This document shows, piece by piece, positions 1 through 64,000 of a stretch of DNA of 64,000 nt. Positions within the stretch are counted from its first letter, which is position 1; each line of letters starts with the position of its first letter. The DNA comes from Amycolatopsis mediterranei (lineage in GTDB: Bacteria > Actinomycetota > Actinomycetes > Mycobacteriales > Pseudonocardiaceae), in contig NZ_CP100416.1 in the NCBI RefSeq assembly GCF_026017845.1, positions 4,013,602 to 4,077,601 of the forward strand, read 5' to 3'. A model generated the notes under the pieces. The model saw only the letters and a list, made by a program, of their open reading frames with translations. It was not told the DNA's origin and made no database searches. A program made the position numbers and the translations under genes.

Positions 1-1
1 G

Positions 2-175
2 GACGGCAGGACGGCCGCGGGCCCGCAGGTGCAGTTCGCGGCCGAAGTCCCCAGCGCGGGGACCTACCGGCTGTTCCTGGACTTCAAGCACGGCGGTGTC
101 GTGCGGACCGCCGAGTTCACCGTCACCACGGCCGGGGCCGCCACTCCGCAATCCGCTGACGGCCACGGCCACTGA
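2..175 (+). CDS. C-terminal end of a secreted, probably metal-associated protein (5' part outside window)
   Basis: Only the last 57 codons are present, read in the frame that ends with TGA at 173-175. The visible protein is a beta-rich stretch (SAGTYRLFLDFKHGGVVRTA) and a His-ending tail (DGHGH). This type of end is common in secreted proteins encoded just before actinobacterial copper ATPases. The gap to the ATPase start is 15 bp, so the two are probably co-transcribed. The function of the missing part cannot be judged; metal handling is inferred from the neighbour and the His-containing tail. Confidence 0.65.
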   Translation, partial: DGRTAAGPQVQFAAEVPSAGTYRLFLDFKHGGVVRTAEFTVTTAGAATPQSADGHGH

Positions 176-190
176 ACCGCGAGGGAGACG

Positions 191-2461
191 ATGATGGGCA
201 GCACCACGGCCGGCTCCGGCCCGGTGACCGAGCTCGAACTCGCGATCGGTGGCATGACCTGCGCCTCGTGCGCGAATCGCATCGAGCGCAAGCTCAACAA
301 GCTCGACGGCGTCACCGCGTCGGTCAACTACGCCACCGAGAAGGCACGCGTGCACGCGCCGGAGGGCGTCGACCCGGCCACGCTGGTGGCCACGGTCGAG
401 GCCGCCGGTTACCACGCGACCCTGCCGCGGCCGGAGAAAGCCATCGAGTCCGAAGTGGACGAAGGGGACCCGGCGCGCCCGCTGCGGCAGCGGCTGATCA
501 CCAGCGCGGTGCTCGCGGTGCCGGTGATCCTGCCGGCCATGGTGCCGGCCCTGCAGTTCACGTACTGGCAATGGATTTCGCTGACGCTGGCCGCGCCGGT
601 CGTCACCTGGGGTGCCTGGCCGTTCCACCGGGCGGCGTGGACGAACCTGCGCCACGGCGCCGCGACCATGGACACCCTGGTGTCGATGGGCGTGCTCGCG
701 GCGGCCGCGTGGTCGGTGTGGGCGCTGCTGTTCGGTAAGGCCGGGACGCCGGGGATGGTGCACCCGTTCGAGCTGACGATCGAGCCGTCCGACGGCGCCG
801 GCAACATCTACCTGGAGGTCGCCGCCGGCGTCACCACGTTCATCCTGGCCGGCCGCTACTTCGAGGCGCGGTCCAAGCGCCGCGCCGGGGCGGCGCTGCG
901 GGCGCTGCTGGAGCTGGGCGCGAAAGAGGTCGCGGTGCTGCGAGCCGGTGCCGAGGTCCGCATCCCGACCTCCGCGCTGGTGGCGGGGGACCGGTTCGTC
1001 GTGCGGCCCGGCGAGAAGATCGCCACCGACGGCGTGGTCGAGGAAGGCAAGTCGGCCGTCGACGCTTCGATGCTCACCGGCGAGTCGGTGCCCGTCGAAG
1101 TCGGCGAAGGGGACGTCGTCACTGGCGCGACCGTCAACGCCGGTGGCCGGCTGGTCGTGCGGGCCACCCGGGTCGGCGCCGGCACGCAGCTGGCGCAGAT
1201 GGCCCAGCTCGTCGAAGCCGCCCAGAGCGGCAAGGCCGAGGTCCAGCGCCTGGCCGACCGGGTGTCCGGGGTTTTCGTGCCGATCGTGATCGGCTTGGCG
1301 GCCGCCACGCTCGGCTTCTGGCTCGGCACCGACGTCGGCCTGGCGGCCGCGTTCACCGCCGCGGTCGCGGTGCTGATCATCGCCTGCCCGTGCGCGCTCG
1401 GCCTGGCCACGCCGACGGCGCTGCTCGTCGGCACCGGCCGCGGCGCCCAGCTCGGCGTGCTGATCAAGGGGCCGGAAGTGCTGGAGTCGACCCGCCGGGT
1501 CGACACCGTCGTGCTCGACAAGACCGGCACGGTCACCGCGGGCCGGATGACGCTCGTCGGCGTGCACCCGGCCGAGGGTGTCGACGAGACCGAGCTGCTG
1601 CGGCTGGCCGGCGCGCTCGAGAACGCGTCCGAGCACCCGATCGCGGCGGCCGTCGCCCGTGGTGCCCGGGAGCGCGTCGACCTGCCCGCGGTCGAAGACT
1701 TCACGAACGTCGAAGGCCTCGGGGTCCAGGGCGTGGTCGAGGGGCACGCGGTCCTGGTCGGCCGCACGGCCCTGCTGGACGACTGGAGCCAGCCGCTGCC
1801 GGACGACCTCGCGGCCGCGAAGGCGGCGGCGGAGGAGCGCGGGCACACCGCGGTCGCGGTGGCCTGGGACGGCGCGGCCCGCGGTGTCCTGCTGGTCGCC
1901 GACACCGTCAAGCCGACGTCGGCCGAGGCCGTCGCCCAGCTGCGGGCGCTGGGCCTGACCCCGGTGCTGCTGACCGGGGACAACACGGCGGTGGCCAACG
2001 CTGTCGCGGCGGAAGTGGGCATCGACGAGGTGATCGCCGAAGTTCTCCCGGCGGACAAGCTGGACGTCGTCAAGCGGCTGCAGGACGAGGGCAAGGTCGT
2101 CGCCATGGTCGGCGACGGCGTCAACGACGCGCCGGCGCTGGCCCAAGCCGACCTCGGGCTGGCCATGGGCACCGGCACGGACGTCGCGATCGAGGCGAGC
2201 GACATCACGCTGGTCCGCGGCGACCTGCGCGCGGTGGCCGACGCGATCCGGCTGTCGCGGCGGACGTTGCGGACGATCAAGGGCAACCTGTTCTGGGCGT
2301 TCGCCTACAACCTGGCGGCGCTGCCGCTGGCCGCGGCGGGCCTGCTGAACCCGATGATCGCGGGTGCGGCGATGGCGTTCAGTTCGGTGTTCGTCGTCGG
2401 CAACAGCCTGCGGCTGCGCGGCTTCACGTCCGGTTCGGCGACCCGGCCGAACCGGGCCTGA
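191..2461 (+). CDS. copA: Heavy-metal translocating P1B-type ATPase (CopA-like copper exporter)
   Basis: 756-residue membrane pump predicted to export Cu(I) from the cytoplasm at the cost of ATP. An N-terminal heavy-metal-associated domain carries GMTCASC (Cys24 and Cys27). The intramembrane metal site CPC is at 399-401, the phosphorylated Asp is in DKTGT from 443, and the hinge motif GDGVNDAPA begins at 641. Several hydrophobic helices lie at about 100-200, 345-415 and 700-740. The CPC plus CASC pattern is that of Cu+/Ag+ pumps rather than Zn/Cd pumps. A GAGGGAGA ribosome site precedes ATG 191; the second ATG at 194 is also possible. A BlaI-type regulator and a DUF305 copper-type lipoprotein lie just downstream on the other strand, consistent with a metal-resistance cluster. 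Confidence 0.93.
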
Positions 2462-2497
2462 CCCCGCGCTGCGGACACTGTGGACAGAGGCGGTTCC

Positions 2498-3427
2498 TCA
2501 GCGGCAGGCGAGGAAACCGGTGACCAGCACCAGGGTCACCGCGATCCCGGGCGGTGCGAGGAAGGCGGCGATACCGCCGGCGACGGTGACCGGCCGCAGT
2601 GTCGGCGACGCGCCGGTGTCGAGCCGGCTGAGCCGGATGGCCGTGTCGCCGCCCGCCATGGCGAGCGCGCGCCGCGGCCCGTCCACCGCCCGGATCGACA
2701 CGAGCGCCGACCGGAGCGGCCCGCGTCCGCACTGCGCGGCCGCGGCCTGGTCGGCGGCCAGTTCCACGAGCAGCCGCGTCGCCGCGGGCAGCTCGCGCAT
2801 CAGCGGGACGAACCGCAGCGTCCGGCCCAGGACTTCCGCGCAGCTGGTGAACAGGTGGTGGTGCCCGAGGACGTGGGCGCGTTCGTGCGCCAGCACGGCT
2901 CCCAGTTCGCGCTTGGTCAGGTGCGCGGCGAGCCCGTCGCTGGCGACCACCAGCGCGCGGCGGCCGCCCAGGCTGTACGCGATCGGCCGTTCGTCCGGCA
3001 GCCACAGGGTGGGGACCGGCCGGGGGTCGTGGGCGCCGGCGAGCCGCAGCGCGGTCAGGTGCCGCCGGTGCAGGACGGCCCGCCGCCGGCGCCGGGCGAG
3101 CCAGGACAGCGTCTGCCGGCCGGTCGCGGCGGCCAGGACGAGGCCCGCGATCGTGCCGGCGACCGGGTCGAGCGCGGGCAGCTCGTCGTGGCCGACCGCG
3201 GCCCAGCAGTCGTGGAGCAAGCGCAGGACCGCGTCGGCCGGGCCGTGTCCCGGCAGGACGAGGAGCAGCACCCCGGCCACCGTCGCACCGACCACCCCGG
3301 CGGCGGTGAGCAGCCACCAGGCGATCGCCGTCCGCGGGTCGACCCGCGCGGCGAGGCGGCCCAGCAGCCACGGCGACCACCACCCGATCGCGGTGGTGCC
3401 GAGCAGCAGGGCGGCCGCGAGGATCAC
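2498..3427 (-). CDS. M56-family membrane metalloprotease (BlaR1/MecR1-like, no sensor domain)
   Basis: 309-residue polytopic membrane protein with the zinc-protease motif HERAH at 181-185 between hydrophobic segments. The GTG start at 3427 forms a GTGA overlap with the stop of the BlaI gene, so the two are translationally coupled; a longer reading upstream in the same frame only shadows BlaI. In the BlaR/BlaI paradigm the M56 protease is activated by a signal and causes cleavage of the BlaI repressor. This protein lacks the C-terminal penicillin-binding sensor of true BlaR1, as do many actinobacterial M56 proteins, so the signal is unknown. Confidence 0.88.
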   Translation of the reverse strand: MILAAALLLGTTAIGWWSPWLLGRLAARVDPRTAIAWWLLTAAGVVGATVAGVLLLVLPGHGPADAVLRLLHDCWAAVGHDELPALDPVAGTIAGLVLAAATGRQTLSWLARRRRRAVLHRRHLTALRLAGAHDPRPVPTLWLPDERPIAYSLGGRRALVVASDGLAAHLTKRELGAVLAHERAHVLGHHHLFTSCAEVLGRTLRFVPLMRELPAATRLLVELAADQAAAAQCGRGPLRSALVSIRAVDGPRRALAMAGGDTAIRLSRLDTGASPTLRPVTVAGGIAAFLAPPGIAVTLVLVTGFLACR

Positions 3428-3786
3428 CGCTTCTTCGGCTTCCGGCGCAGCGCCCGGCGGAGCACGTCCGATTCCTCTTCGGTGACGGTGCTGACGAAGT
3501 GCAGCAGCACGGATTCGCGGTCGTCCACCGAGTCGAGCACCTCCCGCAGGCTCTGCGCGGTCGCTTCCGCCCGGGTGGTGACCGCGCGGTAGCGGTACGC
3601 GCGGTTCTCGAGTTCGCGCACGACCCAGCCCTTCCGGTGCAGGTTGTCCAGGACCGTCATCACCGTCGTGTACGCCAGGTGACGCTGCTGGTTCAGCTCG
3701 TCGAGCACCTGCCGGACCCGCAACGGTTCCGCCGCCTCCCAGAGCACGTCCATCACCGACGCTTCGAGCTCGCCCAGACCCAGCAT
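3424..3786 (-). CDS. BlaI/MecI/CopY-family transcriptional repressor
   Basis: 120 residues, the normal family length. The winged-helix domain occupies about residues 5-75 (LGELEASVMDVLW, then YTTVMTVLDNLHRKGWV), followed by the dimerisation helices. It should bind as a dimer to a palindromic operator and be inactivated by proteolysis, probably by the coupled M56 protease encoded by the next gene. Position beside copA and DUF305 genes makes a metal or envelope signal plausible, but the regulated promoter is not established. I could not find a convincing palindrome directly upstream of this gene. Confidence 0.9.
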   Translation of the reverse strand: MLGLGELEASVMDVLWEAAEPLRVRQVLDELNQQRHLAYTTVMTVLDNLHRKGWVVRELENRAYRYRAVTTRAEATAQSLREVLDSVDDRESVLLHFVSTVTEEESDVLRRALRRKPKKR

Positions 3787-3879
3787 GGCACCTCCGGTGG
3801 GCAGGATACTTCCCGCGCCTCGGCCGGCCGAAGATCGACCGGGCGCCGGGGCAGCCGTGCGCTGCCCCGGCGACCGTGC

Positions 3880-4470
3880 TCAGCTCCGGGGGAGCATTCC
3901 CTGCATTTCGGTGATCTCCGCCTGCTGCGCGTCGACGATCTTCCCGGCGAGCGCCTTGGCGCCGGCGTCGCCGCCCTTGGCCAGTTCGGTCTTGGCCATG
4001 TCGATCGCGCCCTGGTGGTGCCGGATCATCATGTGGAGCCACAACTTGTCGAACTCGGCGCCCTTGGCGGCCTCGAGCTTCTTCATGTCGTCGCCGGACA
4101 TCATGCCGGGCATCGACCCGTCCATGCCCGGCATCGGCTCGTGGGTCATCCCCGGCATGCCGGCGCCCCAGGTGGTCAGCCAGCCCTGCATCTGCCGGAT
4201 CTCCGGGTCCTGGGCCTTTTCGATCCGGCTCGCGAGGTCGAGCACCTTCGGGTCGGTGCTGCGCGACGGGACGAGCTTCGCCATGTCGAGCGCCTGGCTG
4301 TGGTGCGGGACCATCTGCTGGGCGAACGTGACGTCGTCGGCGTTGTGGCCGGCGGCCGCCGGTGCCGTCGAGCCGGAAGTCATCCCGGGCATCGAGTCGT
4401 TGCTGTTGCAGGCGCCGAGCAGCACGGCCGAGGCCAGCACGAGGCCGGCGATGATGAAGTTTTTGCGCAT
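3880..4470 (-). CDS. DUF305 lipoprotein, His/Met-rich, probable copper-binding
   Basis: 196 residues. A lipoprotein signal peptide ends in LLGAC with Cys21 as the lipid-modified residue, so the protein should sit on the outer face of the membrane. Two DUF305 halves each carry a His pair: HHSQALDMA at 56-64 and HHQGAIDMA at 151-159. Between them is a Met-rich linker, about 105-123, with repeated MPGM units. His pairs and MxxM repeats of this kind bind copper or silver in related proteins. It lies 58 bp after the DUF6153 gene on the same strand, probably one operon, and beside the copA-type ATPase. Confidence 0.9.
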   Translation of the reverse strand: MRKNFIIAGLVLASAVLLGACNSNDSMPGMTSGSTAPAAAGHNADDVTFAQQMVPHHSQALDMAKLVPSRSTDPKVLDLASRIEKAQDPEIRQMQGWLTTWGAGMPGMTHEPMPGMDGSMPGMMSGDDMKKLEAAKGAEFDKLWLHMMIRHHQGAIDMAKTELAKGGDAGAKALAGKIVDAQQAEITEMQGMLPRS

Positions 4471-4528
4471 GACAAATCTTTCTCTGTGTGAGAGTGCGTG
4501 ATTTCGACCGTGGCGTGAAGCCGGTCGA

Positions 4529-4939
4529 TCACGTACGCAGAACGCACAGAGAAGTCAGGATGCCGCGCCCGCTTCGGTTCGGCGGACGTCCTCGGCTCGG
4601 TGAGCCGCGGGAGCCGGCCGCCCGGGAAAACGTCGTGGTGAACCACGAGCTGCCCAGGAAGACGACGACGGCCAGCAGCAGGGCGCCCGCCGCGCACAAG
4701 ACGGCCAGGCAGAGGTGGAGGACGTCGTGCAGGCCGCCCGGCAGGCCTGGATCGTGGTGCCCGGAGCCGGTTTCCGGTGGAGCGGTGGCTTCCTGCGGGC
4801 CGGCGTCCGACGACATGGCGTGCATCGCCGTGGTGCCGGCGGCGTTCGCCATGCCGACGTGGTGCATCGCGACGACACCCAGGGCGAGCGCGCACAGCAG
4901 GAGAACCTGCTGCACCTTGCCGGGCCGGTTCACCGTCAC
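4529..4939 (-). CDS. DUF6153-family small membrane protein
   Basis: 136 residues with two hydrophobic segments, at about 11-32 and 73-96. A His/Met-bearing extracytoplasmic loop lies between them (MHHVGMAN, AMHAM, GHHDPG). The C-terminal 35 residues are basic and of low complexity. Members of this uncharacterised family frequently precede DUF305 genes in actinobacteria, as here, and the residues in the loop suggest metal contact. Function is unknown; an accessory role to the DUF305 lipoprotein is inference from linkage. Confidence 0.72.
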   Translation of the reverse strand: MTVNRPGKVQQVLLLCALALGVVAMHHVGMANAAGTTAMHAMSSDAGPQEATAPPETGSGHHDPGLPGGLHDVLHLCLAVLCAAGALLLAVVVFLGSSWFTTTFSRAAGSRGSPSRGRPPNRSGRGILTSLCVLRT

Positions 4940-5066
4940 GACTTCACCGTATCAACCACGCACAGCTCCCTGACGGCCGCCGTTCTCCGTTCTTTCCGGA
5001 TCGTTTTCTACACGGAGGCACCGGCACGCCGGTTCACGAGCTTTCGCTTTTCCTGCTACCGGTGAT

Positions 5067-5076
5067 AGTAGCTACT
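5067..5076. promoter_or_regulatory. Short perfect palindrome, weak candidate operator
   Basis: AGTAGCTACT is a perfect 10-bp palindrome lying between the DUF6153 gene and the hypothetical gene ending at 5072. BlaI-family operators are AT-rich palindromes of this style, so it could be a site for the nearby BlaI protein. It is about 130 bp upstream of the DUF6153 start and overlaps the end of the neighbouring gene. The assignment is weak. Confidence 0.2.
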
Positions 5077-5380
5077 CGCGTGGTGGCGGCGGGCCGGCAG
5101 GAAGGAACTCGGCGGCCCAGCGGTGCGCGGTCGCGCAGACCTCGGCTTCGGTGCCGCGGACGTGCTCGACGACCTCGCCGCCGGACCACAGCATGAGGGC
5201 GACCGTGCCGGGCCGGATCGGGGTCAGGCCGATGAGCCTGCGGTGCCCGTTGTGCTCGACGACCCGCTCGGCGGTGAGCCACTGACCGGTCGTGCCGGTG
5301 CGGGTGACCGTCCACGCCGGATCCGCGGCGAGCTCGGCGACCGATCGGGGCACGAGTTCTTCAGACTGTTCGAGATCCAC
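5072..5380 (-). CDS. Hypothetical protein, 102 aa
   Basis: Short soluble protein with good high-GC codon usage, starting at GTG 5380 (VDLEQSEELVPRSV). It has alternating beta-strand-like segments (RRLIGLTPIRPGTVALMLWS) and a C-terminal helix (EAEVCATAHRWAAEFL). No signal peptide, membrane segment or known domain was recognised. The frame is open further upstream, but codon use there does not look coding. The gene is monocistronic, with divergent genes beyond its start. Confidence 0.6.
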   Translation of the reverse strand: MDLEQSEELVPRSVAELAADPAWTVTRTGTTGQWLTAERVVEHNGHRRLIGLTPIRPGTVALMLWSGGEVVEHVRGTEAEVCATAHRWAAEFLPAGPPPPRE

Positions 5381-5599
5381 ACTGCTCAGCCTGGCACGGC
5401 TACCCGCTTCCGGTGATCCGCGGATGAATATCAGGTGAACAACAACCCGCCCGGGGTCGAGGTGGCCCGCGCTGAGCTGGGTGTTCGGCGCGGATCGGCC
5501 GGTCGGCGGTACGACCCGCGTGCCGCCGGTGGTGCCGCGGTCCGTGCATGATCCACTACGGTGTGCCGGACCTGGGGGCCACGACCGCAGGGAGCCGTC

Positions 5600-6007
5600 A
5601 TGCCGACCCGCACCACCGTGGCCGAGTGGACGGTCGCCGCGTCCGGCGACACCGCGGCCTTCACCCACGCCGCCGCCGGCGGCTACTGGGCACCGCGGGT
5701 GTGGAGCGGCCGGGGCCTGGCCGTCGCCGAGGCCGACCTCGCCGCACTGGACAAGGTGCTGGGGGAGGTCCTGAAGCTGCCGGTCTACTGGCTGGCCCGC
5801 ACCCGCCGCGGGGACAGCGCGGCCGGGGAGGCGGCCGTCTGGTCGCCGCCGCGCTACGACCCCGACGACGAGTTCGTCTACCTCACCGGGCCCTGCCGGA
5901 CGGACGCGCCCGCTCCGGGGTACCGGCCGGTCTCGACGTTCGCCATCGACCTGGTCCACCTGCGCGGCCTGCGGATCAGGATCGCCGCGTACCGGGCGCC
6001 GAAGTGA
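5600..6007 (+). CDS. Hypothetical protein, 135 aa
   Basis: Start chosen at ATG 5600 because GCAGGGAG lies just before it; the frame opens 39 bp earlier without a ribosome site. The soluble sequence begins with a region compatible with a short beta-sandwich (TVAEWTVAASGDTAAFTH) and has paired acidic/aromatic segments later (RYDPDDEFVYLTG). No family was recognised and no cysteine pattern or membrane segment is seen. Confidence 0.6.
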   Translation: MPTRTTVAEWTVAASGDTAAFTHAAAGGYWAPRVWSGRGLAVAEADLAALDKVLGEVLKLPVYWLARTRRGDSAAGEAAVWSPPRYDPDDEFVYLTGPCRTDAPAPGYRPVSTFAIDLVHLRGLRIRIAAYRAPK

Positions 6008-6288
6008 GCGGTGCCACGCTGAGGCCGATGCGGGCGGAGTAGCTCCCGGCCGCTTTCGGCGAGGGAACACCGCGCTCACCGCCGCGCCGTGCGCCACTAC
6101 CGGCGGACCGACGACCCGGTGCGGGCCGGGCGCAGCGGCGTCTACAGCCTGATGATCTCCGTTGCCGGGTTGATCGCCGCCGCGGTGGCACTGGTTCCGG
6201 CCGTCATCCGGATCCTTCGTGTAACGCCGGGGCGGGTTGCCGGCACTGAGCTGCGCGGTCCACCCACCAGCCCGAAGGAGCCTGGCTC

Positions 6289-6993
6289 ATGCCGAGTTAC
6301 GACGACCTGCGCGCCCTGTTCATCAACGGCACCCTCAAGCGCTCGCCCGATCCCAGCAACACCGAAGGCCTGATCGACGTCAGCCGCCGGATCATGGAGA
6401 AGAACGGCGTCACGGTCGAGGTGGTGCGCGCGATCGACCACGACATCGCGACCGGGGTCTGGCCGGACATGACCGAGCACGGCTGGGCGAGCGACGAGTG
6501 GCCGTCGCTCTACGAGAAGGTGCTGGCCGCCGACATCCTGGTGATCGCCGGGCCGATCTGGCTGGGGGACAACAGTTCCGTCACCAAGCTGGTCATCGAG
6601 CGGCTCTACGCCTGCTCGCACCTGCTCAACGACGCCGGTCAGTACGCCTACTACGGCCGGGTCGGCGGGTGCCTGATCACCGGGAACGAAGACGGCGTCA
6701 AGCACTGCGCGATGAACGTCCTCTACAGCCTCCAGCACCTCGGCTACACCATCCCGCCCCAGGCGGACGCGGGCTGGATCGGCGAAGCCGGCCCGGGACC
6801 GTCCTACCTGGACAGCGGATCGGGCGGTCCGGAGAACGACTTCACCAACCGCAACACCACGTTCATGACGTGGAACCTGATGCACCTGGCCCGCATGCTG
6901 AAGGACGCGGGCGGGATCCCGGTGCACGGCAACCAGCGCAGCGAGTGGGACGCCGGCTGCCGCTTCGACTTCACCAACCCCGAGTACCGCTGA
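6289..6993 (+). CDS. Flavodoxin-like / NADPH-dependent FMN reductase family protein
   Basis: 234 residues. The N-terminal strand LRALFINGTLKRSP with following Ser/Thr residues corresponds to the FMN phosphate-binding loop. AADILVIAGPIWLGDNSS at about 83-100 matches the second flavin-binding loop of the flavodoxin fold, and GRVGGCLITGNEDG is the third. A C-terminal extension holds the Asn/Thr-rich NDFTNRNTTFMTW. It likely uses FMN in a redox role in the cytoplasm; the substrate is unknown. GAAGGAG precedes the ATG. The antiporter gene follows after 4 bp, so the two may be co-transcribed. Confidence 0.8.
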   Translation: MPSYDDLRALFINGTLKRSPDPSNTEGLIDVSRRIMEKNGVTVEVVRAIDHDIATGVWPDMTEHGWASDEWPSLYEKVLAADILVIAGPIWLGDNSSVTKLVIERLYACSHLLNDAGQYAYYGRVGGCLITGNEDGVKHCAMNVLYSLQHLGYTIPPQADAGWIGEAGPGPSYLDSGSGGPENDFTNRNTTFMTWNLMHLARMLKDAGGIPVHGNQRSEWDAGCRFDFTNPEYR

Positions 6994-6997
6994 AGTC

Positions 6998-8188
6998 ATG
7001 CCGGACGTCGGTTTCGTCAACTTGTTCGCGGTCGCGGCGATCGCCCTCGCCGCGCCGCTGCTGCTCGGGCTGGCACCGAAGCTGCGCGTGCCCGCGGTGG
7101 TGCTGGAGATCGTGGCCGGGATCGCGCTCGGGCCGTCCGGGCTGGGCTGGATCACCCCGGACCTGCCGGTGCAGATCGTGGCCCTGCTCGGGCTGGCGTT
7201 CCTGCTGTTCCTGGCGGGGTTGGAGATCGACGTCCGCCGGCTGCGCGGGCGGGCGTTGCGGGTGGCGGTGCTGGGCTACGGCGTCACCCTCCTCCTCGGC
7301 CTCGCCGCCGGGGCCGGGTTCGCGACGGCCGGGTGGGTGCACAGCCCGCTGCTGGTGGCGGTCGCGCTCTCGGCGACGTCACTCGGGTTGGTCGTGCCGG
7401 TGCTCAAGGACGCCGGACAGGCCGAAGGCGGCCTCGGGCAGGCGGTCATCGCCGCGTGCTCGGTGGCCGACTTCGCCGCCGTCCTGCTGGTGTCGCTGCT
7501 GTTCTCCGCCTCCGGCGGCAGCACCGGCGCCCGGCTGGTGCTGCTCGTCGCGTTCGCGGGCCTGGTCGTGGTCACCGCGGTCGTGATCGCGCTGGCGGGC
7601 CGGTCGCGGCGGCTCGGCGCCACCCTGGCGCGGCTGCAGGACACCACGGCCGAGATCCGCGTCCGCGCGGCCGTGGTGCTGCTCGTTGCGTTCGTCGCGC
7701 TGGCCGAGGCGTTCGGGCTCGAGAGCATCCTCGGCGCGTTCCTCGCGGGCGCGGTCGTCGGCCTGCTCGACCGCGACTCCGGCTCGCACCCGCGCTTCCG
7801 CGTCAAGCTGGACGCGATCGGGTACGGCTTCCTGATCCCGGTCTTCTTCGTCACCAGCGGCCTGCGGCTCGATCTGTCCGGTTTGCTCGCCGACGCGGGC
7901 GCGCTCGTTCGCGTCCCGCTGTTCCTGGCGGCGCTGCTGCTCGCGCGCGGCATCCCGGCGCTGCTGTTCGCGCGTGAGTTCGGGAGGCGGCGGGCGATCG
8001 CGGCCGGCTTGCTGCAGGCGACGTCGCTGCCGTTCCTGGTCACCGCCACGCAGATCGGGGTGCTGACCGGCCTGATGACGCCGGTGACCGCGGCCGCGCT
8101 GGTCTGCGCGGGGCTGCTGTCGGTGCTGCTGTTCCCGGCCGGGGCGCTGGCGTTGCTGCGGGCGCCGGACCCGGTGGCCGTAAGGTGA
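6998..8188 (+). CDS. CPA2-type cation:proton antiporter
   Basis: 396-residue integral membrane protein with about 12 hydrophobic segments covering the whole length. It has the layout of the sodium/hydrogen exchanger domain: LEIVAGIALGPSGLGWI near residue 30, and LESILGAFLAGAVVGLLDRD near 240, a conserved stretch of this family. It has no C-terminal TrkA-N domain, so it is the transporter core only. It probably exchanges Na+ or K+ for H+. Its stop overlaps an alternative GTG (8185) of the sigma-factor gene. Confidence 0.87.
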   Translation: MPDVGFVNLFAVAAIALAAPLLLGLAPKLRVPAVVLEIVAGIALGPSGLGWITPDLPVQIVALLGLAFLLFLAGLEIDVRRLRGRALRVAVLGYGVTLLLGLAAGAGFATAGWVHSPLLVAVALSATSLGLVVPVLKDAGQAEGGLGQAVIAACSVADFAAVLLVSLLFSASGGSTGARLVLLVAFAGLVVVTAVVIALAGRSRRLGATLARLQDTTAEIRVRAAVVLLVAFVALAEAFGLESILGAFLAGAVVGLLDRDSGSHPRFRVKLDAIGYGFLIPVFFVTSGLRLDLSGLLADAGALVRVPLFLAALLLARGIPALLFAREFGRRRAIAAGLLQATSLPFLVTATQIGVLTGLMTPVTAAALVCAGLLSVLLFPAGALALLRAPDPVAVR

Positions 8189-8229
8189 CCGTCACCCTTT
8201 TCCTCCACCGCCGGGGCTACGCTCGGGCG

Positions 8230-8862
8230 GTGACCAAGCTGCCCCCGGACGACGAACTCGTCGCGGCGCTGCGGGCCGGTGACGGCGCGGCGTTCGCGGA
8301 CGTGCTCGACGCCTGGTCGTCGTCGATGCTGCGGCTGGCCCGATCGTTCGTCTCGACGCACGCCACCGCCGAGGAGGTCGTGCAGGACACCTGGCTCGCG
8401 GTCGTGAAAGGACTGTCCGCCTTCGAAGGCAGGTCGTCGTTCAAGACCTGGGTGTACCGCATCCTGGTCAACACGGCCAAGAAACGCGGCACGCACGAAA
8501 AGCGCAGCGTCCCCTGGACCAGCCTGCTGCCCGGCGACGAGGACCACGGTCCGACCGTGGACCCCAGCCGGTTCCAGGGGCCCGGCGGCGCCTACCCCGG
8601 ACACTGGCGGGAGACTCCCGAACCGTGGGCCTCGCCGGAGAAAACCGCACTGGCGCTGGAAATCCGTGAGATCATCACGGGTGTGCTGGACGAGTTGCCC
8701 GCCCGGCAGCGCGCGGTGATCAGCCTGCGCGACGTCGGCGACCACACCGCCGAGGAGGTCTGCGCAATGCTGCAGATCTCCGCGGCCAACCAGCGGGTGC
8801 TGTTGCACCGCGCCCGCGCGGTCGTCCGCGCGCGGCTGGCCGGGTACCTGGGGGTGGCGTGA
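8230..8862 (+). CDS. ECF-type RNA polymerase sigma factor
   Basis: 210 residues from GTG 8230 (MTKLPPDDELVAALRAGD). A start at GTG 8185, overlapping the antiporter stop, would add 15 residues and cannot be excluded. Sigma region 2 spans about 10-85 (VVQDTWLAVVKGLSAFEGRSSFKTW, core binding and -10 recognition). A variable linker contains RFQGPGGAYPGHW, and region 4 spans about 145-200 (LDELPARQRAVISLRDVGDHTAEEV). There is no C-terminal SnoaL extension. It is coupled by a 4-bp overlap to a zinc-finger anti-sigma gene, the usual ECF arrangement. Confidence 0.9.
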   Translation: MTKLPPDDELVAALRAGDGAAFADVLDAWSSSMLRLARSFVSTHATAEEVVQDTWLAVVKGLSAFEGRSSFKTWVYRILVNTAKKRGTHEKRSVPWTSLLPGDEDHGPTVDPSRFQGPGGAYPGHWRETPEPWASPEKTALALEIREIITGVLDELPARQRAVISLRDVGDHTAEEVCAMLQISAANQRVLLHRARAVVRARLAGYLGVA

Positions 8863-9092
8863 TGAACTGCGACGAGTTCGTCGAGCTGGTCACCGCGTTC
8901 CTCGACGGCGCCCTCGACCCCGCGACCGAAGACCGGTTCGTCGAGCACCTGGCCTTGTGCGAAGGCTGCGAACGCTACCTGGAGCAGTTCCGGACCACCA
9001 TCGCGGAGCTGGGGGAGCTGCCGCCGGAGTCGCTGTCGCCCGCGGTGCGCACCGACCTGCTGGACGCCTTCCGCGACTGGCACCGAAGCTGA
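8859..9092 (+). CDS. Small zinc-finger (zf-HC2) anti-sigma factor
   Basis: 77 residues. Near the N-terminus is the zinc-binding anti-sigma signature, HLALCEGC (His, Cys, Cys spacing HxxxCxxC). There is no membrane segment, so it would be a soluble, probably redox- or metal-responsive inhibitor of the sigma factor encoded immediately upstream. The GTG start overlaps the sigma stop (GTGA); ATG 8862 is the alternative. Close linkage and overlap support a cognate pair. Confidence 0.85.
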   Translation: MMNCDEFVELVTAFLDGALDPATEDRFVEHLALCEGCERYLEQFRTTIAELGELPPESLSPAVRTDLLDAFRDWHRS

Positions 9093-9100
9093 TCCCGGGT

Positions 9101-9553
9101 TCACTCCTTCGAGGGAAGTGCTTCCAGCCGTGCCTTCAGGGCCGCCAGATCTTGGCGGTTGGCCCGCCGCATCGCCGCGGCCATCAGCGGCGCGCCGATC
9201 GCGGAGAAACCGCGGGGTTCGCCCCGGTTGCGCAACGTCATGTGGGTACTGGAGTTTCCCCGCGCGGCGAAGGTGTACGTCGTCTCCATCGGGAACGGGC
9301 CCTGGGCGGTCCGCATCACCAGCCGTTCGTCCGGGACCAGCTCGACGATCTCGTAGGTGTAAGCCAGCCGGCGTCCCAGGAACCGCGCGACGAACGCCAG
9401 TTTCGATCCCACGCCCAGTGGCGCCGGAGTCTCCCATTCCACGGACTCGATGTTGACGTACCACTCGGGTGCGTTCGAGGGGTCGATCGCGTACCCGGCG
9501 ACCTGAGCACGCGGGCGGTCGATCACGATCTCGGTCTGCACGTCGACAGTCAT
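9101..9553 (-). CDS. SRPBCC (START/Bet v1-like) family protein
   Basis: 150 residues, single domain. It starts with VQTEIVIDRPRAQVAGYAIDP, the typical first strand and helix of polyketide-cyclase-like SRPBCC proteins, and continues with alternating beta strands and a C-terminal helix (RRANRQDLAALKARLEALP). It likely binds a hydrophobic ligand; the ligand is unknown. GGAGGCGG precedes the ATG. It is convergent with the anti-sigma gene, only 8 bp apart, without an obvious terminator. Confidence 0.85.
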   Translation of the reverse strand: MTVDVQTEIVIDRPRAQVAGYAIDPSNAPEWYVNIESVEWETPAPLGVGSKLAFVARFLGRRLAYTYEIVELVPDERLVMRTAQGPFPMETTYTFAARGNSSTHMTLRNRGEPRGFSAIGAPLMAAAMRRANRQDLAALKARLEALPSKE

Positions 9554-9591
9554 CGCCCGCCTCCACCCGCTCTTTGCGAAGCGCGCTCATC

Positions 9592-10108
9592 CTAGAGCGC
9601 GGCCGCCCGGCCGAGGAAGCCGACCAGTGCCTCGTTCACGATCTCCGGCGCCTCGAGCCGGGGCCAGTGGCCCACGCCCTCGATCGGCAGGTACCCCTGG
9701 AGGTTCGGCACGATCGCGGTGAGGTCCCCCTCCTTGAGCGCGCGCATCCGGATCATGCCGTCCTCGGTGCCGAACCCGAAGAAGGCGGGCTGCCGGATCT
9801 TCGCCCCGGCGAAGGCGCCCGCCTGGTCGAAGTAGGGCTGCATGGCGCGGTAGGTGTTGAGCGGGCCGTGGAAGCCGTCGCGTTCGAAGCCGGCGATCGC
9901 CGCCTCGGCGTCCTCCCGGTCGGCGAGGGGCGGGACGCCGATCGGCGACGGGCGGTTGAGGCTCTTGCCCGGGTCCATCGGATCCCACGCCTCGGAAGCA
10001 TCGGGCGGCCCGGACGTCCAGCAGAGCATGCCGGGGCAGGGTCGTGGCGGCGTCCGCCCCCTCCCGGTCGGCCTCCGGCCGCATCTGCCGGAACATGGAG
10101 AAGTCGTT
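9592..10108 (-). pseudogene. Broken alpha/beta hydrolase (epoxide-hydrolase-like), C-terminal half only, frameshifted
   Basis: The frame ending at 9592 encodes the C-terminal half of a soluble epoxide hydrolase-like protein: a cap region (YRAMQPYFDQAGAFAG) and a catalytic His end (EGVGHWPRLEAPEIV). The nucleophile elbow and all of the N-terminal half are absent. Upstream of about 10030 the family-like sequence (MFRQMRPEADREGADAATTL) continues in a different frame, indicating a frameshift. No start codon with a ribosome site exists. It abuts another truncated gene on the opposite strand, so it is interpreted as a remnant. Confidence 0.68.
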
Positions 10109-10120
10109 CTCCTTCGCACA

Positions 10121-10435
10121 CCGGTGTTGCTCAGCTTCCTGAACGTGCTGACGAAGCTGGCGTTCTGGAACTTCCTGCCCACCCGCAAGCACGCGAGCTT
10201 CTTCGACGTCTGGTCGGGCGCCGGCAAGCCGGATTCGGCCAAGCGCGAAGCGTTCCGCGCCCGGATCCGCACCGACCTCACCCACGTCTTCGGTCTCCTG
10301 CGCGACGGGGTGCTCACGGCGAAGATCGCCGCCCGCTACCCGCTGACCGAGGTGGCGGCGGCCGTGGAACTGTCCGAGTCCTCCGCGCGAACCGCACTGG
10401 GAAAGATCGTCCTCCTGCCGCAGGCGCGTTCCTGA
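10121..10435 (+). pseudogene. Remnant of a medium-chain (zinc/quinone-type) dehydrogenase, C-terminal end
   Basis: About 104 codons from PVLLSFLNVLTKLAFWNFLP to the stop at 10433-10435. The end (VLTAKIAARYPLTEVAAAVE, then ARTALGKIVL) is the typical C-terminus of MDR-superfamily oxidoreductases. The whole nucleotide-binding and catalytic N-terminal part is missing; upstream sequence belongs to the opposite-strand hydrolase remnant. No plausible start was found. Together the two fragments mark a deletion or inversion joint near 10110-10120. Confidence 0.65.
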
Positions 10436-10465
10436 CTTTCCCTTCGGCACGAGGAGCCCGGCATC

Positions 10466-11359
10466 GTGAAGCTCACCATCTCCGGCGCGTCCGGTCTCAT
10501 CGGCGGCAAGCTCGCCGCCCGGCTCCGTGAGCGCGGCGACGAGGTGACCGTGCTTTCCCGGTCCGCGAGCACCACCCCTTCGACGTGGCAGTGGGACCCG
10601 CTCGCCGGACCCGCCCCGGTCGCGGCGCTCGCCGGCCGGGACGCCGTGGTGCACCTCGCCGGGGAACCCCTCGGCCAACGTCTGACCGACGAGGTCAAGG
10701 ACCGCGTCCGGCAGTCGCGCGTGGCCGGTACCCGCCACCTGGTCGAAGGCCTGCGTGCCACGCCCGAAGCGGATCGGCCCCGGGTCCTCGTCTCCAGCTC
10801 GGGCGTCGCCTACTACGGTCCGCGCGGCGACGAGGAGATCACCGAACAGTCTCCGCCCGGAAGCACTTTTCTCGCCGGGGTTTCCGCCGCGTGGGAGGCG
10901 GAAACCGCCCGGGCGGCGGAGTTCGGTGTCCGCGTGGTGCGGATGCGCACCGGAGTCGTCCTCGATGCTTCGGGTGGCACGTTGAAATCGCTGCTCGCGA
11001 CCTACCGGCTCGGGCTGGGCGGGCCGATCGCGGGAGGTGCGTTCGCCGTCCCGTGGATCCACGTCGACGACATCGTCGGCCTGTACGCCAAGGCGGTCGA
11101 CGACACGTCGTGGAGCGGCGCCTACAACGGCACGGCGCCCGAACCGGTCACCCAGCGGGAGTTCGCGAAGGCGCTCGGCCGGGCGCTGCACCGCCCCGCC
11201 GTCCTGCCGATGCCCGGATTCGCACTGAGGATGGCGCTCGGCGAGATGGCGGACATGGTGACCACCGGCCAGCGCGCGGTGCCCCACCGCGCGCTCGAGG
11301 GCGGCTACCGGTACGCGCACCCGCGGCTGGCGGAGGCGCTGGCTTCCGCGTTGCGCTGA
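10466..11359 (+). CDS. TIGR01777-family NAD-dependent epimerase/dehydratase-like protein
   Basis: 297 residues. A Rossmann nucleotide-binding loop is at the N-terminus (MKLTISGASGLIGGKLA). Further family blocks are VVHLAGEPLG (about 70), SSSGVAYYGPRGDEEITE (about 110) and a C-terminal domain with VPWIHVDDIVGLY. The C-terminal part matches DUF1731 seen in this family (FALRMALGEMADMV). It is a cytoplasmic oxidoreductase or epimerase with unknown substrate. The GTG start follows GAGGAGCC. It is followed on the same strand by the SNF2 gene after 98 bp. Confidence 0.88.
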   Translation: MKLTISGASGLIGGKLAARLRERGDEVTVLSRSASTTPSTWQWDPLAGPAPVAALAGRDAVVHLAGEPLGQRLTDEVKDRVRQSRVAGTRHLVEGLRATPEADRPRVLVSSSGVAYYGPRGDEEITEQSPPGSTFLAGVSAAWEAETARAAEFGVRVVRMRTGVVLDASGGTLKSLLATYRLGLGGPIAGGAFAVPWIHVDDIVGLYAKAVDDTSWSGAYNGTAPEPVTQREFAKALGRALHRPAVLPMPGFALRMALGEMADMVTTGQRAVPHRALEGGYRYAHPRLAEALASALR

Positions 11360-11457
11360 TCACCTCCGGCCGGGACCGGTGGTCTCGACGGCAGCCCGTC
11401 ACCTCCGCCGTGCGACGATCTGTGTGGAACCCCGATCGGACGAAGGAGCCCCCGACC

Positions 11458-14400
11458 TTGCCCTTCGTGCACGCTCTGTGGTCTCCGGGCCGCGGTCTGC
11501 TGCTGTGGGCCGAGCACGACCGAGGCCCGGCAGGCACGTCGAGTCGTTCGGCGCAGATCGCGCTTCCGCATCCGTTCGCGGTCTCCAGCGCGCAGCTGAC
11601 CGCTCTGCACCCCGGCAAGCCCACTTCGGTGACGTTGCTGCTGCCGTCGCGGGCGAACCGGCCGCTCGCCTCCTCCGAGCCGGCGGCGGGCGCCCGCCGG
11701 CGTGCGCCGTCGTTGCGGCCGTGGTCGGTGCCCGCGTTGGTCGTGGATGCGACCGAGCTGGACGACCTCGACGACTCGGCCTCCTACGGCGCTTCGGTCA
11801 CCTACCTGCGGGCGGTGGCCCGGCTGGCCGCGGATCTGGTGCGGCGCGGGCGGGTGCTGCCGACGCTGGTCCGCCGGGGCGACGCGGCCGAGGCCCGGTG
11901 GCGCCCGGTGCTGCAGGGCGTGGACTTCGTCGCGTTCGACGCACTGGTCGCGGCCATGCCGCCGGTCGGGCGGGCCGAACAGATCGCGCCGCTCACCGGG
12001 GCCTCGCCGCGCGCGCTCGTCACCGATGCCCTGCACACCCTGGTCGACGCCGCGGTCCGGGACCGGCTGGCGCGGGCGGATCCGCCCGTCGACCTGCGCG
12101 GGGGCGGGGGAGCGGCCGGGGTGTGGCTGTCCGCCTTGCAGGGCGGCGGTGCCCGCGTCGAGCTGCCGCTGGGTGAGCTCGGTGTCCTGGCCGACGCCGT
12201 CGCGAAGTGGGACGAGGTCGCCGACACCGACGTCGTCGACGGCCGGGCGTGCTTCCGGCTGGCCGAAGCCGGCACCCTGCGCCGACCGGCCGAGGAGGAT
12301 CCCGACGACCAGACCGGCGACGGCACCAAGTGGCAGCTGCAGTTCCTCCTGCGGGCGACGGCCGATCCGAGCCTGCTGCTGTCGCCGGGGCAGATCTGGT
12401 CGGGAGAGGCCAACGGGCTGGTCCGCGACCCGAAGGGGCTGTTCGTCGCCGAACTGGGCCGGGCCGCGCTGGTGGAACCGATGCTGGCGCCGGCCTTGCG
12501 CCGGACCCGGCCGTCCGAATACGACCTGACCGTCGAGGAAGCCGAACAGTTCCTCACCTCCGGCGCGACCCGGCTGGTCGAGGCCGGGTTCGAAGTGCAG
12601 CTTCCGGCCACCTGGGACGGCCGGCGTCGGCTCGGGCTGCGCCTGTCCGTCCGCAGCACGCCGTCGGAGCAGGTCGTCGCCCGCAGCCGGGTGGGCCGCG
12701 ACGAGCTCGGCGGGTTCCGCTGGTCGGTCGCGGTGGGCGACGACGAAATCGGTCAAGAAGAGCTGGCCAAGCTCGTCGCGGCGAAGACGTCGCTGGTGCG
12801 GCTGCGGGGCCGGTGGATCAGCGTCGACGCCGACCGGCTCCGCGCCGGTCTCGAGTTCCTGCGCCGCGACCCGCATCGGCAGGCCCAGCCCCCGACCGCG
12901 GCCGAGCTGCTGGAGCTCGTCCACCTCGCGCGGGAGACGCCGCTGCCGGTCACCGACGTCGACGCCGGCGGCTGGGTCGGGGACGTCCTGGCCGGGCGGG
13001 TGCACCAGGCACTGCGGCCGGTCGAGCTGCCGCCGTCGTTCCGCGCCACGCTGCGCCCCTACCAGCAGCGGGGGGTCGCCTGGCTGGCGTTCATGTCGGC
13101 GCTGGGACTCGGTGCGTGCCTGGCCGACGACATGGGCCTCGGCAAGACCGTCCAGACGCTGGCGCTCGAGGCCGCCGAGCGGGACGGCGACGATCACCCG
13201 CCGACGTTGGTGCTGTGCCCGATGTCGCTGGTCGGCATGTGGCAACGGGAGGCGGCGACCTTCGCCCCACGCCTGCGTGTCCACGCCCACCACGGCAGCG
13301 CCCGCGCGCACGGGGACGCGCTCGCCGAGCAGGTCGCCGCGGCCGACCTCGTGGTCACGACCTACGCCACCGCCGCCCGGGACGCCGGCGAGCTCGAGAC
13401 GTTCGCCTGGCGACGTCTGGTGCTCGACGAAGCGCACGCGATCAAGAACGCCGACACCGCGACGGCCAAGGCGGTGCGGCGGTTCCCGGCCGGGCACCGG
13501 CTCGCGCTGACCGGCACCCCGGTCGAAAACCGGCTGGCGGACCTCTGGTCGGTGCTGGACGTGCTCAACCCCGGGCTGCTCGGGACCCGGTTCGAGTTCC
13601 GGCAGCGGTTCGCGGCGCCGATCGAGCGCAGCGGCGACACCGCCGCGGCCGCCGCACTGCGCCGGCTCACGCAGCCCTACCTGCTGCGCCGGGTGAAGAC
13701 GGATCCCGCGATCGTCCCGGAACTCCCGGAAAAGCTCGAAATCCGGCAGGAATACCGGCTCACCCGCGAACAGGGCACGCTGTACTGCGCGATCGTCGAC
13801 GAAATGATGAAGAAGATCGAGAACAGCCAGGGCATCAAACGCCGCGGCCACATCCTCGCCGCGATCACGAAACTCAAGCAGGTCTGCAACCACCCCGCGC
13901 ACCTGCTGCACGACGGTTCCCCGATCGGGCAGCGCTCCGGCAAGGTCACCCGCCTCGAAGAGATCCTGGCGGAAATCCTGGCCTCGGGCGATCGGGTGCT
14001 GTGCTTCACGCAGTACACCGAATTCGGCCACCTGCTCGTGCCCCACCTGTCCGACCGGCTCGGCGCCGAGGTCGCGTTCTTGCACGGCGGCTTGGCCAAG
14101 GGGGCGCGAGACGCGATCGTGGAACGCTTCCAGGCCGGCGACGGTCCGCGGATCCTGGTGCTTTCGCTCAAGGCCGGCGGCTCCGGGCTCACGCTGACCG
14201 CCGCCGGCCAGGTCCTGCACCTGGACCGCTGGTGGAACCCGGCCGTGGAGAACCAGGCCACCGACCGGGCGTTCCGGATCGGGCAGCGCCGCAACGTCCA
14301 GGTCCGGAAGTTCGTCTGCCCCGGGACCATCGAGGAACGCATCGACAGCCTGATCACCAGGAAGCGCGCGCTCGCGGGAATGGTCGTCGGCGAGGGCGAC

Positions 14401-14475
14401 GGCTGGCTCACCGAACTGTCCACGGACGCGCTGCGCGGGGTGCTCACGCTGGGGGAGGAGGCGCTCGATGACTGA
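11458..14475 (+). CDS. SNF2-family DEAD/DEAH ATPase (helicase-like translocase)
   Basis: 1005 residues from TTG 11458, chosen because GAAGGAG lies 9 bases before it; GTG 11467 is the alternative, and the long open frame further upstream runs through another gene. The N-terminal half contains the SNF2-associated domain (about 380-520). The motor follows: motif I DDMGLGKT with Lys563, motif II DEAH at 657-660, then the C-terminal lobe with FTQYTEFG, LKAGGSGLTL and TDRAFRIGQRR. Such proteins move on DNA using ATP; most are strand translocases rather than true unwinders. It overlaps by 8 bp the gene for a SWIM zinc-finger protein, a conserved actinobacterial pairing. Confidence 0.93.
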   Translation: MPFVHALWSPGRGLLLWAEHDRGPAGTSSRSAQIALPHPFAVSSAQLTALHPGKPTSVTLLLPSRANRPLASSEPAAGARRRAPSLRPWSVPALVVDATELDDLDDSASYGASVTYLRAVARLAADLVRRGRVLPTLVRRGDAAEARWRPVLQGVDFVAFDALVAAMPPVGRAEQIAPLTGASPRALVTDALHTLVDAAVRDRLARADPPVDLRGGGGAAGVWLSALQGGGARVELPLGELGVLADAVAKWDEVADTDVVDGRACFRLAEAGTLRRPAEEDPDDQTGDGTKWQLQFLLRATADPSLLLSPGQIWSGEANGLVRDPKGLFVAELGRAALVEPMLAPALRRTRPSEYDLTVEEAEQFLTSGATRLVEAGFEVQLPATWDGRRRLGLRLSVRSTPSEQVVARSRVGRDELGGFRWSVAVGDDEIGQEELAKLVAAKTSLVRLRGRWISVDADRLRAGLEFLRRDPHRQAQPPTAAELLELVHLARETPLPVTDVDAGGWVGDVLAGRVHQALRPVELPPSFRATLRPYQQRGVAWLAFMSALGLGACLADDMGLGKTVQTLALEAAERDGDDHPPTLVLCPMSLVGMWQREAATFAPRLRVHAHHGSARAHGDALAEQVAAADLVVTTYATAARDAGELETFAWRRLVLDEAHAIKNADTATAKAVRRFPAGHRLALTGTPVENRLADLWSVLDVLNPGLLGTRFEFRQRFAAPIERSGDTAAAAALRRLTQPYLLRRVKTDPAIVPELPEKLEIRQEYRLTREQGTLYCAIVDEMMKKIENSQGIKRRGHILAAITKLKQVCNHPAHLLHDGSPIGQRSGKVTRLEEILAEILASGDRVLCFTQYTEFGHLLVPHLSDRLGAEVAFLHGGLAKGARDAIVERFQAGDGPRILVLSLKAGGSGLTLTAAGQVLHLDRWWNPAVENQATDRAFRIGQRRNVQVRKFVCPGTIEERIDSLITRKRALAGMVVGEGDGWLTELSTDALRGVLTLGEEALDD

Positions 14476-15199
14476 GCCGCTCCCGTGGTGGCCGGCCCGG
14501 TTCATCCGGGCGCTGACGGCGATCGGCGTCCTCCTGCCCGCACCTGGTCAGGGGCGAGTCGTGTCGTTGGAGGTCGGCGCCGGGCGCGTCGACGCCGAGG
14601 TGCAGGACGGCCGCCCGTACCGGGTGAGAATCGGGCTGACGGCGTTCGGGAAGACCGACTGGGCGGCGATCACCCATGCGCTCGCCGCAAAAGCGTCGGC
14701 CACGGTCCTGCTGCTCAGCGGCGAGCTGCCCCGCGACATCGAGGAGACCTTCACGGCGGTCCGGCTGCCCTTGTTCCCGTCGTCGGCGCGGGAGGTGTCG
14801 CTGGACTGCACCTGCCCGGCCGCCGAAGTGCCGTGCGGCCACCTGAACGCCGTGTTCTCCGCGCTCTTGGCGCGCGTCGGCGACGATCCGTTCACCATCC
14901 TGGCGCTGCGCGGCCGGAACCGCGAAACACTGCTCGACGAGCTGAAGAACCGGCTCATCTCCGCCGAGCCGCTCGATCCCGACGACCGGTCGCCGGCCCT
15001 GACCGAGGTCATGGACACGTTCTTCGCCTGCGGCCCGGCTCCGGGCCTGGGCGGCGCGGCGCCGTTGCAGGGGCCGCGGACGACGTCCGACGCGCTGCTG
15101 GACCAGGCCCCGCCGTTCGCGATCACAGTGGACGGCGAAGACATCGCCGAGCTGCTCCGGCCGGTGTACCAGGCCCTCACCGGCGAGCACGGCGCTTAG
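14468..15199 (+). CDS. SWIM zinc-finger family protein, SNF2 partner
   Basis: 243 residues. The SWIM zinc motif is complete: Cys114, Cys116, Cys123 and His125 (CxC then CGH), which in this family contacts nucleic acid or protein. The N-terminal 100 residues begin with WWPARFIRALTAIGVLLPAP and are beta-rich; the C-terminus is helical. The start overlaps the SNF2 gene end by 8 bp, so the products are expected in stoichiometric expression and may form a complex. Its exact role in DNA metabolism is unknown. Confidence 0.88.
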   Translation: MTEPLPWWPARFIRALTAIGVLLPAPGQGRVVSLEVGAGRVDAEVQDGRPYRVRIGLTAFGKTDWAAITHALAAKASATVLLLSGELPRDIEETFTAVRLPLFPSSAREVSLDCTCPAAEVPCGHLNAVFSALLARVGDDPFTILALRGRNRETLLDELKNRLISAEPLDPDDRSPALTEVMDTFFACGPAPGLGGAAPLQGPRTTSDALLDQAPPFAITVDGEDIAELLRPVYQALTGEHGA

Positions 15200-15264
15200 C
15201 CGAACGCTGCGGTTGGTGCAGGTGATCGACCAGGCGACCGGCGCATGGGGGCACAAGCTGAACG

Positions 15265-18200
15265 TCAGATGTCTCCCAGTGCGGACGCTTCTCTCGATGC
15301 CCATTTCATGAGCCAGGCATTCCAGGCCAGGCCGACGTCGGCAATGCGGGCGAATTCGAGAACACATGCCGCGAGGTCGTCACGTGTCAGTTCCAGCTGG
15401 CCGGTTGCTTTGTTGCGTTGGGCATGGCGGAGGAAAACGTCGGCGAACAACGGCAGGCGGGTTCCGATCAGTCGCCAGACTGCGGACAGTTCGACCGGGC
15501 GCCAGATGTCGCGCTCGAACGCGGCCAGCAGGATGGCGACGAACAGCAAGTAGAAGCCGGTCGAGGAAGCCGGCTCGCCCGGAGGCGGTGGAAAATTCTC
15601 GCGGACGATGGTTGCGTCGAAAGGTGGTTGGAGCTCGGTGAGCATTTGCCCGGCCTGCTCTTCGGCGAGTTCATCGGAAGCCAGCAACTCGGCGAGCACG
15701 GTCTTGTTGTCGAACATCGGCCGGCTTGCCAGTGCCGGCGACGAATCGGTCTCGGGCTCGCTGGAGCGAACGATCGTTCCGCCGGGCCGGCTGATCTCGG
15801 CCATCGCGGCCACCACCGACCACGACAGGGGTACCACGGCTTCCGGGGCATCCGCAAGGCAGGCGAGCATCTCGTGCAATTCCGGGTCGTGCTCACCGCC
15901 GCCGAAGTACATGCGTAGCCGATACACCAGTGGGCCTGGTTTTTCCTGGTCGTGTATCGACGCCGCAACCGACAGGAGAGCCCGGGGCCCGAGGGTTGCC
16001 ACGTATTGCTCGATACTGACCAGCCTGCGGCGGCATAGTCCGGCGAGCATTTCCGGAAAGTCGAGCCCAAGCCGGCTCGACACGCCGGCCAGCGATGAGC
16101 GAAGGATTTCCGGGTTTCCTTCGCCTGGCTTGGCCAGTTCTGCGGGAACGAATCCATTGCCGACCTGGAGCAACAATTCGTCGACGACTGCGGCGCCGAT
16201 GGCGGCATCGGAAGCGGGATCGTCGCCGAGCACTCGCGCGCAGGTCCGCCGGGCGATGGGGATCATCTCGTGGGGGACGTTCAACAGCAGGACGAGCAAC
16301 TGTGGTTCAAGGCTGCGGCCATAGCCGGCGATGGCCGTGGTGAAGAGCCGTTCGAGCACTCGCGGAGTCGGGCGCATGAACCGCAGGCAGCGTAGTGCGA
16401 AGTCGAGGTGGACGCGCCGTGAGTTGTCCAGGGCCAGTAGCTCCAGGCAGTCGTCGATACCGTTCGCGCGCCGAGTGTCGAACTGCTGGATGGCGATCTG
16501 CGGAACCACCTCGCTGGAGTCGAATTGAATCATCGGCCGGATCATTTCTATCAAGTCCCGGGCGCTGTCGCAGTGCCGGACGATGAAACAGGCGGAAAAA
16601 TACTCCAGGAATGTCCGGTGGGTGAAACCGAAGAGTCTCTCTCCTCGTTCCGACGTTCCCGTCTGAACCAGGAGCCACGCGCGGCCCGCGCAGAAGTCGA
16701 GGAAGTCCTGTGCTTGTTTGGACGCTGATTCCGCGTCATCGATGACGTTTCGGTGGAAGTAGTCCTTGATGTTTTGCTTCAGGCGTCCCTCGGTGAGCCC
16801 GCTCGCCTTTCCGGTGTTGTTCAAGAAATTGTAGGCCAACTCTTGGATGAGGTAGCGGGTTTGGGTGTTCGCCTTGAAGGATATGGGGACGCGGCGAACC
16901 CGGTCCCAGCGTTCGAATAGCAGTTCGGCGCATTCCTCGTACACCTGCGGGCGGTTCTCCGGGATGTACCCCTCGTATTCGTAGATCATGCACAGGAGCG
17001 AGAGCATCAACGGGTTGGTGCGCAAATCGCCGACGTGCACGCTGTCTTCGAGGAAGTTGCGTGCCCGCTGTTCGGCGGAGAACGCGCGGGGATCGGCGAT
17101 GATCTTGAACCACCGCTCGACGTAGTGCTGCAGTTGCTCGTCGGTGAAGTCCGGCAGAAAATAGACGGGAAACGACGCCGAGTCGAGGCGGGCGCGCAAA
17201 TACCCCTCTTCCCTCGAGGTGACCACGACGGTGACCAGTGGGTACCTTCGGCTGAACATCTCGATGGCCGTCACGGCGGAGCGCCGCAGGTTGATATCGG
17301 TGATCTCGTCCAACCCGTCGAAGACGACCACGGCGAGTCCCAGCTGGAGGACGTCTCTGAGGGTGTCGGCGGTCAATTCCGATTGAGTGACGACCCGGAG
17401 GCTTTCCGCGAGAATGCCGAGGTAGGAGTCGCTCGGCGACGGATGGTCCTTGAGTTCCACGATCATGGGCGCGGACACGGTTTCGACCTCCTGGCCCGCG
17501 ACGCGGTAGAGCAGGTTGCGGATGAACGTGCTCTTGCCCGCCCCCGGGTGGCCGACGACGACGAACCGCCGGTCCGTCAGTTTTTCTTCGGCGATGGGTG
17601 TCGTGTCGGTCGCCTGTTCGTCCGTGCGGAAGTCCGGCCACGGCGTCAAGAACCGGGGTACGTAGATCTGCTCGATCGGTACCTGGTGGTCTTCCCGCGA
17701 GTGCGGCATCACCAGCTTGGCGTAGCGGGTGCGCATCGCGTGCCGTATTGCTTGGATGGCTGTCCGCGCAGCGGCGAGCCGCCGGCGTTGCGGGGACAGT
17801 GTCCACCGTTCGGTGATCGCCGAGGAAAGTGCCGACTGTGCGGACGCATCTTGACGGAGGCTCGTGGCGTATACCAGGTCGTCGGCGCTGAAGGCATTTT
17901 CCTCGCGGAGCTGGTGAATGTGGAGCCGGACGTCATCACACAGATCTGCCCACAATGCGGCGGCGATGCGTCCGGACTGCTCCTCCGGCAGCTCCAATTT
18001 ATCGGAGAGCTCCGCGGAGAAGGTCTGCGCGAGTCGTTCGCGTTCCAGCTCGGCTCCATCGGCGTCTTCGGTGATCTCGAGATAGGCGAAAATCTCGAGC
18101 AGGCCGATGCACAGGCGTCCGGTGAGGTACGCCGAGAGCTTTTCTTCTTGCGCTTTGGCGAGTTTCACCTGTTTCCAGTTCGAAGACTTTCGAACCGGTG

Positions 18201-18324
18201 AAGGTGCCGGCCGCAGCTTTTGCGCGGCGGCCTTCCACGCGGGAGCCGAGGAACGGACGACGATGCCGCCCACCGCCTTCGCTGCCGATTGCGCGACAAG
18301 AGTGGCCAGCACGAGTGATGACAT
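15265..18324 (-). CDS. NACHT-domain NTPase (NLR-like, candidate antiphage protein)
   Basis: 1019 residues from ATG 18324; the frame stays open further upstream, but the sequence there is poor and lacks a ribosome site. Residues 1-240 are mostly helical, resembling NACHT N-terminal helical domains. The NACHT module follows: Walker A GHPGAGKST with Lys264, and Walker B VVVFDGLDEI with DGLDE at 336-340. A sensor-like segment is TVVVTSREEGYL, and the winged-helix part contains FGFTHRTFLEYFSACFI. The C-terminal 450 residues are helical and repeat-like, the usual sensor region. Bacterial NACHT proteins of this size protect against phages in tested cases. GC content looks lower than in flanking genes, which suggests acquisition. 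It stands alone, convergent with the SWIM gene and divergent from a UvrD-like helicase. Confidence 0.87.
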   Translation of the reverse strand: MSSLVLATLVAQSAAKAVGGIVVRSSAPAWKAAAQKLRPAPSPVRKSSNWKQVKLAKAQEEKLSAYLTGRLCIGLLEIFAYLEITEDADGAELERERLAQTFSAELSDKLELPEEQSGRIAAALWADLCDDVRLHIHQLREENAFSADDLVYATSLRQDASAQSALSSAITERWTLSPQRRRLAAARTAIQAIRHAMRTRYAKLVMPHSREDHQVPIEQIYVPRFLTPWPDFRTDEQATDTTPIAEEKLTDRRFVVVGHPGAGKSTFIRNLLYRVAGQEVETVSAPMIVELKDHPSPSDSYLGILAESLRVVTQSELTADTLRDVLQLGLAVVVFDGLDEITDINLRRSAVTAIEMFSRRYPLVTVVVTSREEGYLRARLDSASFPVYFLPDFTDEQLQHYVERWFKIIADPRAFSAEQRARNFLEDSVHVGDLRTNPLMLSLLCMIYEYEGYIPENRPQVYEECAELLFERWDRVRRVPISFKANTQTRYLIQELAYNFLNNTGKASGLTEGRLKQNIKDYFHRNVIDDAESASKQAQDFLDFCAGRAWLLVQTGTSERGERLFGFTHRTFLEYFSACFIVRHCDSARDLIEMIRPMIQFDSSEVVPQIAIQQFDTRRANGIDDCLELLALDNSRRVHLDFALRCLRFMRPTPRVLERLFTTAIAGYGRSLEPQLLVLLLNVPHEMIPIARRTCARVLGDDPASDAAIGAAVVDELLLQVGNGFVPAELAKPGEGNPEILRSSLAGVSSRLGLDFPEMLAGLCRRRLVSIEQYVATLGPRALLSVAASIHDQEKPGPLVYRLRMYFGGGEHDPELHEMLACLADAPEAVVPLSWSVVAAMAEISRPGGTIVRSSEPETDSSPALASRPMFDNKTVLAELLASDELAEEQAGQMLTELQPPFDATIVRENFPPPPGEPASSTGFYLLFVAILLAAFERDIWRPVELSAVWRLIGTRLPLFADVFLRHAQRNKATGQLELTRDDLAACVLEFARIADVGLAWNAWLMKWASREASALGDI

Positions 18325-18527
18325 GACAAAGATTCTACCGAACGATCGTTTCGAGCCCGTCCTGGTGGCATCGTCGCAAACGATCTCGTCACGGTTGCTC
18401 TTCTCCGCGGGCATCCCCCGAAAGGAGCAGCGCGAACACACGTACGGCCGGGATGGCGGTACGAATCCCTCGGATCGGCATGTAATCGTTCGATCAAGCC
18501 CTGCCGCTTCCCCCGGGAGGAGACCCG

Positions 18528-20027
18528 ATGCCCGCACGCCCGCCGACGTCCGAACAACGGGCCGCGGTCGACGCGTTCCGCGCCGGTGCGCACCTGGTGC
18601 TGCAGGCCGGCGCGGGCACCGGGAAGACCACCACCCTGACGATGCTGGGCGCGAGCACCCGCCGCCGGGGCCGGTACCTGGCGTTCAACAAGGCCATCGC
18701 GACCGAGGCGCGCCGCCTGTTCGGCCCGAACGTGGCGTGCGCGACCGCGCACAGCCTCGCGTTCAAGGCGGTCGGGCACCGCTACCAAGATCGGCTCAAC
18801 CACCCGCGGATGGCCACCGCGAAACTCGCGCGGTCGCTGGGCATCACCATGGAAGTGACGATCGGCGAGCGGAAGCTGACCACCGCCGCGCTGTGCTACG
18901 CCGCCCAGCGGACGGTGATCCTCTACTGCTACTCCGCCGACGAGACCCTCGACCGGCAGCACGTGCCCTGGCTCAAGGGCATCGGCGAGGAACACCTGCA
19001 CGACCAGCTCACGCACTTGGTGCTGCCCTACGCCCGGCGGATGTGGGCGGACCTGCAGAACCCCGAGCGCGGGCGGGTGCCGTTCAAGCACGACCACTAC
19101 CTGAAGATGTGGGCCCTGACCCGGCCGCGGCTCTACGGCGACTTCTTCCTGCTGGACGAAGCGCAGGACACCAACCCGGTCGTCGAGCAGGTGTTCCTCG
19201 CCCAGGGCGAGCACGCCCAGCTGGTCATGGTGGGGGACTCCGCGCAGGCCATCTACGGCTGGCGCGGCGCCCGCGACGTCATGACCGGCTTCGCCGGCCG
19301 CCGATTGGCGTTGTCGCATTCGTTCCGGTTCGGGGACGGCGTGGCCGCCGAGGCGAACCGGTGGCTGGCCATCGCCGGCGCGCCGATCCGCCTCACCGGC
19401 TCTCCCGCGGTGGCCAGCAGGGTGGAAACCGTCGAGCAGCCGGACGCGATCCTGTGCCGCACCAACGGAGGCGCGATGGCCGAGATCCTCACCCTGCTCG
19501 GCAAGGGCCGCCGGGTCGCGCTCGCCGGCCGCGCCGCCGTTCTCCAGAGCCTGGCCGAGGCCGCGCGCGACCTGCAGGCCGGCCGCCGGACCACCCACCC
19601 CGAGCTGCTGCTGTTCGCCTCCTGGGGCGAAGTCCAGGACTACGCGGAGTGGGACCCCGACGGCCGCGACCTGCTGTCCTTCGTGGAGGTCATCGACGAA
19701 CACGGCGCGGACGTCGTGCTGGACACCCTCTCCCGGCTGGCCGCCGAAACCCACGCCGACGTCGTGGTCTCGACCGCCCACGCCGCGAAAGGCCGCGAAT
19801 GGGCGAGCGTCCGCATCGCCGACGACTTCCCCGAGCCCGTCGACCCGGAGAACACGGGCTCCGACGGTGAGCCGCTCCCGGGCAGGATCGAGCCGAGCGA
19901 AGCCCGGCTCGCCTACGTCGCCGTCACACGGGCCCGCAACCGCCTCGACCTCGGGGGCTTGGCCTGGATCAACCGGCATCCCGACGGCAACCCCGGCTCC
20001 GAGCAGCGCGGCCGGGCAGCCAGCTGA
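18528..20027 (+). CDS. UvrD/Rep-like superfamily 1 helicase
   Basis: 499 residues, shorter than UvrD (about 720), closer to the minimal Fbh1-like or phage-type forms. Motif I is AGAGTGKTTT with Lys33, and motif II DEAQDT starts at Asp210. Motif III is VGDSAQAIYGWRGA, motif V is VSTAHAAKGREW, and motif VI is YVAVTRARNRL near the C-terminus. All ATPase motifs are intact. It probably unwinds DNA 3' to 5'; a role in repair or in defence beside the NACHT gene is open. GGGAGGAG precedes the ATG. The 204-bp divergent region with the NACHT gene contains the palindrome AACGATCGTT at 18341-18350. Confidence 0.86.
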   Translation: MPARPPTSEQRAAVDAFRAGAHLVLQAGAGTGKTTTLTMLGASTRRRGRYLAFNKAIATEARRLFGPNVACATAHSLAFKAVGHRYQDRLNHPRMATAKLARSLGITMEVTIGERKLTTAALCYAAQRTVILYCYSADETLDRQHVPWLKGIGEEHLHDQLTHLVLPYARRMWADLQNPERGRVPFKHDHYLKMWALTRPRLYGDFFLLDEAQDTNPVVEQVFLAQGEHAQLVMVGDSAQAIYGWRGARDVMTGFAGRRLALSHSFRFGDGVAAEANRWLAIAGAPIRLTGSPAVASRVETVEQPDAILCRTNGGAMAEILTLLGKGRRVALAGRAAVLQSLAEAARDLQAGRRTTHPELLLFASWGEVQDYAEWDPDGRDLLSFVEVIDEHGADVVLDTLSRLAAETHADVVVSTAHAAKGREWASVRIADDFPEPVDPENTGSDGEPLPGRIEPSEARLAYVAVTRARNRLDLGGLAWINRHPDGNPGSEQRGRAAS

Positions 20028-20160
20028 CGCCAGCTCGCTGGCCCGCGTCGAAGCCGAGGCAGGCGCCCGGCGGCCGATCGGGGCCTTGCTCGGCAAACTC
20101 CCCGGTGCGCATCGGCGGGTTGACAGGAGCGGATCCGCCACGAACACTGGGCGCCGGAAA

Positions 20161-20176
20161 ATGTTATCGCTAACAT
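20161..20176. promoter_or_regulatory. LacI-type operator upstream of the beta-strand-repeat gene
   Basis: The dyad ATGTTA-TCGC-TAACAT has perfect 6-bp arms and differs by one base from the perfect palindrome in front of the first arabinofuranosidase gene. The central CG with outward TGTTA/TAACA arms is the style of LacI/GalR operators. It ends 13 bp before the GTG start, so repressor binding would block transcription or its early elongation. The cognate regulator is not in this window. Confidence 0.75.
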
Positions 20177-20189
20177 CTTGAGGTAAGGC

Positions 20190-22439
20190 GTGCGCGTTCA
20201 GCGTGGCGGTTGCCGGTTTTCAGTAGTACTGACCGCGTTCCTCGTCGCGGTCCTGGGCGCGCCGGGTGCGTTCGCGCAATCCGGGAGCAGAGATGTCACC
20301 GCCGACGTCCTCGCGAACCGGGACGTGACCCTGCACGGGGACACCATCGTGCGGCTCACCGGCGGGGTCACCACCTACACGGGCGTGCTCAGCGGGGAAG
20401 GCGTCTTCACCGTCGGGGGAACGGGCACGCTGGTGCTGGTGAAGGACAGTGACTTCACCTTGCCGGCCGATCGCCGCCGGCAGAAGGTCGTCACCGTGGG
20501 TGGCAACCATCCGGTGACCACGATCGACAACCCCGATCCGCCCGCGGTGATCGTGCAACGCGGTGCGACTCTCCAGTACGGGAACGGATCGGGGGGAGAC
20601 GGCGTCATCGGGCATTTCGTCCAGGCGCCCGAGATTTCGCTGAACACGCTCAACCACCAGATCGACGGGACCCTGGACCTCGCCGTGCACCGGGCGGTGA
20701 ACCCGGGCGTGATCAGCGGGTCCGGACTCGTCAAGCAACGGCGGAGCACCTGGCCCGGCATCGAGTTGCCGGGTACCCACCCGTTCTCGGGCACGCTCTA
20801 CGTCGGCACCGGTGCGGACTTCGGCAGCCTGCACTACCTCACGGCGATGCCGCACGTGCGCAAGGTGGTCAACCAGGGCTCGTTCATCCACAATGCACCG
20901 GACGGCGAAGTCGTCACCGACGCCGCCGACATCTACTCGCAGTTCTACGGCAACGACATCAACTTCCACACCTGGGGGTCCGGGGTGGTCCGGATGTCGG
21001 GCGTGTACAGCTGGTCGGACAACGGGTCGGACACCGATCCCGCGCTGAGCGCCGCGTCCCGGAACTTCGCCGCGGTGCCCCACAGCGACAACAAGCGCGG
21101 CATCAACATCGAGGGCGCCACGGTCACCTGGGGCGATGGCACGAACAACCGGTTCTTCCTGCCGGGCAACGAGAAAACCGTCTACATCGACATGCACGCC
21201 GAGCAGAACGGCACCCGCAGCGTGCTGACGTTCGACTACAACGGCCCGGTCACCCTCGACGCGCCCATCTCCGGCGGCCGGTACCACGACACGATGGCGG
21301 ACGTCGGCCGCGGTGACGTCGTCGTCGCGGCGACTCGCGGCAACGCGGTCACCTTCACCGCGCCGCAGAACTACGACGGGGACACGACGATCGGTGCCGG
21401 CGCGTCGCTGCGGCTGGGCGACGGCAGCCCGCAGGGCGACAGCGCGCTGCTGCCGACCGGCAAGATCGTCGACAACGGCGAGCTGATCCTGCAGAACGCC
21501 ACCCGGGACGCCGACCTGGGCCGCATCGGCGGCAAGGGCGCGGTGACCCAGGCCGGGCCGGCCACCACCACCCTGACCGGGGAGCTCACCTACACGGGGA
21601 GGACCACGGTGAAGGCCGGCACGCTCGTGGTCGCCGGCGGCTCCCTCGCCGCAAGCACCGCCGTCGACCTGCCGGCGGCCGGGGCGACGCTGGACCTGAC
21701 CCGGGCCGGCGACCCGACGGTCGGCAACCTCTCCGGCGCCGAGGGCGCCGCGGTGGCGGCCGGCCGCACGCTGACCGTCCGCGCCACGGCCGCGACGACG
21801 TTCGGCGGCACCCTGACCGCCGCTGACGGCGTCACCAAGACCGGCGCCGAAACGCTCACTTTGACCGGCGAGCACACGACTCCGAAGAGCGTGTGGACTG
21901 TCCGGGAGGGAACGCTCGCGCTGGCCGGGTCCGTCCAGGCGCGGCAGCTCGTCGTGCAGCTCGCCGGCGCGGTGCGGGCCGCCGGGACGGTGGAGGGTGC
22001 GGTGGACAACGCCGGGACGGTCGAGGCGACCGGCATGACCGTGCGCGGCGCCTACACCCAGCGGCCCGGCGGCCGCCTCACCGGCACCCGGATGAGCGTC
22101 ACCGGCGCGGTGACGCTCGCGGGGACCTTCGCGCCGGATCCGGCGCAGGGCCCCGGCGTGCTCATCGACCACCAGGGCGCCGGCCCGATCGACGGCACCT
22201 TCGACGGACTGCCCGAGGGGGCGGCCGTCGGTCCGCTGCGGCTCACCTACCACGGTGGCGACGGCAACGACGTTGCCCTGACGGGCGATTCCGGCGCACT
22301 CCGGCGTGACAGCGCGGTAGCGCCGGTCGCGACCGTGTCGAGTTCGGGGCCGGTGTGGTGGTTCTCGGCGGCCGGCGTGCTGGTGCTGCTGGTCGCCGTC
22401 GTGCTCGTGGTGCGCAGGCGGGCACGGGACCGCCGCTGA
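20190..22439 (+). CDS. Secreted, membrane-anchored beta-strand-repeat surface protein
   Basis: 749 residues starting at GTG 20190, with GAGG 6 bases upstream. A signal peptide (about 1-29, ending APGAFAQ) is followed by roughly 690 residues of Gly/Thr/Val-rich, predicted beta-solenoid sequence. Units resemble the autotransporter-associated beta-strand repeat (for example LTYTGRTTVKAGTLVVAG near 470-490). A C-terminal hydrophobic helix (about 720-741) and basic tail (RRRARDRR) would anchor it in the membrane. It has no sortase motif and no Gram-negative beta-barrel. No catalytic domain was recognised. It shares an operator type with the downstream arabinofuranosidases, so a role in binding or displaying arabinan-degrading activity is inferred. 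Confidence 0.8.
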   Translation: MRVQRGGCRFSVVLTAFLVAVLGAPGAFAQSGSRDVTADVLANRDVTLHGDTIVRLTGGVTTYTGVLSGEGVFTVGGTGTLVLVKDSDFTLPADRRRQKVVTVGGNHPVTTIDNPDPPAVIVQRGATLQYGNGSGGDGVIGHFVQAPEISLNTLNHQIDGTLDLAVHRAVNPGVISGSGLVKQRRSTWPGIELPGTHPFSGTLYVGTGADFGSLHYLTAMPHVRKVVNQGSFIHNAPDGEVVTDAADIYSQFYGNDINFHTWGSGVVRMSGVYSWSDNGSDTDPALSAASRNFAAVPHSDNKRGINIEGATVTWGDGTNNRFFLPGNEKTVYIDMHAEQNGTRSVLTFDYNGPVTLDAPISGGRYHDTMADVGRGDVVVAATRGNAVTFTAPQNYDGDTTIGAGASLRLGDGSPQGDSALLPTGKIVDNGELILQNATRDADLGRIGGKGAVTQAGPATTTLTGELTYTGRTTVKAGTLVVAGGSLAASTAVDLPAAGATLDLTRAGDPTVGNLSGAEGAAVAAGRTLTVRATAATTFGGTLTAADGVTKTGAETLTLTGEHTTPKSVWTVREGTLALAGSVQARQLVVQLAGAVRAAGTVEGAVDNAGTVEATGMTVRGAYTQRPGGRLTGTRMSVTGAVTLAGTFAPDPAQGPGVLIDHQGAGPIDGTFDGLPEGAAVGPLRLTYHGGDGNDVALTGDSGALRRDSAVAPVATVSSSGPVWWFSAAGVLVLLVAVVLVVRRRARDRR

Positions 22440-22566
22440 GCTGTCCGAACGGGACACCGGGCTGCGAGGTTGCCGCCCGACCTGACTGGCGTCTTGACGC
22501 GTCGCCGGCGTTCGTCGATAGTGATCTCAATCCGAACGCCGAGCGGAGGTCGTTCGCCGCTTGAAC

Positions 22567-22580
22567 TGTTAGCGCTAACA
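22567..22580. promoter_or_regulatory. Perfect LacI-type operator upstream of the arabinofuranosidase operon
   Basis: TGTTAGCGCTAACA is a perfect 14-bp palindrome, 26 bp before the ATG of the first GH54 gene. The architecture (AT-rich arms around a central GCGC) is that of LacI/GalR-family sugar repressors. Only a one-base variant occurs elsewhere in the window, at 20162-20175. Induction by arabinose-containing sugars is inferred from the gene it controls. Confidence 0.82.
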
Positions 22581-22606
22581 TTCGTCATCGATGAACAAGG
22601 GAGTTC

Positions 22607-24157
22607 ATGGTGCCTGCGCTGCCCGTGTTTCGCCGACTGCGTCGCGGAATGACTGTTTCCGCGGCCGTGGTGGCGCTCGCTTTGCCCGCCCTGGTCGCGT
22701 TGGCCGGTACTTCACAGGCGGCCGCACAAGGGCCCTGTGACATCTACGCCGCGGGCGGGACGCCGTGCGTCGCGGCGCACAGCACCACCCGCGCTTTGTT
22801 CGCTTCCTACAGTGGACCGCTCTACCAGGTGCAGCGGACGTCGGACAGCGCCGTGCGGGACATCGGATTGCTGTCCGCCGGTGGCGTTGCCGACGCCGCC
22901 GCGCAGGACTCCTTCTGCGCGGGCACCGTCTGCACCATCACCCGCGTCTACGACCAGACCGGCAGCAGCGGCAACACGCTGGTCTACCAGGGCCCCGGGG
23001 GAACCGGTGGCGCGGACACGGCAGCTGTCGCGACCACCGAGGCGATGACCGTCGGGGGCCACAAGGCGTACGCGTTGTACATCAAGCCCGGCAACAGCTA
23101 CTTCGCCGGCGGCTCGGGTGTGCCGACCGGTAGCTCGCCGGAAGGCGAGTACATGGTCACCAGCGGGACGCACGTCAACAACGGCTGCTGCTTCGACTAC
23201 GGCAACACGGAAACCGACCACCGTGCCGATGGCAACGGCGCCATGGACGCCATCAACTTCGGCACCGAATGCTGGTTCGGCGGGTGCAGCGGAACCGGGC
23301 CGTGGGTGCAGGCGGATCTGGAGAACGGCTTGTTCGCCGGCGGAAGCAAGGCGTGGAACCCGAACCAGGTCGCGCAAACGAGCCCCTTCGTCACCGCGAT
23401 GCTGAAGAACAGCGGCACCACCCAGATGGCGCTGCAGGGGGCCAATGCCCAGTCCGGGAGCCTGACCAAGTTCTACGGCGGCGCGCTGCCCAGCGGCTAC
23501 AACCCGATGCACAAGCAGGGCGCGATCATCCTCGGCAGCGGCGGCGACTGCTGCCAGACCAACCGGAACGACAGCGCGGGCACCTTCTACGAAGGCGCCA
23601 TGGTCAAGGGCTACCCCTCCGATGCCACCGACGCCGCGGTCCAGGCCAACATCGCGGCCGCGGGTTACGCAACCGGCACCCCCTTCACCGCGGGTGCGAA
23701 GGTTTCGCTGCAGGCCACCACTTCCTGCTGCACCAACGACTACCTGCAGCACGACACCGGTGACGACAGGGTCGTGATCGCGCCGGTGACCGCGGGCAGT
23801 TCCGCGACCGACAAGGCGGATGCCACCTGGATCATCCGCCCCGGCCTGGCCGACGGCACCTGCCTCTCCTTCGAGTCGGCCAACGCCGCGGGCAGCTACC
23901 TCAGGCACTACGCGTTCCAGCTCCACCTCACGCCGAAGGACGGGACGGCCCAGTTCGCCGCCGATGCCACCTTCTGCCCGCAGCCGGGGAACAGCGGCAC
24001 GGGCTACTCGTTCCAGTCGGTCAACTACCCGGCCAAATACATCCGCCATTACGCCTCGACGGCCTACATCGCGAGCAACGGCGGGACCAACGCCTGGGAC
24101 ACCACCTCGCTGTGGCGTGCGGACACCACCTGGCTCGCCGCCACCCCCTGGAGCTGA
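22607..24157 (+). CDS. abfB: Secreted GH54 alpha-L-arabinofuranosidase with CBM42 (copy 1)
   Basis: 516 residues. A signal peptide of about 38 residues ends in SQAAAQ. The GH54 catalytic domain runs from about 40 to 350 and starts with the family's GPCDIYAAGGTPCVAAHSTT. The predicted nucleophile is Glu239 in ADLENGLF and the predicted acid/base is Asp314 in GSGGDCC, spaced like Glu221/Asp297 of the Aspergillus enzyme. Residues about 365-516 form a CBM42 arabinose-binding beta-trefoil (FQSVNYPAKYIRHY). It should release arabinose from side chains of arabinan or arabinoxylan outside the cell. An AAGGGAG site and a LacI-type operator lie upstream; a close paralogue follows after 50 bp. Confidence 0.95.
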   Translation: MVPALPVFRRLRRGMTVSAAVVALALPALVALAGTSQAAAQGPCDIYAAGGTPCVAAHSTTRALFASYSGPLYQVQRTSDSAVRDIGLLSAGGVADAAAQDSFCAGTVCTITRVYDQTGSSGNTLVYQGPGGTGGADTAAVATTEAMTVGGHKAYALYIKPGNSYFAGGSGVPTGSSPEGEYMVTSGTHVNNGCCFDYGNTETDHRADGNGAMDAINFGTECWFGGCSGTGPWVQADLENGLFAGGSKAWNPNQVAQTSPFVTAMLKNSGTTQMALQGANAQSGSLTKFYGGALPSGYNPMHKQGAIILGSGGDCCQTNRNDSAGTFYEGAMVKGYPSDATDAAVQANIAAAGYATGTPFTAGAKVSLQATTSCCTNDYLQHDTGDDRVVIAPVTAGSSATDKADATWIIRPGLADGTCLSFESANAAGSYLRHYAFQLHLTPKDGTAQFAADATFCPQPGNSGTGYSFQSVNYPAKYIRHYASTAYIASNGGTNAWDTTSLWRADTTWLAATPWS

Positions 24158-24207
24158 CCGCGCACCGGAAGTCCGGCGACGCATTTCCCCTGTGTGAAGG
24201 AGTTTCC

Positions 24208-25764
24208 ATGCCTCGACCATCCTGGCTCCGCCGCGCGCTCTTCGCGGCCGGTACCACCACCACGCTCGCCGCCGGCCTGCTCGCGGCCACGGCAACGACC
24301 TCCCAGGCCGCCGCGCAAGGACCCTGCGACATCTACGCCGCGGGTGGTACCCCGTGCGTGGCCGCGCACAGCACCACCCGCGCCCTGTACGCGGCGTACA
24401 ACGGCCCGCTCTACCAGGTCAAGCGTGCCTCCGACAACGCGACCAAGGACATCGGCGTGCTGAGTGCCGGGGGATACGCCGATGCCGCCGCGCAGGATTC
24501 GTTCTGTGCCGGCACCAGTTGTGTCATCACCGTCCTCTACGACGAATCCGGCAAGGGAAACCACCTCACCCAGGCGCTCAAGGGGTACTGGCCCGGGCCG
24601 GCCGCGGGCGGGAACGACAACCTCGCCAACGCCTTCGAAGCACCCGTCACGGTCGCCGGGCACAAGGCGTATGGCGTCTCCGTGGCCCCCGGCACCGGCT
24701 ACCGCAACAACCACACCTCGGGCATCGCGACCGGCGACCAGCCCGAGGGGATGTACGCGATCTTCGACGGCACGAACTACAACGGCGGCTGCTGCTTCGA
24801 CTACGGCAACGCCGAGACGAGCGGCAACGACGACGGCAACGGCACCATGGAGGCCATCTACTTCGGCAACAACAAGGGCTGGGGCTACGGCAGCGGCAAC
24901 GGCCCCTGGATCATGGCCGACCTGGAGAACGGCTTGTTCTCCGGGGTGAACCAGCACTTCAACGCGGGCGACCCGACGGTCGCGAACCGGTTCCAGACCG
25001 CCATCGTCAAGGGCGGCCCGAACCAGTGGGCCATCCGCGGCGGCAACGGCCAGGCGGGCGGCTTGTCCACCTACTACAGCGGTGTGCGCCCCGCCGTCTC
25101 CGGCTACAACCCGATGAAGAAGCAAGGGGCGATCATCCTCGGCATCGGCGGTGACAACAGCGTCGGCGGGCGCGGCACCTTCTACGAAGGCGTCATGACC
25201 GCGGGCTACCCCTCCGACGCCACTGAGAACGCGGTCCAGGCCAACATCACCGCGGCCGGCTACAGCAGCGCCCCGACCGGTTCCGGAACCCTCACCCCGG
25301 GTGCCAAGGTTTCCCTCCAGGCGACGACCGCGTGCTGCACTTCCGACTACCTGCGCCACGACGACGCCGACGACAAGGTGGTGATCTCCGCGGTCGACTC
25401 CGCCAGCGCGGCCACCACCAAGTCCGCCGCCACCTGGATCGTCCGGGCCGGCCTGGCCGATACCTCTTGCCTGACCTTCGAATCCGCCGACCAGCCCGGC
25501 CGTTTCCTGCGCCACTACGCTTTCCGGCTCCAGCTGAACGCCGACGACGGCGGCAGCGCGTTCGCGCAGGACGCCACGTTCTGCTCCACGGCGGGCAACA
25601 GCGGCGTCGGGCGTTCCTTCCAGTCCGTCAACTACCCGGCGAAGTACCTCCGCCACTACAACTACACCGGTTACGTCGCCGGCAATGGCGGCACCAACCC
25701 CTGGGACGCCACGACGTCGTGGGCGCAGGACACCAGCTGGCTCACCGCCTCGCCCTGGAGCTGA
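24208..25764 (+). CDS. abfB: Secreted GH54 alpha-L-arabinofuranosidase with CBM42 (copy 2)
   Basis: 518 residues from ATG 24208, preceded by GAAGGAG; an in-frame extension upstream lacks a ribosome site. It has the same layout as the preceding gene: signal peptide to about residue 36, GH54 domain, and CBM42 from about 368. Predicted catalytic residues are Glu240 (ADLENGLF) and Asp316 (GIGGDNS), with exactly the 76-residue spacing of characterised GH54 enzymes. The surrounding loops differ from copy 1, so substrate preference may differ. No separate operator is visible, so it is probably co-transcribed with copy 1. A strong terminator follows. Confidence 0.95.
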   Translation: MPRPSWLRRALFAAGTTTTLAAGLLAATATTSQAAAQGPCDIYAAGGTPCVAAHSTTRALYAAYNGPLYQVKRASDNATKDIGVLSAGGYADAAAQDSFCAGTSCVITVLYDESGKGNHLTQALKGYWPGPAAGGNDNLANAFEAPVTVAGHKAYGVSVAPGTGYRNNHTSGIATGDQPEGMYAIFDGTNYNGGCCFDYGNAETSGNDDGNGTMEAIYFGNNKGWGYGSGNGPWIMADLENGLFSGVNQHFNAGDPTVANRFQTAIVKGGPNQWAIRGGNGQAGGLSTYYSGVRPAVSGYNPMKKQGAIILGIGGDNSVGGRGTFYEGVMTAGYPSDATENAVQANITAAGYSSAPTGSGTLTPGAKVSLQATTACCTSDYLRHDDADDKVVISAVDSASAATTKSAATWIVRAGLADTSCLTFESADQPGRFLRHYAFRLQLNADDGGSAFAQDATFCSTAGNSGVGRSFQSVNYPAKYLRHYNYTGYVAGNGGTNPWDATTSWAQDTSWLTASPWS

Positions 25765-25790
25765 CCGGGCACGCCGATCACCACCGGCCG

Positions 25791-25832
25791 CGAGCACGGC
25801 TTCCCCGCAGCGTCGCGGGGAAGCCGTGCTCG
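25791..25832 (+). terminator. Strong intrinsic-type hairpin after the arabinofuranosidase operon
   Basis: A perfect 18-bp stem (arms 25791-25808 and 25815-25832) encloses a 6-base loop. There is no T-tract, as is common for actinobacterial terminators. It is placed 26 bp after the stop of the second GH54 gene. It is among the longest perfect hairpins in the window. Confidence 0.85.
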
Positions 25833-26012
25833 CACCCCTTCGGCCAGGCGCCGGATGATCTCGGTGACCGCGATCCGGGTACGCTATCCCGCTGAGGCGA
25901 TCCGCTTGTCCCTCTCGAGAGCCACCGCGAATGTCCGTCACGGAGTGACGCGGCACCCCGCGCCGCGCTCGTAATCTCGGCGCACTCCGGAAGTGCGGCG
26001 AGAGGAACTCCC

Positions 26013-26768
26013 GTGACCAGCCCGACCGAGCGGAAGCCGCGGCTGCGGCGGTTCCGGTTTCCCGTCCTGCTCGTCGCCACCGCCGTGCTGCTGGTCGCGG
26101 CCCGCGGGCTCGACGCGCTCGTGGCGGGCGTGCCGGTCCTGCGTCTCCTGGTCGGCGTCGGAGCCGTCCTCGCCTACACGTGGGTGACCCGGCGGGTCGA
26201 AGGCCGGGACGAGGTCGCGGAACTGGCCCCCGCCGGGCGGTGGGCCTACGGCGCCGACGCGGTGTTGTTTACAGCCGCGCTCTACGCCACCTTCCGGCTG
26301 CCGCCCCTGCCCGCGGCGGACTCCTTCGGCCGCCCCGGGCTGCTGTACTCGTCGATCGCGATCGGCTCGGTCCTCGCCGGGCTGTCCAGCGGCCGGGTGC
26401 GGCGGCAGGGCGTGGCCCTCAGCGCGGCGGTGGCGGTCTGGGCGGGCGCCGTCGCGCTGGCGGGACTCGCCCCCGCTCTGTGGCTCGCGGTCACGCTGCT
26501 CATCGTCGCGGGCGCGGCCGACCTGGTCAGCGCGGTGTACCGCCAGACGATCCTGCAGACCGCCGTCCCCGACCGGATGCGCGGCCGGCTGCAGGGCGTG
26601 TACGCGGTCGTCGTCGCCGGCGGCCCCCGCCTCGGCGATCTCCGCGCCGGGATCACGGCCTCGGCGCTGCCGCCGGCCGTGGCGTGGTCCGGAACCGCGC
26701 TGGTGTGCGTGGTCCTCGTGCTGACCGGCGCCGTCCTGGTGCGGTCGTTCTGGCGCTACACACCCTGA
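26013..26768 (+). pseudogene. Chimeric membrane ORF: CPBP-like head joined to a deleted MFS transporter tail
   Basis: 251 residues, open throughout, but it looks composite. Residues 1-75 resemble the first two helices of CPBP intramembrane proteases (VTRRVEGRDEVAELAP). From about 78 the sequence becomes an MFS exporter (YGADAVLFTAALYATFRLPPLP), then jumps at about 102-108 to a later MFS helix (GLLYSSIAIGSVLAGLSSG). It ends with LQTAVPDRMRGRLQGVYAVV. Intact exporters of this type have about 400 residues, so the N-terminal half and a middle piece are missing. A stable product is possible but transport is unlikely. Confidence 0.6.
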
Positions 26769-26955
26769 AGCCGATCACCGGAGCTCTCGGGGCAGGCAAA
26801 ACGCTGACCGGATGCCCCGATTCGCCGCCGTTCGTGCGGCAAAGCTGCCCTGAATACTCTCGTTCGCTCGACGGTCCCCAGGCTGCCGTCACGTCAGGTG
26901 TAGAAGGTGGTGAGGGGATCGGCTCGCCGCCGATCGACGGGGAGCGGGGGGCACG

Positions 26956-28245
26956 GTGGAGCGGACGACGTGTTGCGTCGTGGGCGGTGGCCCGGCGGGC
27001 ATGGTGCTGGGGCTGCTGCTCGCGAGGGCCGGGGTCGAGGTCACCGTGCTGGAGAAGCACGAGGACTTCCTGCACGACTTCCGCGGCGACACCGTGCATC
27101 CGGCGACCCTGCAGCTGCTCGACGAGCTGGGACTGGGGGAGCGGTTCGCGCGGCTGCCCCAGACCCGGATCACCGACGTGGTCCTGCCGGACGGCGCCGG
27201 CGGGGTCCGGCGGATCGGGGATTTCGGGGCGTTGCGCGGGTGGGGTGTCCGGCATCCGTACGTGGCGATCGTTCCCCAGTGGGACCTGCTGGATCTGCTC
27301 GCCGACGCCGCGCGGGCGGAACCGGCGTTCCGGCTCGAAATGGGGACCGCGGCGACCTCACTCGTCCACGAGCGCGGCCGGGTCGCCGGGGTCCGCTACC
27401 GCACGAGCGGGCCCGGTGGCGAGGACGTCGAAGGCGAGATCCGGGCGGACCTCACGGTGGCGTGCACCGGCCGGAATTCGGTCCTGCCCGCGACGGCCGG
27501 GCTGGGCGTGACCGAGTTCGACGTTCCGTTCGACACCTGGTGGTTCCGGCTCTCGCGTCGTGAAGGCGAGCAGGTGGACCAGCTGACCCGGCGGCCGGGC
27601 CGGGGACGGTTCGCGATCGTCATCCCACGGGAGGGCTACTTCCAGATCGGGTACGTCGCGCGCAAGGGCACCGACAACCGGCTGCGGGCCCGCGGCATCG
27701 ACGCGTTCCGCCGTGATGTGGCCGAACTCCTCCCGGAGTACGCCGACCGAGTCGGCGAGCTGGTCTCGATGGACGACGTCAAACTGCTCGACGTCCGGCT
27801 CAACCGGCGGCGCCGGTGGCATGCCGAGGGGTTGCTGTGCATCGGCGACGCCGCGCACGCCATGTCGCCGGTCGGGGGCGTGGGCATCAACCTCGCCGTC
27901 CAGGACGCCGTCGCGACCGCGACCCTGCTGGCCGGGCGGCTCCGGCGGGGTGCGGTGAGCGGGGCCGACCTCGCGCGGGTCCGGCGGCGCCGGCTGCCGT
28001 CGCTGCTGCTGGTGCAGGCCCTGCAACGGCTCATGCACGCCGACCTCGCCGGCCCCATCCTGTCCGGGGAGCAGGCGGGGCCGGCCGGCTGGATCATGAC
28101 CGCGGCACAGTGGGTGCCGCTCCTGCGGACGCTGGCGGTGTACCTCGTCGGCGTCGGGTTGCGTCCGGAGCGAGCACCGGTTTCCGCCCGGCGGCAGGTG
28201 ATCCCGGAAGATCAGGCCGACGGAGGACCGCTGGCCGTCCCGTGA
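26956..28245 (+). CDS. FAD-dependent aromatic-ring-hydroxylase-like monooxygenase
   Basis: 429 residues from GTG 26956, with a GGGAGCGGGGG stretch upstream. The FAD-binding GGGPAG is at 10-15, and the DG-type block ends in GTATTSL-like sequence near 135. The second FAD motif GDAAHAMSPVGG begins near Asp298, typical of p-hydroxybenzoate-hydroxylase-fold enzymes. It would use NAD(P)H and O2 to hydroxylate or epoxidise a small substrate. No partner enzyme is adjacent, so the substrate is unknown. Its 3' end overlaps the convergent hypothetical gene by 34 bp. Confidence 0.88.
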   Translation: MERTTCCVVGGGPAGMVLGLLLARAGVEVTVLEKHEDFLHDFRGDTVHPATLQLLDELGLGERFARLPQTRITDVVLPDGAGGVRRIGDFGALRGWGVRHPYVAIVPQWDLLDLLADAARAEPAFRLEMGTAATSLVHERGRVAGVRYRTSGPGGEDVEGEIRADLTVACTGRNSVLPATAGLGVTEFDVPFDTWWFRLSRREGEQVDQLTRRPGRGRFAIVIPREGYFQIGYVARKGTDNRLRARGIDAFRRDVAELLPEYADRVGELVSMDDVKLLDVRLNRRRRWHAEGLLCIGDAAHAMSPVGGVGINLAVQDAVATATLLAGRLRRGAVSGADLARVRRRRLPSLLLVQALQRLMHADLAGPILSGEQAGPAGWIMTAAQWVPLLRTLAVYLVGVGLRPERAPVSARRQVIPEDQADGGPLAVP

Positions 28246-28625
28246 CGCCAGTCCTCGATCGCCTCGGCCCATTCCTTGTTGCGCGTGGACTCCATGAACT
28301 CCTTGCGGTCGATCAACAGGTACAGCTCACCGGCCGGCGTGGTCGTACCGAGGATGAGGGGTTTGCCCGCATCCGTCAGTCCGCCGAGGAACCGCCCGTA
28401 CAGGTCGGTGAACTCGCGCCGCAGGCTCGTCACGTCACCGGGCCGCAGCACCAGCGCGCCCTCGTCCCACCCGGACAGCACCAGCGAACCGCCGGTCAGC
28501 TCGATCGTCCCCCGCCTGCGGAACAGCGCCTTCTGACTGAGCACGCCCGCCGCCTTGTCGGCGACCTTGTTGGCGTGCAATTCCGCGGCGCTCGCTCCGA
28601 GATAGACCCCCTGTTTCGCTTCCAT
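28212..28625 (-). CDS. Hypothetical protein, 137 aa
   Basis: Soluble and strand-rich. The centre (RRRGTIELTGGSLVLSGWDEGALVLRPGDV, read in two parts) resembles the strands of PH-like or GRAM-like small domains, followed by helices and an acidic C-terminus. No signal peptide or catalytic motif is visible. It overlaps the tail of the convergent monooxygenase gene by 34 bp. Coding is supported by codon usage; the function is not recognised. Confidence 0.6.
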   Translation of the reverse strand: MEAKQGVYLGASAAELHANKVADKAAGVLSQKALFRRRGTIELTGGSLVLSGWDEGALVLRPGDVTSLRREFTDLYGRFLGGLTDAGKPLILGTTTPAGELYLLIDRKEFMESTRNKEWAEAIEDWRHGTASGPPSA

Positions 28626-28732
28626 GCCGTGCAGGCTCGCGCACGGCCGGCTCCGGCCGCAGCGGCCGGAAGGCGACGGTCGTAGCTACTTTGGTTGATG
28701 CCCGCGCTCGGCCCGGGGATCCGCGATGCCGG

Positions 28733-29905
28733 TCATGCTTGGTCGAGCCGGGGGTAGAGCACCTCTTCGACCAGCAGGAGGATCGCCGCGGCGACGGGGA
28801 TGGCGACCAGCGCGCCGATGATGCCGAGCAGCGCGCCTCCGAGCAGGACGGCGACGACGGTGACCAGCGCGGGAACCTTGAGCACGTTCCCGATGATCTT
28901 CGGCACCAGCAAGTAGTCCTCGGCGAGCCGGTAGACGACGAAGAAGCCCACCGTGGCCAGGCACACCGGCAGGGAAACGGTCAGCGCGACGAGGCTCACC
29001 AGGACGCCGCCGATCACCGATCCGATCACCGGGATGAGGTCGAGCACCGCGACCGCGATGGCCAGCAGCGCCGCGTAAGGGACGCCGAAGATCAGCAGCC
29101 AGACCAGGGTGAGCACGCCGGCGATGACGGAAACGGCCAGGTTGCCCAGGACGTAACCGCCGACTTTGGAGAAGATGTCGTCGCCGATGAGGATCGCCCG
29201 CGGCCGGCGGGAGTGCGGGATGAGCCGGTACATCGTGGCGCGGATGCGGGGCAGGTCGGCGACGAAGTAGATGGTCAGGACCACCACGACCAGCGTGTCG
29301 GTCACGACGTTGAAGACCGCTTTGCCGGCGCCCAGGACACCGCTGGTGAGGCCGCCGCCGGAGCTGAACGCCGACTCGATCGCCTGCTGCAGGTGGAACC
29401 GTTCGTTGAGGCGGCCGAGGAAGGTGTTGTGGTCCTGAGCTTCGCGGAGGTACTCCGGGGCCTGTTTGACCAGCGCGGTGGCCTGTTCGACGATGACGGG
29501 GATCGCGGCGGCGAGGAATCCGCCGACGGCGCCGAAGGCGACGACGAACACGGTGGTGACGGCGAGCCAGCGCGGGAACCGGCGGGTGACCAGCCACGAC
29601 ACGGCCGGTTCCGCGCCGATGGCGAGGAACAGCGCGAGCCCGACCAGGACGAGGATCTGCTCGGCGCCGGCGAGGAGCTCGATCAGGCCGTAGGTCACCG
29701 CGACCCCGGCCGCGGCGGTCATGCCGATGAAGAACGGCGATCGGCGGTCGATCCGCTTGCCGATTCCGCCCAGCGGCTGTTCGGGAGTGCTGATCTCCGC
29801 CGCTTCGGCTTCGGCCTCGGCGACCGTGCCCTCTTCGTCGTCGCTGTGAGGCTGCCCCACCCGGGGGTGGTGCCCTTCGGCCGCGGAATCGGATGCTGAG
29901 GTCAT
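28733..29905 (-). CDS. AI-2E-family (TqsA/PerM-like) membrane transporter
   Basis: 390 residues from ATG 29905; an upstream GTG at 29926 would add 7. The acidic cytoplasmic N-terminus (DDEEGTVAEAEAEAAE) is followed by about 8 hydrophobic segments. Family blocks include FAVVYGLIEL-like helices, DLIPVIGSVIGGVLVSL near 280 and VPALVTVVAVLLGGALLGIIGALVAIP near the end (quoted in family order). Relatives export autoinducer-2 or act as Na+/H+ antiporters; the substrate here is unknown. Confidence 0.87.
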   Translation of the reverse strand: MTSASDSAAEGHHPRVGQPHSDDEEGTVAEAEAEAAEISTPEQPLGGIGKRIDRRSPFFIGMTAAAGVAVTYGLIELLAGAEQILVLVGLALFLAIGAEPAVSWLVTRRFPRWLAVTTVFVVAFGAVGGFLAAAIPVIVEQATALVKQAPEYLREAQDHNTFLGRLNERFHLQQAIESAFSSGGGLTSGVLGAGKAVFNVVTDTLVVVVLTIYFVADLPRIRATMYRLIPHSRRPRAILIGDDIFSKVGGYVLGNLAVSVIAGVLTLVWLLIFGVPYAALLAIAVAVLDLIPVIGSVIGGVLVSLVALTVSLPVCLATVGFFVVYRLAEDYLLVPKIIGNVLKVPALVTVVAVLLGGALLGIIGALVAIPVAAAILLLVEEVLYPRLDQA

Positions 29906-30050
29906 GGGCACCGCACTGTCTCGCACCGCAGGGTGCGTGGAGGAGGCCGGCGCGTTCGTGGTGACGGATCCGCGCGCGAGTGATCGGCTGTGGGCTCAAC
30001 CGCGAGCAGGACAGCCGGTGTTCACGACGCCGAACGCCGGCGCGGTTCGC

Positions 30051-31487
30051 TCAGAAGGCGGTCACGATGGATCGTGCGGCTACTGCCGGTGACGCCGGGT
30101 TCTCGGCGGTACGGCGGGCGCCGCCGGTGATCGGCAGGCCACCGGTGGGGGCGAACATGCCCATGGTGAACGTCGAGCCGCTCGGGGCCGAGGCGATGGG
30201 AACGATCGGGAAGGCGTTGCCGCCCGCCCGGACCGAGGTGGAGATGTAGTCGCCGAACATGCGGCCCTGCGAGGTGTTCGGGATCCAGGACAGGTTCATC
30301 GGCCCGGCCACCTGGGTGGCGGCGCTCCAGCTGGTGCCGCCGTTGGTGGAGGAGATGAACCCGACGTCGAGCCGGCAGGTGGCGGCGGTGCAGCCGGCGG
30401 TGGGGTAGAAGTAGTAGGTCAGACCGATCCGGGCGCTCGCACCGGAGGTCGACGGGTCGACGCCGATGCCGGGGACGAAGTGGTCGACGGTGCCGGTGGT
30501 GGCGTCGATGGGAATGCGCGTCGGGGCACCCCAGGTGGTTTCGCTGGTGGACTTGCTCAGCACGATGTCGTTGCTCGGGCAGCCGGAGCGGAACCGGCAG
30601 TCCGACCACGCGACGTAGGCGGTGCCGGCGCTGTCGATTTCCGCGCTGGGCAACGCTTCCTCACGCAGGCCGCCGGCGGCGTCGTGGTGGCTGACGCTCG
30701 AGACGAGGACGGTGGAACGCCAGCTGGCGCCGCCGTCGATGGAGCGGAACGAGCGGATCTGGTCGTTCAGCGAGAGGTAGGGCACAAGGACGGTCCCGTT
30801 CGGCCGGACGACGGGCTGGCCGCCGAGGCCGGTGGCGCCGTCGCCGGTGGCGCGGGCCGGGCCCCAGGCGAGGCCGCCGTCGCTGGAGGTCTTCATCCGG
30901 AGGGAGTCGCCGGAGCTGGTGATGTCGTATTCGGTGTAGCAGTTGCCGAAGAACGGGCTGGTGGCGGTGTTGTCGCAGACGATCCAGTTCTTGTCCAGCG
31001 AGCCCGTCGCGGTGGTGACGGGGTTGCCGAAGGTCTTGCCGCCGTCGGTGGAACGGCTGGTGAACACCGGGGTACCGCTCGGGCAGTTGACGCCGAGGGA
31101 GGAGATCAGCCAGACGTTGTGCTTGGCGTCGAAAGCCACGGCGGCGTCGCTGATCTGGCCGCAGGGGCCGCCGGTGTTGGCGGTGGTGCCGGGCAGGAAG
31201 CCCTGGGTCCAGGTGGCGCCGCCGTCGGTGGAGGTGGCGAAGCCGATGTCGGACGAGCCGCCGCCGGACACGCGGCCGACCTGGAAGGCCGAGACGATCG
31301 TGGAGCCGAACGCGAACGTGTCCGGTTCGACTTCGGTCTGGTGCTGGGCTTGGGCGTCGGTGAACGGATCGGAGCTGACCTGGGTCACGGCGACGTTCGC
31401 GGACGCGGAGGTCGCGGACACCAGCAGCCCGCCGACCACGACGGCCGGCAGCAGCGTGGCGGTGAGCATTCTTCGGGAAAGCGGCAT
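30051..31487 (-). CDS. Secreted BNR/Asp-box repeat protein (exo-sialidase-like fold) A
   Basis: 478 residues from ATG 31487, with GAGAAGGTGA upstream. The signal peptide ends ATSASA near residue 31. Five Asp-box-like repeats are visible (STDGGATW, STDGGKTF, SSDGGLAW, SIDGGASW, STNGGTSW), which indicate a beta-propeller. The sialidase catalytic Arg triad could not be confirmed, so it may be a glycan-binding or non-sialidase hydrolase. It is divergent from a second propeller protein, with a shared 310-bp promoter region. Confidence 0.82.
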   Translation of the reverse strand: MPLSRRMLTATLLPAVVVGGLLVSATSASANVAVTQVSSDPFTDAQAQHQTEVEPDTFAFGSTIVSAFQVGRVSGGGSSDIGFATSTDGGATWTQGFLPGTTANTGGPCGQISDAAVAFDAKHNVWLISSLGVNCPSGTPVFTSRSTDGGKTFGNPVTTATGSLDKNWIVCDNTATSPFFGNCYTEYDITSSGDSLRMKTSSDGGLAWGPARATGDGATGLGGQPVVRPNGTVLVPYLSLNDQIRSFRSIDGGASWRSTVLVSSVSHHDAAGGLREEALPSAEIDSAGTAYVAWSDCRFRSGCPSNDIVLSKSTSETTWGAPTRIPIDATTGTVDHFVPGIGVDPSTSGASARIGLTYYFYPTAGCTAATCRLDVGFISSTNGGTSWSAATQVAGPMNLSWIPNTSQGRMFGDYISTSVRAGGNAFPIVPIASAPSGSTFTMGMFAPTGGLPITGGARRTAENPASPAVAARSIVTAF

Positions 31488-31764
31488 GGCGCGTTCACCT
31501 TCTCCGGTGAGGTGCGGCAGTGAGCGGGCAGCGGGTTCGCCGCTGCGGGCCATGACGACTGTCGATCCAGCCACTCGGATCGGGTGCCGTAAAGAGGTCT
31601 CCACCGATCCAGACCCGTTCGGGGGCGGCCGAACGGCCGAAGAATTGGCCGTGCGCTTACTTGCTCCCCTGTGGACAGTGGACGCACCGGTAACGACCGG
31701 GCGTTCCGGGACGACCATTCCCACGGCGGCCAAGGCACGGTCGATTCCGTGTGGCTGACCGCAA

Positions 31765-31779
31765 ACCGGAAATACCGGT
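31765..31779. promoter_or_regulatory. Dyad in the promoter region shared by the two BNR genes
   Basis: ACCGG-AAATA-CCGGT has 5-bp arms around a 5-bp AT-rich centre and ends 18 bp before the GTG of the second BNR gene. It is a candidate regulator site. The rest of the 31488-31797 intergenic region holds only a further GC-rich inverted stretch (near 31617-31635) and no ORF I can support. Confidence 0.3.
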
Positions 31780-31797
31780 CAAAAGAGGGAGTACGCC

Positions 31798-33684
31798 GTG
31801 TCGCGTCCCCGCACCATTTCCGCGATCAGTGTGACGATTCTCAGTACGGCCGCGCTCGGCCTGTTCGCCGGCGCCCCGGCCACCGCCCAGCCGTTCGGCT
31901 ACCACCAGCTCAACCGCGTGCAGCAGCGCCACGTCTCCGGGCTGCTGTCCACGGTCCTCAACGGCGAAGACCCGGTCAACGCCGCCCGCGCGCCGGCCCC
32001 GAACCGGGCCACGCCCTCGGCCGCGGCGCCGTGCCCCAACCGGTTCGGCGGGAACGTCAAGGTCAACCAGAACTGCCTGAACCTCACCGACGCCGATCTG
32101 CAGGGCCGGGCGCAGGCCCAGAACGAGACCTGGGCGGCCGCCGATCCGAACGACCCCGGCCACGTCATCGCCACCTACAACGACTACCGCCGCGGCGACG
32201 GCACCTGCGGCGTCAGCTACTCCCTCGACGGCGCCCGGACCTGGGCCGACGCGACCACGCCGAACGGCTTCAGCCGCGGCACCGACTTCGGTGGCACACC
32301 TCGCGAGTACTGGCAATCCGGCGGTGACACCTCGGTGGCCTGGGACTCCCGCGGGAACGCCTACCTCTCGTGCCAGGTGTTCAACCGCGGCAACACCGTC
32401 TCGCCGAACCCGGACCAGTCCAGCGCGTTCCTGGTCTTCCGTTCGACCGGGACCAACGGCGCGTCCTGGAACTTCCCCGGACGGCCCGTCGCCACCCACG
32501 ACGACACCGCGGGCGCCGGGAACTTCCTGCTGGACAAGCAACTTTTGACCGTGGACAGCAACCCGCGCAGCCCGTTCCGCGACCGCGTCTACGTGTCCTG
32601 GACGACCTTCGCCGACGACGGCACCGGCTACATCTTCGAGGCCTATTCCGCCGATTACGGCGAAACGTTCTCGGCGCCGGTGCTGGTCAGCGGCGATACC
32701 TCGTTGTGCGCCAACCCGCTCGGCTTCCCGACCCCGCGCGGCCGGTGCAACCAGAACCAGGACTCGCAGCCGTTCGTCGGCCCGGACGGCGCGTTGTATG
32801 TGGTGTTCAACAACTTCAACAACGCGGTTTCGGGACCGGCGGACAACCACAACCAGGTGCTGCTGGCCCGCTCGGCCGACGGCGGGCAGAGCTTCTCCAC
32901 CCCGGTGCTGGCCGGCAACTACCACGAGCTGCCCGACTGCGCGACCTACCAGAACGGCCAGGACCCCGGCCGCGCCTGCATCCCGGAGAAGGGACCGTCG
33001 GCGAACTCGGTGTTCCGCGCGAGCAATTACCCGATCGGCGGCGTCGACCCGCGCAACCCACGCCGGATCCTCGTCACCTACGGCTCGTACATCAACCGCA
33101 ATTCCAACGAGACCACCGGTTGCACGCCGACCGGGTTCAACCCCGCCACCGGTATCAACACCTACACCGGGGTGAAGAACGGCACCTGCAACAACGACAT
33201 CGTCCTGTCGGCTTCGACGAACGCCGGCGCCTCGTTCGCCGGCGGCACCACCGACGTCCGGCAGCTACCGGTGGTCACCACCGCACCCGGCCAGGCCCGG
33301 ACCGACCAGTTCTGGCAGGGCGCCGCGTTCGGCCCGGACGGCACCTTCGCCGTCAGCTACTACGACCGCCAGTACGGCGCCGACGAGACCACCGGCTTCT
33401 CCGACATCACGGTGTCGGCCGGGTTCACCCACACCCGGGCGACGTCGAGCAGCATGCCGCCGCCGACGCAGTTCACCGGTACCTTCTACGGTGACTACGC
33501 CGGGATCGCCGTCACCGCCCGTACCGCGTATCCGGTCTGGTCGGACACCCGCCCACCGGAGGAGTTCCTCTGCCCCGGCACCGGCACGCCCGGCACCCCG
33601 CCGACCGCTTGCCAGGCCGGCGCGCCGAACGCGTCGATCGCCAACGACCAGGACATCTACACCACCGGCGTCGGCATCCGCTGA
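31798..33684 (+). CDS. Secreted BNR/Asp-box repeat protein (exo-sialidase-like fold) B
   Basis: 628 residues from GTG 31798, preceded by AGAGGGAG. The signal peptide ends GAPATAQ near residue 31. Asp-box-like units include SLDGARTW, SADYGETF, SADGGQSF and STNAGASF, with several Cys pairs stabilising loops. It ends cleanly without an anchor, so it should be released. No clear catalytic set for sialidase was found. It is divergent from another secreted propeller protein and may share a substrate; a bidirectional hairpin follows the stop. Confidence 0.82.
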   Translation: MSRPRTISAISVTILSTAALGLFAGAPATAQPFGYHQLNRVQQRHVSGLLSTVLNGEDPVNAARAPAPNRATPSAAAPCPNRFGGNVKVNQNCLNLTDADLQGRAQAQNETWAAADPNDPGHVIATYNDYRRGDGTCGVSYSLDGARTWADATTPNGFSRGTDFGGTPREYWQSGGDTSVAWDSRGNAYLSCQVFNRGNTVSPNPDQSSAFLVFRSTGTNGASWNFPGRPVATHDDTAGAGNFLLDKQLLTVDSNPRSPFRDRVYVSWTTFADDGTGYIFEAYSADYGETFSAPVLVSGDTSLCANPLGFPTPRGRCNQNQDSQPFVGPDGALYVVFNNFNNAVSGPADNHNQVLLARSADGGQSFSTPVLAGNYHELPDCATYQNGQDPGRACIPEKGPSANSVFRASNYPIGGVDPRNPRRILVTYGSYINRNSNETTGCTPTGFNPATGINTYTGVKNGTCNNDIVLSASTNAGASFAGGTTDVRQLPVVTTAPGQARTDQFWQGAAFGPDGTFAVSYYDRQYGADETTGFSDITVSAGFTHTRATSSSMPPPTQFTGTFYGDYAGIAVTARTAYPVWSDTRPPEEFLCPGTGTPGTPPTACQAGAPNASIANDQDIYTTGVGIR

Positions 33685-33693
33685 CGAAGAGCG

Positions 33694-33731
33694 CCGGTGG
33701 GGCGCCCGCGATCTCGCGGGTGCCCCACCGG
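33694..33731. terminator. Bidirectional hairpin terminator
   Basis: 17-bp arms (33694-33710 and 33715-33731) form a stem with one G-U type mismatch and a 4-base loop (ATCT). It lies between convergent genes, 9 bp after the BNR gene stop and 12 bp before the FUSC gene stop. Confidence 0.85.
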
Positions 33732-33743
33732 TCGTTCACGGGC

Positions 33744-35891
33744 TTACCGCCACCACGGACGGTGGCGCTGGGCCGCCACCACTCCGGCCGGCTCGACGAG
33801 TTCGGCGAGCCGGGCGGAAAGGTGCTTGATGTGCTCGTTGACCCACAGTGCGCAGGCGAGGTCGCGCACCGAGGCGCCGGGCTGCCGGAGGAGGTCCGGG
33901 AAGGCCGGTGGGGCGAGCATGGGGACGTCGCCGTGGTCGGTGCGGTCCAGGCGGGAGGCCAGGTGGTCGTACCAGGCGGCGAGCTGGCCCGCCTGGTCGC
34001 CGAGGAGCCGGCGGAACGGGTCCGGCTCGACGTGGGGGTTCGGGAGCCCGGCCAGCGAGTGCGCGGTGAGCCGTGAGCGGACGGTCCCCATGACGAGCCG
34101 CCACAGGTCGGGCTTGGGGACGTGCTTGGTGCCCTGCTCGCTGAGGAAGCCGCGGAGTGCGTCGTCGAGGCGGGCTCCGGCCGCGGTCGCCGCGGCGGGG
34201 GCGGGTGGGTCGTGCCGGAGGCCGAGCGCCCAGTTCGCGGCCTCGGCCAGGTACGCGCCGCCGGCGCGGAACGCGTCGGCGAGGTCGTCGGCGACCACGG
34301 CCCGGGCACCGCGGGGCCAGAACAGCGCGCCCACCACCAGGCACACCGCGCAGCCGATCGCGACGTCCTCGATCCGCACGACCCCGATCTGCCAGCCGGC
34401 CGGCGCGAGCAGGTTGAACAGCACCGAGACCGTCACGGTGAAGGCCGCTTGGCCGGCGGTGAAGGGCAGCGCGCCCGGCGCGTAGCCGGCGACCAGCACC
34501 GCGATCGGGAGGGCGATCCACAGCGCGGGCGCGCTGGTACCGATGACCAGCAGCAGCAACGCACCGATGACGACGCCGAGCGCGGTGCCGATCAGCGCCC
34601 GCAGCGCCGTCGACCCGGTCGCCGCCGCGTTGCCGCGCAGGACGGACAGCGTGCCCAGCACCACCCAGAACCCGTGCTCGACCCCGCTCGCCCCGGCGAC
34701 GACGACCGCCGCGGTCAGCGCCACCGCGCCGCGGAGGCTGTTGACGAACCACACCGACCGCAGGCTGGTGTGCGGAGACGCGACCCGGGCCAGCGAGGCC
34801 ATGGAGAACCGGCCGGGAAAGCGCGTCCGGCGGGCGCCGGGCACCGCGGCGCGGGCTTCGGTCACCGCCTCCTGGACGGCGAAAGCGGCGGTGCGGGCGT
34901 GGAAGGAAAGGTGCACCGCGTCGACGTAGCCGGGATCGCCGGAACCCAGCGCGCGCAGCCATTCCACGCTCGCCTGGATCTTGCGGTCCAGCTTGCCGGC
35001 GTCGAAGGAGCCGGGCTGACCGGCCATCAGCCGGGAAACCTCGCGCAGGCCGGCGCTGGTCTCGACGAGGAGCTCCCGTTCGACCGCGGGTGCTCCGCTC
35101 AGGTCCGGGTACTCGCGCATGGTGTCCGCGATGACCGAAGCACACCATTCGAGCAGGCCCACCAGGTTGTCGAGAGCCTGATCTTCGGCGGCCAGGCCGG
35201 TGGGGCGGTAGGGCGTCGCGGTGAATTCGTCGATCAGGTGGTGCTTGGCTTCGACCGCCGCCTCGCGCGCCGTGGCCACGTCCGCGTCGCCGCGCAGGGC
35301 CGCGTCCAGGTGGTCGGCCAGCGCGCCGGCCGCCCGTGACGCCGCATCCCGCAGGACCGTGGCGGGGGACCGGGGCGACAGCAGCAGGACGGCGGCCGTG
35401 CCGACCACGGAGGCCAGCCACCAGCCGCCGAGGCGGGCCGGCACCATGCTCATCGTGCCGGGGGAGGCGGCCGGGAGGACGTAGGCGAGCAGCGCGGCGG
35501 TGCCCCCGGCGGCCGCGTTCGGTCCCGCGACCCCGCCGAAGAGCACCAGGAAAGTGACGACCAGCGTCACGACCGCGGCCAGCGGCAGCGACGCGCTGGC
35601 GGCGGTGCCGATGACCAGCAGGACGCTGCCCGCGACGGCGAGTCCGAAGTGGGCGCGCAGCTTGTCCCGCCGGTCGCCGCCGAACGAGGCCATGACCAAC
35701 GTGGCGAACCCGCCGAAGGCGGCGAACGTCGCCACCTGCAGGTCGCCGATCACCGTGATGCTGAAGGCGAAGAGGACGGGGACCACCAGGGTCGCGCGGA
35801 GGGCGCGCAGCCCGGCGGTCGCCGACCACCGCGGCAGCCAGTCCCGGGGCGCGGCCCGGCGGGTCTTCAGAGCGGGGGAGTCGATCGCCAC
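33744..35891 (-). CDS. FUSC-family membrane transporter (aromatic-acid exporter-like)
   Basis: 715 residues from GTG 35891. Two membrane blocks are visible, about residues 30-185 and 390-530, separated by a soluble helical domain, the duplicated FUSC/YccS layout. The second block has AVALTAAVVVAGASGVEHGFWVVLG and the conserved TGSTALRALIGTALGVVIG (given in pieces). Relatives export aromatic acids or fusaric acid in Gram-negatives; the substrate in actinobacteria is unknown. It is followed on the same strand direction by no close gene. Confidence 0.85.
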   Translation of the reverse strand: MAIDSPALKTRRAAPRDWLPRWSATAGLRALRATLVVPVLFAFSITVIGDLQVATFAAFGGFATLVMASFGGDRRDKLRAHFGLAVAGSVLLVIGTAASASLPLAAVVTLVVTFLVLFGGVAGPNAAAGGTAALLAYVLPAASPGTMSMVPARLGGWWLASVVGTAAVLLLSPRSPATVLRDAASRAAGALADHLDAALRGDADVATAREAAVEAKHHLIDEFTATPYRPTGLAAEDQALDNLVGLLEWCASVIADTMREYPDLSGAPAVERELLVETSAGLREVSRLMAGQPGSFDAGKLDRKIQASVEWLRALGSGDPGYVDAVHLSFHARTAAFAVQEAVTEARAAVPGARRTRFPGRFSMASLARVASPHTSLRSVWFVNSLRGAVALTAAVVVAGASGVEHGFWVVLGTLSVLRGNAAATGSTALRALIGTALGVVIGALLLLVIGTSAPALWIALPIAVLVAGYAPGALPFTAGQAAFTVTVSVLFNLLAPAGWQIGVVRIEDVAIGCAVCLVVGALFWPRGARAVVADDLADAFRAGGAYLAEAANWALGLRHDPPAPAAATAAGARLDDALRGFLSEQGTKHVPKPDLWRLVMGTVRSRLTAHSLAGLPNPHVEPDPFRRLLGDQAGQLAAWYDHLASRLDRTDHGDVPMLAPPAFPDLLRQPGASVRDLACALWVNEHIKHLSARLAELVEPAGVVAAQRHRPWWR

Positions 35892-35949
35892 CCGGCGAGC
35901 ATAGACGGCGACGGCGTCGCGAACGGCCTGATCGCGAGACCGCGGCTGA

Positions 35950-37533
35950 TCAGACGGTGAAGCGGTCCGGATCGGCCGCGGCCCAGTCGTCGGCCCAGTC
36001 CCGCGGGGGTTCGGACAGCAGCTGCCCGGGCGCGAGCCAGTCGTAGAGCTCCGCGTAGGACAGCACCTGGTGGGGGTCGACGCGGCGGCGGAGCATGTGC
36101 GGTCGCAGCTCGGCGGGGAACCGGACGCCCATCGACGCCATGATCTGCTGCGCGCCGGCCACCGTGGCGCGCTGGAACCGTTCCACGCGCAGGGACTTGT
36201 CTTCGACGACCAGTGCGCGGGCGCGGCGCGGGTCCTGCGTGGTGACGCCGGTCGGGCAGCGGTTGGTGTGGCAGCGCTGGGCCTGGATGCAGCCCACCGC
36301 GAACATCATCGCCCGCGCCGCGTTGGTGTAGTCCGCGCCCTGCACGAGGCGCTTGACGATGTCCGCGCCGGTGGCGACCTTGCCGCTGGCACCGAGCTTG
36401 ATCCGGTCGCGCAGGCCCGTGCCGGCCAGTGCGTTGTGGACGGTGATCAGGCCTTCGGTCAGCGGGATTCCGATGTGGTCGGCGAACTCCAGCGGCGCGG
36501 CGCCGGTCCCGCCTTCGGCGCCGTCGACGATGATGAAGTCCGGCGTGACGCCCTCGGCGAGCATGGCCTTGCAGACGGCGAGGAACTGGCGTCGCGACCC
36601 GAGGCAGAGCTTGAAGCCGGTCGGTTTGCCGCCCGCCAGCTCGCGCATCGATGCGATGAACCGGACCAGCTCCCGCGGTGTGGAGAACACCCGGTGGTAG
36701 GGCGGGGAGATCACGCTCTTGCCTTGCGGGACATCGCGGACGCGGGCGATCTCCGCGTTCACCTTGCCGCCGGGCAGGACGCCGCCGATGCCGGGTTTCG
36801 CGCCCTGGGACAGCTTCAGCGATACGCACTTCACGGCGTCGTGCGCCGCTTTGTCGGCGAATTCCGCTTTGTCGAAATCGCCGTCGGAGGTCCGGCAGCC
36901 GAAGTAGCCGGTGCCGATCTCCCAGACGAGGTCGCCGCCGTGCCGCAGGTGGTACTCCGACAGCCCGCCTTCGCCGGTGTCGTGGGCGAACCCGCCGAGC
37001 GCGGCGCCCTTGTTGAGGGCCAGGATCGCGTTCGCGGACAGGGAGCCGAAACTCATCGCCGACACGTTCAGCAGCGCCATGTCGTAGGGCTTCGTGCAGT
37101 CGGGACCGCCGATCCGGATCTTCGGCGGATCGTCGGGCGGCGACACCGGCGCCATCGAGTGCACCAGCGACTCGTACCCGTCGGCGTAGACGTCCCGTTC
37201 GGTCCCGAACGGCTCTTCGGCGTCGGTGCCCTTGGCGCGTTCGTAGACGATGCTGCGGATGTCGCGGTCGTACGGGCGGCCGTCGAAGTTGCGTTCGACG
37301 AAGTACTGCTGCAGCTCGGGCCGCACGGCTTCGAGCAGGAACCGCAGGTGCCCGAGGACCGGGTAGTTCCGCAGGACCGAGTGCTTGCGCTGCACGAGAT
37401 CCCGGCAGCCGGTGCCGGCGAGCAGGAGCAGCGGCACGGCGAGCACCCACCACCACGGGCCGGCGAACAAGGCGAGCGCGACGGCGCCGAGCGAGAGCAG
37501 CGACAGGACCGCCACCGCAGCGAATCTGAGCAC
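35950..37533 (-). CDS. FMN-binding glutamate-synthase-family protein
   Basis: 527 residues from GTG 37533; the frame continues open upstream but runs antisense into the response-regulator gene. Two N-terminal membrane helices span about 3-42. The glutamate-synthase central FMN barrel follows: SAMSFGSLSANAILALNKGA, GAEGGTGAAPLEFADHIG, and the Cys cluster GCIQAQRCHTNRCPTG that binds an iron-sulfur cluster. There is no amidotransferase domain, so it is not a full GltB. It is probably a membrane-attached redox enzyme of unknown substrate. Confidence 0.88.
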   Translation of the reverse strand: MLRFAAVAVLSLLSLGAVALALFAGPWWWVLAVPLLLLAGTGCRDLVQRKHSVLRNYPVLGHLRFLLEAVRPELQQYFVERNFDGRPYDRDIRSIVYERAKGTDAEEPFGTERDVYADGYESLVHSMAPVSPPDDPPKIRIGGPDCTKPYDMALLNVSAMSFGSLSANAILALNKGAALGGFAHDTGEGGLSEYHLRHGGDLVWEIGTGYFGCRTSDGDFDKAEFADKAAHDAVKCVSLKLSQGAKPGIGGVLPGGKVNAEIARVRDVPQGKSVISPPYHRVFSTPRELVRFIASMRELAGGKPTGFKLCLGSRRQFLAVCKAMLAEGVTPDFIIVDGAEGGTGAAPLEFADHIGIPLTEGLITVHNALAGTGLRDRIKLGASGKVATGADIVKRLVQGADYTNAARAMMFAVGCIQAQRCHTNRCPTGVTTQDPRRARALVVEDKSLRVERFQRATVAGAQQIMASMGVRFPAELRPHMLRRRVDPHQVLSYAELYDWLAPGQLLSEPPRDWADDWAAADPDRFTV

Positions 37534-37677
37534 GGAACCGAAGCTAACGGCGGCCCCGGCCGAGCGCACGCCGAGCACGGCGATCACGCCGCCGATGGGG
37601 CATTCGTCCCGTGCGCTGCCTGCCGCCGGTGCCAACGGCAATAGGATCGCCGGGATCCGCCGTGAGGGGAGGCTGCG

Positions 37678-38367
37678 ATGTGCGCGTTCGTGCTGGTCGC
37701 GGAGGACGACGTCAAACAGGCCGAGCTGCTGCGCCGGTACCTGCGCCGCGAGGCGCACTCGGTGCTGGTGGTGCACGACGGCCGGGAGGCCGTCGACCAG
37801 GCGGCCCTGCGGCACCCCGACCTGCTCGTCCTCGACGTGATGATGCCCGGCCTGGACGGGCTGGAGGTGGTGCGGGCGCTGCGGCGGGAGTCCGATGTGC
37901 CGGTGCTGCTGGTGACGGCGCGGTCGACCGCCGAAGACAAGCTGGCCGGCTTCGACCTGGGTGCCGACGACTACGTGACCAAGCCGTACGACCCGAGGGA
38001 GCTGATGGCCCGGGTGCGGTCGCTGCTGCGCCGCGCGGGCCCGTCCGGCAGCCGGCCGGTGCTGCCGCTGCGGGTCGGTGCGCTGCTGCTGGACCAGATC
38101 CGGCACACGGTCCGGGTGCACGACCGGCCGATCGACTGCACGCCGGCGGAGTTCCGGATCCTGGAGGCGCTGATGGCCGAGCCCGGGCGGGTGCTCAGCC
38201 GCCGGCAGCTGCTGAACCAGGCCCACGGCCAGGACACCTTCGTCACCGAGCGGACGGCCGACGCGCACCTGAAGAACCTGCGCCGCAAGATCGAGGCCGA
38301 CCCGCGGCGGCCCGAGTACCTGCACACGGTGTACGGCGTCGGCTACAAGATCGCCTACGGTGGCTAG
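37678..38367 (+). CDS. OmpR/PhoB-type response regulator
   Basis: 229 residues. The receiver domain holds the phospho-acceptor Asp53 in LLVLDVMMPGLDG and a conserved Lys in TKPYDPRELM. The C-terminal winged helix (about 130-225) ends with HTVYGVGYKIA. The 8-bp overlap with the kinase gene marks a cognate two-component pair. The efflux-like operon downstream is the natural target. GAGGGGAGG precedes the ATG. Its start region is divergent from the FMN enzyme gene. Confidence 0.93.
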   Translation: MCAFVLVAEDDVKQAELLRRYLRREAHSVLVVHDGREAVDQAALRHPDLLVLDVMMPGLDGLEVVRALRRESDVPVLLVTARSTAEDKLAGFDLGADDYVTKPYDPRELMARVRSLLRRAGPSGSRPVLPLRVGALLLDQIRHTVRVHDRPIDCTPAEFRILEALMAEPGRVLSRRQLLNQAHGQDTFVTERTADAHLKNLRRKIEADPRRPEYLHTVYGVGYKIAYGG

Positions 38368-40132
38368 AGCCGGCCTGCGGGTCCGGCTCCTGGCCGGCAC
38401 GGTGCTGGTCGCCGCCGGGGCGGTCGCGGCGACGGCGTGGCTCGCGGTGCAGGGCACCACGGGCTCCATCGCCGAGCAGCAGGACGCGATGGAACGGGTT
38501 TCCGTGCAGGCGTACACCACGCTGGTCGACTACGCCGCCACGCACGCCGACTGGCACGCGGTGCAGCCCTCGCTGACGCAGCTGTCGGTGTACACCGGCA
38601 CCCGGGTCGTCCTCACGCCCGTCGGCGGCGCGTCGGTCAGCAGCTCGCCGGGGCCGGCCGGGCCGGTGGCCACCGCGCCGCCGCTGCAGATCGATCCGCT
38701 CGCGGTCGACAACTCGGTGGCCGGAACGCGGTTCCCCGACGGGATCGCCCCCGCGGTGGTCGGCCCGTTCCAGCTGACCACCCAGGAGCACGCCGACCTC
38801 GAAGCGCGCGTCGAGACCGACGTGAAATGCCTGCAGGACCACCGGATCGCCGCGACGATCGCCGAGGTGCGCAGCGGGCGCCCGTACCTGCGCCTCACCC
38901 AGCCCGACGAGCCGTCGTCGCCGTGCGCCAAGGTCCTGGGCGCGGCCGGCTGGCCGATCGGCTACCAGGACACCACGCGGGTGACGCCGACGCCCACCGA
39001 GCAGGCGGCGCTGGACCGGATCACGCACGCCATGAAGACCTGCCTGCCGTCGGCCACGGACCCCACGGTCGTGCTGGACGCCCGCGGCGAGGTCCGCCCG
39101 GCGGCCGGGCTGCAGGACGCGCAGCTCGGCAAGTGCCTGGTGGACGCGCGGCGCCAGGTCCTGCGTCCCTACGTCGCGCCGATCGCGTACCTCCAGGTCA
39201 CCACGGACGAGAACGATCGGCGGGCCGGCATCGGGCTGTCCTCCGACGGGCTGCTGCGCATCGCCGGCGTCACCGCGATCGTGCTGGTGCTGACGGTCGG
39301 GGTGGCGATGTTGCTGGCGAACCGGGTGATCCGGCCGGTCCGCGCGCTCACCGCCGCGACGCGGCGCATGCGGGCCGGCGACGGCTCCGCGCGGGCGCGG
39401 GTGCGGGCCCGCTGGGAGATCGCGGAACTCGCGGGCGCGTTCAACGAGATGGCCGAGCACGCCGCCCGCACCGAGGAGCAGCGCCGCGACCTGATCAGCG
39501 ACGTCTCGCACGAACTGCGCACGCCGCTGGGCACCATCCGCGGCTGGCTGGTCGCCACCCAGGACGGCGTCGCCGAGCTCGACGACGAACTGGTGTCCTC
39601 GCTGCTCCAGGAAACCTCGGTCCTGCAGCACCTGGTCGACGACCTGCGTGACCTGGCCCTGGCCGACGCGGGCATGCTGCGGCTGGACCGGGTCGAGGTG
39701 AACGCGACGGACCTGCTGCGGCACGTCGCGGCCGCGCACGGCGACCGCGTCGACACCGACGTGCCCGATGACCTGCTCGTGGAGGCCGATCCGGTGCGGC
39801 TGCACCAGATCGTCGGCAACCTGCTGGCCAACGCCGTCCGCCACACCCCGCCGGACGGGCGGATCCGGCTGCACGGGCGCCGCGAGGGCCCGGACGTGCT
39901 GATCACCGTGACCGACACCGGCACCGGCATCGCGCCGGAGGACCTGCCACACGTGTTCGACCGGTTCTGGCGCGCCGACAAGTCACGCACCCGGCGCACC
40001 GGCGGCAGCGGACTGGGGCTGGCCATCGTGCGCAAGCTCGCCGAGGCCCAGGACGGGGCCGTCACCGTGACCAGCGCACCGGGCGAGGGCAGCACCTTCA
40101 CGTTGCGGATGCCCGCGCCCGCGGACCGGTGA
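38360..40132 (+). CDS. Membrane sensor histidine kinase (HAMP, HisKA, HATPase)
   Basis: 590 residues. An N-terminal helix (about 8-30), a large extracytoplasmic sensor of about 270 residues with several Cys, and a second helix (about 298-318) lead into a HAMP segment (RPVRALTAATRRMRAGD). The phospho-acceptor is His384 in DVSHELRTPLG. ATP-binding boxes are NLLANAVRHTPP, VTDTGTGIAPEDL and GGSGLGLAIV. Cys residues in the sensor (KCLQDH, TCLPSA, GKCLVD) suggest disulfides. It should phosphorylate the upstream regulator in response to an envelope signal. Confidence 0.93.
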   Translation: MARAGLRVRLLAGTVLVAAGAVAATAWLAVQGTTGSIAEQQDAMERVSVQAYTTLVDYAATHADWHAVQPSLTQLSVYTGTRVVLTPVGGASVSSSPGPAGPVATAPPLQIDPLAVDNSVAGTRFPDGIAPAVVGPFQLTTQEHADLEARVETDVKCLQDHRIAATIAEVRSGRPYLRLTQPDEPSSPCAKVLGAAGWPIGYQDTTRVTPTPTEQAALDRITHAMKTCLPSATDPTVVLDARGEVRPAAGLQDAQLGKCLVDARRQVLRPYVAPIAYLQVTTDENDRRAGIGLSSDGLLRIAGVTAIVLVLTVGVAMLLANRVIRPVRALTAATRRMRAGDGSARARVRARWEIAELAGAFNEMAEHAARTEEQRRDLISDVSHELRTPLGTIRGWLVATQDGVAELDDELVSSLLQETSVLQHLVDDLRDLALADAGMLRLDRVEVNATDLLRHVAAAHGDRVDTDVPDDLLVEADPVRLHQIVGNLLANAVRHTPPDGRIRLHGRREGPDVLITVTDTGTGIAPEDLPHVFDRFWRADKSRTRRTGGSGLGLAIVRKLAEAQDGAVTVTSAPGEGSTFTLRMPAPADR

Positions 40133-40138
40133 AAGATC

Positions 40139-40166
40139 GTTCACGGCGTTCGCACAGGTTCTTCAC
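40139..40166 (+). promoter_or_regulatory. GTTC direct repeats, candidate response-regulator site
   Basis: Three GTTC half-sites start at 40139, 40148 and 40158, each followed by a C/A-rich trinucleotide, the last reading GTTCTTCAC. Tandem half-sites spaced about one helical turn apart are the usual target of OmpR-type regulators. They sit between the kinase stop and the lipoprotein start at 40190, so the regulator encoded just upstream may act here. Confidence 0.35.
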
Positions 40167-40189
40167 AGTCGTCGGGCACGGTAGGCCGG

Positions 40190-40789
40190 GTGAACCTCAC
40201 CCGATGCCTGGTCGCCGCGGCCGCTCTGCTCGCCCTCGCGGCGTGTTCGAACCCGGCTCCGCCGTCCGGCCAGGTCGCCACGATGTCCACCCCGGGCACC
40301 TCGGACCCGGGCAAGACGGCGGCCGCCACGCCGTCGGCGGAGCCGGACAACGGCCGCCCCCGCGAACGCCTCGACATGACCAACGAGGACCTGGAAGCCC
40401 TCAACGCCCCCTACCTGGCTTGCCTGACGCAGAACGGTTCCCCCAAGGGCCGGAAAGGCAGCCCGGGCTCCGGCCCGTCCGCGGCACCGGTGGACGGCCA
40501 GACCGACCAGCAGGCGGAGGAGAAGGCCGAGGCGGCGTGCCTGTCCAAGAGCCCGCTGCCGCCGTGGGAACTGGACAGCTCCAACCCGCACGCCGCCGAC
40601 TTCGTGCACGCGGTCGTGCAATGCCTGCGGGGCAAGGGTGTCCGGTACGTCGACGAGGAACCGCCGCAGGGTGACCGGGAGGTCTACAGCTTCGGCGGAC
40701 CGCAGAACGACGCCGCCTCCATCTCCAAGGGCATGAGCCTCGCGCCGGAGTGCGAGAAGGAAGTCGCCGCCAAGGGCATCGGCAAGTGA
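40190..40789 (+). CDS. Lipoprotein of a MacAB-like efflux operon, function unknown
   Basis: 199 residues from GTG 40190. The signal peptide ends with the lipobox LAAC at Cys19. A Pro/Gly/Ser-rich linker follows, then a helical domain with paired Cys ([27 protein letters not shown]), likely disulfide bonded. It starts the operon containing an adaptor, ATPase and permease; its stop overlaps the adaptor start (GTGA). It may bind the exported or sensed molecule, which is inference. Confidence 0.8.
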
Positions 40790-41865
40790 GGGGACGCACC
40801 CTCGCGGGCATCGGCGTCGTGACGGTCCTCGTCGCCGGCGGGGTGACCGCGTACGTCTTCATCACCCGGCCCGCGCCGCTCACGGCCGCCGCGCAGCCGG
40901 CGCCACCGGCGACGACGACCGTCGTCAAAACGACCTTGACGACCTCGGTGACGCTGAACGGCTCCCTCGGCTACGGGAAGGCCACCGGCTACACCGGACG
41001 GAAAGCGGGCACGCTGACCTGGCTCCCCGCGCCCGGCACGGTCGTGCACCGCGGCGGCCGGCTCTACACGGTCGACGCGCAGCCGGTCGTGCTCTTCGTC
41101 GGCGACCTGCCGCTCTACCGGACGATCGACCCGGCGGCGACGCCCGGACCCGACGTCCGCGAGGTCAACGCGAACCTGCGTGCGCTGGGCTACCGCACCG
41201 CTCCTGCCGGCGACGCCTACACCGACGGCACGGCGACGGCGCTGAAGGCCTGGCAGCGCAAGAACAAGCTCGAGGAGAGCGGCGCGCTCGGCATGGGCGA
41301 CGTCGCGGTGCTGCCCGGCGAGGTCCGCGTCGACTCGCAGAAGGCGCAACCGGGCGCGCCCGCGACGGCGGAGCTGCTCGGCCTGACCGCCACCGCCCGG
41401 CAGGTCACCGCGCCGGTCGACCCCGCGCAGGTCGACGTCGCCCTGCTCAAGGCCGGCAGCAAGGTGGAGCTGTCCTTGCCGGACGGATCCCGGGCTCCCG
41501 GCACGGTCACGGCGCTGGACTCCGGCTCGTCCGCGGACGCCTCGGGTGCACCCCGCGGAACGGGCGGCCCCGGCGGGTCCGCGCCCGGCCAGGCCGTGAC
41601 GATCTCCGTCGACGACCAGGCCAAGGTGTCCACAATGGACTCCGGCAGCGTCGACGTCGTGGTCACCCTCGCGCACCACGACAACGTGCTCGCGGTGCCG
41701 GTCGGCGCGCTCGTCGCGTTGCAGGAAGGCGGTTACGCGGTGCAGGTCGTCGCCGCCGGCCACGCGAGGCTGGTCGCCGTCCGGACGGGCATGTTCGCCG
41801 ACGGCCGGGTCGAGGTGGCCGGCGACGGGCTCGCCGAGGGGCAGAAGGTGGTGACCGTGTCATGA
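40786..41865 (+). CDS. Membrane-fusion-like adaptor with peptidoglycan-binding domain
   Basis: 359 residues from GTG 40786, chosen because it overlaps the lipoprotein stop as GTGA. One N-terminal membrane helix (about 5-25) is followed by a lipoyl/barrel-like segment. A peptidoglycan-binding_1 domain spans about 125-165 ([15 protein letters not shown]). C-terminal strands match MacA-type adaptors ([20 protein letters not shown]). Such proteins connect MacB-type ABC exporters to the wall in Gram-positives. It lies upstream of the ATPase and permease with 4-bp overlaps. Confidence 0.87.
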
Positions 41866-42557
41866 CGCCGGTGCTCGCGATCCGCCGTGCCGGCAAGGAG
41901 TACCCCGGCGGCGTGCACGCCCTGACCGGCGTTTCGCTCACCATCGAGCCCGGCGAGCTGCTGGCCATCGTCGGCCCGTCGGGCTCCGGCAAGTCCACGT
42001 TGCTCAACCTGATGGGCACGCTGGACCGGCCGACCAGCGGCTCGATCGAGATCGCCGGGCAGGACGTCACGGTGCTGCCCGACCGGGCGCTCTCGGCGTT
42101 GCGCGCCCAGGAGATCGGGTTCGTGTTCCAGCACTTCCACCTCGCCGACGGCCTGACGGCCACCGAAAACGTCGCCACCGGCCTGTTGTACGCGGGCGTG
42201 CCGCGGCGCCGGCGGCGGCCGCTGGCCGATGCGGCACTCGACCGGGTCGGCCTGGCCCACCGCCGCGCCCACCGGCCGCACCAGCTCTCCGGCGGGGAGA
42301 AGCAGCGCGTGGCCATCGCCAGGGCCCTGGTCAACGCGCCGTCCCTGGTGCTGGCCGACGAGCCGACCGGCGCGCTGGACACCGGCACCAGCGCCGCGGT
42401 CCTGGACCTGCTGCGCGACCTGCGCGACGGCGGCACGACCATCGCCGTGATCACCCACGACCGGGAGATCGCGGCCGCCATGCCGCGGCGGGTGGAGATC
42501 CTCGACGGCCGGATCCGGTCCGACACGACCCGGCTCGCGGGCGTGGTGCCGGCATGA
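41862..42557 (+). CDS. ABC transporter ATP-binding protein (MacB/LolD-type)
   Basis: 231 residues. Walker A is GPSGSGKST with Lys44, the signature is [15 protein letters not shown], and Walker B is [12 protein letters not shown]. This is the characteristic MacB/LolD/FtsE subfamily pattern. It drives the permease encoded by the next gene (4-bp overlap). Substrate export, envelope maintenance or peptide resistance are the possible functions. Confidence 0.95.
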
Positions 42558-43768
42558 CGCGGCCCGCCGTCCGGCCCGCTGTCCGGCTGGGTCCCGGCGA
42601 CATCCTGCTGCTGGGCCTGCTCGGGCCCCGGACCCGGCCGCTGCGCGCGGTGCTGTCCGCGCTGGGCATCTCGATCGGGATCGCCACGATGATCGTGGTC
42701 GTCGGCATCTCGAGCTCCGGGCAGCAGGCCCTCGCGGATCAGCTTTCCGCGCTGGGCACCAACCTGCTGCGGGCGGAAGCCCAGATCGACGGCGACGGCC
42801 GGACGCTGCCGCCGGTGCCGGCCGTGGCGGCGAAGATGACCGCGCGGATCCCGCCCGTGCGGGCGGCCAGCCAGGTCGCCAACACCCACGCCCAGGTCCG
42901 CCGCTCGCAGGCCATCCCGGCCACCGAGGGCTCCGGGCTGACCGTGCTGGCCGCGGAGAACGACCTGCTGCCGGTGATCGGCGCGCACGTCGCGTCCGGC
43001 ACCTTCCTGAACCCGGCCAACGCCGCGTTCCCGACGGTCGTGCTGGGTGCGGTCGCCGCGACCCGGCTCGGGATCACCTCGCTCGAGCCGGGTGGGCGGC
43101 AACCCGAGGTGTGGATCGGCGACCGCGCCTTCACCGTCGTCGGCGTGCTCGCCCCCAGCCCGCTCGCCCCGGAGATCGAACGGTCCGTCCTGGTCGGCCG
43201 GCCCGCGGCGATCGGCTACCTGAAGTTCGACGACCACCCCACCGTGCTGTACGTGCGGGTGGACGAGGCGCAGATCGACGCCGTCCGCGCGGTGCTCGCC
43301 CAGACGATGTTCCCGCCCAACCCCGGCAAGATCCTCGTCAGCAGGCCGTCGGATGCCTTGAAGGCCAAGCAGCTCTCCGACTCGACGTTCTCCGGCCTGC
43401 TGCTCGGCCTGGCCGCGGTGGCGCTGCTGGTCGGCGCGGTCGGCGTGGCCAACACGATGATCATCTCGGTGCTGGAGCGCACCCGCGAGATCGGGCTCCG
43501 GCGCGCGCTGGGCGCGACCAGGCGGCACATCCGCGGCCAGTTCCTCGCCGAATCCGTGGTGCTGTGCCTGCTGGGCGGACTCGCGGGCGCCGCCGTGGGC
43601 CTGCTCGTCACGGTGGACTACGCGGCGTCGCGGGGCTGGCCCGCGGTCGTTCCCGTCACCGGTATCGCCGGCGGCGTGGGTGCCGCGCTGGTCCTGGGCA
43701 TCCTCGCCGGGATCCACCCGGCGGTCCGGGCGTCCCGGCTACCGCCGACCGAAGCACTGGCCACCTGA
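42554..43768 (+). CDS. MacB-type ABC permease (MacB_PCD and FtsX domains)
   Basis: 404 residues. An N-terminal helix (about 35-58) is followed by a periplasmic-core-like extracellular domain and a C-terminal FtsX block of three helices (about 280-395). The conserved [20 protein letters not shown] precedes the last helices. It works with the ATPase and adaptor of the same operon, using the mechanotransmission mechanism known for MacB. It ends 14 bp before the convergent oxidoreductase stop. Confidence 0.93.
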
Positions 43769-43782
43769 CGGGCGGTACTCGC

Positions 43783-44772
43783 CTAGATCGTCAGGAGCAC
43801 GCGGCCGAACGGGCTGCCCTCGGCGAGGTGCCGCTGCGCCTGCGCGGCCTGCTCCAGCGGGAACACGCGGTCGACCAGCGGGGTGATTTCCTTGCGGGCG
43901 AGCAGGTCGAGCAGGTGGGTGTTCGCGGCGTTGATCTGCTCCGGGGTGAACAGGGCGAACCGGAAACCGTGGATGTGGGTGTTCTTCCAGATCAGGTCGG
44001 TGACGTCGATTTCGGTGCGCGTGCTCGCCGCGTAGCCGACGCTGACCAGGGTGCCGTCCACGGCCAGGGCACCGAGCGCCGCCCCGGTCACCGAGCCTCC
44101 GACGCCGTCGAGGACGACGTCGACGCCCTTGCCGCCGGTGAGCCGGTGCACGCCGTCGCGCAGGGACTCGGTGGACAGGTCGATCACCTCGAACCCGGCC
44201 GCCCGGCCGCGTTCGGCCTTCGCGGTGCTGGTGGCGGTGGTGATCGCCGCGCCGGCGCCGAGGACCCGGGCGACGTCCACGCCGCCCTGGCCGACCCCGC
44301 CCGCGACGCCGGGAGCGAGCACGGACTGCCCCGGCCGGAACCCGGCGAGTTCGGACAGCGCCAGGTACGCGGTGAGGTGCCCGGTCGCGGCCGTGAGTGC
44401 GGCCGCGGCGGTGTCGTCGACGGCGTCCGGGATGGGCACGACGTGGCGCGGATCGACGGCGATGTACTCGGCCCACGCGCCGTCGGCGCCCACGCCGTAC
44501 CGGCCGCCGCTGAGGATCACGCGCGTGCCGGCCGGGAGGCCGCTGGCGCCGGGCTCGGTGAGCACGCCGACGCCGAATCCGCCGGGCCGGATCGGCAGCG
44601 GCCGGACGGCGGCCGCGGGGAGCTTGCCGCTGCGGACGGTGTCGTCCAGCGGGTTCACGCCCGCCAAAGTGACCCGGACGAGCGCTTGGCCGTCGTCCGG
44701 AACCGGGACGGGGACGTCGACGACTCTTAGGACGTCGTATCCGCCGAACTCGTCGTACTGGATCGCGCGCAT
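43783..44772 (-). CDS. NADP-dependent quinone oxidoreductase-like MDR protein
   Basis: 329 residues, zinc-free medium-chain reductase. The N-terminus MRAIQYDEFGGYDVLRVVDV is typical of quinone oxidoreductases. The nucleotide loop is GVAGGVGQGGVDVARVLGAG near 150. Structural zinc Cys ligands are absent. It should reduce quinones or enones with NADPH. AAGGAG precedes the ATG. A CGNR regulator gene lies 32 bp upstream on the same strand, so the pair probably forms an operon that answers to electrophiles. Confidence 0.9.
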   Translation of the reverse strand: MRAIQYDEFGGYDVLRVVDVPVPVPDDGQALVRVTLAGVNPLDDTVRSGKLPAAAVRPLPIRPGGFGVGVLTEPGASGLPAGTRVILSGGRYGVGADGAWAEYIAVDPRHVVPIPDAVDDTAAAALTAATGHLTAYLALSELAGFRPGQSVLAPGVAGGVGQGGVDVARVLGAGAAITTATSTAKAERGRAAGFEVIDLSTESLRDGVHRLTGGKGVDVVLDGVGGSVTGAALGALAVDGTLVSVGYAASTRTEIDVTDLIWKNTHIHGFRFALFTPEQINAANTHLLDLLARKEITPLVDRVFPLEQAAQAQRHLAEGSPFGRVLLTI

Positions 44773-44804
44773 GGTGGACGCTCCTTGTAATAAGTGAAAG
44801 GGCC

Positions 44805-45380
44805 TCAGCTATTTTCGGCACGCTGGCGGGCTCGATAGGCGCGCAGGTTGGCCGGGTTGCCGCAGGTGCGCACGTCGTGCCAGGTGCCGCTGTTGTTGCG
44901 CGAGCGGTCGAAGAAGGCGGCCGCGCACCGCGAGTTGCGGCAGACCTTGAGGCGGCGCCACGTGCCGGCGGCCTGGGCGTCCGCGATCGCGATCAGGGTG
45001 AGCGAGGCCAGGGCTCGCCGGCCGCTGCCCCGGGGCTCCGGCCGGACCCGGCCGTCCGGATCGAGGCGCAGCACGACGCCGGCCTGGTGTTCCGGCACGT
45101 GTTCCGCCGTCCCGGCCAGGTGCTGGTGGAGATCGACGCGCAGGTCCCGGAGGGGATCGAGGTCTTCCTCGCCGAGGCGCACGAGGGGGACGCCTTGGCC
45201 GGTCTCCTCGGTCCACGCCGCCAGCGCCTCGCCGGCCCATCGCTGTGCCGACGTCACGTCGGCGAGCAGGTCGGGCTGACGAGGACGACCGGCCGACCTG
45301 GTGTTGAGCAGGTCGTGCACGAGCCCCAAGGTGGCCGGAGCGGGTTGGAGGTCGTAGCGCGCGGTGGCGAGCCAGGTCAT
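44805..45380 (-). CDS. CGNR zinc-finger transcriptional regulator
   Basis: 191 residues. The N-terminal ABATE ligand-sensing domain begins LQPAPATLGLVHDLLNT. The C-terminal zinc finger has CRNSRCAAAFFDRSRNNSG then RTCGNPANLRAYR, containing the CGNR-type Cys residues and the CGN motif (here CGNPAN). It likely binds DNA and controls the quinone oxidoreductase encoded just downstream, and perhaps itself. A dyad with TGAAATA arms overlaps its start codon. Confidence 0.88.
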   Translation of the reverse strand: MTWLATARYDLQPAPATLGLVHDLLNTRSAGRPRQPDLLADVTSAQRWAGEALAAWTEETGQGVPLVRLGEEDLDPLRDLRVDLHQHLAGTAEHVPEHQAGVVLRLDPDGRVRPEPRGSGRRALASLTLIAIADAQAAGTWRRLKVCRNSRCAAAFFDRSRNNSGTWHDVRTCGNPANLRAYRARQRAENS

Positions 45381-45410
45381 GAAATAAGCATGACTCGGTT
45401 GACTATTTCA
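45380..45410. promoter_or_regulatory. Dyad at the CGNR gene start, candidate autoregulatory site
   Basis: The arms TGAAATA (45380-45386) and TATTTCA (45404-45410) are a perfect inverted repeat with a 17-bp spacer, a spacing of about two helical turns. It spans the leader of the CGNR gene and stands out as AT-rich in a GC-rich background. Autoregulation by the CGNR protein is inference. Confidence 0.4.
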
Positions 45411-45448
45411 GGGTGCGTTCTGTGCGTCATGTCACTGGCGTCACATTC

Positions 45449-45487
45449 TGGATCGATCGGTCCAACAATCATGGACTGATCGATCCA
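45449..45487. promoter_or_regulatory. Two TetR-type palindromic operators before the MFS operon
   Basis: Two near-identical 16-bp dyads, TGGATCGATCGGTCCA (45449-45464) and TGGACTGATCGATCCA (45472-45487), are separated by 7 bp. Each is a near-perfect palindrome around GATC. Centres lie 23 bp apart, about two helical turns, which allows two dimers on one DNA face. The site ends just before the MFS start. The TetR gene at the end of the same operon is the likely binder. Confidence 0.7.
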
Positions 45488-45507
45488 AGATGGCTACGGT
45501 CAGGTCC

Positions 45508-46728
45508 ATGGAGCTCACCGACAGGACGCAAGACCGGCTTCCCACGCCGACATCGAGCCGCGGCCGTTCCGCGAAAGCGTTCTGGTCGGTGGCCGCGGTT
45601 TACGCACTGGTCATGCTGGGTGGGACGCTGCCCGTCCCGCTGTACGCGTTCTGGTCGGCCGACATGGACTTCGGCCCGTTCACCACGACGCTGATCTTCG
45701 CCGGCTACGCCGTGGGCGTGGTGATCTCGCTGCTGCTGTTCGCCGGCATGTCCGATCGGTCCGGACGCCGCCCCCTCGCCCTCGCCGCCCTGAGCGTGGT
45801 CGCCGTCAGCACCGTCATCTTCCTGTTGGCCGGCAACGTCGTGGTCCTCCTGGTGGCCCGGTTCCTCAGCGGCTTGGCCACGGGAGTCGTCACGGCGACC
45901 GCGACCGCCTGGCTGGGGGAGCTGGCCGGGCCGGGAAACGCGCGTCGCGCCACCATCACCGCCACCGCGGTCAACCTCGGCGGGCTCGGGCTCGGCCCGC
46001 TCGCCGCGGGTCTGACGGCCCAGTTCGCGCCCGCCCCGGCGCACCTGGTCTTCTGGCTCTACCTGGGCGCTCTCGTCCCGGCGTTCGCCGCCGTGGCCCT
46101 CGCTCCCGAGACCGTCGCCGATCGGCGGCCGGCGCGGGTGGCCGCGCGGCGGCCGACCGTCCCCGCCGAGCCGGCCGGCCGGCGCGAGTTCGCCACCGCC
46201 GCGGCCGGCGTGTTCGCCGCCTTCGCCGTCAACGCCCTCTTCGCTTCGCTGGTACCGAGCTTCCTGCACGACGGTCTGCGGGTGTCCGGACCGGCGGTGG
46301 TCGGCGGAGTGGTCTCCCTGCTGTTCCTGGTCGCCCTGACCGCCCAGCTGTCCGCTCCCCGTCGCCGTCTCGAGTCCCGCTGGTTCGCCGTCGGCGCGCT
46401 GGTCGCCGGGGTGGGGCTGCTGGTCGCCGGGCTCTGGCTGCGCTCGCCGGCCGTCTTCGTCGCGGGCACGGTCCTGGCCGGCGCCGGCAGCGGGCTGACC
46501 TTCCGCCGCGGGCTGGGCGTGACCGCCGCACTGGCCGATCCGCGGCGCCGGGCGGACCTCAACGCCACGTACTTCCTCGCCGCCTACGCCGGCAACGTCG
46601 TCCCGGCCCTCGTGATCGGCGGCCTGGACCAGGCCTTCGACGCGAACGTCGCGACGTCCATCCTCGCCGCCGCGCTGATCGGCCTCATCTTCGTCCCCGC
46701 CGTGCGCCACCGGCGACACCCCGCCTGA
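45508..46728 (+). CDS. MFS drug/solute transporter
   Basis: 406 residues with 12 hydrophobic segments. ATG 45508 is chosen because an in-frame ATG at 45490 lies only 2 bases after the second operator and has no ribosome site. The cytoplasmic loop between helices 2 and 3 carries the MFS motif A pattern GMSDRSGRRPLAL. It is the first gene of an operon with an alpha/beta hydrolase and a TetR regulator; the substrate may be a compound modified by that hydrolase. Confidence 0.87.
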   Translation: MELTDRTQDRLPTPTSSRGRSAKAFWSVAAVYALVMLGGTLPVPLYAFWSADMDFGPFTTTLIFAGYAVGVVISLLLFAGMSDRSGRRPLALAALSVVAVSTVIFLLAGNVVVLLVARFLSGLATGVVTATATAWLGELAGPGNARRATITATAVNLGGLGLGPLAAGLTAQFAPAPAHLVFWLYLGALVPAFAAVALAPETVADRRPARVAARRPTVPAEPAGRREFATAAAGVFAAFAVNALFASLVPSFLHDGLRVSGPAVVGGVVSLLFLVALTAQLSAPRRRLESRWFAVGALVAGVGLLVAGLWLRSPAVFVAGTVLAGAGSGLTFRRGLGVTAALADPRRRADLNATYFLAAYAGNVVPALVIGGLDQAFDANVATSILAAALIGLIFVPAVRHRRHPA

Positions 46729-46763
46729 CCCGCCCACAGTCCACAGTCCACAAAGGAGTTATC

Positions 46764-47723
46764 ATGCAGACGCCTGAGCCATCCGCACCGGCCGGTCCCG
46801 GTACCGCGAGCGGCACCCCCGGCCTGCCCGCCGGCTTCGACGAGGTGTTCACCAGCCGGTGGATCGCGGTCGGCGAGCTGAGGCTGCACGCGGTCGTCGG
46901 CGGCGACGGCCCGCCACTGCTGCTGATCCCCGGCTGGCCGCAGACGTGGTACGCGTGGCGGCTGCTGATGCCCGAGCTCGCTCGCGACTTCACCGTCGTC
47001 GCCGTCGATCCACGCGGGACCGGTCTGTCCGGCCAACCCGGCGACGGCTACGACACCGCCACCCTGGCCGCCGACCTGACCGGGCTGATGGCCGCGCTGG
47101 GCCACGAACGGTTCGCCGTGGCCGGGCACGACGTGGGGATGTGGATCGGGTACGCCATGGCCGCCGACCACCCCGGCCGGGTGGCGCGGCTGGCGCTCGC
47201 CGAAGCCCTGATTCCCGGCCTCAGCCCCTCGCCGCCGCTTTTCGCGCCACGCGACGTCGTCGAGCGCCTCTGGCACTTCGCGTTCAACCAGCTCGACGAC
47301 CTCAACGAACAGCTCGTCGCCGGCCGCGAGGACGTCTTCCTGCGGTGGCAGTTCACCCACAAGGCCGCCCGGCCGCTGGCCGAACCCGCCATCGAGCACT
47401 ACGTCGACTCGATCCGCCGTGATCCCCGGGCGCTGCACGCCAGCTTCGGCTGCTACCGCGCGATCGGCGACACCGTGGCGCAGAACGCCGAACGCGTGAA
47501 GAACCGCCTCGATCTGCCGATCCTCACCATCGCCGGCGAACGCTCGACCGGTCCGCTGGTCGAGCGGACGATGATCCCGGCCGCCGCGGACGTTCGCGGC
47601 GTCGTCCTGCCCGGCTGCGGCCACTATCCTGCCGAAGAAGCACCCCAGGCGATGCTCGCTGCCCTGAGTGAGTTCCTCGCGCCCTGGGCCGATGGCGGGA
47701 GGAGCGAGCGTGTCCGGGCGTAA
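46764..47723 (+). CDS. Alpha/beta hydrolase (epoxide hydrolase/dehalogenase-like)
   Basis: 319 residues. The oxyanion HGxP-like block is LLLIPGWPQTWYAWRLLMP. The nucleophile is Asp123 in VAGHDVGMWIG, the pattern of epoxide hydrolases and haloalkane dehalogenases rather than Ser esterases. The catalytic His is in LPGCGHYPAEEAP near 293. AAAGGAG precedes the ATG. Middle gene of the MFS/hydrolase/TetR operon; the 3' end overlaps the TetR start by 14 bp. Confidence 0.88.
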   Translation: MQTPEPSAPAGPGTASGTPGLPAGFDEVFTSRWIAVGELRLHAVVGGDGPPLLLIPGWPQTWYAWRLLMPELARDFTVVAVDPRGTGLSGQPGDGYDTATLAADLTGLMAALGHERFAVAGHDVGMWIGYAMAADHPGRVARLALAEALIPGLSPSPPLFAPRDVVERLWHFAFNQLDDLNEQLVAGREDVFLRWQFTHKAARPLAEPAIEHYVDSIRRDPRALHASFGCYRAIGDTVAQNAERVKNRLDLPILTIAGERSTGPLVERTMIPAAADVRGVVLPGCGHYPAEEAPQAMLAALSEFLAPWADGGRSERVRA

Positions 47724-48309
47724 GCAGTTCGACGTCGACGAAGCGCTGGACCGGGCGATGCGCGTGTTCTGGGAGCTCGGCTACGCCGAGACCTCGCTCG
47801 ACACCCTCGGCCGGGCCACCGGCCTGGGACGCGGCTCCCTGTACGGCGCTTTCGGGGCCAAGGACGAGCTGTTCCGCCGGTCGCTCGAACGGTATGCCGC
47901 GCGCTACGAGCACCGCTACGAGGAGGCCGTCGACGCCCACGCCGGTGACCCGGTCGCCGCCGTCGGTGCCTTCTTCGACGTCGTGCTCGACCGCATCGGC
48001 GACCCCGACGTGCCGGTCGGGTGCCTCGTCGTGCAGTCGGCCGCGCAGCTGCCGACCCTTTCGCCGGAGTCACGGAAAGCGGTCGACCGCGCGGTGACCG
48101 CGCAGCGCCGGCGGGTCCGCCGAGCACTGGACGCGGCGGCCGCCGGCCACGAACCGGCCGAACTGGACAGCCTGGCGTTGCTCGTGGTCGGCGTCCAGCA
48201 CGCGATTGTGGTCCTCAGCCGCACCGGCGCCCCGATGGCCGAGCTGCGCTCCCTTGCCGACGCGGGGGTGCAGGCGGTCGCCGACCGGCTGGCCGTCACG
48301 ACCCGGTGA
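47710..48309 (+). CDS. TetR/AcrR-family repressor of the MFS operon
   Basis: 199 residues from GTG 47710, with GGGAGGAGCGAG upstream; upstream ATG codons at 47668 and 47692 are alternatives. The helix-turn-helix is TSLDTLGRATGLGRGSLYGAFGAKDELF. The C-terminal half is the ligand-binding and dimer region with Cys in VGCLVVQSA. It is translated from overlapping sequence with the hydrolase. Probably represses the operon through the two 16-bp dyads at 45449-45487. Confidence 0.9.
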   Translation: MSGRKQFDVDEALDRAMRVFWELGYAETSLDTLGRATGLGRGSLYGAFGAKDELFRRSLERYAARYEHRYEEAVDAHAGDPVAAVGAFFDVVLDRIGDPDVPVGCLVVQSAAQLPTLSPESRKAVDRAVTAQRRRVRRALDAAAAGHEPAELDSLALLVVGVQHAIVVLSRTGAPMAELRSLADAGVQAVADRLAVTTR

Positions 48310-48394
48310 CCTCCCGCTGATGCACGTCCTACGCCGGTCGGCCTACGCCTCGCGGCAGAGGCCGGACCGCGGTGCCGCGCCGTACGCTGGGGCC

Positions 48395-49531
48395 ATGTCA
48401 ACCGAGCCGCGTCCACCGCTGGTCAGACGGCTGCGGCCCGGCCATTGGCTGCTGTTCGACTGCCTCGTCGCGATCGGATATGCCGCGATCGCCGGTGGGG
48501 TGCTGTTGCGGCACCCGCACGCAACGCCGGTGCCGCTCGCGCTGGCCGCGGTGGCGGTGCTCGGCCTCACGATCGCGCTGCGCCGCCGGCAGCCGGTGGT
48601 CGCGCTCGGGGTGGCGCTGGTCGTGCCGGTGGTGTTCGGCTTGCCCTATCAAGGTCTGCTGCCGGCCTGGAGCGCCCTTTATCTCGTGGCGGCCACGTAC
48701 CGGCCGCGGATCGCGCTGGCCGCCCTCGGCGCCGCGCTCGTCGCCCCGGCGGTGGTGGTCGGGGTCTTCGACCGCGGTGTGCTGCTCGGCCTGATCTCCG
48801 GCCTCGTTTGGACCATCGGCCACGCCGTCGGGCGGCACCGGGGCTACGAGCGGGAACTGCGGCGGCAGCAAGCCCGGCAGGCCGAGGCCGACCGGGAACG
48901 GGCGCGCCGAGGCGTCATCGAGGAGCGGATGCGCATCGCCAGGGAGGTGCACGACGTGGTTGCGCACAGCATGAGCGTGATCACGGTGCAGGCCGGTTTC
49001 GGTGATCTCGTGCTCGACGACCAGCCCGCGCAGGCCCGGGCCGCGCTCGGCGCCATCGCCACCACCGGCCGGGAGGCGCTCACGGAAATGCGCCGGCTCC
49101 TCGGCATGCTGCGCGACGACGGCCCGGCGGCCCTTGCTCCGGCGCCCGGTCTCGGCGAGCTCGACCACCTGGTGGCGCAGACCGCGAAGGCCGGGGTCCG
49201 GGTCCAGGTGAAGATCACCGGCGCGGCTCGGCCGTTGCCGCCCGGGATCGACCTGTCGGCCTTCCGGATCGTGCAGGAGGCGCTCACCAACGTGGTCAAG
49301 CACGCCGGGACCACCGGTTGCCGGGTCGCCATCGGTTACGGGGAGCACGAGCTGTCCCTCGAGATCACCGACGACGGTCGCGGCGGCCCGGCCGCGGGTG
49401 GGCCCGGCCACGGCCTGGTCGGCATGCGCGAGCGGGTGCACCTCTACGGCGGCACCCTGGAGGCCGCGCCGCTGCCGGGCCGGGGATTCCGGGTCGCCGC
49501 GTCGCTGCCGGTGGCGAAGGCGGCGGTGTGA
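48395..49531 (+). CDS. NarL-type sensor histidine kinase (HisKA_3)
   Basis: 378 residues from ATG 48395; the open frame upstream overlaps the TetR gene and is not used. About six N-terminal membrane helices cover residues 15-150. The dimerisation/phospho-acceptor region has REVHDVVAHSMSV with His186. The ATPase domain has NVVKHAGTTGCRV and DDGRGGPAAGGPGHGLVGM. It overlaps the regulator gene by 4 bp (GTGA). Cognate pair of a LuxR-type system; the signal is unknown. Confidence 0.92.
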   Translation: MSTEPRPPLVRRLRPGHWLLFDCLVAIGYAAIAGGVLLRHPHATPVPLALAAVAVLGLTIALRRRQPVVALGVALVVPVVFGLPYQGLLPAWSALYLVAATYRPRIALAALGAALVAPAVVVGVFDRGVLLGLISGLVWTIGHAVGRHRGYERELRRQQARQAEADRERARRGVIEERMRIAREVHDVVAHSMSVITVQAGFGDLVLDDQPAQARAALGAIATTGREALTEMRRLLGMLRDDGPAALAPAPGLGELDHLVAQTAKAGVRVQVKITGAARPLPPGIDLSAFRIVQEALTNVVKHAGTTGCRVAIGYGEHELSLEITDDGRGGPAAGGPGHGLVGMRERVHLYGGTLEAAPLPGRGFRVAASLPVAKAAV

Positions 49532-50232
49532 CCGTCCGCGTCCTCGTGGCCGACGACCAGCACCTCATGCGCGCCGGCCTGCGCGGCATCGTCGGCACCG
49601 CCGCCGACCTGACCGTCATCGCCGAAGCGAGCACCGGCCTGCAGGCGGTCGACCTGGCCCGGCGGGAACGGCCGGACGTCGTCTTGATGGACATCCGGAT
49701 GCCCGACATGGACGGCCTCGAGGCCACCCGGCTCATCACCGCGTCGACCGACGTGCGGGTGCTCATCCTGACCACCTTCGACCTCGACGACTACGTGTAC
49801 CAAGCGCTGCGGGGCGGAGCCGGCGGCTTCCTGCTGAAGGACACCCCGCCGGCGGACCTCCTCGCCGCCATCCGGGTCATCGCCTCCGGCGACGCGCTGC
49901 TCGCCCCGAGCATCACGCGCCGGCTCATCGCCGAATTCGCCGCCCGCCCCGAGCCGGCCCGGCCGGGCACCGCCGGCGCTCCGGGCCCCGGTTTTGCCGA
50001 AACCGGGGCGGCCGGCCCCGATCCGCTGGCGTCGATCACGGACCGCGAGCGCCAAGTGCTCGCGCTCGTCGCCGAAGGCCTGACCAACGCGGAGATCGCC
50101 CGGCGGCTGCACATCGCGCCTGGCACCGCCAAAACCCACGTCGGCAACCTGCTGACGAAGCTGAACGCCCGCGACCGGGTCCACCTGGTCATTCACGCCT
50201 ACCGCGCGATGGGCGCGCCACGCCAGGGCTGA
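49528..50232 (+). CDS. NarL/LuxR-type response regulator
   Basis: 234 residues from GTG 49528, overlapping the kinase stop. The receiver has DDQ at 10-12 and phospho-acceptor Asp55 in VVLMDIRMPDMDG. A Gly/Ala-rich linker of about 30 residues is longer than usual. The C-terminal LuxR helix-turn-helix is ITDRERQVLALVAEGLTNAEI and AKTHVGNLLTKLNARDR. Intact, unlike the fused homologue at 55611-57170. Confidence 0.93.
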   Translation: MTVRVLVADDQHLMRAGLRGIVGTAADLTVIAEASTGLQAVDLARRERPDVVLMDIRMPDMDGLEATRLITASTDVRVLILTTFDLDDYVYQALRGGAGGFLLKDTPPADLLAAIRVIASGDALLAPSITRRLIAEFAARPEPARPGTAGAPGPGFAETGAAGPDPLASITDRERQVLALVAEGLTNAEIARRLHIAPGTAKTHVGNLLTKLNARDRVHLVIHAYRAMGAPRQG

Positions 50233-50407
50233 GTACCGCCGCTCTCGTCGAGGAACCCCCGTCCCTCCGCAGGCGTACTCCTGCCGGGCGTGTCCGCCGA
50301 ACTCCCTCCGCCTGTGGGGGAGCGCGCAGATACCGCCACGGGGCAATGACTGTCTCCCAACGGATCCGACAAGGTGAGACCACCGAAGCCGATCCCGAGG
50401 AGCGCAA

Positions 50408-51598
50408 ATGAGGATCAACCGTGGAGCAGCGCGCCTGCTCGTTCTCGCCGTGCTGAGCACAGGCGTGGTAGATGTGCTGGGCACCGCCCCTGGTTCGGCG
50501 GCGTCCGGCCCGGGCACAGGGATGCCCGCGCTGGACAGCGTTCTCGCCGAGCAGTTCGCCCGATCCCCGGCGGTGCCGGGCATCGCGGCGCGAGTGGACG
50601 CACCCGGCCTGCGCTGGGAACGGGCGGTCGGGAAAGCCGATCGAGCCACCGGCACCCCACTCGTCGCCGGCAACACCTTCCGCATCGCCTCGGTCACCAA
50701 GACGTTCACCGCGGCGGCCGTGCTCACGCTCGTCGACCAGCGCCGGGTGAACCTCGATGCCGCCGTCGCCCGGTATCTGTCGCCGCCCTACCTCGAACTG
50801 CTGCGCCGCGGCGGCTACGACCCGGACCTGATCACCGTGCGCATGCTGCTCGACCACACCAGCGGTCTGTACGACTACGCCACCGACGACAGCTATCGCG
50901 AAACAGCGTTGACGGACCTGCACCGGCATTGGCTCCCCACCGAGCAAATCGGCTGGGCAATGGACCACGGCCACCCCTACGGCGCACCGGGCGCGCTGTT
51001 CCACTACTCCGACACCGGCTACGTGCTGCTGGCCCGGATCGTGGAATCGGTCACCGGCACTGCGCAAGCGGCCGCCTACCGCCGGCTGCTGCGCTACGAC
51101 CGCCTGGGCCTGACCGCCACCTGGTTCGAGACCCTCGAGCCGGCCCCGCCCACCGCCGGTGCCCGGGCCCACCAGTACTACGTCGACCCCGCAGCCGACC
51201 TCGACCTGGACGCCTACACCGCGGACCCGTCCTTCGACCTCTACGGCGGCGGCGGGCTGGTCTCCAGCGTCGCCGACCTCACCCGGTTCTACCGGGCGTT
51301 GCTGGACGGCCGGGTGCTCAGCCGCGCCGCGCTGCGCACCATGCTCACCCTGGTCCCGGCCGCCGACGGCGACGGGGCGGGCATGGGCATCTTCCCGCGG
51401 CGCATCGAAGGCATGACCTGCTGGTGGCACAACGGTTTCTGGGGTTCGGCCGTCCTCTACTGCCCGCAGCGCAGGCTCGCCGTCGCGGTGACCGTCAACG
51501 CGTTCACCGCCGACCGGACGACACCGACCGCGTTGGCCGACGCCGTCGCCCTGGCCACAGCGGCAAGCAAGTCCGCTCCCGGACCGGTTAAGCGCTAG
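50408..51598 (+). CDS. Secreted class C-like serine hydrolase (beta-lactamase / D,D-peptidase family)
   Basis: 396 residues with a signal peptide of about 34 (GTAPGSAASG). The serine motif is SVTK at 95-98. The second motif is Tyr200-Ser-Asp in YSDTGYVLL, with Asp instead of the common Asn. The third box is HNG at 341-343 (WWHNGFWGS). These define the class C beta-lactamase/PBP4* fold; family members are carboxypeptidases, esterases or amidases as well as lactamases. A role in envelope peptide processing is likely; true beta-lactamase activity is not implied. GAGGAG precedes the ATG. Confidence 0.9.
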   Translation: MRINRGAARLLVLAVLSTGVVDVLGTAPGSAASGPGTGMPALDSVLAEQFARSPAVPGIAARVDAPGLRWERAVGKADRATGTPLVAGNTFRIASVTKTFTAAAVLTLVDQRRVNLDAAVARYLSPPYLELLRRGGYDPDLITVRMLLDHTSGLYDYATDDSYRETALTDLHRHWLPTEQIGWAMDHGHPYGAPGALFHYSDTGYVLLARIVESVTGTAQAAAYRRLLRYDRLGLTATWFETLEPAPPTAGARAHQYYVDPAADLDLDAYTADPSFDLYGGGGLVSSVADLTRFYRALLDGRVLSRAALRTMLTLVPAADGDGAGMGIFPRRIEGMTCWWHNGFWGSAVLYCPQRRLAVAVTVNAFTADRTTPTALADAVALATAASKSAPGPVKR

Positions 51599-51634
51599 CT
51601 CCGCCGGTTTCGGCCGGAATCTGTCCCGGGGTGG

Positions 51635-53179
51635 TCAGCCGCGGCCCAGGATTTTGGCCAGCGCGGCGACGTCCGGCATCTGCGGCCGCGGAAGCCAGAC
51701 GGGCTGGTCGGCGCCGCGGGGGGAGAGCACGTTCAGGTAGTGGTGCGGCGTGCGGGACAGCGTGATGTTCTCGGTGACGCCCTGGTAGATGCCCAGCGGG
51801 GTGAGCGAGGTGAACAGCTGGGGGTCGAGCAGTTCGTGTTCTCCGCCGCTGCCGACGGTCCGGTGGACGTGGTCCCAGTCGAAGAAGCCGAGGGTGACCG
51901 CCCACATCGCCGCGCGGGTGAGCGAGACGTGGATCCGGTAGCTGCCGCCTTCGGTGGCGCGGCGGGCGAGCGCGGCCATGGCGCCGGTCGCGCCGAGCCA
52001 GGCGACGAGGTAGTCGTTGATGATCGACGTCGGGGGCAGCTTCGGGGCCTCGAGGGTGCCTTCGGCGGCGACCATGCCGGTGACCGTGCCGGCGACCTGG
52101 TCGAAGCCGACGCGGCGGGCCCACGGGCCGGTTTCGCCGTGGCAGCTGGCGGTGACGTGGATGAGGCCGGGCCGCACGGCGAACGCCTGTTCGGCGTCGA
52201 CGCCGAGTTCGGTCAGCAGGCCGGGTCGCCGGTTGGCGAAGAAGATGTCCGCGTCGCGCAGCAGGGCACGCAGGGTTTCCCGGCCGTCGGGCCCGCGGAC
52301 GTTGAGGCGGGTGGAGCGCATGCCCACGTTGGCGGTGGCGATGAGGGGGTCCTGTTCGAACTCCGCGACGCGCCAGACGTTGAGGACGTCCGCGCCGAGC
52401 GAGGCCAGGGAGCGGCCGATGCCGGCCCCGGCGATGACGTGACCCATGCCGAGCGCGCGGATCCCGGACAGGGGGTGGGTGCCCCACTCCGGCAGCGGTT
52501 CGGGCGGGGTGTCGGCGACCTTTTCGATTTCGATCAGGGGCCGGGAGGCGAGGTGCTCGAACACCGGCTCGGCGACGAACTCCTCGACGCTGCGGACCTT
52601 GGCGAAGACGATCCCGTGCTCTTCGCCGAGTGCTTCGAGCTCGTCGGCGGTGTACCTGGCGATGGCGCGGCCGAGGGCTTCGGGGTGGTCGGCGCAGTCG
52701 AGGACGGCGAGCATCTTCGACTTGAGGCCGGGGTAGATGTTGGGCGGGATGACGTGGCGGCCGTCGCGCGTGGGGTAGAACCCGAAGTAGGCGAAGACGC
52801 TGCGGTCGGGCATGTCGGCGGGGTAGCCGTTGAGGGTCTCCCACTTCATCTCCGACGCCGGGGCGAGGCGGCGGATGGCCTGGCCGAGGTCGACGGTGAT
52901 GTCCTGGCCGAGGCCGGTGCGCATCCGCCACAGCTTCGCGGCGATCACCGACTGCTGGGCCAGCGCGACGGCGGCGGCCCCGCCGATGCGGATGCTGCTG
53001 GGCATCAGCGGGTCGCGCTTGTGGAAGGTGATGGTGCCGCCGCTGTCTTCGGGGGTGAAGCCGAGCGGGGCGAGGAGCGCGCGGAGTTCGGCGTGCGGAT
53101 CGAACGCGTCGCCGGTGGCGCGGTTCCGGACGGCCTCGAGCATCGCGTCGCGCAGGGCCCGCGGGTCGGTGGTTTCCAC
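51635..53179 (-). CDS. CaiB/BaiF-type (family III) CoA transferase
   Basis: 514 residues from GTG 53179, with GGAGAG before it; the frame is also open upstream through the AtuA gene and is ignored. The C-terminal 300 residues follow the family III fold (GMGHVIAGAGIGRSLASLGADVLNV, given in part, and RTLLRDADIFFANRRPG-like block). It is longer than the usual 400-residue enzyme by an N-terminal region that repeats part of the fold. It should transfer CoA to a carboxylic acid. It follows the AtuA gene by 14 bp in the same operon, which suggests catabolism of an isoprenoid or branched acid. Confidence 0.85.
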   Translation of the reverse strand: METTDPRALRDAMLEAVRNRATGDAFDPHAELRALLAPLGFTPEDSGGTITFHKRDPLMPSSIRIGGAAAVALAQQSVIAAKLWRMRTGLGQDITVDLGQAIRRLAPASEMKWETLNGYPADMPDRSVFAYFGFYPTRDGRHVIPPNIYPGLKSKMLAVLDCADHPEALGRAIARYTADELEALGEEHGIVFAKVRSVEEFVAEPVFEHLASRPLIEIEKVADTPPEPLPEWGTHPLSGIRALGMGHVIAGAGIGRSLASLGADVLNVWRVAEFEQDPLIATANVGMRSTRLNVRGPDGRETLRALLRDADIFFANRRPGLLTELGVDAEQAFAVRPGLIHVTASCHGETGPWARRVGFDQVAGTVTGMVAAEGTLEAPKLPPTSIINDYLVAWLGATGAMAALARRATEGGSYRIHVSLTRAAMWAVTLGFFDWDHVHRTVGSGGEHELLDPQLFTSLTPLGIYQGVTENITLSRTPHHYLNVLSPRGADQPVWLPRPQMPDVAALAKILGRG

Positions 53180-53193
53180 TGTGGACTCTCCGG

Positions 53194-54954
53194 TCAGTGC
53201 AGCAGGGCGGTCGGGACGTCGACGTGGCGGGCGCGGAGGAACTCGCCCAGGGACTTGCCGATCTGGTCGAGCGCCAGGTTCGCCGAGCCGCTGGGCGGGA
53301 AGTAGCCGCGCAGCACGAACGAGATGCCGTGCAGGTTCGGCTGTTCGTAGCGTTCGATCTCGACGGCCTCCGGGCAGCCGAGCAGCTCGCGGAGCCGGTC
53401 GGCGGTGAGGAACCCGGCGAGCCAGGGCCACGCGGCTTCGTCCGGAGCCCACACGCCGAGGTTGGCGTTGGCGCCCTTGTCGCCGGTGCGCGCGTAAACG
53501 ATCTGTCCGAACGGGACAGTCGAGGTGGGACCGAACGCCGCCGCGGGACTCGCCGGGGTTGCGGGCTGGCCGGTGAAGACGACGGTGTCCGGCGGGGGAG
53601 CGATGTCGAGGACCCGGCCGTCGGACAGGTGGACCCGGTGGTGCAGGTCGGCCTGGCGGACGAGCCCGGGCCAGTAGTCGATCCGCGGCTGGCCGCCCAT
53701 CGAGTACATCTGGGTCATGTCGATGTAGAAGCCCGGGATGCTGCCCAGGCCGTAGGAGCAGAACTGGTTCAGGAACCCCGACACCGTCGCCCGGTCCGGC
53801 GCCGCGGCGGTCACCTGGACGGCGACGGTGGCCTGCCACTGGTCCTTCGGATCGGGGACCGGCTGCCCGCAGACGAAGAAGTGCAGCTCGTCCACGGGGT
53901 GGTCCTGGCGGGCGCGTTCGGCCTGGGCTTTGAGGACGTCGATCTTGGCGTCGACGTCCAGGCCGGTGGGAAAGAGCCAGGTCGCGCCGCGGTAGCCGCG
54001 CTGGAAGTTGACCCCGACCTTGGTGGTCTCGGAGGCGGCGCTGCCGCGGGCACCGGTGACGCGCACGCGGTCCGGGCCGTCCTGGGCGAGGGTGATGGAG
54101 TCGGTGTGCCAGGTGACGTCCGGGTTGAGGTAGCGCGGGCCCTGGATCTCGTACATCAGCTGCGCGGTGACGGTGTCGACGGTGACCGCGCCGCCGTCGC
54201 CGGCTCGTTTGGTGATGACGAAGCTGCCGTCGTCGGCGACTTCGGCGATGGGGAAGCCGGGCAGGGTGTTGTCGGCGAGGCCGGTGAAGCCGGCGAAGTT
54301 GCCGCCGGTGGCCTGCGGTCCGCATTCGATGATGTGCGCGGCGGCGGTCGCGCCGGCGATGCGGTCCAGGTCCCCGCGCTGCCACCCGTGCCACCACGCG
54401 GCGGGGCCGGTGACGAGGGAGGCGTCGGCGACGCGGCCGGTGATGACGATGTCGGCGCCTTCGTCGAGCGCGGTCTTGATGCCCCAGCCGCCGAGGTAGG
54501 CGTTGACGGCCAGCAGATCGTCGATCTCCAGCGGGGCGCCGGTTTCGAGGTGGTTCAGCTGCCCGTCGGCGATCAGGTCCTTCGCGGTGTCGGTGAGGTC
54601 GTCGCCGGTGACGTACGCGACCTTCAGCGACAGGCCCAGTGCCGCCACTTCGGCGCGGATCGCTTCGGCGAGACCGGCGGGGTGGTAGATCCCGGCGTTG
54701 GTGACGACCTTGATCCCCTTTGCGGCGACGGCGGGCAGCTGGGGGCGCAGCTGGCGGAGGAAGAACTCCGAGAAGAACCCGCGCCGGGCTTCGCGGTTTT
54801 CGTGGAAGCCGGCGACGACCATCGACATGGTGATCTCGGCCATCGAGTCGCCGATCACGACGTCCACCGGATCGCCCTGGACGGCCTCTTCGAACGCGGA
54901 GAACCTGTCACCCATCGCGCCGGAGAAGTTCGCGATCCGGACCGGACGCGCCAT
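53194..54954 (-). CDS. AtuA-like protein (DUF1446, acyclic terpene utilisation family)
   Basis: 586 residues from ATG 54954, with CGAGGTGG before it; 23 upstream codons in frame overlap the operator region and the TetR start. Family features are the N-terminal IANFSGAMGDR and GDSMAEITMS, the central GRVADASLVTGPAAWWHGW, and the C-terminal small domain (YARTGDKGANANLGVWA). AtuA is needed for geraniol/citronellol catabolism in Pseudomonas, though its reaction is unresolved. The partner CoA transferase gene and a divergent TetR gene make a compact catabolic locus. Confidence 0.88.
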   Translation of the reverse strand: MARPVRIANFSGAMGDRFSAFEEAVQGDPVDVVIGDSMAEITMSMVVAGFHENREARRGFFSEFFLRQLRPQLPAVAAKGIKVVTNAGIYHPAGLAEAIRAEVAALGLSLKVAYVTGDDLTDTAKDLIADGQLNHLETGAPLEIDDLLAVNAYLGGWGIKTALDEGADIVITGRVADASLVTGPAAWWHGWQRGDLDRIAGATAAAHIIECGPQATGGNFAGFTGLADNTLPGFPIAEVADDGSFVITKRAGDGGAVTVDTVTAQLMYEIQGPRYLNPDVTWHTDSITLAQDGPDRVRVTGARGSAASETTKVGVNFQRGYRGATWLFPTGLDVDAKIDVLKAQAERARQDHPVDELHFFVCGQPVPDPKDQWQATVAVQVTAAAPDRATVSGFLNQFCSYGLGSIPGFYIDMTQMYSMGGQPRIDYWPGLVRQADLHHRVHLSDGRVLDIAPPPDTVVFTGQPATPASPAAAFGPTSTVPFGQIVYARTGDKGANANLGVWAPDEAAWPWLAGFLTADRLRELLGCPEAVEIERYEQPNLHGISFVLRGYFPPSGSANLALDQIGKSLGEFLRARHVDVPTALLH

Positions 54955-54971
54955 GGCGGCCACCTCGCTTC

Positions 54972-55024
54972 GTTGACATGTGTCGCTGAAATCGACGCTA
55001 CTGCTATCGTTGACAAGTGTCAAC
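54972..55024. promoter_or_regulatory. Two TetR-type operator copies between the AtuA operon and its regulator
   Basis: GTTGACAAGTGTCAAC (55009-55024) has perfect 7-bp arms and a 2-bp spacer. A second copy, GTTGACATGTGTCGC (54972-54986), has the left arm intact and the right arm partly degenerate. They occupy the divergent promoter region. The perfect copy covers the GTG start codon of the TetR gene, implying a leaderless transcript and direct autorepression. Confidence 0.75.
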
Positions 55025-55601
55025 GAACGGAGTTCCGCGAGCGCCCGCCCGCACCGGCAGCGCCGATCCCCGAGCCGCGCGCGTGCGCGACCGGCTCCGG
55101 CGGGCCGCGTTCGAGCTGATCGAGGGGCGCCGGGTCGAGCGGATCTCGGTCAGCGACATCACCCAGCTCGCCGGCGTGAGCAGGCAGGTCTTCTACCAGC
55201 ACTTCCGCGACCGCGACGACGCCGTCGCCCAGGCCGTGGCGGCCTCGTTCCGCGAACTCGCCCCCGGCGACGGGGAAGACCCGCGAGCGGTGATCCACCG
55301 CCTGTGCGAGTTCTCGGCCCGGCACGCGGAGCTCTACCGCAACCTGTACCCCAGCGCGGCGTCGCAGCAGACCGCGAACGCCTACCGCGACCTCCTGCAC
55401 CCGGCGTGCCTCCGGCTCGTCGAGCACCTCCCGGATCCGGCGACCCTCGCGGACTTCGTCCTGGGCGGCATCATCGAGATCCTCCGGCTGCCGGCCGAAG
55501 GCTCGGCAGCGCCGGCCACCGCCGAGTCCTTGCGCCGCCGCGTCGACGCCTGCCTCGACGTCATCAGTGGCGCTTCGGTGACCGCACACTTCGAGGCATG
55601 A
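55017..55601 (+). CDS. TetR/AcrR-family regulator of the AtuA/CoA-transferase operon
   Basis: 194 residues from GTG 55017, which lies inside a palindrome. The helix-turn-helix is ISVSDITQLAGVSRQVFYQHFRDRDDAV (split across helices 2-4). The C-terminal ligand domain is shorter than average. Divergent from the AtuA gene and sharing its operators, it is probably both autorepressor and repressor of the catabolic genes; the ligand may be the catabolic substrate or its CoA ester. Confidence 0.9.
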   Translation: MSTNGVPRAPARTGSADPRAARVRDRLRRAAFELIEGRRVERISVSDITQLAGVSRQVFYQHFRDRDDAVAQAVAASFRELAPGDGEDPRAVIHRLCEFSARHAELYRNLYPSAASQQTANAYRDLLHPACLRLVEHLPDPATLADFVLGGIIEILRLPAEGSAAPATAESLRRRVDACLDVISGASVTAHFEA

Positions 55602-55610
55602 CTGCGGTGG

Positions 55611-57170
55611 TCAATCCGCGGAAGACGGCACGATCAGGCCGGATTCGTACGCGGCCACCACGTGGTGGCGCGCGAAGCTTTCGATCAGCCGCCGGGTGAT
55701 CCGCGGCGAAAGCAGCACGTCGCCGGCCGCGACGGCGTGGATCGCGGCGATGACCCGGTCGGCCGGGGTGTCCTTGAGCAGGAACCCCGATGCCCCCTCG
55801 CGGAGGGAGGTGTACACGTACTCCGAAATGTCGAAGGTGGTCAGGATGATGATGCGGGGCTGCCACCCCGGGTCTCGGCTCAGGATCCGCCGCGTCGCGG
55901 AGATCCCGTCGAGTTCCGGCATGCGCACGTCCATGAGCACCACGTCCGGCCGGGTGGCCGTGGCCGAGGCGACCGCGTCGACGCCGTTGGCGGCCTCGGC
56001 CACCACGTCGATCCCCGGGGCGGCCTCGAGCAGCCCCGCCAGGCCGGCCCGCACCAGCGGCTGGTCGTCGGGGCGCGGACCGGCCTCGAACGTTCCGCCG
56101 TAGAGGTCCGTGCGCTCGCGCATGCCGTACGAAGACGGTCCGCCTCCGGTGCGGGCGCCGGCTCCGTCGTCGGTGATCCTGACTTCGACGCACCGACCGT
56201 GGTAGGCGATCCCCACTCGCGCCGACGCGGCGCCCGCGTGCTTCAGGACATTGGTCAGTGACTCCTGGGCGATCCGGTAGGCGGAGATCGCGACTCCGGG
56301 CGACACGGGCCTCGGCCGGCCGGTCACCACCAGTTCGACGGCCAAGCCCGCGGCCCGGACCCGCTCGACCAGGCCCGGTACCGCCTCGATACCCGGCTGT
56401 GGCGACAGGTCGACTTCACCGTCGTCGTCGAGCCGGAGGACGTCCAGGAGCCGGCGCATCTCCTGCAGCGCTTCGCGGCTGGTTCCGTCGATGGTGGCGA
56501 CTGCCGTGCGTGCGGTCTGCGGGTCGCTGTCGAACACGTAGCGAGCCAATCCGGCTTGAAGGGAGATGACGGACATGTGGTGCGCGACGACGGCGTGGAG
56601 TTCCCGGGCGATCCGGACGCGTTCGTCGGCGACCGCTCGGCGGGCCTGCTCGGCCTGGAGCTGCACCCGCTGCGCCCAGCGCTTGGTGCTTTCGCCGAGT
56701 GCCCAGGAGCAGAACAGGATCAGCGCGCTTTCGAGCAGCTTGGCCAGCTTGAAGTCGCTGGACGGGTTCAGGAACGTCGGGAGGAAGCAGAGCACCGAAA
56801 GCAACCACATCAGCGCGGCCACCGGGGTGGAGCACATGGTGCCCACCGTGAACATCGCGATCAACAGGCCCAAGCCCGCGTTGGGCAGTTCCGCCGACTC
56901 CAGCGCGGAGTACACGGTCACCGCGCAGGCGGTCACCGTCATGACGGCGACCGGAGTGACCTGCCGCGGGGCGAGGGGTGCGACGGTCAGGATTCCGGCG
57001 ACGTGGATCAGCCGGCCGGCGTCCGGGCGGGCCGCCACGTTGGCGACGGTCAGTGCCACGAGCGCCGCTGTGACGACGACGTCCAGCCGGGGCACGGAAG
57101 ACTTTGCGCGCACCTCGTCACGGTAGTCGAACCGGCGGCTCGGCCTCCGGTGCGGCGGCCGGGTTACCAC
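55611..57170 (-). CDS. In-frame fusion of a NarL-type histidine kinase and a receiver domain lacking its LuxR output
   Basis: 519 residues from GTG 57170 (GTG 57113 is an alternative). Residues 1-360 are a complete membrane kinase: helices to about 158, then phospho-acceptor His192 (ARELHAVVAHHMS). ATP-binding blocks follow (NVLKHAG, DDGAGARTGGG, YGMRERTDLYGGTFEAG). At about 366 the kinase switches directly into a receiver (DDQPLVRAGLAGLLEAAPG) with phospho-acceptor Asp414 (VLMDVRMPELDG). The final strands of the kinase, its stop and the start of the regulator are missing. The receiver ends at RRLIESFARHH plus 17 residues with no helix-turn-helix. Adjacent separate genes normally encode these parts, so an internal deletion fused them and a second loss removed the output domain. 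No partner regulator is adjacent. Confidence 0.8.
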   Translation of the reverse strand: MVTRPPHRRPSRRFDYRDEVRAKSSVPRLDVVVTAALVALTVANVAARPDAGRLIHVAGILTVAPLAPRQVTPVAVMTVTACAVTVYSALESAELPNAGLGLLIAMFTVGTMCSTPVAALMWLLSVLCFLPTFLNPSSDFKLAKLLESALILFCSWALGESTKRWAQRVQLQAEQARRAVADERVRIARELHAVVAHHMSVISLQAGLARYVFDSDPQTARTAVATIDGTSREALQEMRRLLDVLRLDDDGEVDLSPQPGIEAVPGLVERVRAAGLAVELVVTGRPRPVSPGVAISAYRIAQESLTNVLKHAGAASARVGIAYHGRCVEVRITDDGAGARTGGGPSSYGMRERTDLYGGTFEAGPRPDDQPLVRAGLAGLLEAAPGIDVVAEAANGVDAVASATATRPDVVLMDVRMPELDGISATRRILSRDPGWQPRIIILTTFDISEYVYTSLREGASGFLLKDTPADRVIAAIHAVAAGDVLLSPRITRRLIESFARHHVVAAYESGLIVPSSAD

Positions 57171-57511
57171 CAGCGGGGTAGGTCCGAATACCCATTCCGC
57201 TGACGCCTGATCCCGGAATTTTTCTTACGCCTACCGCGTGGTCCGCCCGGATTGGGAGTCGATCAACGCAACGCCGAGTCCCGCAACACGTCCCGTCGTG
57301 TTACGGACGGAAAGCGTCGGGCGGCGCAAGCGGGAAAGCTACACGGTGGCCTGATCTCCCATTTCGGTTGGCGTAAAGACCGAGTCACCGTGAGTAAACG
57401 TGAAGCGAAACACATCTTGGCGGCGGTCCCGCGCATTCGCGGGACTGAGTCCGCTCACGTCGCGCGGGAATGGAACGAGCGCAAGATCCTTCGCTCTTTT
57501 TGGACGTCTGA
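57171..57511. other. 341-bp gene-poor block with two small hairpins
   Basis: No convincing coding region. An open frame at 57252-57596 has non-native composition and is rejected. GTCCCGCG-CATT-CGCGGGAC (57426-57445) is a perfect 8-bp hairpin. On the + strand, GAGCG with CGCTC followed by TTTTT (57477-57501) looks like a rho-independent terminator, rare in this GC-rich setting. A short transcript may end here, but no promoter or conserved RNA could be recognised. Base composition is visibly less GC-rich than flanking genes. Confidence 0.4.
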
Positions 57512-57688
57512 TTATTTAGTCGCGGTAGGCGTCACTTGGACAAGCGACTTAATCGCCCCAGTTGCCGGGGGAACCAGGGTGGCATGCGGCGGCTGAGATT
57601 TATCGATTAAATAGAAAACGACCCCGATCGCAACTATGATAACGAGCACACTCCCTGCCAGCAGGCCATATCGTCTTGAGCTATTCAC
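57512..57688 (-). CDS. Small single-pass membrane protein, 58 aa
   Basis: A 58-codon frame from GTG 57688 to TAA, too short for usual ORF filters. The sequence begins NSSRRYGLLAGS, continues with a hydrophobic helix (about 9-28, VLVIIVAIGVVFYL) and ends with a Pro/Thr-rich exposed tail (PPHATLVPPATGAI). The basic N-terminus suggests the tail is outside. Codon use is less GC-biased, matching the protease gene upstream on the same strand. It lies behind a hairpin after that gene and may be read through from it. Function unknown. Confidence 0.55.
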   Translation of the reverse strand: MNSSRRYGLLAGSVLVIIVAIGVVFYLIDKSQPPHATLVPPATGAIKSLVQVTPTATK

Positions 57689-57708
57689 TTCTCAGCCTTG
57701 TCTGAGTC

Positions 57709-57754
57709 GATATAGTGGAGGTGAGTCATTGTCGCGACTCGCCTCCACTATATC
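57709..57754 (-). terminator. Long hairpin terminator after the serine protease gene
   Basis: 19-bp arms (57709-57727 and 57736-57754) with one G-U wobble and an 8-base loop (ATTGTCGC). It starts 23 bp after the protease stop on the minus strand. It would also attenuate transcription into the small membrane-protein gene. Confidence 0.8.
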
Positions 57755-57776
57755 ACAGCTCCGGCTATCTGACTGC

Positions 57777-59084
57777 TCAGGTGCGACTGGCTTCAGTTGT
57801 GAAGACGTCGAGGCCGTAGCGGTCCTCGGCCACTATTACGCCTCCAACCTGAGCTCCAGCGGAAAGGGATCCAGTCAGAATAGGGCCGCCACTGTCGCCG
57901 GACTGCACGATCGAGCCGCCATCGCCAGATGTTGCGCGGTCAATGCCGCAGACCAGGTCTGCTACGTCGGTGTCTATGCAGATATCTACTGCATTGACCG
58001 TCGCGCCGCGACACGTATACCCGCTGAATGACCCGTTTGTGCAGACGCTCTGGCCGACCACAAATTTGATCGAATCGTTGGTCTGGGTTGTGGCAACGTA
58101 TTCTTCGAGGTTGACCACATCGGAGGTGTACTGTTGGTCAGAGAGCGGAACATATGGCTGAATATTCGCAAAATCAGGATCGCCGTTGCCGTCGATGCTC
58201 AAGGTGACAGTGCCGAGGATGTCGCTGTAGTAGGCGGTACTGGAAGCTTTGTCGAAGTACCCTTGATAAAATGTGGTGCCTGTCGGTCCGCAATGTCCTG
58301 CAGTGACTACCTGAGTCAGCGACGCCCGGTTCATCGCAGTGGTGCACTCAAAAATAGTGCTACCGCTACCGGTGGGGCTGGGGCCAACCGTGAAAATGCG
58401 AACTGCGGAGTTGTACGCCGGGAAATCGAGAAGCCGGCTCGGAGATTTTGCTTGACTGGGCACTGCGATCGAGCCTTTGCTTGCTTTCTGAAGTTTTATC
58501 GGCTTCTCCGTGGTCGTCACTTTCGCTGCCGTGGTCGGCCGCCTGCCGGAAATGACCCTGACAAGTCCCGATCCGTATCGATCGCGTAATGCCAGAACGT
58601 CTTTGTCGGATGGATTGGCGATCTCGATTACGACCTGATTGGCGTCTTCGTCGATATGCCAAGCTGTTACTCGACCGTCGGCGACATTCTTGTTCTTGAC
58701 GTCGGCTGCCACTTGCGACATGACAGATTTGAGGATATTTCGGCTCCTGCTTTGCTTCGTGACTTCAACTCGAACTGAGGAGCCCGCGACCGAACTGGTC
58801 TCATTTGCAGTGTTCCCGTGAAAAAGTTGATTCAGGCTCTTGGCGGCGGCGTTGACGTCGACTGCCCCGAGGATGTAAGTGTGTCTCGCTTCGTCGAAGC
58901 GCAGACCTGAGTACAAGGTCGAGTTTCCGTAAGCCGCGCTTACTAATGCCTGCAATTCGTTGGCGGGGATATCAACGAGATTTGAGTCCGCAACTGTCGC
59001 GGCCGAAGCTGACGAAGTCCAGGAAATCAAAGAGCAGAAGGTCGCAAGGAGAATTGAAGTCATCCTCTTGTTGTGCTTACGCAT
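57777..59084 (-). CDS. Secreted trypsin-like (S1) serine protease with long propeptide
   Basis: 435 residues from ATG 59084, with CGAGGGGTG before it; an upstream ATG would add 11 residues. The signal peptide ends SSASA near residue 28. A propeptide of about 190 residues, resembling streptogrisin-type pro-regions (ANELQALVSAAYG, TAWHIDEDANQVVIEI), precedes the protease domain. The triad is visible: His264 in VVTAGHCG, Asp304 in DPDFANI, Ser398 in GDSGGP. Cys pairs flank the His and Ser loops. Codons are clearly less GC-rich than the surroundings, suggesting acquisition. It probably degrades external protein. Confidence 0.9.
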   Translation of the reverse strand: MRKHNKRMTSILLATFCSLISWTSSASAATVADSNLVDIPANELQALVSAAYGNSTLYSGLRFDEARHTYILGAVDVNAAAKSLNQLFHGNTANETSSVAGSSVRVEVTKQSRSRNILKSVMSQVAADVKNKNVADGRVTAWHIDEDANQVVIEIANPSDKDVLALRDRYGSGLVRVISGRRPTTAAKVTTTEKPIKLQKASKGSIAVPSQAKSPSRLLDFPAYNSAVRIFTVGPSPTGSGSTIFECTTAMNRASLTQVVTAGHCGPTGTTFYQGYFDKASSTAYYSDILGTVTLSIDGNGDPDFANIQPYVPLSDQQYTSDVVNLEEYVATTQTNDSIKFVVGQSVCTNGSFSGYTCRGATVNAVDICIDTDVADLVCGIDRATSGDGGSIVQSGDSGGPILTGSLSAGAQVGGVIVAEDRYGLDVFTTEASRT

Positions 59085-59182
59085 TACACCCCTCGTATTA
59101 AATGCGATATGCGCCATTGAGATGCGACGACAAGTAAGCGTATTTGCTGGCTCTGACTGTTGTCATCTGCCATGTGGGTGAT

Positions 59183-59203
59183 CTACCAACGGGTTGTTGG
59201 TAG
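59183..59203. repeat. Inverted repeat upstream of the protease gene
   Basis: CTACCAAC-GGGTT-GTTGGTAG has perfect 8-bp arms and a 5-base loop, 99 bp upstream of the protease start. It may be an operator or an RNA hairpin in the leader. No T-tract follows on either side. Confidence 0.45.
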
Positions 59204-59237
59204 AGTAGGTTAAGATGCTTCGCAATCCGCTGGTTGA

Positions 59238-59390
59238 TCTAAAGTCCTAGGTCGTTCGGCACACAGTGAGAGTAATCCGTTGTTCATATTCGTGAACGCG
59301 GTGGCGGACGATACGCAGCCGATCGGTCTGGAGGTCGCTTTTCCGAAGAAAGCCCGGATTCGTGAATACTTGGCAGCCGTCCTGCGGTAG
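59238..59390 (+). pseudogene. Orphan C-terminal gene fragment
   Basis: A 50-codon frame without a start ends at TAG 59388-59390. The translated end (NPLFIFVNAVADDTQPIGLE and AFPKKARIREYLAAVL) reads like the last helices and strands of a real protein and differs from the composition of random frames here. Upstream there is an in-frame stop at 59235. No family was recognised. It is probably a leftover of a gene disrupted when the low-GC patch formed. The rest of the 59085-59608 intergenic region holds no gene I can support. Confidence 0.35.
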
Positions 59391-59608
59391 GCGACGCTCG
59401 GTCCTCGCGTCCGGTGCCGATGTCCCCGTTGCCGCCGAGCCGGTGGCGTAGCAGTGCTCCCGCGACCGTCGGACGGCGAGGCTGCGCGTGGCCGGCCCGC
59501 CGCGCGCCGGACTACGCGGTGACGGTCTTCGCGACCTGGCCCTTTCGGGCCGCTCGGTCTGCCCGCACGGTCGTGGTCGCCTGGTCCGGCGGGTCGTATC
59601 CTCCATTC

Positions 59609-61090
59609 GTGGAGCATGTGCGCAGGAAGCCGGCCGTCCGGCCGCACGATGCCCAGCCCCGCCGGGACTCCGCGGCGGCGGAACCGGGGCTGCTGCGGCT
59701 GCAGCGCCTCGCCGGGAACGCCGCGACCACCAGGCTGGTCACCGTGCAGCGCGACCTCGACGACCAGGCCGCGCTCGCCGCGGTCGACGGGCTGCCCGCG
59801 CACGTGCTGTCCGGCAACGGCGGTGTGCCGCTGGCGACCGAGGCGGCGAAGCAGGATTTCCTGCGCGCGGGCCGCGAATGGTTCGGCAGCCACGAGGCGA
59901 CACTGGACCATTTCCGCGGCATCGAACAGTCCACCGCGCCCGGCCACCCGTTCCTGCACCGGGACGCCAAGGCCCGGCTGGAGGCGGCGATCGCGTCGCT
60001 CGGCGGTCCCGGGCCGTCGTCCACCGTGGCGTTCTCCTTCCGCAAGGCGTTCACCCCGGACACCCACTACACGCCCGCGTCGATGCACACGCTCGGCTAC
60101 GCGATCGACTACGACGCCAACAACATGCCCCGCATCGGCCGCGGCGAGACAGCCGAGCTGCTCCGGCTCACCGGCGGCGGTCCCAGCAACGCCCAGCTCG
60201 GCGAGTACTCGGCCCGGCGGGCCGTCATCACCGCGACCGGCGACGCGACCGCGGCGGGGGAGGCGCCCCCGGCGCAGGCGGCGGCGCTGATGGACCGGAT
60301 CCGCGCCGAGTCGCAGCGGCTGGCGGCGTCGTCGCAGGCGTTCCAGGCGAGCCTCGGTGCTTCGCGCGACCAGTTCCTCGAGCTGCGGACCCAGTACTTC
60401 GAGGCGTCGACGCCGCCGGAGAAAACCGCGGTCCTGAACCAGGTCCCGGCCCTGATCGTGCCGTGGACGACCGCGATCACGACCGAGGAGCAGCGCCTGA
60501 CCGCGTTGGCGACCGCGGCCGCTCTCGATCCGGCCGCGCTGCCCGCGAAGGCCCAGCTCAGCGTGCGGATCGCGCAGATCGAAGCCGCCGCGCGGGAGGC
60601 GGGCCGGGCCGTTGTCCAGGCGAAAGGCAAGGAACCGGAAGCGAAGTCCAAGCTGTGGGGCCGGCTCGCCGCCTGGGAGAAGCTGGTGAAGACCGAGCCG
60701 GACGGCACGTTCGGCGACCGCGTCACGCGCGTCACCGAGCAGGCCCAGACCCTCCTCGACGGGCTGAAACCCCTTGTGGGCGCGAAGGAAACGCTCGCGA
60801 AGCTGACGTCGTTGCGGGCCAAGCTGAGCGATCCGGCGTTCCTGTTCGGCAGCGCGAAGCGCAAGAAGGGCGAGCGGCCCACGACCGCGACGGTCCCGGA
60901 CACGCCGTCGATGGCGCAGCTGGTGGAGAAGGGCTACTTCAACCCCCGGGACCCGGTGACGGGACGCGAGCACTTCAACGCGGACTTCCTGGTCGCCCTG
61001 GCGCAGCACGGGTTCGACCTCGGCGTCGCCTGGACCGGCGAGTCCACCGACTCGATGCACATGGAGCTGGTCGTCCCCCGCGGCGGCTGA
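59609..61090 (+). CDS. Putative M15-like metallopeptidase with large insert and N-terminal LQRLAGN motif
   Basis: 493 residues from GTG 59609. TATCCT at 59597 could be a -10 element for a leaderless transcript; the frame extends upstream but lacks a ribosome site. There is no signal peptide. Residues 25-50 contain LLRLQRLAGNAATTRLVTVQR-type sequence (given in part), a motif recurrent near the start of actinobacterial DUF4157/injection-system-associated proteins. The first M15 zinc block is SMHTLGYAIDYD with His160 and Asp167. The third ligand is His484 in DSMHMEL, with Asp481 three residues before it as a possible catalytic acid. Between them is a roughly 290-residue, mostly helical insert (about 210-460). 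If active, it would cleave peptidoglycan peptides. Delivery by a contractile injection system is inference. Confidence 0.65.
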   Translation: MEHVRRKPAVRPHDAQPRRDSAAAEPGLLRLQRLAGNAATTRLVTVQRDLDDQAALAAVDGLPAHVLSGNGGVPLATEAAKQDFLRAGREWFGSHEATLDHFRGIEQSTAPGHPFLHRDAKARLEAAIASLGGPGPSSTVAFSFRKAFTPDTHYTPASMHTLGYAIDYDANNMPRIGRGETAELLRLTGGGPSNAQLGEYSARRAVITATGDATAAGEAPPAQAAALMDRIRAESQRLAASSQAFQASLGASRDQFLELRTQYFEASTPPEKTAVLNQVPALIVPWTTAITTEEQRLTALATAAALDPAALPAKAQLSVRIAQIEAAAREAGRAVVQAKGKEPEAKSKLWGRLAAWEKLVKTEPDGTFGDRVTRVTEQAQTLLDGLKPLVGAKETLAKLTSLRAKLSDPAFLFGSAKRKKGERPTTATVPDTPSMAQLVEKGYFNPRDPVTGREHFNADFLVALAQHGFDLGVAWTGESTDSMHMELVVPRGG

Positions 61091-61220
61091 GGTGGTGCCG
61101 GGGAGGTCCAGTGCGGTTGCCCTCGAAGCCGCGCTCGGCTGGGGTCGGGTGCATGAGCCAGGCCCGACGCTCTCGCCGATCGTTCAGCGCCGACCCAGGC
61201 GGACTGAAACGGCCGGCAGC

Positions 61221-62105
61221 TCAGCTGAGTGCTTGAATCCCGGTCGCCGGCTTCTCCTGGCCGGCCGCCCACGACGCCAGAAGGGCCAGACCGTCCGCGG
61301 TCGCCGTGCCGGCGGGTGCGGTGTAGATGTTCAGGAGCAGGCCGGGCTCGGCGGGCAGCTCCATCGACTCGACGTCCAGGTCGAGCCGGCCCACCACCGG
61401 ATGGTGCAGGCGCTTGCGTCCGGACCGGTGGAGCCGGACGTCCTGAGATGCCCACCGCTGCCGGAACAGTTCACTGCGGGTCGACAATTCACCGACCAGG
61501 GCGATCAGCTCCTCGTCGTGCGGATTGCGGCCGGCTTCCATGCGTAGCTTCGCGGCCACATCGCCGACGATCCGGTCGTAGTCGACGAAGAACGTTTCCG
61601 CCGCTTCGGGATCCAGGTACACGAACCGCGCGGTGTTCGCCGGTCGTCGCGGGTCGGCCAGCACCGGTGAATACAGCGCGCGGGCGAGGTGATTCATGGC
61701 CAGGACGTCATAACGGCCGTTGCAAATCCAGGCCGGCGCATCGGTGATCGCGTCGAGCACCTGCTGGAGCGCCGGCCGCACCGCCACGGCGGGCCGCCGG
61801 CGGCGGGGACCGCCGGGCGTCCTGGACTGCCGCGCAAGGTGGAACAGGTGATCGCGCTCGGCCTCGTCGAGTTGCAAGGCAGCGGCCACCGCGTCGAGCA
61901 CCCCGTCGGAGGTGCCGGCGAGGCTGCCGCGCTCCATCCGCACGTAGTAGTCGACCGAGACTCCGGCCAGCAGAGCCACCTCTTCGCGACGCAGACCTTT
62001 GACCCGGCGGTTGCCGCCGTAGGCGGGCAGTCCGGCCCGCTCGGGCGCGATCCGCGCGCGACGCGAGCTCAGGAATTCCTTGATCTCGGTGCGCAGGTCG
62101 ATCAT
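61221..62105 (-). CDS. XRE-type helix-turn-helix regulator with MmyB-like ligand-binding domain
   Basis: 294 residues from ATG 62105, with GGGG before it; GTG 62111 is the alternative. The N-terminal helix-turn-helix reads LRREEVALLAGVSVDYYVRMERG. The C-terminal 180 residues form the MmyB-type PAS-like domain (NHLARALYSPVLADPRRPAN). These regulators commonly control an adjacent SDR gene. Here the SDR lies upstream on the same strand, 90 bp away. It probably senses a fatty-acid-like ligand. Confidence 0.9.
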   Translation of the reverse strand: MIDLRTEIKEFLSSRRARIAPERAGLPAYGGNRRVKGLRREEVALLAGVSVDYYVRMERGSLAGTSDGVLDAVAAALQLDEAERDHLFHLARQSRTPGGPRRRRPAVAVRPALQQVLDAITDAPAWICNGRYDVLAMNHLARALYSPVLADPRRPANTARFVYLDPEAAETFFVDYDRIVGDVAAKLRMEAGRNPHDEELIALVGELSTRSELFRQRWASQDVRLHRSGRKRLHHPVVGRLDLDVESMELPAEPGLLLNIYTAPAGTATADGLALLASWAAGQEKPATGIQALS

Positions 62106-62155
62106 GGTCACCCCGTCACCGTAAGCCCTGTCCGCGGGCGAAGGGAGGTTCTGCT

Positions 62156-62203
62156 GGTACCCCCCGGCATCATCACCCCGGTACCGTTGCGGTATTAGGT
62201 ACC
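62156..62203. promoter_or_regulatory. Three GGTACC sites in the XRE leader region
   Basis: GGTACC occurs at 62156-62161, 62180-62185 and 62198-62203, between the SDR and the XRE regulator. The starts are 24 and 18 bp apart, near multiples of a helical turn for the first pair. The hexamer is self-complementary. They could be half-sites for the MmyB-type regulator. Chance is possible in a short GC-rich leader. Confidence 0.3.
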
Positions 62204-62998
62204 TGATGCGGTCGTGGCGATGCCGCCGTCGACCGGGATGACGGTGCCCGTGAGGTAAGCCGAGGCCCGGCCGGCGAGGAACACGGCGATGCCTGCCATG
62301 TCGTCGTCGCGGCCGAGGCGGCGCAGCGGGGCCTTCGCCGCGATCGCGTCGCCGAGGACGTCGAGCGTGGACGCCATCATCTGCGACGGGAACGGTCCCG
62401 GGGCCACCGCGTTCACCGTGATGTGCTGGGGGCCCAGTTCTCTGGCCAGCACCCGGGTGAGCTGGTGGAGTCCCGCTTTGCTGCTGGCGTACGAGTAGTT
62501 CGGCGCCGCGGCGACGTGGATGGCGGCGATGCTGCCGATGTTGACGATCCGCGCGGGATCATCGGCGGTGCCCGCCCGGCGAAGGGCCGGGAGCAGCGCC
62601 TGCACCAGCCAGAACGGCGACTTGAGGTTCAGGTCGATCACGGCGTCCCAGGCCTCGTCCGGGAACGTCTCCAGCGGCTCGCGCCACATCGCTCCCGCGT
62701 TGTTGACGAGGATGTCCAGGCGTTCCGAGCCGGCCTCGACAAGATCGGCGAGGCGCCGGCACTCGTCGTGCCTGGACAGGTCGGCGGGGAATGCTTGAAC
62801 GTCGCCGAATTCGGACAGCAGCTGCTGTGCTTCCGCGCACGCGTCCGGCTTGCGTGAGCTGATGACGACGCGGGCGCCCGCCTGCAGAAGGCCGCGCGCT
62901 ATCATCATCCCGATTCCCCTGGTGCCGCCGGTGACGAGGGCGTACTTCCCACTCAGGTCGAAAAGGTCTGCGTGCGTGGTGAACTGGCTGTCCGCCAT
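62195..62998 (-). CDS. Short-chain dehydrogenase/reductase
   Basis: 267 residues from ATG 62998, preceded by AGAAGGAA; longer in-frame starts upstream have no ribosome site. The cofactor loop is TGGTRGIGMMIARG, the structural NNAG is in ILVNNAGAMW, and catalytic Ser and YxxxK are in NIGSIAA and YSYASSKAG. The C-terminus VIPVDGGIATT is typical of classical SDRs. NAD(P)-dependent, substrate unknown. A regulator of the MmyB type follows on the same strand. Confidence 0.92.
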   Translation of the reverse strand: MADSQFTTHADLFDLSGKYALVTGGTRGIGMMIARGLLQAGARVVISSRKPDACAEAQQLLSEFGDVQAFPADLSRHDECRRLADLVEAGSERLDILVNNAGAMWREPLETFPDEAWDAVIDLNLKSPFWLVQALLPALRRAGTADDPARIVNIGSIAAIHVAAAPNYSYASSKAGLHQLTRVLARELGPQHITVNAVAPGPFPSQMMASTLDVLGDAIAAKAPLRRLGRDDDMAGIAVFLAGRASAYLTGTVIPVDGGIATTASGT

Positions 62999-63315
62999 GG
63001 GTTTCTGTTCCTTCTGTCGGGAAACATGGGCTGACACGGTCGCGTCTGTTGTCGGCGCTGTGCCCGGCAGCCGGCTCAACCAGGTTGACAGGCGTCCTGA
63101 ATGTCCGGGAGACCCTGGCGACACCGGTACTGTGAGACCCCCTTTCGCCTGGTGCGCCGGATTTCCGGTAGCCGGGCTGACAGCGCGGTGCCCGTGCCCG
63201 ATCAGCCGATCCCACGCCCGTCGCCGGATGTTCACCGGATCGGCACGTTCCCGGTCGCCTTCCGGCGACGTGCGGCAGCCAGCATTCCGGTGCCCGTACG
63301 AGACGAGGAGGTTCC
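62999..63315. other. 317-bp divergent intergenic region
   Basis: Lies between the SDR and RNase gene starts. It contains the SDR ribosome site at its left end and a GAGGAGG ribosome site for the RNase at its right end. No ORF, hairpin or palindrome of note was seen in between; both promoters should be here. Confidence 0.5.
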
Positions 63316-63720
63316 GTGCCCGCTTCCCTGCTTTCCCGGACCGCGCAGCGGCTCGCCGTGACCGTCACCGCGGTGGCCGCCACGCTCGGTGTCACCACCA
63401 CGGTCGCCGACGCCACCGTGTACAGCTCCTGCACGCAGTCGCGCTGCTCGGATGCCCGCTCGGCCAACACGACCTGGCAGAGCAAGGGCTACCCCGGCAC
63501 GCGTGGCTGGTACGACTGGCCCGGCGGCAAGTGCAACTACGCGGGCGGCACCTACCAGAACCGCGAAGGCGAGCTGCCGGCCGGCCACTCGTTCCGCGAG
63601 TTCGACGTCTACCCGCGCACGTGCGGCGCGTCCCGCGACGCCTACCGGATCATCGTCGACCTGACCACCGGCGTGGTCTGGTTCTCGCCCAACCACTACA
63701 CGGACTTCTACAAGATCTGA
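63316..63720 (+). CDS. Secreted guanyl-specific ribonuclease (RNase Sa/N1 family)
   Basis: 134 residues from GTG 63316, with GAGGAGG upstream. The signal peptide runs to about residue 33 (TVADA). The mature domain has the family segment YQNREGELP and the catalytic set Glu95 (FREFDVY), Arg111 (YRIIVD) and His127 (NHYTDF). Their spacing of 16 and 16 nearly equals RNase Sa (54, 69, 85). Cys39, Cys44, Cys73 and Cys103 may form two disulfides. It should cleave RNA after G outside the cell. No barstar-like inhibitor gene is adjacent. Confidence 0.85.
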   Translation: MPASLLSRTAQRLAVTVTAVAATLGVTTTVADATVYSSCTQSRCSDARSANTTWQSKGYPGTRGWYDWPGGKCNYAGGTYQNREGELPAGHSFREFDVYPRTCGASRDAYRIIVDLTTGVVWFSPNHYTDFYKI

Positions 63721-63735
63721 GGTCGAGGCCGTGCT

Positions 63736-63760
63736 CCGGCGCCCGCGCTTCGGGCGCCGG
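63736..63760. terminator. Bidirectional hairpin terminator after the RNase gene
   Basis: Perfect 10-bp arms CCGGCGCCCG (63736-63745) and CGGGCGCCGG (63751-63760) enclose a 5-base loop. It sits between convergent genes, 15 bp after the RNase stop and directly at the stop of the SRPBCC gene. Confidence 0.8.
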
Positions 63761-64000
63761 TCACCCTCTCCCGGCCGCGTGCCCGGCCAAGCCGGTCGCC
63801 ATGCTCCGCATGAAGCGGCGGAGGTATCGCCCGAGGAACCAGCGCAGTCCCCAGCGCGCCGAATAGCTGCCGTGCCACCGGATCCGCGTTCCGCCGCCGG
63901 GCAGCCCGGTCAGCTCGACCGTCGCCCGGTAGTCGCTCAGCTGCGGGTTTTCGGCGCCTTCGTAGGCGAATCGGCGTTCCGGCTCCAGCGCGGTGATCCG
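63761..64000 (-). CDS. SRPBCC-family protein, C-terminal part (cut by window end)
   Basis: The last 79 codons are present, read on the minus strand to a TGA at 63761-63763. The visible strands LEPERRFAYEGAENPQLSDY and ELTGLPGGGTRIRWHGSYSA, and the final helix RYLRRFMRSMATGLAGHA, match the C-terminal half of polyketide-cyclase-like SRPBCC proteins. The N-terminus is beyond the window. The ligand is unknown. Confidence 0.75.
   Translation of the reverse strand, partial: RITALEPERRFAYEGAENPQLSDYRATVELTGLPGGGTRIRWHGSYSARWGLRWFLGRYLRRFMRSMATGLAGHAAGRG

Follow-up and report, generated by a model that had tools for sequence, protein, structure and literature searches.

The locus described here raises the question of why a gene for an anchored surface protein shares LacI-type palindromes with two arabinofuranosidase genes, and what such a protein might do. 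We analysed it within a window of 64,000 nucleotides (64 kb) of the Amycolatopsis mediterranei chromosome, in which the first-pass annotation had marked two palindromes as shared operators. Both lie where they had been placed: operator 1, TGTTATCGCTAACA, at 20162-20175, and operator 2, the perfect palindrome TGTTAGCGCTAACA, at 22567-22580 (no strand is assigned to either). They are also the sole two copies in the window, where 2 sites with ≤2 mismatches were found versus 0.01 expected from shuffles.

Putative promoters and genes at the two operators

The tandem secreted GH54 arabinofuranosidases with CBM42 that had been proposed behind operator 2 were confirmed. Both genes are on the + strand, and both products match PF09206 and PF05270 (first gene, 22607..24157, PF09206 E = 1.5e-136; second gene, 24208..25764, PF09206 E = 4.5e-159), with the PF09206 catalytic domain full-length in each (1-315 of 315). 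The second open reading frame is listed from 24112, and its likely ATG at 24208 lies 50 bp past the end of the first gene. No operator of its own was found for the second gene in the ≤2-mismatch scan of the window; the 50 bp gap indicates that the pair is probably a single transcription unit. A promoter-like site, TTGACG-17-GATAGT (22494..22522, + strand), ends 44 bp upstream of operator 2 and was returned by a consensus scan (1 found versus 0.1 expected in shuffles).

For the surface gene, a putative promoter, TTGACA-17-AACACT (20120..20148, + strand), was recognized by eye and was not returned by the consensus scan; it ends 13 bp upstream of operator 1. In 5/5 Amycolatopsis loci, all with an identical operator 1, its two blocks are found about as far upstream of the operator; they occur slightly altered in the Lentzea loci and locus L103.

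The surface protein and its relatives

The surface gene (20190..22439, + strand, GTG start) encodes a 749-residue, membrane-anchored protein with a predicted β-helix. The secreted nature and C-terminal anchor proposed for it agree with a signal-like N-terminal segment and with a membrane segment (22353..22409, + strand) ahead of a basic tail, the predicted model having a helix at residues 726-748. A hydrophobic C-terminal stretch and basic tail are present in 20/20 relatives, the stretch being weaker in the 8 relatives from a second genus (mean hydropathy 1.33-1.77). The C-terminal region has no sortase-like motif, no LPXTG-like motif was found in the last 110 residues of any of the 20 relatives, and PF00746 reached E = 0.036 in the family, under its cut-off; sortase anchoring was rejected on these grounds. 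The protein resembles the PATR, or autotransporter-associated beta strand repeat, proteins (PF12951, TIGR02601) in carrying one such repeat at residues 452-481 (21543..21632, + strand; E = 2.4e-7, above the curated cut-off), and PF12951 was matched at E ≤ 1 in 12/12 members of set A2. Unlike PATR autotransporters, however, it has a C-terminal membrane helix in place of an outer-membrane β-barrel: 12 members matched 8 families at E ≤ 1, none of them a barrel family. Our literature search returned no paper combining "autotransporter-associated beta strand repeat" with Streptomyces.

The surface gene is a predicted member of the operator set, as 11 of its 15 relatives keep the operator, 26-36 bp upstream of the start. 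Five Lentzea loci and L103 carry TGTGAWCGYTAACA, with 2-3 mismatches to the perfect palindrome, and the operator is absent before the two Saccharothrix relatives, the Actinospica relative and the Trebonia relative. GH43/54/62/127 genes are nearby at 11/15 loci. The full operator is also absent before the 8 second-genus relatives, where TGTTATC(C/G) stands alone, and a pectin (RG-I) cluster was seen in 8/8 of them, with rhamnogalacturonan-lyase-like and GH43-like neighbours assigned by N-terminus and confirmed by Pfam in one of the 8. Neighbouring genes were scanned selectively with Pfam. Excluded were G050 and G077 (weak matches to the PATR stretch only), L108, L109 and L093; the G078/A. vastitatis relative is split over two frames, whose halves were located, and it was kept out of A1-A3.

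Binding of an arabinose-rich pectic glycan seems the likeliest role of the surface protein. The first-pass annotation had called it non-enzymatic, and no known catalytic Pfam family was matched at E ≤ 1 in 12/12 members; the call is insecure in that the predicted β-helix is of a type that fold searches found common to polygalacturonases, lyases and adhesins, and that the N-terminal half is well conserved, more so than the portion past residue 525. The predicted model is less certain for that conserved half, where residues 201-300 have block pLDDT values of 37-58 and 38-69. It is somewhat unlikely that the protein belongs to an enzyme family not yet described, as a membrane-anchored β-helix hydrolase or lyase with RG-I, arabinan or arabinogalactan as substrate. 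Many acidic and aromatic residues are invariant among the relatives and no named GH/PL family was matched; besides the lack of a catalytic Pfam family, Foldseek gave no match at E ≤ 0.001, and adhesins and autotransporter passengers match equally well or better. The fold searches singled out no one family, and by sequence the only solved relative found is an autotransporter protease (8e7f, E = 2.6e-5), matched over just 64 residues. A catalytic set of H260, E308 and H336, derived from the first 12 sequences, was weakened when 8 relatives were added, as the same 5/20 relatives replace all three jointly by Q, K and L. This joint change suggests contact among the three residues.

A structural or adhesive protein (attachment to plant debris, a spacer or biofilm), merely co-expressed on plant material, is quite unlikely. 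Adhesins and autotransporter passengers are the top fold matches and the C-terminal anchor would suit such a role, but the N-terminal half is conserved above the part after residue 525, and the gene accompanies RG-I genes even without the full operator.

The serine-rich repeat adhesin SRRP53608 of L. reuteri is anchored to the cell wall. It is a Gram-positive surface β-solenoid that binds pectin according to the accessible part of its description (PMC6973325); the first-pass annotation had known of no arabinan-binding or display role for Gram-positive beta-strand-repeat proteins. The Amycolatopsis protein differs from it in its PATR repeat, membrane anchor and sugar-type operator. PfbA of Streptococcus pneumoniae, in the part of the report consulted (PMC3718772), is a wall-attached adhesin for host proteins, unlike the membrane-anchored Amycolatopsis protein. 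No sequence relation of the surface protein to SRRP53608 or PfbA was found.

The operator set and its candidate regulator

Genome-wide, 29 sites with ≤2 mismatches were found versus 7 for a reversed-pattern control. These comprise 10 exact and 8 one-mismatch sites (reversed pattern, 0 and 0) and 11 two-mismatch sites versus 7 in the control, so that part of the two-mismatch class may be chance. None of the 29 operator sites lies inside a called gene, versus 5/7 control sites. Apart from the site at the surface gene, the 17 sites with ≤1 mismatch each have a glycan enzyme, sugar or LacI gene as neighbour, the called gene lying no more than ~215 bp away. Neighbours across the genome include genes for arabinan and arabinogalactan enzymes, galM, a sugar ABC transporter and LacI genes, and GH35, GH27, GH59 and GH2 genes carry sites. 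Of the 7 GH54 genes, 5 are preceded by a site or lie second behind one; the other 2 have none in front, and neither do the genes of 7/11 GH43 proteins. Several sites fall between divergent genes; at 4560382 a non-glycan gene is closer (69 versus 187 bp), and at 1924662 one is about equally close. A random distribution of the motif, named beforehand as the result that would speak against a regulon, was not what the scan gave, and the proposal of one regulon is supported in that a single LacI-type operator set links the surface gene with the GH54 pair. Exact operator words were found in our literature search only in one unrelated virus paper, and none of the matches listed was a paper on such an operator set with such a surface protein.

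A candidate LacI gene for the operator lies near araBDA. This candidate (G000:C1:5097430-5098473), the likeliest regulator of the set, has an operator in its own promoter and heads a cluster in which genes for a sugar ABC transporter and an arabinofuranosidase accompany araB-araD-araA. The regulator and transporter genes are preceded by sites at 5097351 and 5098511. The araFGH-like transporter beside it has a substrate-binding protein and an ATPase, and the cluster further includes an FGGY kinase and araA at 5109465 (PF02610), two permeases and araD being assigned by sequence only. Directly before araBDA no site within 2 mismatches was found; a 3-mismatch TGTGAACGCTCACA at 5103177 lies in front of the arabinofuranosidase gene upstream of araB. 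The motif and a relative of LacI 5097430 occur in the same 62/80 genomes of the genus (p = 2.8e-18), although these genomes are related and the 62/62 co-occurrence is partly linkage, since in one-site genomes the site is often in the LacI gene's own promoter.

With sites upstream of or immediately behind four LacI genes, cross-talk is possible. The operators could mainly belong to another of these, the paralogue at 5085208 that adjoins GH35 or the LacI genes at 3516579 or 3664817, all with sites upstream or right behind, and form a galactan/pectin rather than an arabinose regulon; sites at GH35, GH27, GH59, GH2 and galM agree with this, and GH27, GH35 and GH59 are also compatible with a galactose signal. 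We consider it improbable, as the araBDA-linked LacI has a site in its own promoter and relatives of it occur in the very 62 genomes that carry the motif, and the recognition helices of 3516579 and 3664817 differ. LacI 5097430 shares the helix SHMTVSRV with the paralogue next to it, and of 38 hits the 28 further LacI proteins read all lack it; the paralogue may thus be a co-regulator. A chance origin of the palindromes, or sharing as a by-product of adjacency between sites merely 2.4 kb apart, is very improbable and was rejected, given the counts against shuffles (2 versus 0.01) and the reversed pattern (29 versus 7) and the retention of the operator at surface-gene loci with no GH54 neighbour seen (G008, G056 and G075).

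LacI 5097430 resembles AraQ, an actinobacterial LacI-family regulator that, in the portion of the source consulted, adjoins an araFGH-type transporter and araBDA and has sites before such genes and galM (PMC5928203). The likeness lies in gene neighbourhood and site placement, the AraQ motif being published as a logo (PMC5928203). Unlike for AraQ, the sites here also precede many secreted glycosidases and the anchored protein with its predicted β-helix, and no mention of such a protein occurs in the accessible text (PMC5928203). In the same text, AauR, AbfR and BauR are LacI repressors that act locally on arabino-oligosaccharide genes of bifidobacteria (PMC5928203); they are likewise repressors of arabinofuranosidase genes, but with small local regulons, whereas here one motif stands before at least 18 units chromosome-wide.

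A proposed model for sugar-controlled surface display

We consider the following explanation, taken as a whole, probable. Both window palindromes would be operators of the AraQ-type repressor encoded at 5097430. When arabinose is absent, the repressor would be bound immediately downstream of the promoters and would keep the genes from being transcribed, as proposed for AraQ where its site overlaps or is downstream of the -10 element, in the part of the source available (PMC5928203). An arabinose-derived signal would release it and switch on 18 (counting ≤1-mismatch sites) to ~27 transcription units, whose products would degrade the arabinan and arabinogalactan side chains that pectin carries, take up the sugar and include the surface protein. 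The latter would be exported and held in the membrane by its C-terminal segment, with the long β-helix projecting and the conserved N-terminal half most likely binding arabinose-rich pectic glycan near the cell, while GH54, GH43 and GH62 enzymes would trim the bound glycan.

Actinobacteria are important decomposers of plant debris, and to our knowledge little has been reported on how they hold pectic polymers at the cell surface. Our analysis defines an operator with a candidate repressor and an uncharacterised family of anchored proteins that accompanies arabinan/RG-I genes in several genera. The surface protein is a directly testable candidate for glycan binding or cutting, and the site set provides a gene list for co-regulation. 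Tentatively, the protein may found a new family of membrane-anchored β-helix enzymes or glycan receptors for the arabinan/RG-I of pectin, spread over Amycolatopsis, Lentzea, Saccharothrix, Actinospica, Trebonia and a further large genus. If so, such proteins would act like the surface glycan-binding proteins of Bacteroidetes, and several genera of filamentous actinobacteria would share, as a strategy, the sugar-controlled surface display of a pectin-handling protein.

Operator sites in the window and on the chromosome

The two palindromes that the first-pass annotation had described before the surface gene (site 20162‒20175, gene 20190‒22439) and before the GH54 pair (site 22567‒22580) were confirmed, and promoter-like sequence lies immediately upstream of each. 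A third copy was absent from the window at up to two mismatches (2 sites found versus 0.01 expected), in agreement with that annotation. Its description of the genes also holds: they encode an exported 749-residue protein, which carries a PATR repeat, and two GH54/CBM42 arabinofuranosidases. The gap between the two GH54 genes is 50 bp if the ATG at 24208 is the start of the second.

Elsewhere in the window, genes for a NACHT-type STAND ATPase weakly resembling antiphage EruA (15265‒18537, minus strand) and for a UvrD-like helicase (18528‒20027, plus strand) are arranged head to head, the listed ORF starts overlapping; the two are a possible defence pair. A divergent, secreted-looking pair (30051‒31733, minus strand; 31798‒33684, plus strand) carries BNR-like "DGG/DGA-TW" repeats, recognized by eye in the ORF list.

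On the 10.6-Mb chromosome, the operator pattern occurs at 29 sites when as many as two mismatches are allowed: 10 are exact, 8 differ at one position and 11 at two. The reversed pattern, used as a control, gave 7 sites genome-wide, every one with two mismatches, and part of the 11 two-mismatch operator sites may therefore be due to chance. When genes were placed with a home-made composition-based caller, none of the 29 operator sites fell within a called gene, versus 5 of the 7 control sites (one control locus has no called gene). The genome scan that had been proposed finds operator sites outside called genes and mostly beside glycan, sugar and LacI genes.

Eighteen sites are exact or have a single mismatch. 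The surface gene accounts for one of them; the other 17 neighbor genes for GH54 (3), GH43 (2), GH62 (2), GH127, GH35 and GH27 (1 each), an aldose epimerase, a sugar-binding ABC protein, LacI (3), a DUF1996 protein with GH43 behind it, and a GDSL esterase. Some of the 18 lie between divergent genes, among them 4560382, with a RibD-like gene 69 bp away versus GH127 at 187 bp, and 1924662, with both flanking genes about equally distant. Ten of the 11 two-mismatch sites adjoin a glycan-related gene, 317‒728 bp off in two cases, with DPBB (expansin-like) and ricin-lectin proteins counted as glycan-related; site 9013721 has no such neighbor, judged from gene starts alone. Five of the seven chromosomal GH54 genes have a site upstream or are the second gene after one. 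The remaining two, at 3765613 and 3773304, have none in the 19 kb of sequence covered, even with three mismatches allowed. Of 11 GH43-matching proteins, 4 have a site upstream of the gene or its operon. The operator set therefore takes in a good share of the arabinosidases, not all. DUF1996 proteins recur, one with the operator and a GH43 gene (L017, 5080‒6855) and another beside the ara cluster (L107, 14054‒15502), and the two have RRTKIATG-like segments close to their N-termini.

A candidate LacI regulator

The genome encodes 38 LacI-type domains, and among the 30 whose recognition helices were read, two have SHMTVSRV: LacI 5097430 and its paralogue 5085208 (77% identical). LacI 5097430 has TGTTATCGCTAACA in its own promoter and an exact site ahead of the next gene; downstream of 5085208 come an exact site and then a GH35 gene. 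The search for a LacI gene with a matching operator yields 5097430 as the likeliest candidate, with the operator in its own promoter and heading an ara cluster. The cluster comprises a sugar-binding protein and an ATPase, two permeases and araD (recognized from sequence alone), an arabinofuranosidase with an ASD1 domain, an FGGY kinase taken as araB, and araA. The same arrangement is published for AraQ of three actinobacteria outside the bifidobacteria (PMC5928203). Directly ahead of araB-D-A there is no site at up to two mismatches, and a three-mismatch site lies upstream of the arabinofuranosidase gene that precedes araB-D-A.

The strict motif and a LacI relative (E ≤ 1e-60) each occur in 62 of 80 genus genomes, and the 62 are identical; the chance of this is 1/C(80,18) = 2.8e-18, although the genomes are related. 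The association is partly linkage, because one-site genomes often have the site right before the LacI gene. LacI genes 3516579 and 3664817 have other recognition helices, yet carry this operator in their promoters (L070 and L076, both 6001‒6014), which suggests that sugar repressors form a cascade.

Relatives of the surface protein and their neighborhoods

A full-length relative is present in 5 of the 80 genus genomes, split over two frames in G078, and two further genomes gave a weak repeat match and nothing more. When the species genome collection was scanned with two peptide patterns from the alignment of relatives, 12 loci (2 already known) were found in Amycolatopsis, Lentzea, Saccharothrix, "Nocardia sp. 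NRRL S-836", Actinospica and Trebonia. A 394-genome sample of the class (E ≤ 1e-40) added 8 relatives besides the window protein itself. All 8 belong to a single further genus with 8‒11 Mb genomes, perhaps Streptomyces.

Outside that genus, 15 distinct loci formed the base for counting. The operator lies 26‒36 bp upstream of the start in 11 (five Amycolatopsis, five Lentzea and the "Nocardia sp. NRRL S-836" record) and is absent before the gene in 4. Eleven of the 15 have a GH43, GH54, GH62 or GH127 gene no more than about 10 kb away (p about 9e-9 against an assumed 10% background, the loci being related and the families picked after looking). GH115 is near the two Saccharothrix loci, a sugar-binding protein and LacI are near the Trebonia locus, and an eCIS-core protein is the single neighbor scanned at the short L. 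indica locus. In G056 (L089, 11398‒14046), a gene transcribed divergently from the surface gene shares the operator region with it and encodes an 883-residue ricin-lectin and BNR/Sortilin-like protein; at the corresponding position in G075 (L090) the called gene is shorter.

In the other genus, all eight loci have a common neighbor set, judged from N-termini. Pfam assigns a rhamnogalacturonan lyase (RhgB), two GH43, a GDSL esterase, DUF2264 and LacI at one of them (L122), the second GH43 being present in five of the eight by N-terminus. TGTTATC(C/G), without the operator's second half, precedes the surface gene in all eight (L119‒L126, 8719‒9078, reading direction) and may be an operator remnant or a promoter element.

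Proposed regulation and role of the surface protein

The shared operator, its genome-wide spread, its retention in two clades and the surface gene's neighbors are direct observations. One LacI-type operator set joining the surface gene and the GH54 pair is supported. LacI would repress the operator-bearing genes, an arabinose-derived inducer would lift this control, and the surface protein would act on a glycan at the cell surface. We consider this the best explanation overall and a reasonably probable one, its standing slightly lowered by a structural model that is weak in the N-terminal half and by same-family genes without a site.

The first-pass idea of a role without published precedent is wrong for the general kind: SRRP53608 uses a surface beta-solenoid to recognize rhamnogalacturonan I (PMC6973325), and PfbA has a cleft resembling those of carbohydrate enzymes (PMC3718772). 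Among the matches listed in the open-access literature, no paper was found on PATR-type membrane-anchored proteins under arabinose control. The label "non-enzymatic" should be dropped, and an enzyme of a new family is the second reading after glycan binding. Most likely, the surface protein is a cell-anchored binder of an arabinose-rich pectin glycan.
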